From Thuidium tamariscinum (lineage: Eukaryota > Streptophyta > Bryopsida > Hypnales > Thuidiaceae), in contig OX344749.2 in NCBI GenBank assembly GCA_947034885.2, positions 17,437,501-17,501,500 on the forward strand: 64,000 nucleotides of DNA, in the 5' to 3' direction. Both the position numbers and the translations under genes were made by a program. The notes under the pieces are model-generated. The model made no database searches. It was given only the letters and a program-made list of their open reading frames with translations, and was not told the origin of the DNA. Of the stretch, positions 1-64,000 are shown piece by piece (the stretch's first letter is position 1; every line of letters begins with the position of its first letter).

Positions 1-898
1 TTTGAATGCTACAAATAAGAATAATTTTGTTTCATTCCAACAAGTAACATACATTTAAAGTCTTCAATTTCTACTTTCAAGAATATAAAAGAAGCCTCCT
101 AATTCGAGATATTAAAGTACACAAATACACAATACCTCCAAAGTTTGTGGCTATAGATGTTATAAAATTTTTATATGTGTAGAGTGCAAGAACGATTTTG
201 CTTCAAATTCAACATGTTATATTTCGTTGAAAAGGCTTCAATTTAAGCTTCAAAATATTTGATATATTTCATTTTTGATGCATTAAAATAAATGGATAAA
301 CAATTGTATTAAGCTTTCAATGATTGGTGTAAAATTTGAACTTGAGAAAATTGTTTTAAGAAGTACATCCAAAAGCACTTAAAGTAGATACAATTATTTT
401 CTAAATTTAGCATTTAAACAAAAAAAATTTAAAAACAAGCTAAAGGACTAAAATTATAAAAGTTTCTACAAATCATATTTCAGAGTAGAAAATCATGTAA
501 ATGACAAGATTGGAAAGTTGTTGTACTATTTGAATGTTTTGTTTTCTAACCATCATTAGCCATACCTTCTATTATTTTTGTCTTCTAACCCCTAAAGTCC
601 AATTGTCCTTACAAGGGACAAAATCAATTTAGTGCATGTCCTCATGATTGCAATTCTTAATGAATTTTTAAAAAATGAATTATAAAAGTACTTATTTTCT
701 TTGAAGAAATTAATTTTTATCTCAATTGGTGCCCTAGAGCAAAAGCTATACCACAATAACAATAAGCCCAAATTTCAACTTGTTAGAAGCTAAAAAAATC
801 TACAAAAAATTAAAACTATTATTTTTCTTTATAGATTGTATCTTTGTTGATGTAGAAAGTTTTGATTCATTCCATCTAGATTTGTGATGTGGAAGTTA

Positions 899-1871
899 TC
901 CTTTCATTGCCTAAGCTCCAAATGAGTCTAAAAGCATATTTACTTTTCAAGCCTTTTAAGTTTAAATGTCAATGAGATATAAAAATCTCAACCATACAAT
1001 CTTCTAGTGTGCATGTTGTAGATGACATGGATCAAGTTTTTTAGTCATTTGGTTGTATAGATTGCAAGATCATAATGTTTTAGTGTTGAAAAAGATGCTA
1101 AAATTTTCCTAAAAACACACTTGGAGGTGAAATTTGAATCCTAAACCTACTCAAATGAAAAAAATTTAATTTAGGAAGTAATTCAAAACCAACATACAAA
1201 CACATTGGTGAAAAAAATTTCATTCAAATGCTTTGAAGTGTTTGCAAAATGACTTTGAAATGTAAAAAAAATAGCAAAAAAGGGTGCAAAAAATGCATCT
1301 ATGACTACACCTCCTTGTACTAAAATGCTTCTCAGTCACTCATAACTTTTTGGATTGATATGAAATTTTAGACACACAAAATTAGACTAGAATGCACAAC
1401 TTTTTCAACAAAAATGATTAGAAACAAACATTGTATGAGGAAGAAACAAGCCAACAATGTTCATCGTAATCCAAAAATGTCTAGCTTTTGAACTTTGAAT
1501 TGCTCCTTAAAATTCAAAACTACTTGGATTGTAATGAAAATTTGATTACAATAACTAGACTTTTAGAAGAACATAATCTAATAAGTTTTATTGAAAACAA
1601 ACATATGATGAAGGAGATACAATCTCCTAAAGTTGTAGCCATCAACTACAATTTGATGAACTCAAAATGAACTTGTAAACTTTGATTGGTCCCCAAAACA
1701 TTTGTACACCGTGGGTTGATCTAAAATTTTTATCACACAAACTAGTCTAGTATATACAACTTTTCCAACAAGTTTTATTGAATTCGGACATTATATGCAA
1801 AAGTTACAACACTTTGAATTGGATTGGAAGACTATGTGAGGACAGTTTTTGTTCCCTTAGGCAATTTAGGG
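899..1871 (-). mobile_element. Decayed copy of TTAA-flanked TIR element
   Basis: This stretch is a diverged reverse-complement copy of the element at 4946-5905. Matching blocks run in the same order along its whole length: the block at 990-1150 (imperfectly repeated TCTCAACCATACAATCTT motif and flanks) matches 5700-5840, and 1330-1830 matches 4985-5470. The ends are degraded: near 1871 the sequence still reads GGTTAAGG, and near 899 it keeps CATTGCCTAAGCTCC where the intact copy has CACCGCCCAAGGTCC. It has no coding capacity, so it must have been moved in trans if it is a transposon. Confidence 0.6.
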
Positions 1872-2733
1872 TTAAGGAGCATCTTATTTAGTGAAAAATT
1901 ATAGCATCTTCTTTTAAAAAATAGCAAAATTATAGCATTCTTTATTGAGTTCAATTTTTTTATTTTTCAAAACAAAAAGTTGTAAAAGGTAAATACTAAT
2001 TGTTAGAAGAGTCTCATTATTGGATTAGTTTATTGTAATTCCAGCTTAAAGCTATTGATGATTTGATATTTTTGTCTATCTCATATCTACTTCTCCCTAT
2101 CAAATTTTTAAAGAATAAAACTTATGTAAATGTTTTTGGATATTTTCAACTTTCAACTCTCAACTCAATCTTTGCAATAAAATATTCAAAATTCAAAACA
2201 TATAGTACAAAAATTGCAATCCAATGACTAATTTGCTATTGTGCCAAAAAAATATCTTTTCTTTACTTTGACTACATTTATCTTGAAATCTATATAGTTA
2301 AAGTTTACAAAATTTCTTCAAATATTTTTATATTAGTCTATTTCAAGGTTCTATAGTTAGATATAAACAAAAATTCCATTTAAAATTTTTTGGCTCTTTG
2401 AACTAGAAATGGCAATTTTGAATGAATATAGACCAAAAGAAGGTTGCATGACTAAAGTGATTAAATTGTTGTCAATTTGGTCTCTTTCAATTATCTGGTT
2501 TGAATCCAAATAATCCAATTTTTAAAAATTATTTTTATACTCTTCTAATGATAATACTTTCAAATTCTAATTTTATATCAATCAAAAATCAATAATGTCT
2601 TCTATTGGATGCATTGAAGATTCCATGAGGATGTAGTATGCGTCTTTTTACAATATTCCTAAAACAGAAAAAACACATAATAAGACTCAAAATCAAGATA
2701 GTATGTTGTTAAAGATTTGAAATTTCGTCAAGT

Positions 2734-2858
2734 GAAAAAAAAGCTTGCTACTCGAGTTGTTGCATTAGCCAAGTTTGATGAGAATGGAGTCAATGTGAAA
2801 AAAATCCTTCCACTTGAGTTGATGCTTTAGCTAAGTTTGATGAGAATGGTGCCAATAC
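2734..2858. repeat. Two-copy 62-bp tandem duplication
   Basis: Two adjacent copies with a period of 62 bp share the core AAGTTTGATGAGAATGG and the preceding ACT(C/T)GAGTTG. They have drifted by several substitutions. No coding meaning is apparent. Confidence 0.6.
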
Positions 2859-4234
2859 AAAGCTTATTTGCTTTAAGTTGAATGTAAGGGATTTGTAGGA
2901 GATAAATTCTCCTAAATAAAATGACTTCATTTTTGAGGAGTTTTGGTCTTATAGTCCACCTTTGGCTTTAGGTCTCATTAGTTGTATTTTGTATCCATTC
3001 TTTTGCCATTGAAATAAATTTAATGTGCATCAGGAAAACAAAAATGAGATGTTGTATAGGATAAACTATAGGTGGAAATGAAAGGAATCATTATGTCAAC
3101 AAAAATAAAATGTAATAGGACCCTTAGTCAAAGATGTTCAATGTCATAGGTACCCATGCCTTGCATAAGCCTACTAATTCTATACAAATTAGGGGAATTA
3201 TGTTCAAATGTTTTGTTCTTGTGTAGAACACATAAGTCTTTCAATTTGTTGTTAGAAATTGTAGTTTTGAAAATATGCATACAAAAACACGATAATTAAA
3301 ATCCTAATATATTATCAATTTTTAGAACAACCTCACATTGTAGGAATTATTAGATGTCTTTCACATCTTTGTTACATATATAATATGTTTTTTAGTATGT
3401 TGAATATTGAAATTTGAAATTTATAGTGCAAATTTTTTTTACTAACAATATTCAATGTCATATGAGATTATCAAATAAGATCTAAAAAAACTTTTTTTTT
3501 CACTTTTAATATTAATATCTTGCAATCTATACAATCAAGTATAAAATCAAACTTATTAGAGTTGTTACCACATATTTTCATAGAATTGTAAGACCCTATC
3601 AATCAAGTGACTATCAATCAAGCGACTTCCTTAAAACTTGTTTTTTCATTGTAAAAAAGGCAATTTTGAGTGGATCTTGACAAAGGAAAAGGCCTTAAGG
3701 TTTTAGAGGTCTTGTGATGAATTAATTTCAAATCAAAATTCATTTCATTTTCAATTCACCATTCTCATTGCAATGGATATAATTGAGTATTTTCTTCCTA
3801 ACAAAGTCTATCCCCCAAGAATTTTTTTGCACAAAATTTTTAAATTGATGATTAAAGTTGTATAGCTTAAATTGAAATCCCTAGAATATTCATCATTTTT
3901 ATTATCTAATTGTTTTTAATCTTATCAATTATATTTGAAGTGAAGAAACTTGCAATCCCCATCCACCAATAAAAATTAGTGAAAAAAAATATCAACAAAG
4001 TGCAAACATGCCAAATATTGTTAAAATGCCAATGTCAAAATCAAACCTTCAACAAATTTGAGGATAAGGAATTCAACTCTTTATTACAAAATTTCAACAA
4101 CCAAAGTGCTTGTTTCAATGCATGGCTTTCTTGTGGTTGTAGACAAGGGACTAAATTGCGCCATTTCAAAACCAATGGTGGTAGTACATGAGCATGAAAA
4201 TAAGAGCATGTGAACCTTAAGTGTATGTATGTGT

Positions 4235-4235
4235 G

Positions 4236-4293
<58 letters not shown>
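4235..4293. repeat. Compound microsatellite (TC)n(TA)n
   Basis: About 12 TC units are followed directly by about 18 TA units. The short open frames across it on the minus strand (runs of IYIYIY and RERERE) are products of the simple repeat and not genes. Confidence 0.95.
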
Positions 4294-4295
<2 letters not shown>

Positions 4296-4440
4296 TAGAT
4301 AAACTCCCACCATTGACGGTGTTTATAATATAAATACCCATAATATAGGTATGCATAATATAAATATACTATAATCATAAAAGGTTTTAGTAAAAACACT
4401 TATACTATAGGTGTATAGTCTTCTAAGCTCATAGGCTCAC

Positions 4441-4660
4441 ATAATAGCAACCCTCATTTCAAAACTAATATCTCCTTTAAGCTAAATAAAAATAGTCTTC
4501 TTTAATATAAAATTTTCATTTCTATGTAAAATATAGATGAAGTTGTCAAATTTGGATGAAAGAAGTACATGAATATAATTGAAAAGTAATTTTTTTGTCG
4601 AAAAGGTGGATGAATGTAGAAATACAAGGCCTCACCAAATTTCAAGAAATTAAAACATTC
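4441..4660. repeat. Dispersed repeat R1, copy a (partial)
   Basis: Matches the better preserved copies at 13447-13707 and 15570-15833 through shared blocks in the same order: CATTTCAAA, a long T-rich stretch, ATATAGATGAAGTTG, AAATTTGGATGAA, GGTGGATGAATGTAGAAATA and CTCACCAAATTT. It has lost the start and end of the other copies. A related stretch rich in 'ACCYATAATATAGG' precedes it (4318-4440) and recurs at 9735-9880. Confidence 0.6.
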
Positions 4661-4945
4661 TCAAAAAGTCTTTAGATGAAAAAACATCTACCATACATAA
4701 AGGTCTAATGCAATATTTAGATCTTGAAATTGGATTTCCTAATACATTCCTAGGGGTCCATATCACTAGATGATATTTACAAGATGACGTATGGCACTTT
4801 TCTAATATACAAATATGATTTAATTTATGCCAAATTTGCCCCTTCACGTTGGGTATCCTACCCTTCACTTTGTATTATATTATGAATGAAGGCTAATCTC
4901 TATACCTTAAGATAGTTTTTTTTTTGTTTTTTTTTGTAACATTAA

Positions 4946-5905
4946 CCCCTCACCGCCCAAGAGGACCAAAAGTGTCCATGCAGTCAGACTCAAAGTGCTG
5001 TAACTTTTGCATCCAATGTCCAAATTCATTGAAACTTGTTGGAAAAGTTGCGCATTTTAATCTAGTTCTTATGGAAGAAATTTCAAATCAATAAAAGACA
5101 TATTGAGTTTTTGAGAGCCATTCAAAGTTCACAGGTTCATTTAGATGCAGCACACTGCATTGTGACTGCTGCAACTTTGGGGGATTGTATCTTTTTCATA
5201 AAATCTTTTTTTTTGATAAAACTTGTTGTGTTTTGTTCCTCTCAAAGTCTAGTTATTGTGCTAAAATTTTCATGCCAATCCAAGTTGTTTTGAATGTTTG
5301 GGAGCAATTCGAAGTTCAAAATCTAGACATTTTTGCATTTCAGTCAACTTTGGCGGCTCATAACTTCTTCATACATGATTGCTTTTCAATAATATTTGTT
5401 GGAAAAGTTTCACTTACTAATCTATTTTGTGTGGCTAAAATTTCAGATCCATCTAAGACGTTTTGAGTGACTGAGAAGCATTTTGGTAGAAGGAGCTTCA
5501 GCCACAGTTGTGATTTTTTCATCTTTTTTCACTGGTTTTTGACATTTCAAATCCATTTTCAAATGAAATGAGTGATTTTTATGAATTTTTTTCCCACTGA
5601 AGTGTTTATATTATGGTTTTGAATCACTTTGTAGTTTAATGTTTTTTCATTGGAGTTGGTTTAGAAATCCAATTTCACCTCCAAATGTGTTTTTAAGAAA
5701 ATTTCAGCACCTTTTTTGAACACTAAAACATTATAATCTTTCAATCTATACGGTCAAATGACCCAAAATTTGTTCCACACCATCTAAAAGATACACACTA
5801 CAAGATTGTACGGTTGAGATCTTCATACCTTACTCTAATTTTGAATTTTCAGACTTGCAAAGGCAGGCAGTTTTTAAGCATGGTTGGACCTTGGGCGGTG
5901 AGGGG
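4946..5905 (+). mobile_element. Non-autonomous TIR element, TTAA-flanked
   Basis: The ends are perfect 16-bp terminal inverted repeats: CCCCTCACCGCCCAAG at 4946-4961, and its reverse complement at 5890-5905. Each end is bounded outside by TTAA (4942-4945 and 5906-5909). Similarity between the ends continues imperfectly inward. The 960-bp interior has no transposase frame, so this is a non-autonomous element. A TTAA target with C-rich ends is the hallmark of piggyBac-type insertion, but TTAA is palindromic and could instead be part of the TIR, so the superfamily stays open. A decayed inverted copy sits at 899-1871. Confidence 0.75.
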
Positions 5906-6138
5906 TTAAGATCTCACAGACCATACGTTTTCAAGTCATATTCTTAGTATTGTCGGAGAGTCTTCAACAAAGAGGAGCGCACAAGCTTTGTTTTCATGGT
6001 ATTCAAATCTATAATCTAAAAATTACAAAATTACAAAATTTGTATGGATTGAAAAACTAGAGAATTACTTTTACTTTATTTTGATTGTGGGAATGGCACA
6101 GGGTACACTTTGAGTTTTGCATAGATCTTATCAATCAA

Positions 6139-6413
6139 GTAGGTGGGTACACCCAAAAGTGCCACTTATTCATACTATACCTAGTTACTATTATTAGCTA
6201 TTCATATTTTCAAGTGGTCTTCTTGGCAAGTGAAAGCACATTCCAATGCACCAAAGAATGCAGGATTTGGATACCATATGCAAAAGTTATTAACGGTCAA
6301 AGTCTATTTCTGAAAGTGTCATCTACAGTCTGTGTACATGACTAATTTTGGAAATGTATGCGCATTGTAGATGGCGCTTTTAGGAATGGTGTGCTTTTGG
6401 GTGTACCTACCTT
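6139..6413. mobile_element. MITE-like element with ~22-bp TIRs
   Basis: Left end 6140-6163 contains GTGGGTACACCCAAAAG. The right end 6389-6412 reads, in reverse complement, GGTAGGTACACCCAAAAG. About 275 bp separate the outer edges, and the interior shows no coding potential. I saw no clear target-site duplication, so the exact edges are uncertain by a few bases. Confidence 0.6.
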
Positions 6414-6638
6414 AATTTTGCATTTCCAATCCAATCAATTTCAAGAAGGAGCATGAATATGGGACTTGAGACAAAGATCTTTTGAAACACCCTCACTCAC
6501 TATCTCCTAAAATATGAAAATACATACAAAAATATAGATATGCTTTAATCCATAGCATTTGTTAACTCGATTCATGCTTGAAAATACAAATAAGCTAGGG
6601 TAGGGAAAATAACTAAGCCCAATGCATGGTGGGAGGAA

Positions 6639-6774
6639 TTTGTATCCATATATATATATATTTTTTTAATTTTTTTTAATTTTTAATTTTTTTTTTTTTA
6701 ATTTTTTTTTTTTTTTAATTTTTTTTTTTAATTTTTTTTAAATTTTTTTAATTTATTTATTTTTGTATCCATAT
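6639..6774. repeat. T/A-tract between 13-bp direct repeats
   Basis: A tract of about 110 bp made only of T and A (runs of 7-14 T broken by AA) lies between two exact copies of TTTGTATCCATAT (6639-6651 and 6762-6774). The direct repeats look like a target-site duplication around a retroposed poly(A) tail read from the other strand. Slippage inside a T-rich tract is the simpler alternative. Confidence 0.7.
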
Positions 6775-6904
6775 TTATATACGTATGGATGGGTAATGGC
6801 AATATACAATCGGGGGATTAAATCAAAATTAATAAGGAACCACATAAGTCTTCAGGATGAGTCTCCTAAGTGACTATCCTCACTCACTCACTCACTCTTT
6901 TAGT

Positions 6905-7016
6905 CCACACAGATTGAATTTGACGGAAGTTTGCCACAGATTGAATGCGACAGAAGTTTGCCACGGATTGAGTTCGATGGAAGTTTGCCACGGATTGAAT
7001 TCGACAGAAGTTTTGA
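6905..7016. repeat. 27-bp minisatellite, four units
   Basis: Units start at 6911, 6938, 6965 and 6992, exactly 27 bp apart, with consensus built on GATTGAATTCGACGGAAGTTTGCCAC. Because 27 is a multiple of three, the minus strand stays open through it and reads a nine-residue periodic peptide (NPWQTSVEF-like). I do not treat that frame (6892-7077) as a gene. Confidence 0.85.
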
Positions 7017-7279
7017 AGTATTCAGTATGAGAGGAAGTAAGGTGTCTTATTTGTAGTGTGTAACATGCATCTTTCAAGTTTGTCCATGCATGTGAACATC
7101 CTATTCATTCAATTCAATATCATAATTCTGTGTCATAAAATATGAAACATGGAAGTTGATTGCTTGTGGGAACTTGGAAAGTATGGCCAAGATGGACACC
7201 TGAGATTGTACTTTGAGCAATGCCAGCTCTCAGCAAGAAGGTGTTTTTAGTAACTGGAGTTTAACCCTCAAAGGATGGG

Positions 7280-7520
7280 TTGGATAAAGGATGGGTTGGT
7301 GACGGCTCACCATGGAAATTATCCCTATTAGCAATATGTGAATAGTAGGGTTAAATAAATCCAAAAGCACTCATTGGAAGTCAAATTACTATACAAGAAC
7401 TCCCCTTTTCATGCAAAATTTCAAGAATGAATAGTTGCACTTCTGTTCTATATAGAAGAGTTTTTGTCATTCATTGACTAGAAAATGGTTGCATTGTCAT
7501 TTATGAAATGATTTTATAAT
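7280..7520. repeat. Dispersed repeat S, with relatives nearby
   Basis: The stretch around AAATCCAAAAGCACTCATTGGAAGTCAAA and the following 'TTCATTGACTAGAAAATGG' block is repeated in diverged form: in reverse complement at 8881-9010, in the same orientation at about 9185-9480, and again at about 26400-26590 at the right edge of the palindrome spacer. The edges are not sharp, and I could not assign a transposon class. Confidence 0.45.
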
Positions 7521-8527
7521 AATCAAGTCATCAAAGGCAATTACTATAGGATTGAATTCAAGAGAGTATGCAACACTTTGTACAAAAACAAGGAAGCCCC
7601 ATTTGGTGCAAGACGTTGAATCCTACCATCAAAGGTCAGCCCAACAAGGTAAATTTTGGATCCTCTAAGTTAAAAGTGAAAAAAACACCCTACTCTATGC
7701 CATGTATAGGGTATGTTCCACACCTTCATTTCTAATTTGGGGTCTTTGATTGCTAATATGTATTCAAAATTTACAAAAAAGAATTATTCGCAAAAACACA
7801 AAAAAATTCTTGCATTTTCTTCTATGGTAAATCCACCCTGTTGGGCCCTTGCTTGTGTATAGGCGGGATTTGTTTTTCAGCCACCATAGATTAGGGTTTT
7901 TTTCTGGTGATTTGGTGCAAAATTGCACCAAATTTTTTGGCTTGGCACCAAGCCTACAAGAAAAAAACATCAAAAATTTGGATGAAATTGCCATTAAACT
8001 TCAATTTTTTGAAAGTAATGGATGAAATCACCAAATAATGGATGAAAATAGAATGATAGATGTGTATTATGTGTTAATATGATATTTTTTTATCCAACAT
8101 ATGAATGAATGTTGAGATTTGGAGCTCCACAATCAAGTGAAATATTGCCACTTTGCCACTTCACAAGAAATGAAAAAAACAAAAACTGCCATAGATGTGA
8201 GCACTGGGGGTGCACAGCTCTCGCTATGCTTCCAAGGTGGCCTTGGGTTTATTTATTGACTGAGTGGGCTCCTTGTTGACTCTAAGACATTCACCCAACC
8301 CAGGTCACTTGTGGCGGTCTTTGTATTTCTACTTTCTTTATCCACCCAAAAGACAGGCACACTAGTTAGGGTTAAAATTTCTATTTTTTTTTGGCTTTAT
8401 TTGTGTCAAGAAACATAACAAAATCAGTAACTTAAGTAGAGTGGTCAACTCATAAACAATGCCAAGGTTGTATCCTAGATGATGAATGAGAGAGCATGAT
8501 TTTGCTATGTAGGACAGAAGTGCAACC

Positions 8528-8857
8528 AAGGTAGAAGGCTCCGTAATCACCCATCTAAGGGTTGAAACTCAATTTTGGGGAGGTAAAACATCTTGAGAAA
8601 TATTTTTCACTATATTTTCCTTGAAAGACCAGTGGAATTGGCATCTCATCCAAGTTGTTTCATTTTTTTGGAGCTTTGTGGAATTATTTATCAAATTTTG
8701 AAGTTGAAAGGACATAGGGCTCTAAAATGGTGCCTTAGCTAAAATGTACAGTGTCAGTACGCTGCTGAAGGCTATGAAAAAGCAACATGTACAAACACTG
8801 TACATTTAAAGTAGGGCACCATTTTAGAACCTGCTCCATTTAAGAGCCTTCTACCTT
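8528..8857 (+). mobile_element. 330-bp MITE, family G copy 1
   Basis: Perfect 14-bp terminal inverted repeats AAGGTAGAAGGCTC occur at 8528-8541 and, inverted, at 8844-8857. Inside is a second inverted pair, CTAAAATGGTGCC / GGCACCATTTTAG, around 8733-8837, with TGTACAGTG / CACTGTACA inside that, so the right third can fold into a long stem. An inverted second copy lies at 15131-15458 with roughly four of five bases identical by eye. No target-site duplication is clear. Confidence 0.75.
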
Positions 8858-9585
8858 ATTAATCTTTGGACAAGAGTTGGAAAGGGTTGGAAAGGAAAGA
8901 TTTTCTACAATAGTTTGACTTCCAATGTGTGCTTTTGGATTTCTGTAAAGCATGATTTCCATGGTATTATAATTGATGATTTCCATAGCCACCAGACTAT
9001 TGATTATAGATTAAGTTATTTTGGGTGCAATTTCATTGAGAGTAATAGATTTTAACTTCTTCGGGCTTTGTGTGTCCAAGAAATAGCCAATGAATGCAAT
9101 GAATCCAACAAGGATCACATTACCCTAAGGAAATCACATATTGGTGACTTTAGTAGCAATGTGGTTTTCAACTTAATTTCAAAATACTAGGCTGGTCAAT
9201 ATAGAAATCATCCATACGGTAACCGTGCGAATTGTTTGTTTAAAAAAGAAAAAGTATTTGTTGGAGGTCAAACTATTATATAGAACGTTTTCTACCTACA
9301 CAAAATTTCAAAGATCTACATTTGAACTTTTGTCTTACATAGAAGGATTCTCTATAATCCATCAAACCATACCTTTAGGCCATAATATCATTGCGAGGTT
9401 AAATAGCACTTTAATTTCATGTGGAAGGATTTTTTTGTCATTCATTGATTAATTTAGGCTACTACATCATCACAAGATTGAATAGCCAAAAAGCCTCATT
9501 GAATTGACTACATGACTTTGAAGTAAATAAAAAAAATGATTACCAAATTTAAATGTCATATTTTGCTCTTATTTCTATGACAAAG

Positions 9586-9732
9586 ATAACCATGGTTATG
9601 TACCTATAACCATTTGAAGGTTACAGCATGACCTTCTCACCACATAGGGGCTTGAAGATTTTTGCTAGCATCATTGCTGACTAATATAGTGCACCTATAA
9701 CCATGTTTATGTACCTATAACCATTTGAAGGT
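9586..9732. repeat. Direct repeat, two copies 111 bp apart
   Basis: The 36-bp stretches at 9586-9621 and 9697-9732 are nearly identical (ATAACCATG, then TTATGTACCTATAACC, then ATTTGAAGGT). The sequence between and after them is AT-rich with further imperfect ATAATATAGGTATAC motifs. Confidence 0.7.
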
Positions 9733-12700
9733 GTTTATAACATACACACCTATAATATAGGTATACTATAATATTAAAAAAATTATAACATAAATATCTA
9801 TAATGTAGACACCTATAATATAGAGTCCTAAGGTGAAGGGCTTTTAGATTCAAAGCTCAAATGCTAGCACTCACCTACTAATAAGTATCTTGTTAACACC
9901 CAAGTTGAAAAATTGAAGATGCAATCCTAATTTATTCTTTTGGAGATTGGTCAATGGCAAAAATTAAAATCTTCAAATATCACCTTTGTTATTTTGTATT
10001 AACTACAAACCAAAATAGGATCTCATGCTTTGTGTACTACCGGTGGCAAGTGATTCAAGGTTTTGGCCTTTGCATACTTTGTAGATGAGAATTTTCTACA
10101 AAACTTCAAGCAGATATTAGAGCCCAAAACAATTTGTTGCCTAGTTTAAATTGGAGGATAAAAAGACACATTTCATTGATGCACTCAAAGTAGCTATATA
10201 CACGTACCATATAAAAACAACAAATTTCAAACATTAGAAGGCAACAAATTAATTGTGATATTAAATCCAAACTTCAAGTAGGTGAGAAGATAGAATAAAT
10301 GATATCATCTTTAGAAGTACAACTTCAATTTTATTTTTTTTGTACACATCAACCTCATCAATGTAACATTTGTATATGAATGGGTAAATTTTTTTTTATC
10401 AAAAGAAGCAATTGGCTTAACCACTAAAAGATTGAATGTTCAAATTTCAAACAAAAGATGAATGCAAATATGTAGAATCTTTGCTTTTCAACAAGTATAA
10501 TAATTCATAATTTTGTGTTAGTTATCTTTTGTCTGTACTTTATAGAATTTTACAACTTTCTTGTGTAGCTCTTTTATATGTCAAGGCATATGAGTATGTG
10601 GCTTAGGCAACTAAATATTTCAATTCAAAAACTAGTTTCTTAGAATTAGCTTAATTTTTTAAATAACAAACGTTCTATCTACAAAAGTAATTTATAATTC
10701 TGGTTCCAAATTTCATCAAAATTTATTGGTTAGTGTAATAATATAATTATGTGGGTATGATCCATGGATTATAATTTGCAACCTATATTTGAAAGTCATC
10801 ATTAACTTATATTATTCTAAGTTGTATTTTAGGATACATCCCCATAATTTGGAGAATCTAGAACACCCTAGTTTTGAAGAATCTAAAAGTTATTGCTTAG
10901 GTTTTTGTTGGAATCATGTAGAATTTATTATGAAGACAAATCATCTAAGAAGTTAATTTATAGATAGTTGCATATGAATTGCATAGATTATTATAAACAA
11001 AGGTTAAGTCAACTTATCCTTATGAAATGAATGTTTTTCCAAAAAAAGGTACAATATTTGCTAGAAATATAATTTTTGAAAGATTCCATTGTCCATTTAA
11101 TTTTATATATATAGTATTGGCATCAATTTTTAAAATTATGCAAACTTGATAGTTGAAGTAAACTATTGGAGTCTCTTGTAGTGCATTCTTTAAAAATTAT
11201 TGATTAACAATAGACATTAAAAACCATTCTTAACTTCTATATATATTATATTGTACATAATTAAACCTAACTTCCATGTTGTAAAGGAATTGGAAATGAA
11301 TTCAAAATTTTCTAAAGTTGAAATTGCCTTCCATAGTTCTATAATGCTTTGATGTGTATGTGAGCAAAATGAAACTACATTTAAGGAATAACTTTGTTTG
11401 TTATTAAGATTAAAGCAACTCAAAAGTTCAAATTCAATGTCAAAAACTGTTTAACAAAAATAGAAGCTTTGAAAAGCTTCTCTTTCACTACAAACAACTC
11501 CCTACAACAATTTTCCAAGCCAATAATTACAATTGCCTTCTTGCACATTTCCAAAAAGATTACAAAATTCATTTTTGTCTTTCTTGTATAGTTTGGCTCA
11601 TAGTAGTGGGATTTTGTCCTAAATTTATACAAAATATTATATTATAAAGGTGACACACTTTTGATATGACAAAAATGATCAAATAATATATTTTAAAGTT
11701 TTTTTGAAAGTATATAATGATTATAACCAAGGAAATGATTAGATTTTATTTCATTGACTAAATAAATCATTTTGTGGTTCTACTTTTCCTAGTACAACAA
11801 ATGATGACAATTTCAAAGTGCTAATATTTCAAAATTTTAATGTTTTAGAGATGTATAATTTGAATTTAGAAACTTGTGCTTTTCTAAGTTGTAGATTTTT
11901 AATTCAAAATTTAGAATTTTAAAAATATATTTTTATATTTAAAAATTTTAAAAATTTTAAATTATTTAATTTGAAATTTTGCAAAAGTATATAAGAATTT
12001 AAATTTATTAATCTACATTGCTTAATGTACTTATAATATTTTCAAAGAAGAAGATCAAACCATGTACTCATTTCAAATGGCTTATGATCTAATGTATCTT
12101 TGAAAGTGGGTACATTCAAATGATAAGCAATTGAAAGCATTCTAAATAGTTACCATTGTTTTCTTTTGCAATATCATGAGTTTGATAAAAGAAATTCATG
12201 TGTTTACAAAATTAATAATTAAAAAGATCTTGAAGATTATAAAATTTCATATTATCTTTTAGCTTTCAAGATTTAAAAAATTGAGGAATTATAGTTTTAA
12301 TATTTTAAAATTTTAAAATATTTTATTAGTAGACTATAGTAGAAGAGAGTAAATTCAAGCCCATGTTTGATAAATGTATTGGGATCAATCCATTTCTATT
12401 TGTGTTAGACAAATTAAATTTTTTGAAATTTTCAAGTCCTAAAATCTTGAAATTTATGAATAAAAAACTATAAATTTTAAGAAATTCATTTGTAAATTTT
12501 TTAGTTTTTAATTTCAAATTTATGACAATTCAATTATATAATTCAAGTTTTTGTATCTAGAAATTTAGAAATATAAAATTTATGTATTTTTTGATAATTT
12601 TCAAATTTTGAATTAATGAAATATTAAAAACTAAAAATTTTATAATCTTTAATTTTTGAATTCTTCTAATGTTTTAAGAATTTATGATGTTATTACAATG

Positions 12701-12796
12701 TCTTGAAAAGTGGCACAAACTGCCAAATCCAAATCCATATGAAAATCCAAGAGGAAGATCCAATCGATTGCAATTAATTTAAAACATCTTAAAACT

Positions 12797-13126
12797 GTAC
12801 GCATCTTACATGGAATTGATTGACTTTAACTTGCTAGCAATCAAACTCATATTATGTGAAAGTAATCAAGTTTAAGTGCCTAGCGACATAATTGCAATAG
12901 ACTAAACTTCAAACAGCTAGATAATGTACACATCTTACACAAAAGCACTCAAATTCAAGTGGCTATATAACAGTCAAATTTATGTTAGGAGAAAATAATT
13001 GAATTCAAAGGATTAGACAGCTAACGGTTAGGCAATGTATGCATCTTACATTAGACCATTTAAATTCAAACAACTAACAATAAATCTCATGTCAAGAGAG
13101 GCTATTGAATTCAAATGACTAGCGTC
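12797..13126. repeat. Degenerate tandem repeat, ~110-130 bp units
   Basis: Three decayed units start with GTA(C/T)(G/A)CATCTTACA at 12797, 12926 and 13037 and share internal 'AATTCAAATGACTAGC'-like blocks. This is the remnant of a satellite-like or element-internal array, with no coding potential. Confidence 0.55.
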
Positions 13127-13446
13127 GTATTACCTCTGAGATGAAAGGACATATGAAAAGGTTGGAAAAAAATGAAAAATGTTGGCTTCACAAATTTGGA
13201 AATAAAATGCATCATCTCCAAGAAGAACAAAAAATATTTATAAAAATTTGGAAAATATGAAATTTGTCTAGATCTAAATCTTCGAACATAAATTTGATGA
13301 ATGTTAGAGATCTTGCACTATATAAAATGGTACAAAATTATTGCATTCCAAGATGTGGAAGCTAGGTCTCTAATTACAACTAATAAACACCACCAAGTTA
13401 TTAGTAATAGTGTAATAGATTAATACATCTCAACCAACATTTTTTT

Positions 13447-13707
13447 TTGGCACCATAGTGCGAGATTGCCGCATTTCAAAATAAATTTCTTCTTTGTACC
13501 AAATAAAAGTAATCTTTTTTGCTAGAAAGTTTTCATTTCTATTCAAAATATAGATGAAATTGCCAAATTTAGGTGAAAAAGTTTATGAGTATGATTGAAA
13601 AATGTTTTTTGTCCAAACAATGGATGGATGTAGATATACAATGCTTCACCAAATTTTAAGTGATCATGATCTTGGCACTTTTTCAAAAACTAAAAAAAAG
13701 GGTTGAT
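13447..13707 (+). repeat. Dispersed repeat R1, copy b
   Basis: Collinear with 15570-15833 from the opening GGCACCAT block through AAAAGTAATCTTTTTT, ATATAGATGAA, TACAATGCTTCACCAAATTT to the closing CTTGGCACTTT and AAAAAAAAGGG. At about 260 bp with matching ends in two copies, it behaves like a discrete mobile or duplicated unit. I saw no long terminal inverted repeats. Confidence 0.7.
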
Positions 13708-15130
13708 CACAACAAAAAACACTAAGGTGTTGGCTAGTAATAGTGTAATGCACTAATATACTGCAATACAATATATGCAAATATGTGATAACACCCTAAA
13801 ATAAATTTTAAATGTATACAATTATAATTTGCATATTATACTTTTTGAAAATCATATAGTTGGTGTTTGGCTATTAAAATTGACCTTTCGATCTTATAAT
13901 AAGTACATGAATTAGAAATAGAAGAAAAAATAAGTTAAAATTCTAAATTGTGTACGAATTATGTTTTCAAACTTTGAAATTGTAGAAACATTGTTTGTTT
14001 GCTTGCAATGTATTGTTAAAAAGGTTTGAATGTCTAATTTTACATCTACAATTTTTTTTTGAATTTTTTTGTTGTAATCTCTATACAAATTTGAAAAAGA
14101 CAAGGTCATTAATTAATGTTCAAACTCTCTCAATACAAAATGGGTCTTTAAGTGACCCTCTGTACTAAATGCTTCAAAATTTTTGTTTAGCTTTTATTTC
14201 ATACTTGTTATTTGCATAAAAAAATCAATCTACTTAACCTCTTCGCACATTGACATTTTAAATTTGGACAATGAATAGGGAGGATGGTTTTTGAGGCAAT
14301 TTTTGACCACAAAACTTCTCATTCATTGAAATCCATGCTTGACTCTAAAAAAATCACTTTATGAACAATGAATTTGATGAAATTATGATAAATAATATAC
14401 ATTGATAAAGACATAAGTAAAAATATCCAAATATTCAAGAAAGATTTGGTATTGGGGGAATAATCAAAATTTGAAATACAAATCAAATTTAGTCTACAAA
14501 TTTCATATGATTACTCAAAATCAACTCATATATACTATTACAAGGAACCTTTACAGGACACTAAGGCCAAAGAGTGATTGATGGATGACTGAAATGTTCA
14601 TTGTAGAAACTAAGAATGCACGTATTAGTTCAACCTAAAATCCAAGCATTTTGGTGACTACCTTGATCAAGGGGATTGTCTCCACTAAGGGTTATTAACA
14701 CATGAATATTTCCTACCTTGTGGCTTAAGCTATACAAATTACAAAAACTTTGCACAAGACAATGATAAAAATCAAAATTTACAACATCCACCTCCCCAAA
14801 CAACCGGGGTGAACTGACCCCTTGCTTAGCCACTCGGAAAAATGTTGAAATTTTTTATTTTTGTAAATAATTTTTTTGGCAAATTGTAAATTCATATTTG
14901 CAATCAAATGCCCCTCATTAGCAAGAATGAGTGTATAAGGTAAATCAATTAAGCATAAAATAGGGGGCTTTTTGTTTTACTTGCACCCTTGGAATTACTT
15001 GGAGTGGCCAAGCAAAAGGGCTAGTTCACCCCAACCCTCCAACAACTTTGTTGAACTTACACTTGGGTTCTACAAATCACACAACCACAACCACTAGGAT
15101 TGCTTGAAATCTAGAGTTCCTTGGTCCCGT

Positions 15131-15458
15131 AAGGTAGAAGGCTCTTAATGGAGCGGGTTCTAAAATGGTGCCCTATCTTAAATGTACAATACATGTACAT
15201 GTTGCTTTTTCATAGCCTTCAACAGTGTACTGACAGTGTACATTTTAGCTAAGGCATCATTTTAGAGCCCTATGTCCTTTCAATTTCAAAATTTGATAAC
15301 TAATTCAAAAAAGCTCAAAAAAATATGAAACGACTTGGGTTAAATGTCAATTCTACTTGTCTTTCAAGGAAAATTTACTCATAAATATTTCTAGAAGTTT
15401 TACCTCCCTGAAATTCTGTTTCAGTCCTTAGATGGTCCATTATAGGACCTCTTACCTT
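15131..15458 (-). mobile_element. MITE family G copy 2 (inverted)
   Basis: A 328-bp copy of the 8528-8857 element in the opposite orientation. Its ends are AAGGTAGAAGGCTC at 15131-15144 and, inverted, AAGGTAAGAGGTCC at 15445-15458. The internal hairpin (CTAAAATGGTGCC with its partner) is kept with a few substitutions. It lies about 110 bp from repeat R1 copy c, so the region upstream of the left ubiquilin gene is a pile-up of small elements. Confidence 0.75.
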
Positions 15459-15569
15459 ACCTTCCCAAACCAAATAAATTGAATCCTTCATCCAAACACA
15501 AGTAAGTTAGTGCGTCCACGCAAAACCGCAACACACCTAGCCCGGGGGTCGTGAGCATCCCTTTTTTTT

Positions 15570-15833
15570 CCGGCACCATGTGGCTAGATTGCACCATTTC
15601 AAATAAATGTCTTTTTTTCGCTAGATAAAAGTAATCTTTTTTCGCCAAATTTTTTCTAGTTCTCTTTAAAATATGGATGAAGTTGCCAAATTTGGATGAA
15701 GAAGTGTATAAATATGACAGAAAAGTATTTTTGAGTCCAAAAGATGGATGAATGTAGAAATACAATGCTTCACCAAATTTGAAGTGATCGCCATCTTGGC
15801 ACTTTCTCAAAAAGTAAAAAAAAAGGGCTGGTC
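15570..15833 (+). repeat. Dispersed repeat R1, copy c
   Basis: The best preserved R1 copy, about 264 bp. It begins GGCACCATGTGGCTAGATTG and ends just before the GC-richer DNA that leads into the left ubiquilin promoter. Its end therefore marks roughly where the AT-rich repeat region stops. Confidence 0.7.
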
Positions 15834-15889
15834 GTGAGAAGTCACCGCCAATCTGCAGGCAGGCAGTCCTCGCCTCATTCATCCAAAAT

Positions 15890-16317
15890 ACGAGTCGATG
15901 AACATATCAGGAAGATACTACTTCTTCTCGGCCGGTAGCACGTTACCGGGCCCCCTAAACGCCGGCAAGCGAGTTGTGTTTGCAAGGCTCCAAAGCCTTC
16001 CTTGCACCATCCCGACCTGCTCCGTCCTCCCGTCGGTCGGTCGGTCGGAATTGCAGTCGCTGCTGCTGCACATCTGTCCTCCATTTCACCGAACACAGAA
16101 TTCCATCCCCTCCCTAGTTCTTCCCGATTTCTGCTCCATCCGGGGGTCGTCGCCAAGATCGGTTGGCTGCACTAGGTTTGATTGGAGTTTGGCGAGTGTT
16201 GGTGGCGAAGAAGAACGTCTGAGGGAGAGGGCGAGACGGACGGTGCGGAACAGAGAGATTTGCGTGGAGATTGCTTGATCATCTCCTGGATTGATTGCTC
16301 CATCACGGGTTGGGAAC
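15890..16317 (+). promoter_or_regulatory. Left ubiquilin upstream/5'UTR region
   Basis: GC-rich sequence directly upstream of the left palindrome arm. In reverse complement it resembles 31982-32400 upstream of the other ubiquilin gene, but with many substitutions and indels, whereas the arms themselves match perfectly. The most conserved block is 16045-16071 versus 32229-32255 (25 of 27 bases, around CAGTCGCTGCTGCTGCAC). Other shared islands are the TCTCCACGC block and the CGATCTTGGCG block. These may be core promoter or 5'UTR elements. No TATA box or transcription start could be fixed. Confidence 0.5.
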
Positions 16318-19300
16318 CAGGGATTGATTGAATAAAACCTAGAATAAGGGAAGCACTGCTGACCATGGGGAGCGAGCCGGAGGGCGCGGCTGCAGGGGCG
16401 GAAGGGACCGGCGCCACCCAGACTAACAGCGGCGGCGATAACGCCGTGGTGCACATACGCTGCTCGAATGGCAACAAGTTCACGGTGGAGGTGGATTTGG
16501 GTGCCACCGTGCTGGCGTTGAAGGGGTTGCTGGTGGAGCGCTCGGAGATTCCCGCGGACCAGCAGCGGCTGATTTACAAGGGGCGCGTGCTCAAGGACGA
16601 CAATACGCTCGACAGCTACGGTCAGTGGGCGTCGGGTTGATTTGCGATTGTTTTTCCGATTGCGTGCTGGGTCGATGGGGAATTGTTTATTTAATTTTGG
16701 TGGGAGAGGGCGTTGGATTGGATTGCGGGGTCGAATTGGATGGGCGATGACGATTTAGGGTTCGTGGCGACCGGTGAATTTGGGGTTCCGTGTGGAGTGT
16801 GGTCCGTGAGGGGATTCCTGGGGCGGGCGATTTAGGGCATTGCAGGCGGGCTTGGTGGATTGCACGTGGCTGTTTCTGTCTCTCGGATGAGTCTCGCCGT
16901 GGTGGATGTCGGGGCGTCTGTGAGGATGAGAACGGGGACCGACCTCGCACTGGGAATCGGACGAGCAGTTTCTCTTTGCTTCTGATCGAGGCGGCCATGA
17001 GAGGAAATGTCGGACCGCTTTTCCGACCCATTTCCAAGTGAGATGGGGAGGATCGCTCTTTCGCGCTCTCTGGTGATGCACATGTGGGACGAATGCGCTG
17101 AAAAAGTTTTGCGCCTTTCTAGTCCGTGCCTGTGATCTCCTGGTTTTCTTCTGCAATTTTTCTCATGGTCTTCGGCCCCACTTCACGAATCCTGTCATTT
17201 CGAAGCGAGTCCGGTTCTCCTTGTTGCGTTGCTTGCAAGAAGTGTGGGGTGTTTGTGAATCTTGAATTGATGTGCCAGTGCGAGCGAGCGCCCCACAGAT
17301 ACAGTGAAATGGGATCTCCTAGCGGGAGATTTCCATTGGGGGCTCGAAGTGAGTGGAATTGTGCGTGTCGAACGTTGATACGCAGCGATCGTGTATGCCT
17401 TGGTTCTGCTGGTCCAATTGAGTGTGCTTGGTGGTGAGGAGGGAGACCCGCGCCACCATTGCCTGCGATGACGCCTCCATCCATAGGACGCTGTGGTCCG
17501 TGGGTGGACTGAACCGTGTGTGAGTAGCCCCCTTCTCTGATGAACGACCGTGGTGCTCGTGGTCTTGTTGTCTCCGCAGGTCTGCAAAGCGACCACACGG
17601 TGCATCTGGTGCGAGGAGCGCCGGTCTCGTCTTCGCCCGGCGGCGGCAGCGGCGGCGTCTCGCCTTCCCCCGCGGTGGCGACCCCGGCGTCCGCTGCGCC
17701 TCCTCCCGCGTCCGCTGCGAATCCCGCCGGTTTGGGGTCCGTCCCGGGCCTCGGTCTGGGCGGCCTGGCGTTCCCCAACATGGCGGGCTTGGGTTCGGGT
17801 GGTGGCGCGGACGCGGGCGTGCCGCCCTTCGGGATGGGCCCTGCGGAGTTCCAGCAGGTGCAGCAGCAGCTGATGCAGAACCCGAACCTGATGCGCGAAA
17901 TGATGAACATGCCGGCGGTGCAGAACCTGATGAACAACCCGGACCTCATGCGGTCGCTGATCATGAGCAATCCGCAGATGCGGGAGATCATCGACCGGAA
18001 TCCTGACCTGGCGCACATTTTGAACGACCCGGGCACGCTCCGTCAGACGCTGGACGCCGCTCGCAATCCCGAGTTGATGCGCGAGATGATGCGGAACACG
18101 GACCGCGCCATGAGCAACATCGAGGCTTCGCCGGAGGGCTTCAACATGCTGCGGCGCATGTACGAGACGGTGCAGGAGCCGCTGCTGAACGCGGCGACCA
18201 TGGGCGGCGAGGGCGGCAACGACATGGCGGCGAACCCGTTTGCTGCTCTGCTGGGAGGGAACGCCGCGGCTGCGCAGGGCCATGCGCAGGGCGGACCGGG
18301 AGAAGCCAACAACGCCGGAGCCGGGACGACGGTGCCGAACACGGCACCTCTGCCGAACCCCTGGAATCCTACGCGTAAGCCTCGCTGCCCTCGCAGTTGA
18401 TACTGGTCTTGGGTGATGGCTTTTGAAATGAAGGGGACCGAAATGCGAAGTGTGCAGATGGAGCGTCGTTCCCTGAATGTGTCCATGCACTTGTTGGTAG
18501 TCTTCAGCACCGATCATCACGTCAGGCCGACGGGAATATTTTTTTTCTCCCCGTCAGCAGAGGGCCACTGTTTGTTGTTTTCTTTTGAGTGTGAATATGT
18601 CTAACTGTGCAGGGCTGTCGCGCGTCGTAGTACTCCCGAGTGTCTGATTGGCTCTGGTGTGGTGTTGGCAGCCGCAGGGGCTGGAACGGGAGCTGGGCAG
18701 GCTCCGGCGGCCGTTCCCGGCGCGGGTGTCGCGGCAGGCGGAGGGCTTCCGGACTTGGGCGGCCTGGCCGGCCTGGGCCTCCCGGACATGGGGGCGCTGG
18801 GTGGAGGGGGCCTTTTGGATCCGGCTATGATGCAGCAGATGCTTCAGAACCCGCAAATACAGCAGATGATGCAGGGCCTGTTGTCCAACCCCGCTTACAT
18901 GAACCAGGTGGGTGTTTGGGTCTTCCTCGCTCCTCTGTGTGGACGCTGTCCGGTCCTGCTTCCTCCGTTAGCGCCTGAGAGTGTCGGTCTTGAATTGCAC
19001 TTGGTTGAGACTCACCTGGTTTCGGAAGCGGTACCATCAGTGGAGCCATGAAAGAAGGACTGCGCCGTGGGTGCTTGTTGAACCTGCACGGCACCGGCGT
19101 GCTGAGGTGTTTTGTTGTTCCGGGTGGTCGCAGCCGCAGCTGCACGAGCAGCGTTCTCCTTGGCCGCAGTTTTCACTGGGTTCCTGGATGTTTTCCTTAC
19201 GGATGTCGCTGCAGCGTGAGTCGATTCTGTTTTGTCGGTTTCGTTGTCCCTTGATTGAAAGTCCGTTGGTGTCGGTGTTGGCAGATCATGAACATGCAGC

Positions 19301-21694
19301 CCCAGCTACGGGGGATGATGAATCAGAACCCCCAGTTCAGGGAGATGATGCAGAACCCAGAGTTCATCCGGCAAATGAGCAGTCCGGAAAGCTTACAGGT
19401 ACGTGGGCGCGTATCGGATTCCCCGGCCATGTGTACCCTGTTTGGGTGCTCAGAATCCGCCGCTTCTGGTTCCTTGTAGGTTCAGCGGTTCCCTTGTCGA
19501 AGGTGTAGGTTTGGTGCATTTCTTGGATGTGAATGGGGGGATTCCCGATTGCGGGTGATTGGAACTGACATTTTCATCTGGTTTGTTCGTTGGGTTCGAC
19601 CGAACTGCAGACTCTAATGCAATTGCAGCAATCGATGATGGGGCAGCGGGGACGACAAGCTCCTGGACAGTACGTCCCGTCCACCTCTTTGTCGTGGTGC
19701 AAAACTCAGTTCTTTGTAGCCGTGTTGGTGGTTGGTGGCTTTCCATTTATTTTTTCGTCGTGGGTTGCTAGCACGATCACTCTGATTTCCTTGCGCATCC
19801 AAGTCGCCTTCTTGCAAGTGGTTGGTGTATTCTTCGGTTAGGTGATCTTGTACGATGTTGCCACTGGAGTTGTCGGTTTTCTTTGTTGTCTGGGGAGAGG
19901 GTTTAGTGTATTCTTTTGGCGGTGGACACAGTCCTGGTTGTTGCTTTTGGTGTCCCAGGTCGTGTTGGTGGAAGGAACGTCCGTTGTTGCCGAAAATCAT
20001 GTGTTTCTTTGGCATTTTGTGGTGCTGGGATGGTGGGAATGAAGTGTACTGAGGCGCGTGCGCTGTCTTGCAGAAATGCTGGTCAAGGCGGCGGCGCTGG
20101 CTTGGGTGGAGGTGCGGGGATGAACATGGACATGTTGCTCAACATGTTCGGGGGACTGGGCGGTACAGCTCCTTCCAACCCTGACGGTACGTGGGTGTGA
20201 CCCTGGACGAGTCTCCAGGGTAGTTTATAGATGGCTGCAGACGATTGTGATGGCGGATGTCTTTGCTATTTTCTCGGACGTGTGAATGTGGGGCCATGGT
20301 CGTGTCTGCGGTGTCGACGCCATGGACAGAGCTGCTGTGGTTTCAGCCGATGTTTTGTGGTTCGTGTCTTTGTTTTGTGCGTCCGAAGGGTTGAGGCGTG
20401 GATGTTGTCTCCGCGGGCTGTTGTCGTAAGCACTGATATGATCGTTGGGTACCGATATTGCAGTTCCTCCGGAGCAGCTGTACGCGTCCCAGCTGTCCCA
20501 GCTGCAGGAGATGGGTTTCATTGATACGCAAGAGAACATCCGGGCGCTGAGCGCCGTGGGTGGGAATGTGCATGCTGCAGTGGAGCGGCTGCTGGGGAAT
20601 CTGGGATAACGACGCCCTGGTCTCCGCTGCGGGCCGATGGTTCGAGAGTCTGGATTGCATAGGCTGGAGCTTGTGGCTCAGATCGTGTGAGCTGAATCTT
20701 TGTTGTGATGCATCGCTTTCTCAGCTCCCATCCTGGTATAGGACTCCTCCTGGTTTTCCCGAGGAACGTGAGAGAGTGAGAGGAGAGGAATGTGACTAAT
20801 TTTGTGAGGTCTTTGCGTATGCTCGTATCACCTTCTCTGATTTTTCTAGAGAGCTGGGTGTGTAACTTAGTAGAAGAAGATAAGACGTTGCCTCACCAAT
20901 TGGAATGTGCGTGATGGCGGCCAGAAAGGTTTACACATGGAAGAGGTTGTGTATAGTTCTCTCTCTATTTTTACCAAGACATTCCGTTTGCCCTCCGATG
21001 TACGAAAATTTGAAGGAGCGGGTGCAGTCTAGATTTCGGAACATGGTGGGTCCGAGTGCACGTGTCTTCTTGGTCTGATGTGTTGCAAGGAAGGATGCTG
21101 TGGCCATTGTGGTTGGGAATGAACGCGTCTTCTTGTGAGAGGTATCGAATTGCAGCTTGGAGAGTGTGGGTTCGGCGTGGAGGTAGATTGAGTCGGTGAC
21201 TTGGTGGTGGTCGTCTTTCCGGGGAAAGACGTCACCGCTTGGAGGTTCAGATGTTTTGTCTTCGGGATTAGAGTTCGGATATCGAAACCGGCGGCGTGTC
21301 GTGAGCATGATTCATCTGTTTAATGTGAAGGTGGAGTTAGTCTAAATTTTAAACTCTGTAAAGTTGTGACATCCTTCCGTCTATACTTCTCTGTTTACTG
21401 CGGTATTTATTTTTTGGGGTACTGATGTATGTTGTCAATTTCAGTGATGATTTCACGCTTGAAGTCCATTTGACCTTTTGAGTGTAGAACTCTAGGTGGT
21501 CTTCGTGCTTTGAGGCCAGTATCTGTGGGTTGTCGAACATGTCGTTTCTCAACAAAACATTTCTCAGTGTCCAAGGACTCAACTTATTGATATTGCTATG
21601 AACATCTTTGATCTTCGTAAGATCTAGCCCCGTCCCCTTGGATTGTGTGAAAGCCATGAGAGGCTGGACTGGGAGGCGCAGTCTTGCCCTAAAT
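16318..21694 (+). repeat. Left arm of 5,377-bp inverted repeat
   Basis: Pairs with 26605-31981 about the axis x+y=48299. Every reading frame on both strands has a mirror partner of the same length and sequence, and direct comparison of several introns and flanks showed no difference, so no indel and no substitution was found. The outer edge is the first mismatch, at 16317/31982, 47 bp upstream of the start codon. The inner edge is at 21694/26605, about 1.1 kb past the stop codon. Beyond the outer edge the two sides are diverged relatives; beyond the inner edge they are unrelated. Confidence 0.95.
16365..20609 (+). CDS. DSK2: Ubiquilin / DSK2-type ubiquitin receptor (left copy)
   Basis: Shuttle receptor that binds ubiquitinated proteins through its C-terminal UBA domain and docks on the proteasome through its N-terminal ubiquitin-like (UBL) domain; in plants it also serves autophagy. 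Seven exons join in frame: 16365-16620, 17580-18374, 18672-18907, 19285-19398, 19611-19669, 20074-20186, 20464-20609, giving 572 aa (plant DSK2 is about 540). UBL about 28-100 with [18 protein letters not shown] and VHLVRG; STI1-type Met/Asn-Pro repeats about 180-290 and 400-480; UBA about 526-572 with LQEMGF and LLGNLG. The ATG opens an acidic Gly/Ala-rich leader followed at once by the UBL, and the first intron splits a Gly codon at the usual place. Exon 3 has two in-frame acceptors 6 nt apart (AG at 18670-18671 and 18676-18677). It is identical to the copy at 27690-31934. Confidence 0.95.
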
Positions 21695-21749
21695 CTTACC
21701 CTAGAGAAATTCAAAAGAATATAATTCAAAGATTCAGTTTCCTTAACGT

Positions 21750-22205
21750 GAAGATGCTTCTCTTCACCCATTTTCATGTTTGAGAAAAGTATTTTGTGTC
21801 CTGTACAAGTGTTCCTGGGTGTTGTGCTTTAAGCACATGTGGAAGGTGGACAATTTACTATTTTTAGAAAATTTCTTTGTAGTCTTGTGTAACTTTAAGA
21901 AATGTCTTTGCATGCAAATTTTGAGTTTAATGTTTTCATTTTTGGGTAAAAAATAGGACTAAGAACTACGTGAATTGTCAAAGTAGACATCTAATTGGCG
22001 CTTTTTTATAATAGTAAAATATATTTTTTAATTTTTAAAAAAATACATTATATCTAGAACTTTTATGTGTATCTTTAGTTGAAGTTTCGTGGGAATCGGA
22101 GAAAGGACACAAACATTATTAGTATCACAAACGTTATTAGTATAAACCCACGTGTCCAAGGCCAAGGGGACAAAAAATAGGACAAGTGTTTCTTTCAATC
22201 ACCTT
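21750..22205 (-). mobile_element. MITE family K copy 1, truncated, inverted
   Basis: In reverse complement this matches the left half of the element at 24204-24931: the end at 22205 reads AAGGTGATTGAAAGAAACAC, and the blocks around CATTTTTGGGT and TGTAACTTTA match in order. The other half and TIR are missing. Similarity fades between 21853 and about 21750, some 60-150 bp from the palindrome arm edge at 21694, so the element was probably cut by the rearrangement that made the palindrome. Confidence 0.6.
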
Positions 22206-22396
22206 GGCACAATTTATTTTTTGAATGATGCTTGGGCGTTAATAATGTTGTTAGAAGTTGATTATATTGAGTCCAACATCTGTGAAGTCAAATTCAAAGG
22301 GTGATTTGAAGGTTTAATCGAGTAAAGGCCAGTCAACTACTCTTGGATTGATATTGACACTTTTTCATTGGTAGCCAAAGATTTAGAATGAATTTG

Positions 22397-23130
22397 AGGG
22401 TGATTGCATGAAACACTTGTACTATTTTTCATCACGCGTCTCATGCTGATCTATTTTTTGACCATAATTTTTTCATTTTTGTTCCAAATGACTCAAGATT
22501 TCTAGAAAAGGTACTCATGACTATCATACACCTTATATAATTTTTTTCATAATTTTTAAAAATATTTTAGTACTAAAATAGTATTAGTGATTGAATGTCA
22601 CAAATGAAAATTTGGAGGTTTTTAGTCCTAAGGAGTATCTTTTTTTAATGATTTTAAGATGAAATTTGGATGAGATGGTTTTCTAGTAGACTTCTAGCTA
22701 TCAAAGGAAGGATTTTTGAAAATAGTTAATTTTATGTGGTGTGGAAGTCTATAAAGTGAGCTTCTTTTTGCTTGTATTTTGAAACATATAAAATATTATT
22801 TTGGTGACATTTTTGGTGAATGACCATCTCCATAGAGTTTTTTGCAAATGTCCACTTTTTATTTTTTATATTTACTTAATTTTACTATTTTTCCCTAATT
22901 AAAACATGAAGATATGAATTTTCTTGAGGTTTGGCACTTTTCAAGTTCTACTTAGAGAGTTTTTCTATACAATTCCTTCCGTGGGTACCTTCATCTTAAA
23001 GGTTTATACATAAGTCATATTTTTTTATAAATTTAAAATTTAATTTTATAATTTAATAGTACTCTGAAAAAAGTCAAGAGTATTGTTGCACAACGCAACA
23101 AATAGTATAGGTGTTTCATACAACCACCCT
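22397..23130 (+). mobile_element. MITE family K copy 2
   Basis: Terminal inverted repeats of about 30 bp with 26 matches: the left end 22397 begins AGGGTGATTGCATGAAACAC, and the right end in reverse complement begins AGGGTGGTTGTATGAAACAC. Length 734 bp. Flanks TTGA and TTGG hint at a short target duplication. The interior is collinear with copy 3 (for example the 'CATAATTTTTTCAT' block and the 'TTTTTAGTCCTA' block) and has no transposase frame. Confidence 0.7.
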
Positions 23131-24203
23131 TGGATATAGACAAAAGTCAATAGGTGTGAAAAATGGTGAATTGAATGCATTGGGATAAGAATTACAACAA
23201 TCTTTGCTAGTATGCAATTTAGGGGTTGAAAGAACTAATGAAATATGGGCTAAAAATACAAAACCCTTCTAACAAGAGAACCTTCAATGGCCAAAAAACT
23301 TACTGTAGAGGCCCAAATATTCATGCTAATTTCATTATTATGGTAAGATCTTCAAAATTCATCATGATTTATTTTTCCAGATTTAGCTTAGGACTAGAAA
23401 ATGCTTTGTCCAATCCAAAAATCAACCACAATCCTTAATGGGTTAAACGATGATCAATACTATTGTATGGTCAAGTTTATTAAAGAAATCGTAGCCAACA
23501 TCATTGGTTAAAAAGGTTGGTTAATCCTCTAACTCAAGTGGATTGTGTAGATTATGTTCTAGTTACTATTAGATGAATTCTCAAGTCTTTAAAGATGGAG
23601 TGAAGTTCTTGAAATTCTATTTTTTACCTCAATTAGACGTGTATTAGAACCTAATTTAGTTGTTTTTGTTTTAAAAAGTATTTTTAAACTCTAATTTGCC
23701 TATTGAAGGATGAAAATGGAAGAAAAATAGTTTATATTTTTGTAAACTTAAGATGCACTACAACTAAAATGAAAGAAAGATAAGGTGATAAGTAAAAAAG
23801 GATAGCCAATTAAAGTTCAATGTCTTCTTGGCTTAAGCATAAATTGATGTGGCACCATTAGGAAAGATAAGAAATGGGGGCCTTTTTCTTCCACCTTCAT
23901 AGTTGTTTAGAGTTTGCTATGAGTTTCAAGAGAGATATTACAATGTATATTGTGAATTTTGAAATGAATTCTTTTTAAATACTTTCCTTATTTTTGCAAT
24001 TATAAGAAGCTATGACTTGCTCAATTCAATGTTGTTATAAAACAATTATGCTTGTGAAAGTGTAAGAGGGTTTGTTGCTTCTTAATTTAGAGAGTTGAAT
24101 GTTCAAGGGTTGGTAGATAATTAGTTAAAATGTTGTTGACTTCTAATTTTAGATGGATTGTATTAAAAGTTATTAGCTTTCTATAAAATTATGATACTCT
24201 TAT

Positions 24204-24931
24204 GGGTGATTGCAAGAAACACTTATCCTTTTTTTTGTCCCCTTGACCTTTAGGAGGTAGTTTTTTGCTCATAATTTTTGCATCTTTTGTCCATTTGACT
24301 TGAAACTTGAAATGAAGGTGCCTACAAAAGTTTTACATTTTGTGTATTTTTTTTCAATTTTTTCAAAATTATTTTACTATTTTTAAACTACCCCCCATTG
24401 GATGTTTACTTTGGCCATTTTGGGGGGTTTTAGTCCTATTTTGGACCCAAAAATGAAAATTTTGAGCTAAAAATTGGCATGCAAGGACCTCACCTAAAGT
24501 TACAGAAGACCACGAAGAGATTTTTTGAAAATACTATATTGTTCAACCTCCACATGTCGTCAAAATGGCTGACTTTGCGCAAGTGTAGAGAATAGAATTT
24601 ATTTTTTCCAAAGATGAAATTTGTTGGAAAAGAAAGACATTTATTTGAAGAAAAAATAGATTTTTCATTTTCATTTTTTGAATTTTTTAACTATTTTTAT
24701 CAAATTAGTGAAAAAAGAGCTATTTTCATTGTATTTTCCATTGTCTAACATTTAGAGAAAAAAATTCTTAGGTTTGAATTTCAAGAGACATGATATTCTC
24801 ATTGCTCTTAAAATTATCCATATTTTTTTCAATTAAAAAAAAACTTATTTCAAAGGGTCACAGGACTCACAGGACTCACTGATTTTGAGTCATTTTGAGA
24901 CAAAACCGGTAAGTGTTTCTTGCAACGACCC
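24204..24931 (+). mobile_element. MITE family K copy 3
   Basis: Length 728 bp. The left end 24204-24228 begins GGGTGATTGCAAGAAACACT; the right end in reverse complement begins GGGTCGTTGCAAGAAACACT. TTAT sits immediately outside both ends and may be a target-site duplication. It includes a short tandem CACAGGACT(C)A repeat near the right end. No coding potential. Confidence 0.75.
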
Positions 24932-26604
24932 TTATATAGGAGTTGTTATAAAGGAATTATAAGTGTGAAGGTGAGATAGTATAGATTTGTTGGCTAAAAC
25001 CAAGACTTAGAAAAAGGTTCCAACTTTGATTAAACACATTAGAAGAGATAAAAAGTATCATAGAGGTTGTATGATATTAGTGACTTTTATTAGATTTGGT
25101 GAGTAGAAAAATAATCATTACAGTATGTGGTGTATGTCATGTAAGCAAAGAGGCTACAAACCCAACTGTGACTATACAATGATTCCAACGAGACACATAC
25201 AAGGCATGCCCTAGTCTTTCCTACATATAAACACAAAAATGTTATTTTTTGGTGGGTGACTCTTTTTGATGAAATTTCAAGGGTTCTTTGGGTTCTCTAG
25301 GTTTGCTAAGATTATTTAGAGTTTGTTTAAAGTTTATTGAATGGCTCCATCTTCAAAAAATCATAAAAGGCAAATAAGACTCACCTAAAATAACTTGCCA
25401 AGGATGACAATTTTTCCCTCTTGCTCTCCACCTATTGAATGGACACAACCTAATTCTTGTAATTCTTCAACTAATTGGGAGTTTCAGAAATAGTAACTTG
25501 TACATTGAAATCGGATATAAACATAACACATTGAAGCGACCATTTCCAGTGGCTTTTTTTTCCTAATATTGCAAGCAAGATATTTGTGTTATAAAGCCAA
25601 GATTCTGAGAGAATGATTACTATAGAGTTATACATGAAGTCTCACTGAAAACTCCAGTTTGTATCCTCAAAGACAAAAGAGGGTACGAAACTTTTTAATC
25701 TTCCAAAAGGAAATAAAAAAAATTTGGACCTTAGTATGAGGCAACCAATGCCTGAGCACTGCACATCCTAAGAATGTAGCCACCAATGTCCCCACCACTT
25801 CCCAACCCTCGTACCAAAGCTCTTACCATACCTAGTGTGAGCCATTCTGGGGTCCCAACTCAATTAATGTATGTCAGACTTGCTAAAGAAGGTTACAAAA
25901 GTCAAGATCAAAATTTGAAAATCTCTAAGGGAGAAACATCCATTTCCGTCCTTGTACCTATTCCTAGTCCCTAGAGTGTCACTAAATCTGTCCATAAGCA
26001 CTCATTAAAGTGTCTGACAAATGTTTAACTCTAATTTGTTGATGCAGTTGTAAGACACATGTATAATTTTTATTCACTGACAATTGATTTCAACAGAGTT
26101 CAGTTTAGGGTACACCTGTAGGAAGGTTCCAATGATCTGGGGAGCCAACTCTTTCAAAATTTGTAGAAACTATATACTGATTCTGAAAAATTAATTAATT
26201 TTTTTAATATTCATTATTTTCTCTCGCTAATACTAGAAAAATATCAGTTATAGAAAAAAAAGCCTCCAACCATGCTCAATTCCTTATTCGGATGGTTTTA
26301 GGTGTTCCCACTGTAGTTTACTTTACATATAACTCTAATATGTCTTGAAACACTTGGAGTTCTTAACCCCTAAACAACGAGCCGGTGGCCGTCAAATTGA
26401 GGAATTTTGATACCATGGGAATCATTGGTTCAAAAAAAATCAAAAAACAAACGTTGAAAGTCAAAGCACTGTAGAAGATAATCATTTTCCACCCCTAATT
26501 CCGAGGATGAATGATAGCAAGTCTGCCCTACATAAAAAGATTCCCTGAAGTTCATCGACCAGAAAATGGCTTGGGCGTCAATCAAGAGTTAAGAGAACTC
26601 CAAA

Positions 26605-29600
26605 ATTTAGGGCAAGACTGCGCCTCCCAGTCCAGCCTCTCATGGCTTTCACACAATCCAAGGGGACGGGGCTAGATCTTACGAAGATCAAAGATGTTCA
26701 TAGCAATATCAATAAGTTGAGTCCTTGGACACTGAGAAATGTTTTGTTGAGAAACGACATGTTCGACAACCCACAGATACTGGCCTCAAAGCACGAAGAC
26801 CACCTAGAGTTCTACACTCAAAAGGTCAAATGGACTTCAAGCGTGAAATCATCACTGAAATTGACAACATACATCAGTACCCCAAAAAATAAATACCGCA
26901 GTAAACAGAGAAGTATAGACGGAAGGATGTCACAACTTTACAGAGTTTAAAATTTAGACTAACTCCACCTTCACATTAAACAGATGAATCATGCTCACGA
27001 CACGCCGCCGGTTTCGATATCCGAACTCTAATCCCGAAGACAAAACATCTGAACCTCCAAGCGGTGACGTCTTTCCCCGGAAAGACGACCACCACCAAGT
27101 CACCGACTCAATCTACCTCCACGCCGAACCCACACTCTCCAAGCTGCAATTCGATACCTCTCACAAGAAGACGCGTTCATTCCCAACCACAATGGCCACA
27201 GCATCCTTCCTTGCAACACATCAGACCAAGAAGACACGTGCACTCGGACCCACCATGTTCCGAAATCTAGACTGCACCCGCTCCTTCAAATTTTCGTACA
27301 TCGGAGGGCAAACGGAATGTCTTGGTAAAAATAGAGAGAGAACTATACACAACCTCTTCCATGTGTAAACCTTTCTGGCCGCCATCACGCACATTCCAAT
27401 TGGTGAGGCAACGTCTTATCTTCTTCTACTAAGTTACACACCCAGCTCTCTAGAAAAATCAGAGAAGGTGATACGAGCATACGCAAAGACCTCACAAAAT
27501 TAGTCACATTCCTCTCCTCTCACTCTCTCACGTTCCTCGGGAAAACCAGGAGGAGTCCTATACCAGGATGGGAGCTGAGAAAGCGATGCATCACAACAAA
27601 GATTCAGCTCACACGATCTGAGCCACAAGCTCCAGCCTATGCAATCCAGACTCTCGAACCATCGGCCCGCAGCGGAGACCAGGGCGTCGTTATCCCAGAT
27701 TCCCCAGCAGCCGCTCCACTGCAGCATGCACATTCCCACCCACGGCGCTCAGCGCCCGGATGTTCTCTTGCGTATCAATGAAACCCATCTCCTGCAGCTG
27801 GGACAGCTGGGACGCGTACAGCTGCTCCGGAGGAACTGCAATATCGGTACCCAACGATCATATCAGTGCTTACGACAACAGCCCGCGGAGACAACATCCA
27901 CGCCTCAACCCTTCGGACGCACAAAACAAAGACACGAACCACAAAACATCGGCTGAAACCACAGCAGCTCTGTCCATGGCGTCGACACCGCAGACACGAC
28001 CATGGCCCCACATTCACACGTCCGAGAAAATAGCAAAGACATCCGCCATCACAATCGTCTGCAGCCATCTATAAACTACCCTGGAGACTCGTCCAGGGTC
28101 ACACCCACGTACCGTCAGGGTTGGAAGGAGCTGTACCGCCCAGTCCCCCGAACATGTTGAGCAACATGTCCATGTTCATCCCCGCACCTCCACCCAAGCC
28201 AGCGCCGCCGCCTTGACCAGCATTTCTGCAAGACAGCGCACGCGCCTCAGTACACTTCATTCCCACCATCCCAGCACCACAAAATGCCAAAGAAACACAT
28301 GATTTTCGGCAACAACGGACGTTCCTTCCACCAACACGACCTGGGACACCAAAAGCAACAACCAGGACTGTGTCCACCGCCAAAAGAATACACTAAACCC
28401 TCTCCCCAGACAACAAAGAAAACCGACAACTCCAGTGGCAACATCGTACAAGATCACCTAACCGAAGAATACACCAACCACTTGCAAGAAGGCGACTTGG
28501 ATGCGCAAGGAAATCAGAGTGATCGTGCTAGCAACCCACGACGAAAAAATAAATGGAAAGCCACCAACCACCAACACGGCTACAAAGAACTGAGTTTTGC
28601 ACCACGACAAAGAGGTGGACGGGACGTACTGTCCAGGAGCTTGTCGTCCCCGCTGCCCCATCATCGATTGCTGCAATTGCATTAGAGTCTGCAGTTCGGT
28701 CGAACCCAACGAACAAACCAGATGAAAATGTCAGTTCCAATCACCCGCAATCGGGAATCCCCCCATTCACATCCAAGAAATGCACCAAACCTACACCTTC
28801 GACAAGGGAACCGCTGAACCTACAAGGAACCAGAAGCGGCGGATTCTGAGCACCCAAACAGGGTACACATGGCCGGGGAATCCGATACGCGCCCACGTAC
28901 CTGTAAGCTTTCCGGACTGCTCATTTGCCGGATGAACTCTGGGTTCTGCATCATCTCCCTGAACTGGGGGTTCTGATTCATCATCCCCCGTAGCTGGGGC
29001 TGCATGTTCATGATCTGCCAACACCGACACCAACGGACTTTCAATCAAGGGACAACGAAACCGACAAAACAGAATCGACTCACGCTGCAGCGACATCCGT
29101 AAGGAAAACATCCAGGAACCCAGTGAAAACTGCGGCCAAGGAGAACGCTGCTCGTGCAGCTGCGGCTGCGACCACCCGGAACAACAAAACACCTCAGCAC
29201 GCCGGTGCCGTGCAGGTTCAACAAGCACCCACGGCGCAGTCCTTCTTTCATGGCTCCACTGATGGTACCGCTTCCGAAACCAGGTGAGTCTCAACCAAGT
29301 GCAATTCAAGACCGACACTCTCAGGCGCTAACGGAGGAAGCAGGACCGGACAGCGTCCACACAGAGGAGCGAGGAAGACCCAAACACCCACCTGGTTCAT
29401 GTAAGCGGGGTTGGACAACAGGCCCTGCATCATCTGCTGTATTTGCGGGTTCTGAAGCATCTGCTGCATCATAGCCGGATCCAAAAGGCCCCCTCCACCC
29501 AGCGCCCCCATGTCCGGGAGGCCCAGGCCGGCCAGGCCGCCCAAGTCCGGAAGCCCTCCGCCTGCCGCGACACCCGCGCCGGGAACGGCCGCCGGAGCCT

Positions 29601-31981
29601 GCCCAGCTCCCGTTCCAGCCCCTGCGGCTGCCAACACCACACCAGAGCCAATCAGACACTCGGGAGTACTACGACGCGCGACAGCCCTGCACAGTTAGAC
29701 ATATTCACACTCAAAAGAAAACAACAAACAGTGGCCCTCTGCTGACGGGGAGAAAAAAAATATTCCCGTCGGCCTGACGTGATGATCGGTGCTGAAGACT
29801 ACCAACAAGTGCATGGACACATTCAGGGAACGACGCTCCATCTGCACACTTCGCATTTCGGTCCCCTTCATTTCAAAAGCCATCACCCAAGACCAGTATC
29901 AACTGCGAGGGCAGCGAGGCTTACGCGTAGGATTCCAGGGGTTCGGCAGAGGTGCCGTGTTCGGCACCGTCGTCCCGGCTCCGGCGTTGTTGGCTTCTCC
30001 CGGTCCGCCCTGCGCATGGCCCTGCGCAGCCGCGGCGTTCCCTCCCAGCAGAGCAGCAAACGGGTTCGCCGCCATGTCGTTGCCGCCCTCGCCGCCCATG
30101 GTCGCCGCGTTCAGCAGCGGCTCCTGCACCGTCTCGTACATGCGCCGCAGCATGTTGAAGCCCTCCGGCGAAGCCTCGATGTTGCTCATGGCGCGGTCCG
30201 TGTTCCGCATCATCTCGCGCATCAACTCGGGATTGCGAGCGGCGTCCAGCGTCTGACGGAGCGTGCCCGGGTCGTTCAAAATGTGCGCCAGGTCAGGATT
30301 CCGGTCGATGATCTCCCGCATCTGCGGATTGCTCATGATCAGCGACCGCATGAGGTCCGGGTTGTTCATCAGGTTCTGCACCGCCGGCATGTTCATCATT
30401 TCGCGCATCAGGTTCGGGTTCTGCATCAGCTGCTGCTGCACCTGCTGGAACTCCGCAGGGCCCATCCCGAAGGGCGGCACGCCCGCGTCCGCGCCACCAC
30501 CCGAACCCAAGCCCGCCATGTTGGGGAACGCCAGGCCGCCCAGACCGAGGCCCGGGACGGACCCCAAACCGGCGGGATTCGCAGCGGACGCGGGAGGAGG
30601 CGCAGCGGACGCCGGGGTCGCCACCGCGGGGGAAGGCGAGACGCCGCCGCTGCCGCCGCCGGGCGAAGACGAGACCGGCGCTCCTCGCACCAGATGCACC
30701 GTGTGGTCGCTTTGCAGACCTGCGGAGACAACAAGACCACGAGCACCACGGTCGTTCATCAGAGAAGGGGGCTACTCACACACGGTTCAGTCCACCCACG
30801 GACCACAGCGTCCTATGGATGGAGGCGTCATCGCAGGCAATGGTGGCGCGGGTCTCCCTCCTCACCACCAAGCACACTCAATTGGACCAGCAGAACCAAG
30901 GCATACACGATCGCTGCGTATCAACGTTCGACACGCACAATTCCACTCACTTCGAGCCCCCAATGGAAATCTCCCGCTAGGAGATCCCATTTCACTGTAT
31001 CTGTGGGGCGCTCGCTCGCACTGGCACATCAATTCAAGATTCACAAACACCCCACACTTCTTGCAAGCAACGCAACAAGGAGAACCGGACTCGCTTCGAA
31101 ATGACAGGATTCGTGAAGTGGGGCCGAAGACCATGAGAAAAATTGCAGAAGAAAACCAGGAGATCACAGGCACGGACTAGAAAGGCGCAAAACTTTTTCA
31201 GCGCATTCGTCCCACATGTGCATCACCAGAGAGCGCGAAAGAGCGATCCTCCCCATCTCACTTGGAAATGGGTCGGAAAAGCGGTCCGACATTTCCTCTC
31301 ATGGCCGCCTCGATCAGAAGCAAAGAGAAACTGCTCGTCCGATTCCCAGTGCGAGGTCGGTCCCCGTTCTCATCCTCACAGACGCCCCGACATCCACCAC
31401 GGCGAGACTCATCCGAGAGACAGAAACAGCCACGTGCAATCCACCAAGCCCGCCTGCAATGCCCTAAATCGCCCGCCCCAGGAATCCCCTCACGGACCAC
31501 ACTCCACACGGAACCCCAAATTCACCGGTCGCCACGAACCCTAAATCGTCATCGCCCATCCAATTCGACCCCGCAATCCAATCCAACGCCCTCTCCCACC
31601 AAAATTAAATAAACAATTCCCCATCGACCCAGCACGCAATCGGAAAAACAATCGCAAATCAACCCGACGCCCACTGACCGTAGCTGTCGAGCGTATTGTC
31701 GTCCTTGAGCACGCGCCCCTTGTAAATCAGCCGCTGCTGGTCCGCGGGAATCTCCGAGCGCTCCACCAGCAACCCCTTCAACGCCAGCACGGTGGCACCC
31801 AAATCCACCTCCACCGTGAACTTGTTGCCATTCGAGCAGCGTATGTGCACCACGGCGTTATCGCCGCCGCTGTTAGTCTGGGTGGCGCCGGTCCCTTCCG
31901 CCCCTGCAGCCGCGCCCTCCGGCTCGCTCCCCATGGTCAGCAGTGCTTCCCTTATTCTAGGTTTTATTCAATCAATCCCTG
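26605..31981 (-). repeat. Right arm of 5,377-bp inverted repeat
   Basis: Mirror of 16318-21694 with no difference found. It carries the second ubiquilin gene, its introns, about 1.1 kb of downstream sequence and 47 bp of leader. The right arm ends inside the 5' leader, after which the two loci differ. Confidence 0.95.
27690..31934 (-). CDS. DSK2: Ubiquilin / DSK2-type ubiquitin receptor (right copy)
   Basis: Second copy, predicted to encode the same 572-aa UBL-STI1-UBA protein. Exons in transcription order: 31679-31934, 29925-30719, 29392-29627, 28901-29014, 28630-28688, 28113-28225, 27690-27835. All splice sites, introns and both UTR-proximal flanks match the left copy. It faces the left copy tail to tail, with about 7.1 kb between the two stop codons. 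The promoter lies outside the identical arm and has diverged from that of the left copy, so the two genes could differ in expression while making one protein. Identity of introns as well as exons argues for recent copying or gene conversion and not for selection on the protein. An assembly artefact cannot be excluded from sequence alone. Confidence 0.92.
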
Positions 31982-32400
31982 TTTTCCCAACCTCAGATGA
32001 AGCAATTAATCCAAAAAACAAGCAAGCAGTCTCCACGCGAAAGTCCCTCTGTCTTGCTCTCTCGCCCTCTCTGAGCCGAGCGATTGTTCGTCGTTACAAG
32101 CAGTCCTGGGAAACCTATGCCTCCCTAGCGATCTTGGCGTCGACTGGGGATGAAATCGGGAATACCAAGGGAGCTTTCGAGGCTGCACAATATCTCCTGG
32201 GCCGGTGTTGGTGAAACCGATCACGGGTGTGCAACAGCAGCGATTGCAATTCCGATTGATGGACGGGTGGCAAGGACAGGTCGGCTCATACAAGCACCCT
32301 GCAAACGCAGTCGTCCAAGCGGCCCGCAAAGCAGCTGTCGCGCCAGCCCACCGGACCGGGGACGAAGTATCGTCCCGTCGTCGCCGCGCTCGCTTCGTTC
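31982..32400 (-). promoter_or_regulatory. Right ubiquilin upstream/5'UTR region
   Basis: Diverged counterpart of 15890-16317. Read on the minus strand it leads into the gene. Shared islands with the left copy include the 27-bp block at 32229-32255, the CTCGCCCTCTC pyrimidine stretch and CGATCTTGGCG near 32131. The many small indels between these islands contrast with perfect identity starting at 31981. Confidence 0.5.
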
Positions 32401-32644
32401 GGTTCGGTTCGTCTGTCCTTGGACGACGGCGTCCATCTTCATCGTCCATTTCGGTGAGGCATTTGTGCATGAAGATTCCATAACGTCAAATTTGAATGGA
32501 GTTTCAGATGTGGAGCTTCGAGTAGGAAGGTAGGAGCTCCCTGTCATCCCTCTGCACGTATGGAAGAAACTGGCCAGCCAATGATTTCCAATTTTTTTTG
32601 TAGGTACAGAAATGGAAAAGAAACAAACTGCAGTCTAAATTGTA

Positions 32645-32890
32645 TTTTCCTGACTTAAGGGAGAGGCACCCAATGCCATCCCTGTACCCAATGCCGTCCG
32701 TTTCTGAGTCAGTCATTCATTCTAGAACATAAATGTAGTGGGACTTTAGACTCCTTATTGTTTTAGGTCAAAAGCAATAAGCCATGTACTGCCTACCTAC
32801 ATTTATAGCCTGAAATGATTGTGTGTTGTAGAAACGGACGGCATTGGGTAGAGGGATGCCATTGGGTGCCTCTCCTGAGAATACAATTTT
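32645..32890. mobile_element. Fold-back element with 46-bp stem
   Basis: The segments 32660-32705 and 32830-32875 are inverted copies matching at 44 of 46 bases (starting GGAGAGGCACCCAATG). Weaker pairing continues inward (CATTCATTCTAGAACATAAATGTAG versus its partner near 32790-32825), so most of the 216-bp interval can fold back on itself. The compact design suggests a fold-back MITE or a young hairpin RNA locus. No target duplication was evident. Confidence 0.7.
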
Positions 32891-34926
32891 CCAAAGTGAA
32901 GAGTCCTTAAGTTTATCTTGATGCTCATAAACTTCAACAATAATGAATTAACATATGTTTTTAATAAGAACATAAAGGTCCAAAAGTAGATGAATAGGGT
33001 GCCTAATAAGTTCAAGAAAGTTCCATAATACATGAATACAATGTGCTACATCAAGCAAGAGAAATATCTACTCTGAAATTTATATTTACAAGCTTCTTTC
33101 TTTCTATCATTTTGAATTTTGTGTTCACAATTAAGTGAGTCATTTATGATTCGTGAATGGCACATAATAGGAGTTCAAAAGGCAATATTTTTTGGGTAGA
33201 AGGGTTATTATTTGATTTACTTATAAAATCAGATTCTTTAAGATATTGAGCCCCCCTTTCATGTAATTTCCAAATGTAATCTAAGACCAAATAATTTGAA
33301 TTAATGCTTTTGTCTTTTCATATTCGTATCATATTTCTATAAATACATATGTATTTGTATATGCAAATATACTTATTAGTATCCATATTGTATGTTCAAA
33401 TGAATGTATCATATTTCAATCAACGGCTGAGAAAAGGGGGGCTTGTTTTTCTCCAAAAATTAATCAAGGGTGCCTTTTTCTCTCTACGATGGGAAGAGAG
33501 GGGAGGGCTACCTCTTTTCTAGAGATAGTATTCCAAAAGGCACTACTCCATGACCTTCAACCACACACTCGTAGTCCAATTTTACTACCTCAAAAAATGG
33601 AGTCCATTTCAACAACCACAATACTCATGCACTTTTTACTAACCTCTCTCCTAGGGTTTGTTGTAAATGCTCACTCAACTTAAGGACCTCTTCCTATACA
33701 TATTACACTAATGTGCCCTATGTCGTTGCCTCAATATAAGAAAAGAAAAAACAACTTTTTAATGCTATACAAAATAATTCGTGAAAATTTCAAAATTCAA
33801 TAATTTTCACACCATAGGTTTAAACATCAAGAAACAAAGCCCATTTGCAAGGAGATTTTCAATGGTGTTAAGAATGTGCTTGAAGAACATATAGCTCTCA
33901 ATATATATTTTTAAACAAAATAAATAAATAAAACAAATGAAAAACCTCATTTGAAGTAAAGATATTTAGACTTATTGGTCTACAGTTTTTTTGGTTTGAA
34001 GAAAATAAAATTAAAGAATAATTTTTTAGTTTTATTGATAAATTTATTTTGTCAAAAAAATTCAAAAAAATTACAAGTAGTATAAAAAGAACATATAGCT
34101 TCTAGTTTTGAACCAAAAAGGAGCTCATATTTTTTTTCTTTTTGAATGCTAGCATGGTTCTTTTTGCTTCTAAAGGGGATACACGGTCAGAGGGACCAAC
34201 TGATAGAAAGTGGATACAAAGGATTGGCTCAAAGTATGTTTGTGATGCCTAATCTATTGGCCCAAATTGTAAAACTAAAATAACTATTATATCTATCCAT
34301 TATTGTTGATGGTGGGCTCAATGTATACTATGATAACCAACCCATTGGTATTAGTAGTTGGCTCACCCAACCATTAATGGTTAGTGTATACACAATTTAT
34401 TTACTATAAATTTTTGAAGGTAGAATGAGTTAGAAAATTAGGTAGACATACACTTATTTGTGTCATTTTAAGGGATTTATTTCCATAATGATTTCAATTA
34501 AATCCAAATTTGACACTCAATTCCCTCTTTGTGCAAATTGATTTTTAGTCTTTGGAAATAACTTCTTCTCTCATGTACAAGTATGAGTAGAATCATGGTC
34601 TATGAAGACCAAGCCACTGGACTATGTAGTTATGCCTTTGCTATCTTACTCACCTTCCTAATTCACTTTAACACACACTAGTTACTACAATATTAGGCTT
34701 CTATAATTTTGTCAATCAAATCAATGTAATGGCTAATGAGTCTTTTACTCATTAGACTATCCTTAGAATATATAGGATTTTAACCAATACAATTGAAAAA
34801 TCTATTGTTGAATGGTTGAATCACAAAAACTTGATCATTTTTCTATCACATGTATCATCAATCACTATGCACCAAAATCATGTCACAATTGACAACTAAA
34901 AGCACTTCTCAAACGTAATCAACAAA

Positions 34927-35058
34927 CACTAGTAGAAAATTTGCCTAGTTTTGTTGTTTTGGTCGTGTTGATGATCTATAAATTTTTGTTAATCAATAGA
35001 AATTTGTTGATCATCAACACAACCAAAACAATAGAATTGGGCAAATTTTCTACTAGTG
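34927..35058. mobile_element. CACTA-type MITE, 132 bp
   Basis: Inverted arms of 50 bp at 34927-34976 and 35009-35058, 45 of 50 matching, begin with CACTAGTAGAAAATTTGCC, the motif typical of plant CACTA (En/Spm) ends. A 3-bp AAA flanks both sides (34924-34926 and 35059-35061), as expected for CACTA insertion. It is essentially all TIR with a 32-bp loop, so it depends on a transposase elsewhere. All five arm mismatches are transitions that leave G-U pairs, so the transcript would be a near-perfect hairpin. Confidence 0.85.
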
Positions 35059-35061
35059 AAA

Positions 35062-35064
<3 letters not shown>

Positions 35065-35126
<62 letters not shown>
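35065..35126. repeat. (AT)n microsatellite
   Basis: An uninterrupted run of about 31 TA units, starting 7 bp from the CACTA MITE's right end. Confidence 0.95.
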
Positions 35127-35133
<7 letters not shown>

Positions 35134-38124
35134 TATTGAAGTTGACATAAATTTGAAGCTTGATGATGTAAAAATGGTAAAAATACTAAAATTTTAATTA
35201 GCCACATCCCATCTTGACTAAAGAATTTAGAATTAAAACCTAACTCTTGACCCCCAAAGTTAAAGTCATGTTGCCATATTTTGTCAAAAAGCACTCAAAA
35301 TTGTCATTTTTGATGCAAACAACAAAAATTTTAAACATTTGTTTCTTTAGCATATTTAAGTACAAGAACTTGTACTAAAGTAGCATGAAAATGTCTAAAA
35401 TAAATTATAGAAATTTTGACTACATTAATCATAAGATATAAGTGCATGAAGTGAAGAAACAAGACCAACCTTGACTAGATTATAAGGCTTTCAAATACTC
35501 ATTGCTTCAATTTCTTTTAACCACAATTTGTGAAATAAACTTTTTTATATTGAAGAATTGAGTTGAGAGTTCAAAGAAAAAAATAGAACCTCTTCACCCA
35601 TGGTTTTCTTTCATTAAATGCAGGGTTGATAAATTTGAATGTCCTAGGCAAAATCATGTCCAAAATTTGGATGTCCAAACGCAGCAAACGTAGAGGATGA
35701 CGAATGACGAATGACGTCTAGAGGGCATGAGAGTAGCTTATGTGCCCCATTTGTCTGCCCCATCCACTAGCCAAAAAAATTCCCAACCAAAAAACATGGC
35801 ATTTGGCAAACCAGTCCAAGTTTGACCAACCATCTAACCATTGATCCATCCCTTGCCAAAAAAAATTGCCAACGAATGGGTCATCAATCAGATAGGTCCA
35901 AATCTGCCCATCTACCAAGAAGAAGCCATTCCATCTACCAAATCTCATAGTTATGATTGGCAAACTTTTAGTGTCCGCCTTGTCTGATGGATGATATGTA
36001 GATGGTTTGGCAGATGGATTGCGTGACAATAATGCAAACAAGTATGGCCAGTGCAAGCATTCTCTGTAGACCATAGTACCGTTATTTCATTGTGGTTTAA
36101 TACTCTTTACCATATAAGTGTCCCCCGTCCACCATCTAATTAGCCTACTATCTACAACTATTTTTATATAATAATTTCATATATTTACTATTTTAAAGTC
36201 CTTTCTTAGTAAAACATTGAATTTTGAAAAACACAAACTAACCTCCAAAGACTAGTATCTAATGCTAAAAGCATCCAATGTAGTATTATTGTATGAAAAA
36301 GTAATTCAACTTATTCCTCTACACATTTGAACCTATACTTTAAATGCTCAACCCTACATCCTACACCCTAAATCCTAAACTAGCTTTGAAGTTTGAACCT
36401 CATGTTAGTTTCCCAAAACATTGGTGTGGTGTCTAAAATATGTTTGACCTTTAATTCCTTTTCAATGTGATTATGAAAATGTACTACATGTGCATACTGC
36501 ATTGACTTATTCATTTATTTTACATTGTACCACTTGTACAAGTGTAAAACATTGAAAATTCAAAAATGACATGTAGTCTTTCTTTTGGTTTTGTTGTAAA
36601 ATGCATTGATAGTTCAAAACACCAAGGTATATATAGTACAAGCAATTGTATCTTTTTTTTATTCTATCAAATTAGAATATGTTAAAAACATTTTAAATAC
36701 TTTAATATAATTTTGGATAACATTGTATAAGTCAAGATTAAATATTGCATTCATACAACAAAATTATAATTGAAGTAATTATTCTATATCTTTATACCTA
36801 TATGCAATTCCGAATTCTAAATTGTCAATAATAGATCCCATACCAAAAATATTGGTATCTAGGTAGTAAAAATTGTGATTGACCTTCAAATATGATTAAT
36901 CCTTGTGTAAGACAATTAATCAATTTAAGACATCAAGAAAGTAACCTCCCATTGAAAGAGTATTGTTGTAGTGTTTATGCAATATAGTATTGAAAGTATA
37001 TTGTTGCAATACAAATGCAATATTGCAACAATATTGTTTCAACAAAAAACAATTTGTTTTTATTAAAGCAGATTTATTGCAATATTGCTTTAGTTTTGCA
37101 ATAGTATATTGTTAGTACTATACTGCATAATTATTGAAGTTGTACTACAACAATATTAATTCCTAAATGCCCAAGGCCTTTTTTGAGCTTCTAGGAATTT
37201 GTTCTAAAGTGAACAAAAAGTCAACTTCATGATGAAAATTATCAATTTTTTGAATATGTACCTATACAAATTCAAGCTAGACTTGTTTGAGATTACTTAG
37301 GAAAAGGAAACACAACAATTTCACTTATGGATTGCAAGATTATAGTGTTTGATCATCAAGGTGTTAAAATTGCAAAAAAGATGTGAAGTCTTTCAATCTT
37401 CTTTTCATAAGTCAAATCTAAAAAGTTGATGACCAAAAACATTTGAAGTGAAACGGTCTAACATGCACAACCCCAATCAATTTATGGCTTCTCAAAATCT
37501 ACTCTACAATTTTTTATATGAATTTCTAATGTGATTTTTTCTCCAAGATTTAATGTATTTGAGGGTCATTTCCAAGAGCCATCAACACTAGAGAAAGTCA
37601 AGACTACAATGGGTACCCTTGCACAAAATCTTTAAAATTTAATAGTCAATCGGTTTTAGGATCAGTTTTTTGATGCTTAAAGTAGACTTGGAAAAGAATT
37701 CTCCAAAAATACAAACTACCAAAAATAGCAACTTGATTAGGTTTTATTTAACTTCAAAGTTTTGCAAACACAACTCCAGGCTTACTTCCTGGTGTAGTAG
37801 TACTGTATGGATACTGTATGGAATGTATGGAATGTATGAATACCGTAATAGAAACGTGTACTTCAGTTGCAAAGTGAGCAGTGTGGCCCATTTTGCTTCC
37901 AGTGGCACTTGTCTCGTCTCGGCAGGTGGCGAACTGAGCAAGTGCTGTGGCTCATTCGCTGCTGCCGCGATATGCATGGACTCCAGTCCCGCATCCCCAT
38001 CGAAGTTTGGTGCCTGGAAATTGCATGCTGCGGTGGCGAAGCGCACTTGAGAGGGATTGATTTGCTTTTATGAAGCGCATTCAAGATTGCTTGAATTCAG
38101 AAGCAGGAGGAATTCTAGATCAGA

Positions 38125-41100
38125 GTGTATGCAATTCACGAATGTCTTGGGAATTCCCAATTCAGTCCGAGAATCAGCATGGGAGCTTCCCGGTGCGCTT
38201 TAGGTTTGTTCCGAAATGCACTACTGGGACGAGGTGGAGGAAGCAGGGAACGGATGGGGTGCACTTGTCGACATCTGTCCTCCGCTTCGGACTCCCAGTT
38301 CTCGAGTTTGGAGATGACGGGGGATCGGAATGTGGACATTTTTGATCGGGCGCTGAAGAGCAAGCAGGTTTCTCCCCTTTGGGTTCCTTCACTTTTTCTC
38401 TTTTGTTGATTGGGTGGAGGATTGCTGGTCTTCTTTAGGGGTACTATGCGGGCGCGGTTTTGGGAATACATGTCGAATAGGGGACGTCCGCTGCAGAATG
38501 TTCCTACTGGAGACATTCTCCGTGGAGGTGACTGTTTACTGCAGGGGAGGTCCCCGATTCTAGATTCTTACCGGGTTTTGATGATATAGAAATGGTATAC
38601 GTTTAGGGTTCAGGGTTTAGGGTTTAGGGTAGAGGTTGGAGGGCACAACAATTGATGGAAGGAGTAAGGTAGAGGATGCTTGTTTCGTCACTTGTAAGCA
38701 TTCCAACCAATACGTGTGCTTTCATTAAGAGGTCGGTGGAGAGCTGTGGAGAGATCGCTTCGGGTACAAGTGCCTAATTTTGTTGAGATTAAAATCTTCA
38801 TCGCTAAGTATGAATTTCTGATTTATTCATTGAACGTGGGGGTTGTAGATCACTATAAGTGATTGTGGACAACTCCATCTGCATTCAAATAACAATTACT
38901 GTAACTATTTAGCCGATTAATGTTACTCCCAACTTGCGAATCGAAGGTCAACCAAGTGTACGAATTGACAAGTTGTTGGAAACAGGGGTCTGTATAGGAG
39001 ACGGGATCAGGTTCCTAACAATTTTAATATCCTCTACCCTAACTCGTACCTGGGGAATTCCTGTGTGTGTGTTGAGCAGAGAGACAGAGCTGCATGGCTC
39101 ATGGGTGATAGCGATCCAATTCTAGACACTGTGACTGAGAATCTTCTGGATCGGCTGGAAGTAAGTGGTCTCTTTCTTGTCGTGGATCTCGAGCCCCTCT
39201 TGCCTGGTTGTAATCTGCGAGCTGGACCATCACAGGAGAGAGAGGAAATTGCTAATTACTGTTTGGTTTTTAATTTCTTCTTCTTAGGATTGCAAGCGGA
39301 CATTTCCGAAAGCATTGAATTTGGGTGGGGCATTTGATCACGTACGCCGATTGCTACAAGGACGTGGTAAGCAATGTAGCAAGAACTTGGAGATCCTTTC
39401 TTATAGCCTTACTTGGGCTCTCTGGGGTTAATTTGTGAAGAGGTCTGATGGATTTACCGTGATGCAGGTGGAATCCAGGAGTTGATCTCCATGGATATAT
39501 CCGAGGATATGATTAAGAGATCAGTGCGCAGAGCAGCTGCAGATGAAACGGCAGGCAGAGTGGGCGGTGCACTGGCATTGCAGAACCTGTACGTAGTCGG
39601 GGACGAAGAGTACTTACCATTGCAGCCAAAGTACGGTTTTGCCTCTTCTCACGAGCTTCGTTGTTGTTTTTCTCTCCGATTTTCTTACCCTTCACATTGG
39701 TTTCCAAAGGCCTTTACCTTAGGCCCCAACTCCTCTTCTAGCCAGGGCAGCTTGTTGAAGTTTTTATGAACACTTTGTATGTACATACATTTTATGTTTT
39801 GGAGCACCTAGGGGTTAACACTTCTTGCACCTTTGAGGATGTCACTCCTAGCTTCTGATTGCATGTCATATGTAAACTAGTATCTTTGATTTACGTGCTA
39901 TGCACGCACTTTTACCGCTCATCGATACATCTTGTTCCCCGCATTTGATGCGTTTTCATATATCAGGACTAAATGCTGGAATCTTGTGCAATTTCCAGCT
40001 CTCTTGACCTCGTGATAAGCTCTTTAGGCCTCCACTGGGTCAATGATCTCCCAGGTGCCATGTCGCAGGTACTTCTCACTTAATGTGATCATCTCGTATT
40101 TTTAGGCCCTAACATGGGACTGGAAATTTAAAACCATTTTGTAACTATTGAATTGCCTGCATGTTTCTTTGAAGCCTTTTTGTTTTCTTTTGTTTATGAC
40201 GGCTAAAGCGCCAGAACTGCGCAGTGCAGGACTGCGCTGAAGCCTGATGGATTGTTTTTGGCCACCATGTTCGGAGGCGAAACTTTGAGGTTCGTATCTG
40301 TGAGCTATTTCGATCCATGCGTATATAAATAAGATGAAGCGTTCTCTAAGTATGAATAAATTAACCCATTGTTGAATAATTCAGTTTGGGATTGATTATC
40401 TCTGTAGCACAAACTAGTTCTGAAAACATGCAACTCCCAGAATGCCTTGCAGATGGTCAGGGAGAATATCCATTAGGCTATTGATGGGTAGTGGTGGGTA
40501 TTTGTGATGCTAATGTTTTCAGGGAGCTCAGGATCTCGTGCACTGTTGCACAAATGGAGCGTGAAGGTGGTGTGAGTCCCAGAGTCTCCCCGCTTGCCCA
40601 GGTGAACTTTTTATTTATTTAAGCAGGAACTGCCTACTGGAGATTTCACCTTTCAAGAAAAGGACCTAAGATTTGCTGAGGCTTTGTCGGCCCTTTTTGA
40701 AAGCAATAATTTGTTGACAAGTCCCTTTAACGCATAATAAATAATAGTGGTTCTGCGTTGAAGGTGATCGATCATTTAATGTGGTGGGCGTTGTTGAGAA
40801 GAATGTATTGCATTTTGACAGGTTCGAGATGCAGGGAATCTTTTAACGCGGGCAGGTTTTGCACTCCCTACAGTTGATGTGGACGAGATCACTGTTCGGT
40901 ACCCAAGTGGTACTGTTCTTATCTTCAGCACCTGGTGAAGTTTGTGCTTTTGGAATTTGATGTGCAATCCATTTACTGTATTCTGAATTATTTTAGATTG
41001 TTTTACTTTTTGTAAGAAAGCAAGGGGACTGAAATCTCTTCTTTTCATGCAGCAATTGAACTGATTGATCATTTGCGGTCAATGGGAGAAACGAATGCTG

Positions 41101-41785
41101 TTCGCGAAAGGATATTGGTATGTAGTAATGTTCCTCGGTGAACTTTTGTTGCCGATTGACACAGGTTGCCAACCATCTCAGCCTCTGGTTTTGCGATTGT
41201 GCACTAAAGTGACTAGTTGAATATCTGAACGCATCACCTGGTGCGCAATGGTGCAGACTGTGAATCGAGATACGGCTTTGGCAACAGCTGCAGTTTATCA
41301 AGAAATGTTTGGAGAGCCTGACGGCACCATTCCAGCTACTTACCAGGTAATTGATTCTTACATGCTAATTGCGTCAGGCTCCGTTCCAGCGCGCTGTTGA
41401 TGTCAACATGGTAAATTGCATCATAGAAGCCAGTGCACAGAACTGTCTGCATTGAACTCTTGAAAGCCAAGCAGATCTCAATATGCAACTGAAAGTGTAG
41501 CCCTACAACACGGTGCTGCAGGTGATCTACATGGCAGGATGGAGTCCAGATGTTTCACAACAGCGCCCAAAGCGTAGAGGTTCAGCAACTGTGTCGTTCG
41601 ACGATCTACATAAGGCTTTCACCCCAGATGGAGATACGAAGAAATCTCCTGATGATGGATCTGGTGCTAATCTAAAGAAGGAAGTCCCTACAGAGAGCAA
41701 TAAAGAACCAACCACAGGTGATCGCCAACCCGACGTAGATGGTACTACGCGATTGCCATCTGGCACATGGTACAAAATTGAATAG
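38125..41785 (+). CDS. NDUFAF5: NDUFAF5-like mitochondrial complex I assembly factor
   Basis: Member of the SAM-fold family of human NDUFAF5, which hydroxylates an arginine of the NDUFS7 subunit during complex I assembly in the mitochondrial matrix. Eleven exons join in frame: 38125-38367, 39080-39160, 39288-39366, 39468-39630, 39999-40068, 40225-40289, 40523-40601, 40822-40909, 41053-41117, 41257-41346, 41522-41785. They give 428 aa, or 410 from the second ATG at 38179, which starts a better presequence ([19 protein letters not shown]). Family landmarks in order: [102 protein letters not shown] and RRGSATVSF. The motif I region reads LNLGGAFDH in place of the usual LDxGxGxG. The C-terminal tail beyond SATVSF is about 60 residues, longer than I recall in human. 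It converges on MnmA. Confidence 0.9.
38602..38630 (+). repeat. Interstitial telomere-type repeat
   Basis: TTTAGGG occurs three times with one TTCAGGG variant between them (38602-38608, 38616-38622, 38623-38629). It lies in intron 1 of the NDUFAF5-like gene. Short telo-box runs of this kind near gene starts are common in plants and are bound by telobox factors; a chromosome-end origin is not implied. Confidence 0.85.
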
Positions 41786-43179
41786 GTTCTGTGTATAATT
41801 ATGTTCCACGATTCTTCTATTACAGGGCCAAGATTTCTATCTCGTTTGTGGGTACTCGGAACATGCTCAAGATTGGTTTCAAGATTGGTTTGAGTACCAC
41901 TTGTCATTGTCAACTGAATTAATCAATTTATCTCAATGTTCTCGCCGAATACTGTACTTTACGCTTGACGCCATCCATACTCGTTTCTGCTCTGGTGGCT
42001 GCTTTCTCAGTGCTTCCTATTCCATTACTGGCAACCGATAACGAACGCACTTCTGCTGTTGGCGACTTCATTTATGCCATCGGAAACAGCGTTTATGCTG
42101 TAGGAAAATCAGTAAAGCCCAAATCCATCAGGAGGCACCTCTTACAAATCCAAGTTCTCCCAAGAACTCATGCCACTTCACACCATCCTCCTTCTCTTCT
42201 TTCCTTTACATCTCCGTCTCCAACCTTCTCTCTTGCCGCTTCCTTATTGTTCGATGTTTCCCTTCGCATGGAGAAAACCTCTGCAGCAGCCCACCTGAAA
42301 GAGAAAACGTCAACGAAATAAATCAGGGGAAAGAACCCGAAAGAGGAATAAGGAACGGAGGGAAAGCTTAATTTCCAAATCTCTTCTACGATCTACTAGT
42401 TCTTGGCGCCCTTAAAACTAACTCCTTAATTAAGTGATAATCCTTACTATCTCCAAGAACTAATCAACCACGTTACAGATTCTTTACAAATAAATGCTTT
42501 CTACGTGTTGTAAGGTAGGCACCCCAAAATGCACCACTGACCCAAAACCGCTAACATCTAACAAAACTTTGACCCTTCGTAACATTTGCGTATGGTATCC
42601 GAGTGTCGCATTCTTTAATACATTGGAACCTCCTTTCACTTGTCAACAAGGAAATATGAAAATTTGACCAGTCCTATAATTGTAACGAGGCACAGTAGCA
42701 AAAAGTGGCGGTTTGGAGGGTTGCCCACCTTAGTAATTAAGATTATTTGTAGTAAAAAGTTACGTAGAAACATCTTTCAAACATCGTCAGTTCATCATTC
42801 AAATCTGGATAAACTCTTTTTATAACCCAAAAATCTTTTAATTCATCCGTACCTGGAGGTGGTTTTCTATCACCACTTGCTTGATCTGATCAGCTTTCTT
42901 TTCCACTTTCAGCTGTGGTAAAATCCAAGATCTCCAAAATTCATGGGTCCATATAAGCTTGCATTGGCTTGTGCTCTGAGCAGTAAAAGATGACGAATCC
43001 AATCAACAGCACAGAAGGCGCCTAACGTCTCGGAAAGCAAGAATATTCGACATTGTGCCACCTGCGTCACAGCGTGGTCAATTTCCCCTAGGCATTCAAT
43101 GCACCTAAAAGTGTGTAGCTGCTTCACAGCCTCCAAAGAATGTCAGTGGCAGGTGCGTAATTCTTTTGAAATATCGTGC
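41786..43179. other. Intergenic region between convergent genes
   Basis: Holds the 3' flanks of the NDUFAF5-like gene and MnmA. A plus-strand frame at 41965-42321 lacks an ATG at its start and has no recognisable domain. A small hairpin can form around 42399-42409 and 42453-42463 (TTCTTGG/CCAAGAA). Nothing else was seen. Confidence 0.6.
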
Positions 43180-45539
<2,360 letters not shown>

Positions 45540-48185
45540 TGCATGGGGAACCGATTGCCAGAGACTGCGAACAGGGGCTTCACCGTTCTCCCACGTCTAG
45601 CGCCTGAATTGGAAATTGTGACTGGTGGGAGCTTGCAATGTGGCCCAAAGAAGGGCAAACGCTGCTTTCAATTGGTGATGGAGTTTCTTGAGATATCGTA
45701 CGATTGCATCTGTGCCCCAAAACGTCAAATTTGCAGCACAAATTCAAGGCAAGCAGTGGATAAGCGATCACACTGGCACTTGCAATTCCTCTTGTAGAAG
45801 ACACCTTCGGATTCACTATCTACGAAACACCATAACCCAGATCTACCAGGTGTAACACTAGGTGTAAACCCCTTGATTCAGCAGAGTGAGAGGCCTTGCC
45901 GCTCCAAAAAGTGCATTTAAAAAGCCAGTCCCGCATTAAAATATCATACATTTTGCTCTCTCACCAAATCCTATTGTGTAGAGACATAACTTGCTCACTA
46001 TTCATCTTGTATTTTTAGTATTACACTAGTGGTTGGTGCTTGCTATGCTATGCAATCATCATTAGAATTTAGGAAATTGATATCATGAAAGCTCAAATCT
46101 CACAAAAGCACTAAATCATAGAAGCGCAGAGAAGTATTAAGCCAAGAAAACAAATGAATTTGCTACCTCTATTATATCTTCTTGTGGATCCTCTTTAATA
46201 TCACCTTCATTGCAACAACTACATTATTTTTATAATATCACTCTTTGTAAAAAGTGATATTACAAAAGTGATTGCAAATTGCTACTCCTTTTCTGTAATA
46301 TCACATTGTGTGACAATAAGATTTTCATGTATTCATGATTGAAAACATTCTTATAAAATACTTAAAATAATTATTTTAAGGACTTATTGAAATCAATATC
46401 ATGCATTCTATTCAAATATATAAATTTTTTATTAATATGTGATACAGTAAATGCATAGCATACCAAGCACCAACCCCTAGTATTAATGGTAGCATTTGTG
46501 ACATTAGAGAGGGAGTTATGATTTTAGTAGTATATAATATAATATAATATAAATATATAATATAATAATTTTATTAGTTACAATAATAGGTAAAGATGAA
46601 ATCTTGAAGAAATTTAACAAATGTGAAAGGGATTCCAAATCACATCCCTAACATTTATACAAGTCTTAACAAGGTTGTTGTTCTTATTGACATTAGTTTT
46701 GGCTATTATAGCAAAATAGAGGCTAAAGAATTTGAGTTTGAAGATAAATGATAAAGATTTCATAACCTTACATTGTAGAACTGAGTTCATTCTTCTTCAA
46801 ATATTCTTATCCTTGAAGAAAGGGAGATATTTTTGCTTAATACTTTGATGATATTTTAGTTTTAGTTTTCAGAAAATTCTAGCAATGAATGAAGCTAAAA
46901 TGTAGTTTCTAGATTGAATGCCCAAAACAATGTCACTTAACGTCATTAATTGCCTACAATTAGTTGATAGGAAAGGACCCTAATAGCATTGGAAAACAAT
47001 GATGTTATTCAATAAATAATAGAATGTTATTTCTTTCACTACAATTATTAAATGTTGTATATTTTTTATTGCCACTATATTAGAACATTTCCACCAATGC
47101 AACAAAACTTCATCATGTCAAAAGAATGGGTCTTTGTGATTAGATGGAACCTCATTTGTATAATTTGCTATACCAAAATTAACTTCTAACCAATCACAAA
47201 TCTCCTTATGTATGAGAGCAATATGAATTTTCATCATTGTAATGCTAACATATTGCTTGAATTTTCAAAGAAAAGTACATGGTAGAGTTGGCAAACAACA
47301 ATAAAATTGCATGCCATAGCAAAGAGTGTCAAGTAATACATTCAAGTATCAATTGTACACTTTTTATACAAAATTTATTGATGATTGGATTTTAGACATG
47401 TAGATAGCTACACTAGATTGTTTATAATTGCAATTGCAAAAGTGCACACAACATATATAAACCCATGCATTGAAAATTTGTTGGCCTTTCAATTCCTACA
47501 GCCAATCTCAAAATCCTATAGATCTTAGTGTAGTCATGCAAAGTACACCTTCATAATATAGCCTCTTGGGAAGTGACAAAACTATATGCAACTGAATGTC
47601 ATATAAGATAACTACACCTAATTTTTTTCACTTTTTAGAATTGCGCAATCTAGATTTTTGCCTAAAATTTATTTCCTCTATTCACAAGAGTTTAGAATTG
47701 GTTATCCTAAACCCTGTTCTTAGTGTTTTAAAAATTTATATTTTATTCATACAATGTCCAAAAATGCTTTAAGAGAATCTAAAATCCGCATTTGACTACC
47801 AACAAAACCCAACAAAAAAGGTTTCAGTATAATAATGGGAACCATGCTGCTTAAACATTTGTGTGATTTTGTGTGATTTTAGGTGTAGTTAGCCCAAGAT
47901 GTGACATTAAAGAGGTTTGAGTTTCCGTGTCGTTTAATTGAATAGTAACCTTATCCAGAACCTCGGCGCCTCTGCTTCCTCTCAAGAATGAATCTTCCGT
48001 TACTCCTCAAAACTGCGTGTCCTGCTGAACCGCAGGCAACACTCGCCTGGAGTGTTGACCCTTGCTGTTGTAAAATTTGTGGAGCATGTTTGGAACCCAC
48101 TGACTACAGAAGCGAATTGGAGATGAGCAAATAGTGGGATTACTTTGGGTGGGAAGACTTTGAGGAGTGTCATAAAAATTGCTGG
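45540..48185. other. Intergenic region between MnmA and DEG2
   Basis: AT-rich sequence separating two divergent genes. It contains one MITE (46025-46482), followed by an AATAT-rich stretch (46530-46565). Base composition rises from about 47930, where the DEG2 leader probably begins. A 48-codon open frame starts at 47988 and ends at 48134, 51 nt before the DEG2 start, and could act as an upstream ORF. The segment 46600-47900 shows nothing further. Confidence 0.6.
46025..46482. mobile_element. MITE E, about 455 bp
   Basis: Inverted ends of about 27 bp: left contains CTAGTGGTTGGTGCTTGC, right in reverse complement CTAGGGGTTGGTGCTTGG, both followed by TATGCTATGCA. TATTA lies just outside both ends (46019-46023 and 46481-46485). 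TAGTG/TAGGG ends fit the hAT pattern, but no clean 8-bp duplication exists, so the class is tentative. The interior includes TGTAATATCACTTT-type inverted motifs around 46230-46310. Confidence 0.65.
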
Positions 48186-51100
48186 ATGGAGTTGATGAGG
48201 AGCTGCACCGCAGCCGCAGCTGTTAAGGGAAGCCCTTGCAGCATGCTGACCAATGCGGCCCGCAAGAGAAGTTGTAGCGTGGTTTCATCCCCTGGAGCTT
48301 TTACTCTCGAATCCCGGGAGTTCACCCCTTTTGTAAGACTCCGACTCCAATCTCGTCTCTGTTGAGTCTACTCTCGCCAGAGCAAAGGATTGCATTTGCA
48401 ACTTGTTGAGTTTCAAACTGGGCAAGAATGAGGCGACTTGGTCGAGAGTCTTGGTTGCAGACCCCCATTTCGAATTTTTTGTTCACACAACTTTAGGGTG
48501 AATCACAATCCGTTTTTGAAGTTTTTGATGAAGTTTCAAGGCTGTGACTGATGGGCCAAATTTTTTTAAACAAGAAATTACACCTGAGCTCGGTACTGAG
48601 AAGAGCGTGTATGGACGTGCAATTGATTCGAATTGAATCCAATTGGTCTCATGGACACGTATTGTATGGACATGCTCATTCGTGGGTGTGATTTTCGTTC
48701 GGTATCCTTCAGTTAGAGGCTCCGGGGTCTCAGAGTGGAACGTTTTAATTCAGCTCAATATCGAAAGGTTTAGGTTTTATGTTTTGTTCATATTTGCTGG
48801 TTGTGTGGACTGACCAAGCGATTGTGAGGTCACCCCTAATTGCTCCACTGTGATTGAATCCTCGATGACTCTGGTTTTTTAGGTTAGAAGCTAGCATTTT
48901 ATCATTTTTTATGTCGGATCATCCTTGTGAAGCTTTCTTGCCTAAACAGAGTAGTGACTTATTTATATCTCTGACGGATGAGGGAGAATTTGCAGCATGA
49001 CTTCTTCTACTTTTGCCTGGTTATGAATGAAACTTTTAGGTCGCTTATGCGCTTTTCTGTGGATGCATGTATTTCAGGAGCGACAATGGCAACCGAGAAA
49101 TAGAACCTGGAAAACTGGGGGACCAAGATTAAGGATAAATTGTATGAAACATGAGGAGCAGCAAAGTAACAAGCGTGGACGAGAAAGGGAACGAGAGTCT
49201 AAGAAACACGATCGGAATGGATTTGAGTCACCCTTTGGAGGAGGTTTTAATAGCAACATGGAGGGTTCAAGTTTTCAACTTTCAGATTTCCCAGATGGAG
49301 ATTGGCTTTATAAGGTAAGTGAACTCATGCAAGCCCAAGAGGTCTTGCGAAGACGTACTATCAGATGGTGCCAACCACTTCTCTCAATTTGTGGCTTGAA
49401 GGCAATCCTTGGATACATTGTTCTGCGCTCACCTGTGCTTTGCCCATGAGGACTCTCCAGTGACTTGAAATGTTTGCAAGTGCTTGGATTCTCAATTTGA
49501 TTTGCTTTTGTTTGCAGCTTGATGATATTGACGAAGGCCCAGATGCTCCATTCCTAGACGCCGTTGTGAAGGTGCGTGATGCCACGTGCTTGCGTCCATG
49601 TACTGCCCTCTCCAGTACCTTTATCTGCCTTTGCCTTAAAACAAAACTTTGAGTGTGATTGAAGCCGTTTTTATAAATTTCCTGAGTACCGATCTCTACG
49701 GAATGTTTTATGAGTATGCAGAATTTTTTTTTTTGATTGTTGGTGTTCGTAGAAGCACGACTTTGTGTTTAGGATTCCTTACAACTTTGAGCTAGCGATG
49801 AGTTTTGCAGTGTACTACTAAACCTGGATTTCTGCGATGTGTAGGTGGCTGCTTATGGTTTCCCCTTGTTGGTCTGCTATTCTTTCTATCATTTTTGCTT
49901 CCCATTAATCAGGCATTTTGCTTCGTGCGTCAGGTTTATTGCACGCATACAGATCCTAATTTCTCCCTACCATGGCAAAAACGACGACAATATTCTTCTA
50001 CAGGCAGGCAAGCTGAGCTCATCATACTGACACTTTGAACCTCATTCTTGGTTGAGTTTATGAGAGCCGGACGTGATCATGGCCTTTTCAGATAAGTAGT
50101 AGGCAAGGGCTCTTTACTTAAGCGAAAGTTCAAAATAGGTTTTAATTTTTGTCATCACACTTGTTCATCGTTGATGTTCCACATTGTGCAGCGGGTTCAT
50201 GATACAGGGTAGGCGATTGTTGACAAACGCGCATTGTGTCGAACACCACACTCAGGTGCGTGCTGACAGGCCCTCCATGAGAGTTCACTCATATGCATGC
50301 TGTGGGTGGTGTTTTGTGGGCTTTATGGAACGCTTATTTTCAGAGACTAAGGTCTCGGTGGAAGAGCCTTGGAGACTTAGGATGCTGTAGCTGGGTGAGC
50401 AGTGCAGCTTGTAGTGATTTTGCTAATATAGATCTACTACTCGTGTGTTTCATTTAGTTAGTGTATGTGTGCCAAAAATGCAGGTGACTTTGGTTGAATG
50501 CTGGATATCAAATCAAACTTGCTTGGTTTGTTGGTCTGTCTATATTAATTGGCTATTGGCATAACATGTTTGTAATAACAGGTGAAGGTGAAAAGGCGAG
50601 GCGACGACACCAAATTTGTGGCAACAGTGAGGATTAAATCTTCATAAAATACTTTATATTATTCCCTTGCTCAGTAATTATGTATTTTTCTTGAACAGAC
50701 CTACTATTACGTGTACCGATACACCTCCAGATTGTTAGGCATTATCTTACATTTTGCTAACATTTTGGTTGTTTGCTGCAGGTTTTAGCGATAGGACCAG
50801 AATGTGACATAGCCCTTCTTTCAGTAGAGGATGAGGAGTTTTGGAAAGGAGTCGAACCACTACGGTTTGGAAGCCTCCCACGCCTTCAGGTTATTTGCAG
50901 TGCCTCGTCCTATTTCCCATGTGTTGCAGCTGGGGAACCTGAAATGCTGGAGTTCAGTTGGTTGGTTGTTTTTTGTGTTTGTTGAAATATATTTAAGCAA
51001 GTATATTCATTGAGTGTAACTCACCGCCCAACCGTAGAAGAGAGATACTCAGTGATTTGCTCGAGTGTACCTCTGTCTCCCACCGAGCTACTAATATGCT

Positions 51101-54100
51101 CCCTCTTAGTTATCTTTCCTCCTATTATAGAATACGGAGGGACTTTACTAGACTTACTTAGAGTCCATACACTCTTAGTTACTTAAATTTCAAGAGTACC
51201 GTAACTTATTTCAACAGTGTTAGTAATCAGCATAGTTTATTTACTAGTGTTGAATCGCCTTGTAGGATGCGGTCACTGTTGTTGGCTACCCAATAGGAGG
51301 AGAGTCTATATCCGTAACAAGCGGTGTCGTCTCACGTATCGAGGTAAAAGCTGACGCTATTCAATTACTTGGTGTTGACCTCATTATGCAAAATTTCTTT
51401 TTTCTTTTTTTTGGGTGCAAATGAAGAGAACATTTGATTGCAACATTTCCAGGTGTTCGTGCGAAGATCTTCTGATTCTGGTGTGCTGGAAACAGGTTAC
51501 CTCATACGTACATGGCGCATCAGAGCTTCTTGGAGTACAGATAGACGCAGCTATCAATGCAGGTACTGTCTTCTAAGTTGGTTTATCTAGCCGGGTCTTT
51601 AATTGTCCGCTTTCTATGACTACTGCAGCAGCCCATCCAATATTCTGCTTTTGGAAAAGTCCATGGGGAATAGAACTTTTAAGAATCGTGTGGATGGACG
51701 TCTGATCATAGTTAATTTATAATTGAATTTGCTATTCGGATTCCTTTGTTTGTATCAAAAGAGAAATACGTTCTTCAGACTGCAACAGAGCCCATAAAGA
51801 ATGTGTAAAAAGATAAAGTCTTTACCGTCTTTTAATTTTCAGTTTAGTCAATACTCAAGTAACTTTGTGGAGTTATATTCGTGCAGGTAACAGCGGTGGC
51901 CCTGTTTTTCACAAGAATGGAGAGTGTGTTGGTATTGCCTTCCAGGTCTGTCACCAGTTCTCTGATTTTCTTGAGCCGAATGGACTCTTCAACTTTACTC
52001 CTAGAAATATCACCAAAAAATTTAACCTAAATTCGTGATGGTGATTGGGTGCAGTCTCTGAAAGGAGTTGATGCTGAGAATATCGGCTATGTCATTCCGA
52101 CAACTGTTATTCATCACTTCTTGAGTGACTACGATACCAATAGACGGTACACTGGTACTCCTCAAAAACCCAAAGCTCTATATTCCAGTGTCGTGTGCAA
52201 GTGCACCATCTTTTTTAGTTGTTTTCGTACACTACTTTATCCCTGTGTTCCTATATTTCTAGACTTTCACCTCTCTGGCTTTATTCTTTCTTACTACAAA
52301 TTGAAATATGATTTACTCCTGCATCTGCTCCCTGAACGGTTTTTCTAGGCTTTCCCTCCATGGGAGTAATGTGGCAAAGACTCGAGAATCCGGCACTAAG
52401 GACTTTCCTTAAGATGCAACCTGATCAAAAGGTCACTTTCTGCACTTGAAATTACTAGATATCATGTACCCGCTCTATTTTTGAGCGCTGCTTCAAGTGA
52501 ATTTCGTAATATTCATGCTCAAGCTTGATAATTCTGGTTATTGGTACTGATTTCGCACTCCGCTTTTCTGCCTTCATCTTGTATGAATTTATATAATATT
52601 TTGGGGTTGTGAGCAGGGTGTCTTGGTAAGGAAAGTTGAACCAACATCTCCCGCTTTCCACGTCATTAAAGAGGTACGATGTTCGAGTCCTCCCAGCTGT
52701 CATTAATGTGAATCGTTTCGGTCTTTTTTACCAAACATTGTATAGTTTAGGCATGTATATTTGACAATTTACTCCCATTTATTTAACTTGCAGGGCGACG
52801 TATTGTTGAGTTTCGACAATGTCCCAGTGGCCAACGAAGGCACTGTTCCATTCCGAGCAGGCGAGAGAATTTCTTTCGGGTTCTTGATCAGCCAAAAGTA
52901 ATCTCCACTGCCCTTGAATTTTGGTTGTTGAACCTTTTTTCACTTCAGATATCAATTTTCTTCTTTACGACCTCTCCCTTTTCACTGTAACTGCTCTGTA
53001 GTTTGCTGAGTTCCTATGCTTTCATTTTTGAACTCAAGATGTGAGAGGATCTATACCGTAGAAACAATATGTCAGAGAATTGGAGTTTCTTTTGTACCTT
53101 GAATTTGCAGCTTGGCCTAAGGTATTTGCAACTCCTTTCAAGAATGTCATGGAGTAGATTGGTTGAGATGAGTATGTATATGTGAAACAGGTTTTCTGGA
53201 GACACAGCGAATGTCAAAGTACTGCGCGATGGAAAGGTTGTTGAAATCGCAACAACTCTCAAGACGCCAGTCCGTTTGGTATGCTACCTTTAACCCCTGT
53301 TTTGAGAGGTGACTGCCGTTTGTTCTCAGACCTTGGGTAGCAACAACAACATTTGCAGTGTTCTAACGTAACGTGAGAGTGTTTGTAGGTTCCAGTGCAC
53401 ATTGAAGGGAAGCTGCCATCATACTTGATTGTTGCGGGGCTTGTGCTCACGCCTGTTTGCAATCCTTACCTTGAGTACGAAGCACTCAAAACCTCACCTT
53501 CGTAGTGATACACTAAATAGCTCAACCACATCATGTGGACAGATCTTTATTTGGAAGTAATATTACAAGATGGAACTGATGTCTTCCTTTTCAATTTGAT
53601 CTCGTCAGTCCCAAATTCTTCGTTTTTTACATATTCATGTTTATTGTGCGACTAGAATTTGTGAAACTTGTGCATGACAGATCTGAATACGGAGCGGACT
53701 TCGAATTCGATGCTCCGGTATGTCATCCAGTATCCTAAGCTGAACTCATGTGACTTGGCTGTCACAGTTTCATGATCTTATGTTTTTCACACTTTCTCGT
53801 GAGTTTGTTGATGACCCTATGGTCCTTTGTAACAGGTCAAGATTTTGGAGAAGGCTCAACATGGAATGGCCGAGTTTGATGACGAACAACTTATTGTAGT
53901 TTCTCAGGTATATCAAGAGCCTTCATCTTAATTACCGTATCCTTTTGTAATCATGCTTGGATAACCTAGCTCAGTGGTCAAACTTTTTGTTGCTACTTCG
54001 GAGTCGTACTCCATTCGAAGAATATTCCTTTTGTAATTTGACCCCTTGACCACCAAGACTCTTAGTTCTCTGTATTCACTATTGCACAGCTCCTGAAGAG

Positions 54101-54897
54101 CTTCGGTTTTGCATGATGCTAGATGTACGATGTTAGAGAAATGATTCCGCTATCATAGACTAAATCTTGACATTGTGTGACTTTTTGACACTTAGCAACT
54201 AAATGGAATTTACTGACCAAATCTGTAAAAATTCTGTTCTAATGCTACCCTTTTTTCTCAAACTGTCGTGCTTTGTGGGCAGGTTCTAGCCAATGATGTC
54301 AACATAGGTTATGAAGAGATCACCAATACTTTGGTACGTTAGTTTCTCCCCATATGAACTCCAGGTACCGGCAGTGTTGAATTGACCTTCTCAACGTGAC
54401 TGAAAGATTTGTTTGATTGCTGGAATATCCCTAATCTTCGGAATGGTTTGTCCGCTTACTGAATGATCTTGAGTCTGTTGGCCATTTTTCAGGTGAAAAC
54501 TTTCAATGGAATCAAGATTCGCAACCTTAGACACCTTGCTCATCTTGTTGACAGTACGTGTTTCTGACATAACCCAAAAAAGAAACTGTTTTATGTATTG
54601 TTGTTTGTAATCTTAACCTCCAAGAACTAGAAATTGTGACCTTACAAAGCCCTGCTTTTAGGAACTAACGTGTACATGTTTTGGTGATCTACAGCGTGTA
54701 CAGATGACTTTATGAGATTTGAACTGGATTACTGCTCCTTGGTGGTTATTGAAACAAAGGTGGCCCGCTCTGTCACTCCAAAAATTCTTGGAGATAATTG
54801 TGTGCCAGCTGACCGGTCCCAGGATCTCATGGACGTTGTGGACATCCAAGCCTCATCAGCTGGTGCCTCCAAGGTGCAGGAGAATGGCGGATTGTAA
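48186..54897 (+). CDS. DEG2: Chloroplast DEG2-type serine protease
   Basis: ATP-independent Deg/HtrA protease of the stromal side of thylakoids, involved in protein quality control. Twenty-one exons join in frame: 48186-48332, 49078-49314, 49518-49571, 49934-50007, 50192-50255, 50582-50626, 50782-50889, 51266-51343, 51496-51562, 51887-51945, 52055-52154, 52349-52431, 52617-52673, 52794-52897, 53191-53278, 53389-53474, 53681-53717, 53836-53907, 54283-54333, 54493-54553, 54695-54897. Length 624 aa (Arabidopsis DEG2 about 607). Exon 1 gives a Ser/Ala/Arg-rich transit peptide and is the least certain part. Catalytic triad His185 ([11 protein letters not shown]), Asp216 (ECDIALL), Ser294 (GNSGGPV); [20 protein letters not shown]; two PDZ-like domains follow, with [22 protein letters not shown] and [13 protein letters not shown]. 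These match DEG2 better than DEG9 or DEG10. Intron 4 starts with GC (50008-50009). Confidence 0.92.
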
Positions 54898-56775
54898 TAA
54901 TCTGGAAAATTAGGTCTGATTTTGATTTAATATGGTAGTGATTCAAATTCTTTTCAATGCAAAAACTTGGGTACTTACGGCAGGTACCCTCGCATATTAA
55001 ACTTGGCACTATCGCTGGAAGATGGATAGTTGTCAGTTCGCCATAGATAATGTTGCTGCAGATTCGCTAATACAGAAAAGCTCACTGTTGGTTCTACTAA
55101 TCTACTTCAGACCATGCTGCAGTATTTTGCGATGAAATCGACTGGTTCCTGTGTAATTTGTAAACTGCACTGTGATTGGCGTTCAATGAACTTAATTAAG
55201 ACTTTTATTGGTTATAGATTTCCAGCTTGTTGGAAGAAATAACCATGATATCACTGTTCCTAAAGAAAACGAACCCCTAGAGATACTTTTTGCTTCTGAA
55301 CATGAGAGCTTAGGGGCTGGTTTTGGGTATAACTATGATTGGAACTTCGAAAATACATTGTTTGTTTATGGTGTCTAATTATTTAAGATAGTATTGAATC
55401 TTCTTTCTATTTTCCACAAGATCGAACAAAAACAAGAAAGGATAATCTTCACTTCCATCCCATTCAGTCATTTTCTTGGTGCAAAACAGTGACTCGTGTC
55501 ATGTGAAAACTGTCTTACTCTCCATGCAGTTTGTATGCTAGATATGAACATCTACCGTGTGTGATATCGTCGTGTTATCTACGTGCATTATAACAACGTG
55601 AATTCCTCAAAACATATGTTATAATGGTGAGGGAAATTTACTAAATTATTTGAGTTATTTGTAAAGTTCCCCCCACTTTGGGCATGACTTTTTTTGAAGT
55701 TGAGAAGGCAACTATAGTTGAAGCGTCAAACTTTTTTGCAAGATACTTAAGACTTCAAAAGTGGGGACCAAATTTTTTTAGGCACCATTTTGATGGAAAA
55801 ATAAGTTTCATACCCACTTTTATTTCGACTTTTTTAACTCAACTGACTTTTTCACAAAACTCATGGATTTAAACCCCAGTTTAGGGTACTTTACGAATAA
55901 CTCAATTGTCGACTTTTTATCTTTAGTATTTTATTACATTCAATATCTATACAATGAAACATTTGGTGCCACTTTTGGACAGAAATATTGCATGAATTAT
56001 CGCACACTTTAAGGATTCATTCTAGCCATTCGAGACCAGAGGTGTGACCGCTCTGAAAGTGGAAAACGAAAGAAGATGGCGGTCGAACATCCATTTGGAT
56101 TCCGGGTGTCTTCTTCTAGTTTCAACGAGATGGAAGTGGAGATTCTGAAGGAAGAGTCGCACTGAAATATATGCCAATCAATGATACCATCTGCTTATCA
56201 TCACAAGCATAAAGAAGATGATTGGCGATTAAAATGATACATCCGAAAGTAAAAAACTGCGGGATAGAGTCCAGTTGCAGAGAAAATCTTTGATTGAGAA
56301 GTACATCGATAACTTTATGCACAGTACAGCACATGTCCATCACTCCACGAGCTACTTACAATATATGTATGTATGAGGAGACTCCTCCACCTCCTAGCTA
56401 CGATATGACACTAAGATCGAGACACGAAACTACATGCCAAAGGAGGCGTCCGACTGGAAACCAATAACTTAATTAAAACAACAATTGCCCACGAATTGAA
56501 CGCCCACACCCAACCAACAATTGCACATGTCAACAACCAAGTGCTGCTGCGGTAGGTCCTCTTCACATCTGGCCTAGCCTAGCCTAGCATGTACCCCTGT
56601 CTCTCCCTTTCTTATTGCTCTACAAACCCATGTTCTAAATAATCTTGAGAAAAAGAATTACCGTCGTGGTGCCGCCATTATATTGAAAAGGGGGCAAGCA
56701 TGCATGCATACACATGAGAGAAACGCGGAGTACTAGTACGTAAAAAAGGAGTAAAGTCGAAGATCGAATCAACAA
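54898..56775. other. Intergenic region between convergent DEG2 and CESA
   Basis: Contains the 3' flanks of both genes and one MITE (55650-55905). A CCTAG tandem run occurs at 56574-56588. I saw no other gene or structure. Confidence 0.65.
55650..55905. mobile_element. MITE D, 256 bp
   Basis: Terminal inverted repeats of about 22 bp: left TTGAGTTATTTGTAAAGTTC, right in reverse complement TTGAGTTATTCGTAAAGTAC. The interior is non-coding and has CCCCACTTT/AAAGTGGGG complementary blocks that extend the fold. No target-site duplication is clear. Confidence 0.75.
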
Positions 56776-59700
56776 TCAGCAGTTGATCCCACATAGAGAG
56801 GTGTCCGGACCCTTGACCTTGGCCAGAAACGGGTCAATACGAACCCAAAGAAGCGAGAAGATGGAGGCCAAGAGAATGGACCACACGACAACAATGGTGG
56901 GAGTCCGGTTCTGCCGCCCCATGAGACCCTTGAGGAACGGGTACAAGTGCACAATCACCCAGAAAGCGAAGAAGAGCTTGCCGAAGAGAGGTCCCCACGA
57001 TTGGTAGCCGTTGTTGATGGCGTCGGAGATGCCCGCCACCACGCCGATGAGGTTGATGACCAGGAGAGTGGTGGGAGGGATGAGCAAGGCCGTCCACTTG
57101 ATGGCGTAAAGCTCCGCGAAATCCTCGTCTTCGGATTGTTTGGATGTGACCGTGAAATTGGTGTCGATACCGGCGAACACCTTGAGCAGACCTTGGAACA
57201 GAGCGAACAAATGAGCGGAGACTCCTCCGATCACCCAAAACTGCTCGTTACGCCACCACTCGTCGATTCCAACTCCGGACCACCGCATTTCCAAGATACC
57301 TGTGGCGAAAATGGAGATGAAGAGGGAAATAAACCATAAACTCGCCAGGTTACTAATCTGCAACACATCAAGCGAAAGCGTCAGAAACAAATCGATCAAT
57401 ATCACCCTACGCTCTCGAACATTCTCACAGATTAACCAAAACTCACTGAGGGCAAATTCTTGAAAGATAATTCAAGGCAAAGTAAGTGTGCTCTGAAGTA
57501 ACTGATTAATGTATAGCTCAAATTATCCTTCAGTAGATGATATAGTGCCAACATAAAGGCTCAGATATTTGATGTTATCAGCAGATATTGAGATGTCCAG
57601 TTTGAAGGGGGAAAACTGAGATTGACACTTGAAGGGGAAGAGCAGATTGAGACAATTCAAGGGGAGAGATTTGAGATTTTTGAGGCGATTGAAGAGTGGG
57701 GGAAAGTTTGGGGGTGTAATATTTACCGTGGGAATAATAAATTTTCCAGTGAGCAAACAGACGGCAGGAAGCACACAGTATGCCAGCAAGGGCAAGGAGG
57801 TGAGCGGGTAGATGGTGGTGTTGATGTACGCCAGTCTTTCCAGGCATTTCAAGCCTCCATTTTTGCCTCCGCCATAGCCATACCACAGTGGGCAATGCCG
57901 ACTGAGCGAAATTTCCACGGAACCAAGAGCCCACCGCAGCACTTGGTTCAACCGATCGGACAAATTGATGGGCGCTGAGCCCTTGAATGCTGGCCGGTGG
58001 GGCATGCAGTAGATGGAGCGCCAGCCGCGGCAGTGCATTTTGAACCCCGTCAGAATATCCTCTGTCACGGACCCATAGATCCACCCGATCTGCACCCACG
58101 AAACATCCCGCGAGACAACCACGTCAGCACATCAAGCAACCCAACTCTTGGAAAACATGTTATCCCATTTATAAGTAGAGACCAAATTGTTGAACAGGTC
58201 TCATATGTTTTGAACAATTTTTTAGTAGGTCATTATGAAGACTTCAATTTCTTTGTTCAGTCGTTAATTAGTTTCTCACCCAACACATGTAATATCCATT
58301 GCTGATTCTACTGTTTTAAAATATAATCCCATTCGAATTGTATTCTACACGAATACATCAACCAAAACTGGTCATTTCTAAAAACCCTAATCCATTGTCT
58401 GTTGGGGATTAAATCTCACTGTAGGATTCTGGTAAAAGTCTGATAAAATTCTGGAAGGGATTAGAATATATCGACGCAGTATGGGTTAAGCTTAAATTAC
58501 CTCCTTTCCCCAGTCGGTTTTATCTTCATATCCACAACTGATGACATGAATGGCTTCCTTGAGAAGCGACCCTGGATTGGCTGAGTGAGGCACGCCTCCA
58601 TTTTCCAGGAGGGTGGTGGCAACAAACACTGGTGATTGCCCAAACCTCTTCTCGAAGTTCTTCAACGACATCAACGACGACTTCTCCTCATCAATTCCTG
58701 TATCACCAGAAAATTATTAATTAATTACCCCCAAAAGAATATCAATCAACCGAGGCTGCAAGAGCATTAATATTAAAATTGTACTCTTTTACAGACCCGA
58801 AAAAATTATTCCAAGGAGATAATTATCTCCGAATCAGCATCATTCGAAGTTTTGCTGAGTACCTTCAATGCCTTCTTCTATGTCCTCCAGACTGAAAATG
58901 GGAATGGTAGAGTCAGTTCTGTTGGGAGCCTGTGCCTTCTTCTTCCCCCCTTTGCCAGCCTTCGCCTTGGACGCCCCTTTCTTGCGAGGCCCACACAGCC
59001 ATGACGGACACATTCCTTGGCTTTGCCCAGGCTTCTGCTTCTTATCCTTGGGAGGGGGGTCGTACCCATACAGAGCTTGTCTCTTGAACACACACCCTGT
59101 GCCCACGTACACTGGACCCTGAACTCCGTCTAAACCCTTCAAGTTAATCTGCGAGGAAAAAACGAAAAAAACATTAAAAAAAAAAACATGTCAGCAGTTC
59201 CTCGAACAGGAATCAAAACATTTCAATTGCGACTATTCACTACATATATGGGCACTCCGAATGCATAATTCTCCACAGTCGTACGTAGACCTGGGTACGA
59301 ATAGATACGTAGAAAGCACAAATATTCATTGCATTGGCAAAATGGACTAATACCAAAACTAGGACAGAGTTAGAGGCAAGTTTCGTGTTCAGATGCACAA
59401 AGTTGCGAATTTTATGGAATTTTTCTTTAGATAGGCTACAGGTGTGATCTACTTACGTCGAAGAACACGGTGTTGTGATTGGCGTATCGATCGTTTCGAT
59501 CAATGCCATCAAACCTCTGAGGGAACTGGACGTAACAGACGCGTCTGCCCACGATGGGGTCCATGAGGAAGCACATGGCTTCCCGAATAGCCTTGCTGTT
59601 GTTGATGTAATGATCACAATCCAGATTGAGGAAGAACGGAGCGTTCGTGAGTACGGCGGACACGCGAACCAAAGAGTTCATGGCTCCGGCTTTCTTGTGG

Positions 59701-62700
59701 TGATTGAATCCGGGCCTCTTCTCTCGGGAAACGTACACCAGGCGGGGAAGCTCGTTGCCATCTGTGTCGTGACCTCCGCTGTGTCCCAAAAAGACCTGCA
59801 TAGAAGTCAACCGCGAATTAATCAACACCAAGTTTCTAATTCCAGAAGCTATAAAGGTTTACGTATAGGCTGAATGTTTAAGACTTTACTCTAGAGAAAA
59901 GCAGGTTTCAATGCAAAAACAGGGCACGATCTCAGTGATCAGATTAGACATGTATCTATGAAAGAGAATCAATTTACAAACCTGGATCATTCCTGGATGA
60001 TCACGAGTGTTGTTTCCAGGCCAGGGAGTTCCATCCTGCATGGTCCATCCTTCATCTGGCATCTTCGTGGCTTTCGCTACCAAGGCATTAACCCGCACCT
60101 TGAACTCTTCATACTCTCTCTGCAAGGTTTAGTACAGTCACGTGAGTTAGATTCTGTTGCACAAAAGGTTATTTTAAATAAATCGCCATGGATTCTTTGA
60201 AATCAGTGAGCTCTAGAACCATCAGGAAATGTGAGCTCTAGAAGATATGTATTGTGGGAATAATCGTGTTGTCAAGGTTGAAGCTGCTGACCTTCATAGC
60301 TCTGCGCTCTTTCACAAACGTGGGCTGCACCTTGTCCTTCAAGTAATCGATTTTCAAGGCGAAGTAGACCTCCGGTGCTCGTGGCTCGATGTTGAATTTC
60401 TTGCAGAAAGGCACCCACTTCCGAGCAAACTCGGAGGTTTCGGACAACACCTCGAAGGTCAGCATGGATGCACCATCGTCAGAGATGTAGCAGGAGACTT
60501 TGTCCACCGGGTAGTCCACAGCCAGAATGGAGAGAATAGTGTTGGCAGTGACCAAGGGCGGCTCCTTCATGGGATCCACTGTACTCACGTAAATGTCAAC
60601 GTGGGCTAACTGAGACGGCTCTCCTTCTTTGTCATACCTGGAAAACACACAAATCAGAGCGGTTAATTTTTGCTAATTGTGAGCTAAATACAAGCAAAAG
60701 TTTCTTTTGGGTAGTTGAATGAAGGATCTTTGATTTATTATGATGCTGAGAGGTTGGTGCCATGTATTACCTGAGGGAAAGGCGATCCAGGTAAGTCTCA
60801 CGGTTGATGGGGAGCCATTTGGGAAACTGATCCAGGATCCAGGATACCGCAAACCAAATCTCGCAAATGACTGAGACCAGCCAGAGGGCGTACGCTTCAT
60901 TGACAGGGTTCAAAATTCGGTACCGGAAGAAGAGACAAATGACCACCAGACGAATCACGATAATCATCCTGTAGGGATTGATCTTGCTGGATGCAATCGG
61001 CACTTTTCTTGACAGAGGCTGCCTGGATTCGTCCATCCTGCAGGAAATCAATAATAAATAACGCCCTATTCGTCAGTAATAGGAATAAACCAAGGCCTGA
61101 AAAATTGAGTAAATTTAGTTCTAACGAGCTCCCAAATTACCAGGAATATTATCTGATTGTGAAAATTAGAAGGTTTAATTGTATCTACAGGAAATGCTTA
61201 CATGGGCAGATCTAGGCCATTTGGGCCGCTGTCACTATGGTCACCATTTCCGCTGGCTTGAAGCTGCCCTCCCTCAGTGGTCGTCATTTGAAGCTTTCCG
61301 CTTTGCCTGAGTTTCCAGCTCTCCACCCTCTCCTTCCAAGCAATACTCCCATACCCGTAGGATCCCAAGTCCTTGCTCGGGTCCAGTGTCCTCGCTGTAA
61401 TGACACATGAAGCATTACTACACCAATCAGACAGTCTTCATTAAGATCGACTATCGATCGACTTGCAATGAAAGTTAAAAAGGACCATATATAATCTAAT
61501 CTTGACACACAGTAGCTAAGGCTAATTCAATCCATTTCACTGTCTCACCTGGGCTGCCAATATCACTGGTGGCATCACTGTACGCAACAGGATGGATCCT
61601 TTTCCCTCCTGGTCCGACGGGGAAAAGCGCATGATGCTCCGGCGATGTAGCATTGGATTCACTTACTCCAGACACCTGAATTATGTGCAAATGTGTTACT
61701 ACACAGTTTTCACACCCGGGACAATGAAAGCAAGAATTGGAGAGGAAGGAAAAACAGAGTAATTCACGTTTGATTTGCGCTCACGAACTCCCAAATTGGA
61801 CTTGATTGTTACACTAACATGCAATGTATACTGAAAAGACAGAGGGATATAATTTATTCAGGAGGCTAAATATACCGTGTGCCCGTGGCCATTTGTGAGG
61901 AGGGGATACGGAGGCTGCATTGAAGACATGGTCACGTCCGTGTCGCGACCATACGCCATCTGGCTGTGCAGCATCTCATCCACATCTTGCTGCTTGTCTT
62001 GCTTGTCGATATCGTTGTGGTTGAATTCATTGTCCAGGTCGTCTGTGTCTTCCTCTTCGTCGTCACCTTTCACTCGAGGGCTCCCTTCAGAACGAAAAAT
62101 GAGATCAAATTAGAAGTTCATCCAATTAGAATCGCTATAAGAAAAGCATCAGGCTACCCAGTCCGTTCCACATCCAAATGAAAACAACCAAACCCAGAGT
62201 GGAGTTCATTTTTTCATAATTGAACTGGAAATGGCATTCATGACGAGGCACCGACAAACCTAGATTACCAACTAGGTTCGAGATCTTATGCCAGAAGTAA
62301 AGAGACTCTTGAGACAATTACGTTTATGGACAGACATCGAAATTGGCCTCTTGAAACGAAGTAGATCGGAAGGCACGCAAAATGTTGCATGGTTTGCAAG
62401 AGAAGGGTTGGTGGCAGGGAAACTGTCCAACCTTTGTGGCGATTGTAACGGGTCCTGCACTGAGGACAGGCCTGTGTGCCATCCTTCCGTTCATACTCGT
62501 AGCAAGGGCGGCACACGGGAAACGCACACTCGTGACACGCCGCAAACAGCTCCCCTTCCGGGGTCACGCCGACATCATCTCCACAAATTTGGCATATGTG
62601 GCTATTCACATTGCTCAGCGGCTTAACAGGCTACGCACAAGAACACAGAACACGTCAATTAAACCACAGCCGATTCTTCTTCCACCACAAGCTCATAATG

Positions 62701-63250
62701 GTCACCTTTCCCTAACAGATCGATGTCGCAGATCCACCAGTCATGGACAATAGTATGCACGTACACAACTCTCTATTGTGTTCTGCAAACAAGGTCATTG
62801 ATGCTTTTTCGCAAAACGTTGCAAGGTAGATCATTGGAAGATACAAGTCTTCCAGTTAGGTCAGACCACATAAAGAAACCCGATCTATACTAAATTGCTA
62901 AGGAACACCAAGGTGCAGAAGGAAAACAAGGGAAAGCATTTAGATTTGCAACACAACAACGGTAATCTACTTATCCAGACGCGACGTGACGAGTCTTTGC
63001 CTCGCCATGGCCAAAACCACTGCAGTACCGACTCCATAGAAAAAACGTCTGCCTGGCTTATGAATCGATCCAGGTTCCTCGCGTTAAAAGCGCTGTTTGG
63101 AATATTCGACCTGGTTGAAGCTTAGGAAATGCAAACTGGGGAATGCAAAGAGCCCGGGCGTTATAGATGGATCATTACCCCATCAGCAGGAATGACAACG
63201 AGCTCGTTCCTTTTGTGGGATCCAGCCACCAGGCCCGCATCCGCCTCCAT
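56776..63250 (-). CDS. CESA: Cellulose synthase catalytic subunit (CESA)
   Basis: Family 2 glycosyltransferase that polymerises UDP-glucose into cellulose in plasma-membrane rosettes. Thirteen exons in transcription order join in frame: 63179-63250, 62432-62630, 61876-62084, 61549-61675, 61202-61394, 60771-61037, 60292-60637, 59982-60119, 59457-59795, 58863-59148, 58501-58697, 57727-58089, 56776-57357. Length 1,105 aa, usual for CESA. RING-type zinc finger with eight Cys at 37, 40, 56, 59, 64, 67, 79 and 82; acidic variable region; two N-terminal membrane helices in exon 6; catalytic SDDG (Asp409/410), DCD (576-578), TED (800-802) and QVLRW (840-844); plant-conserved region in exons 7-8; class-specific Lys-rich region [16 protein letters not shown] in exon 10; about six C-terminal helices ending in SLCGINC. 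The start [20 protein letters not shown] matches CESA N-termini. It is intact and likely active; the paralogue class cannot be fixed. Confidence 0.96.
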
Positions 63251-64000
63251 TGCTCTCACTTGCAGCCCCCAAAGGCAGGCAGCTCCCAATGGCACCCAAG
63301 CTATCTATGTGTTGATTACTTTCTAAGTGCGCCACCACACACTCCACCTTGGCTCTGCAGCTTCAAAATCGCCATGCACCTCGCTCACTAAGTTGAGTAC
63401 CCACTAGATTCAAGCGCCCCCCGGTCTTCAGCTCCTCAGAGGTCAGCTAACGAAGTACGTATACCACCATAGCCACTCCCTGTAAGCTCCTTTTCCATGT
63501 CCAGATTCACGCTCACTCGAAGCTTCGTTACCGCCACTGCAAGCTCCCTAACATATGCTGCTTGCTTGACAATCCTTCCCCAGGCGCCCACCTTCAAGCT
63601 CCCTTGCAACCACGCTCCATAGCTGAACTAAAGCTAGCGAAGGTTGGCCGGGGAGATCGGTCTTGGAATGCAGCTATGATATGATAGCTGCAGCAGAATG
63701 ATTCGGTTGTCTCTCTCGCTCAGAGGGAGAGAGCGCCAATATTCCCGCTGCAGCTTGTCAAAGAGGGCTGCAAGCTGGGGAGCCTGGGATGCTTGTCTAG
63801 TAAATTTGCTGCGGTAGCAGCCCCCGGGCCCCAGCAGCTGCTTGCATTGGGACGGTGGACTCGAGCCTGAGGAGCTGGCAGCGCAACCCCAATCATTCAG
63901 TAAAGGCAGACTCCAACGAAGCGGGCGTTCAAGCCTAGCTAGCTAGCTAGCTACCCCTCGGCCTGCCCTCAGACTCCATTATGCAACGACTAGGCCTCTT
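63251..64000 (-). promoter_or_regulatory. CESA leader and promoter region
   Basis: Sequence upstream of the CESA start. The part up to about 63,630 is CT/GC-rich with recurring CAAGCTCCC motifs and is probably the leader. A GA/CT-rich block (63700-63740) and a CTAG tandem run (63934-63953) lie further up. No TATA box or transcription start was assigned, and a non-coding 5' exon cannot be excluded. Confidence 0.4.

Follow-up and report, generated by a model that had tools for sequence, protein, structure and literature searches.

Background

At the HMA4 cluster of Arabidopsis halleri, ectopic gene conversion keeps the coding sequences alike while the promoters have separate histories, and the benefit argued for, in the available part of that report, is a higher dosage of the gene product (PMC3749932). 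Arm-to-arm conversion, with a reported GC bias, is described for human and ape Y palindromes in extracts from PMC3403216 and PMC5591018. In mosses, the tandemly arrayed genes and the hexokinases of Physcomitrella are highly similar, and gene conversion has been proposed for them (PMC3045890, in excerpt). Ubiquilin genes themselves are duplicated in plants: according to the relevant section of PMC4230246, DSK2A and DSK2B are in tandem in Arabidopsis, Selaginella has two almost identical copies and Physcomitrella three similar ones. Here, we describe two ubiquilin genes arranged as an inverted, tail-to-tail pair in the moss Thuidium tamariscinum, within an analysed stretch of 64,000 nucleotides (the window).

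Arms and genes of the palindrome

The pair and the two arms that carry it are organised as follows.

16318-21694, + strand: left arm of the palindrome (5,377 bp, no difference from the right arm)
26605-31981, - strand: right palindrome arm (5,377 bp)
16365-20609, + strand: left ubiquilin (DSK2-type) gene (7 exons, 572 aa, hand-made gene model)
16365-16620, 17580-18374, 18672-18907, 19285-19398, 19611-19669, 20074-20186, 20464-20609, + strand: exons of the left ubiquilin gene
20610-21694, + strand: 3' UTR and downstream DNA within the left arm (GC 47%, same in both arms)
27690-31934, - strand: right ubiquilin gene (mirrored coordinates of the left gene model, identical sequence)

The arms are exact reverse complements over 5,377 of 5,377 bp, introns included, and enclose an asymmetric spacer of 4.9 kb. 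The first-pass annotation had described two 5,377-bp arms identical and without indels, had placed the ATG 47 bp inside the arm boundary and had called for a count of single-base differences; letter-for-letter comparison agrees with it (0 differences over 5,377 bp, ATG at 16365). Identity stops abruptly, with 0 further matching bases at either end, and the zero differences set an upper bound of about 5.6e-4 on arm divergence (rule of three), which is about 0.2% of the divergence of the outer flanks.

The left gene model is intact (open frame, GT-AG introns), and the right arm is identical to it. The encoded protein contains UBL, UBQLN1-type and UBA domains according to Pfam: ubiquitin at 29-97 (E-value 1.6e-22), UBQLN1 in two stretches, the best at 189-258 (2e-39), and UBA at 531-567 (4.4e-07). 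Both predicted proteins thus have the features of Ubiquilin/DSK2 (N-terminal UBL, internal STI1-type repeats, C-terminal UBA), membership being judged by Pfam ubiquitin, UBQLN1 and UBA and the STI1-type repeats not being counted with a model of their own. A UBQLN1-domain search of the 363-Mb genome found no ubiquilin genes beyond the pair. A match on C9 was rejected as a third ubiquilin: it consists of two first-intron pieces (123 and 44 bp), and the N-terminal 350 aa of the protein matched no coding sequence when searched against the 3.1 kb around it.

Diverged promoters outside the arms

Directly outside the arms, the two loci are homologous and diverged, and a fragment related to one of them is present on C2.

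16012-16317, + strand: diverged promoter/5' region outside the left arm (left outer flank), homologue of 31982-32284 (local score 119)
31982-32284, - strand: diverged promoter/5' region outside the right arm (right outer flank), homologue of 16012-16317
C2:39893669-39893794: relative of the right promoter 32142-32267 (126 bp, 86.5% identity)

Plain shuffling (n=200) gave local alignment scores no higher than 29 and dinucleotide shuffling (n=500) none above 27, against 119 for the flanks. Over the 271-276 aligned columns, 77-80% of positions are identical (K2P 0.23-0.27) and 15-23 gap events are counted, according to the gap costs chosen; the significant homology spans about 305 bp, adjoins the arms directly and is collinear with the start of the gene. 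Judged from these alignments, old divergence of the promoters next to perfectly identical arms is a genuine feature and does not stem from chance. The earlier description of homologous yet diverged flanks with many indels is therefore confirmed, and that of one protein under two different promoters is correct at the level of sequence. The proposed extent of 350-400 bp was slightly overlong, since the alignment of the adjoining 15860-16011 with 32285-32484 lacks significance, its score being reached by 28 of 500 shuffles. Homology past about 305 bp, including a loose 1.5-kb alignment, was rejected on dinucleotide shuffles, and the divergence signal is confined to this length of outer flank.

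These flanks bear on two explanations of the palindrome. A recent simple inverted duplication of the gene and its downstream DNA, with the upstream similarity arising by chance or from a repeat, would account for the identical arms and for inner ends that border non-homologous DNA. However, the upstream similarity lies far above the shuffles, abuts the arms and follows the gene start collinearly, and no second copy of the left flank was found, a DNA search of the genome with 15900-16317 returning only the self-match (although this search is too insensitive even for the diverged right flank). Exact arm identity adjoining flanks at K2P 0.23-0.27 is unfit for such a duplication, which we regard as highly improbable, and fits recent copying; the flank homology tests thus bear out the earlier argument that a recent simple inverted duplication would not leave this pattern. 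Zero differences across 5.4 kb would also be expected if a single arm sequence had been entered at both places by the assembly. From the sequence, this artefact is very unlikely: a missing-adapter palindrome would mirror the flanks without a 4.9-kb asymmetric spacer, whereas the actual flanks are homologous but 20-23% different in aligned columns. To our knowledge, assemblers do not fuse reads at points where homologous sequences differ this much. Allelic duplication is likewise unlikely if the source was a haploid gametophyte, as is described in the abstracts of two out of three moss genome papers.

In the three-way comparison of promoters, the left differs from the right and C2 at 33 sites, the right from the left and C2 at 2, and C2 from the left and right at 8. 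The left promoter is therefore the long branch, and the C2 fragment resembles the right promoter much more than the left; an ordering of the splits from these three sequences requires a clock assumption. The C2 fragment is consistent with old promoter divergence. It also belongs, together with the first-intron pieces on C9, to the ubiquilin fragments elsewhere in the genome that favour another scenario, in which the left locus was an old 5' ubiquilin fragment only and a recent one-ended event rebuilt the gene there. This scenario implies no old second gene, overlaps with the explanation that we favour below and agrees with left-locus homology being proven for the 5' flank only. We nevertheless consider it unlikely, as the state before the event left no direct trace and a correctly oriented relic at most about 16 kb from the intact gene is needed.

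Inner ends of the arms

Both inner arm ends adjoin repeats; the left element is truncated and the right one is at the common end of its family. The first-pass annotation had mentioned neither these neighbouring repeats nor the truncation.

21695-21706, no strand: junction between the left arm and the truncated transposon (12 bp)
21707-22203, - strand: truncated old copy of a TIR transposon of about 730 bp, its distal part of about 250 bp and second terminal repeat missing at the arm boundary
24204-24932, + strand: full-length copy of about 730 bp of the same TIR family (39 other copies)
26380-26597, no strand: dispersed repeat beside the inner end of the right arm, ending 7-12 bp from it

Only at the outer end does identity give way abruptly to older divergence within homologous DNA; at the inner end no such switch was found, the similarity there being a high-copy transposon. 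The full-length spacer copy has 39 other copies at 92-94%, which are all the other candidates scored. The truncated copy, aligned with the initial 480 bp of the full one, scores 246.5 (shuffle maximum 42, n=300) and is old, at about 70% identity to the family. The similarity between 21707-22203 and 24205-24685, which at first resembled another diverged flank, was therefore rejected as the remnant of a larger inverted duplication. The missing distal 249 bp are not continued in the arm end in the expected orientation (score 21, reached by 79 of 300 shuffles). The distal part gave marginal scores of 29 with the last 400 bp of the arm in the other orientation (2 of 300 shuffles) and of 29 with the plus strand of the whole arm (0 of 100, shuffle maximum 28). 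A missing part hidden inside the arm was thus rejected, scores of 21-29 being far under 246.5. For the repeat at 26380-26597, 39 other copies begin at the first base of the query, and 38 of them end at 26592-26597 (query-internal part only).

A truncated transposon lies 12 bp beyond the inner end of the left arm, which makes this end a non-homologous junction. The truncation itself may be older, or a later deletion unrelated to any copying.

Base composition

The GC content of the arms is 56% (56-57% in 5-kb windows) against a maximum of 47.6% among sliding 5-kb windows (n=762) of a 200-kb sample; the introns of the arms reach 54%. This excess is compatible with repeated GC-biased conversion, and thus with concerted evolution of the classical, two-sided kind known from Y palindromes: a long-lived inverted pair repeatedly homogenised by GC-biased arm-to-arm gene conversion, its inner homology being trimmed by transposon insertions and by deletions, in events independent of conversion. 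In the same direction, an inverted RAD23-type pair of the same genome (a single case), only 87% identical over 3.1-kb loci, has a GC of just 0.445 and 0.435, and a GC bias of conversion is reported, in the extracts cited above, for human Y palindromes. The excess is however no proof of biased conversion, because the outer flanks, now unhomogenised, are likewise GC-rich (0.57 and 0.535); high GC may be ancestral to the ubiquilin gene, and the CesA gene pieces of the window also have a GC3 of 0.59-0.73. This explanation, which overlaps with the favoured one, seems rather unlikely.

CpG o/e reaches 0.96 for CDS and introns, compared with 0.30 for the spacer. Silencing inverted repeats of the PAI/CHS type have methylated arms and matching small RNAs, and silencing by a read-through hairpin was considered here. 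The CpG values of the arms give no sign of long-term decay, which speaks against stable methylation as far as sequence composition can indicate.

Proposed origin of the pair

We consider it probable that the palindrome is a gene pair with long-separated promoters, in which one gene body was recently copied over the other locus, with a homologous outer end and a non-homologous inner end. Briefly, (i) the promoters of the two ubiquilin loci would have separated long ago; (ii) a recent ectopic homologous repair, anchored in the homologous 5' region directly upstream of the ATG, would have written one gene body over the other locus, copying the gene and DNA downstream of it, about 5.4 kb in all; and (iii) on the inner side, the copy would have been joined non-homologously into the transposon, or joined together with a transposon deletion. 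The outcome would be one identical protein with two different promoters. Two weak pointers make the right copy the more likely donor, and the one-sided copying that we infer may have happened once, recently, or may be the last in a long series.

The first-pass annotation had proposed an older inverted duplication homogenised arm to arm. The old promoter split and the copying between copies stand, and the C2 fragment is consistent with them; the inner end is where the proposal falls short. Indeed, since the similarity there is a dispersed transposon and the left end a structural junction, neither full-length old arms nor a tract ending within homologous DNA on both sides is demonstrated.

Whether the locus goes further, as a long-lived gene-scale palindrome with recurrent GC-biased conversion in a haploid-dominant plant and two independent promoters on one protein, is a tentative suggestion. 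If true, at least some "very recent" plant ubiquilin duplications would be old pairs whose age has been erased. If the favoured explanation is right, the locus is a clean example of a gene age that is wrong by orders of magnitude when taken from coding sequence, the older history persisting only in a promoter of about 305 bp. A ubiquitin-shuttle gene could then have two promoters with different histories and an unchanged protein, and the part that homologous repair and GC bias play in pairs of moss genes could be tested directly.

Comparison with known systems

As in the HMA4 cluster (PMC3749932, in part), the ubiquilin pair combines alike coding sequences with separately evolved promoters; that account deals with three tandem copies and population data, whereas we have two inverted copies, identical over 5.4 kb, in one assembly. 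Near-identical inverted arms flanking a unique spacer are shared with the Y palindromes (PMC3403216, PMC5591018). The arms described in those extracts average 73 to 344 kb and lie on sex-limited chromosomes, whereas the ubiquilin arms measure 5.4 kb, carry one gene and lie on chromosome C1, which may or may not be sex-linked. As in Physcomitrella, moss paralogues are unusually similar and conversion is invoked; the proposal in the available part of PMC3045890 was drawn from trees and similarity, whereas the ubiquilin pair shows an identity boundary inside homologous DNA. Finally, the few, very similar copies resemble those of other plant ubiquilins. The duplicates are read as very recent in the relevant section of PMC4230246, whereas the promoters described here point to an older split that copying has hidden.

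The ubiquilin palindrome

The DNA from 16318 to 21694 is the reverse complement of that from 26605 to 31981: 5,377 of 5,377 bp are identical, with zero extension of the identity outward or inward, and the identical, indel-free arms claimed by the first-pass annotation are thus confirmed. The parts of the locus referred to below are the following.

16318-21694, plus strand: left arm
26605-31981, minus strand: right arm
16012-16317: left outer flank (promoter/5' region)
31982-32284: right outer flank (promoter/5' region)
24204-24932: element of about 730 bp with terminal inverted repeats (TIR), 39 other copies at 92-94%

Each arm contains one gene (model built by hand on the left arm) with seven exons, GT-AG introns and a 572-aa product carrying UBL, UBQLN1-type and UBA domains, the two genes being oriented tail to tail. 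Genome searches covered the 363-Mb assembly GCA_947034885.2 of Thuidium tamariscinum, in which the window is C1:17437501-17501500 (names such as C1 and C2 denote its contigs). The assembly has 19 contigs, 11 of at least 17.5 Mb and 8 of at most 115 kb; the 11 long ones are taken to be chromosomes, and three published moss genomes are each described with 11 chromosomal pseudomolecules and a mitochondrion of 104.6-104.9 kb. Queried with an arm, the whole genome gave three matches, namely both arms and, on C9, an intron fragment of 123 bp; with the UBQLN1 domain, six scored candidates yielded two matches, both in the arms. From C9:21944603 onward the first intron of ubiquilin is represented by two collinear pieces, of 123 and 44 bp, within AT-rich, CpG-poor DNA, the 123-bp piece showing 25 differences from the arm, 9 of them at arm CpG sites.

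Among the small contigs, C19 carries psaA/psaB-type plastid genes, and the 103-kb C18, similar in size to moss mitochondrial genomes, is presumably mitochondrial on the 500 b read. The plastid PsaB scores highest against three distinct PDB sequences (8htu, 6l35 and 7ksq, at 1694-1698 bits, the next entry reaching 1663), which belong to photosystem I of Physcomitrium patens. Pieces matching psaA/psaB but with stop codons occur on nuclear contigs (C1:38344367-38345416, C2:5226827-5227651 and C6:6427592-6427915); judged by their sequences, which differ in decay, they are probably plastid DNA insertions of differing ages. Other duplicates were seen: an inverted repeat of about 850 bp in AT-rich, CpG-poor DNA of the window (975-1817 / 4990-5830, 77.6% identity), and, in C2:3000001-3100000, a gene with a presumably F-box-like product in three direct copies that are 87-90% alike, together with an inverted duplicate (93.6%, copies about 19 kb apart).

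Outer flanks

The outer flanks (16012-16317 vs 31982-32284) share 77-80% identity over 271-276 columns (K2P 0.23-0.27, 15-23 gap events, the ranges reflecting gap costs), and align with a score of 119, whereas the best of 200 shuffles reached 29 and the best of 500 dinucleotide shuffles 27. The homologous but diverged and gapped flanks first described are therefore present, but their signal is lost past 16012 and 32284: the score of the next stretch was reached by 28 of 500 shuffles and that of the one after by 330 of 500.

As a DNA query the left flank matched only itself and missed the right flank, so that diverged copies would escape this search. The right flank has, for one part of its length, a single relative, of 126 bp and 86.5% identity (C2:39893669-39893794), a promoter fragment that adjoins a GC-richer, partly CpG-rich stretch. 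Within the stretch that it covers, matches are 77/120 columns for left-right (64%, below the whole-flank value), 67/113 for left-C2 and 111/130 for right-C2, and the sites at which one sequence alone differs number 33, 2 and 8 for left, right and C2, respectively. Three sequences give no rooted tree, but with a rough clock the left-right split would predate the right-C2 split.

Inner ends

An inverted similarity within the spacer between the arms (21707-22203 / 24205-24685) was considered as a second diverged flank and rejected, being a dispersed TIR element of about 730 bp. In a repeat search of the whole spacer (40 scored of 13,352 first-look candidates), all 39 other scored candidates match the element at 24204-24932 at 92-94%. 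This family is abundant and perhaps reflects a fairly recent burst.

The left piece (21707-22203) is an old relative of the element without its distal 250 bp or so. In the 737-bp copy at C4:16774727-16775463, for instance, only 16774729-16775208 aligns to it. Set against bases 1-480 of the full copy, the left piece scores 246.5 (shuffle maximum 42, n=300), whereas the left arm end, compared in the expected orientation with the remaining 249 bp, scores 21, a value reached by 79 of 300 shuffles. The left arm therefore stops 12 bp short of a transposon broken in its interior, which makes the left inner end a structural junction. Of 43 rows matching the left piece, 8 have their start at spacer base 13 or 14, all others at base 133 or later, such scatter being expected when sequences about 70% identical are aligned locally.

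On the right inner side, 39 of 42 rows are other repeat copies beginning at query base 1 (the other three are the locus itself, the left arm and one shorter match), and 38 of these 39 end at 26592-26597, 7-12 bp from the right arm. The right inner end thus adjoins a repeat at the common end of that repeat family.

Origin of the pair

The abrupt passage, within collinear homologous DNA, from old divergence to perfect identity counts strongly against a recent, plain duplication of the entire stretch, and the earlier objection to a recent simple inverted duplication holds. An assembly artefact is unlikely, judged from the assembled sequence, since the spacer is asymmetric and the homologous outer flanks differ by 20-23%. 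The best reading is that one locus was copied onto the other. The tract would have been anchored by homology on the 5' side and would have ended without homology on its inner side. The right copy seems the likelier donor, to which two weak pointers lead: on the left the transposon is broken and the promoter branch is long. Before the event the left locus may have carried either a complete old gene or no more than a promoter relic; fragments of the ubiquilin gene do exist on C2 and C9.

Base composition

Whole arms, introns included, stand out in GC: in 5-kb windows they reach 56-57%, against a maximum of 47.6% among 762 sliding windows from a 200-kb sample (two 100-kb blocks). Within the arms, GC is 65% in the CDS (GC3 79%), 54% in introns and 47% in the downstream part; the spacer has 31.5%. 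The observed/expected CpG ratio, 0.96 for CDS and introns, drops to 0.30 in the spacer. Pieces of the neighbouring CesA gene have a GC3 of 0.59-0.73, so a high GC3 is not peculiar to ubiquilin; a piece of a gene that we take to be MnmA-like has 0.41. Copying may have been a single event or the last of many. The GC excess of the arms over the sample favours repeated GC-biased homogenisation, and hence many events, but does not decide, as the presently unhomogenised outer flanks (57% and 53.5%) match the arms in GC-richness.

A second ubiquitin-shuttle family is arranged here as an inverted pair: RAD23-type loci (XPC-binding domain, partial matches) at C2:45136586 (plus) and C2:45179805 (minus), 43 kb apart in opposite orientation, with 87% identity over 2.6 kb. 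Their GC (0.445 and 0.435 in the two 3.1-kb loci), set against that of the arms, is a single case that serves as illustration and not as a test.

Comparison with known systems

Among the top-ranked open-access results, no paper on this ubiquilin locus was found. In geometry the pair resembles the Y palindromes (PMC3403216 and PMC5591018). Conversion has also been invoked for Physcomitrella, to explain hexokinases and tandem genes of high similarity (PMC3045890). A ubiquilin family study (PMC4230246) regards plant duplicates as for the most part very recent; the present palindrome is a reason to test such duplicates by their promoters and not by coding sequence. The nearest parallel in effect is HMA4 of A. 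halleri, where, according to PMC3749932, ectopic conversion acted in the coding sequences and the promoters have separate histories.
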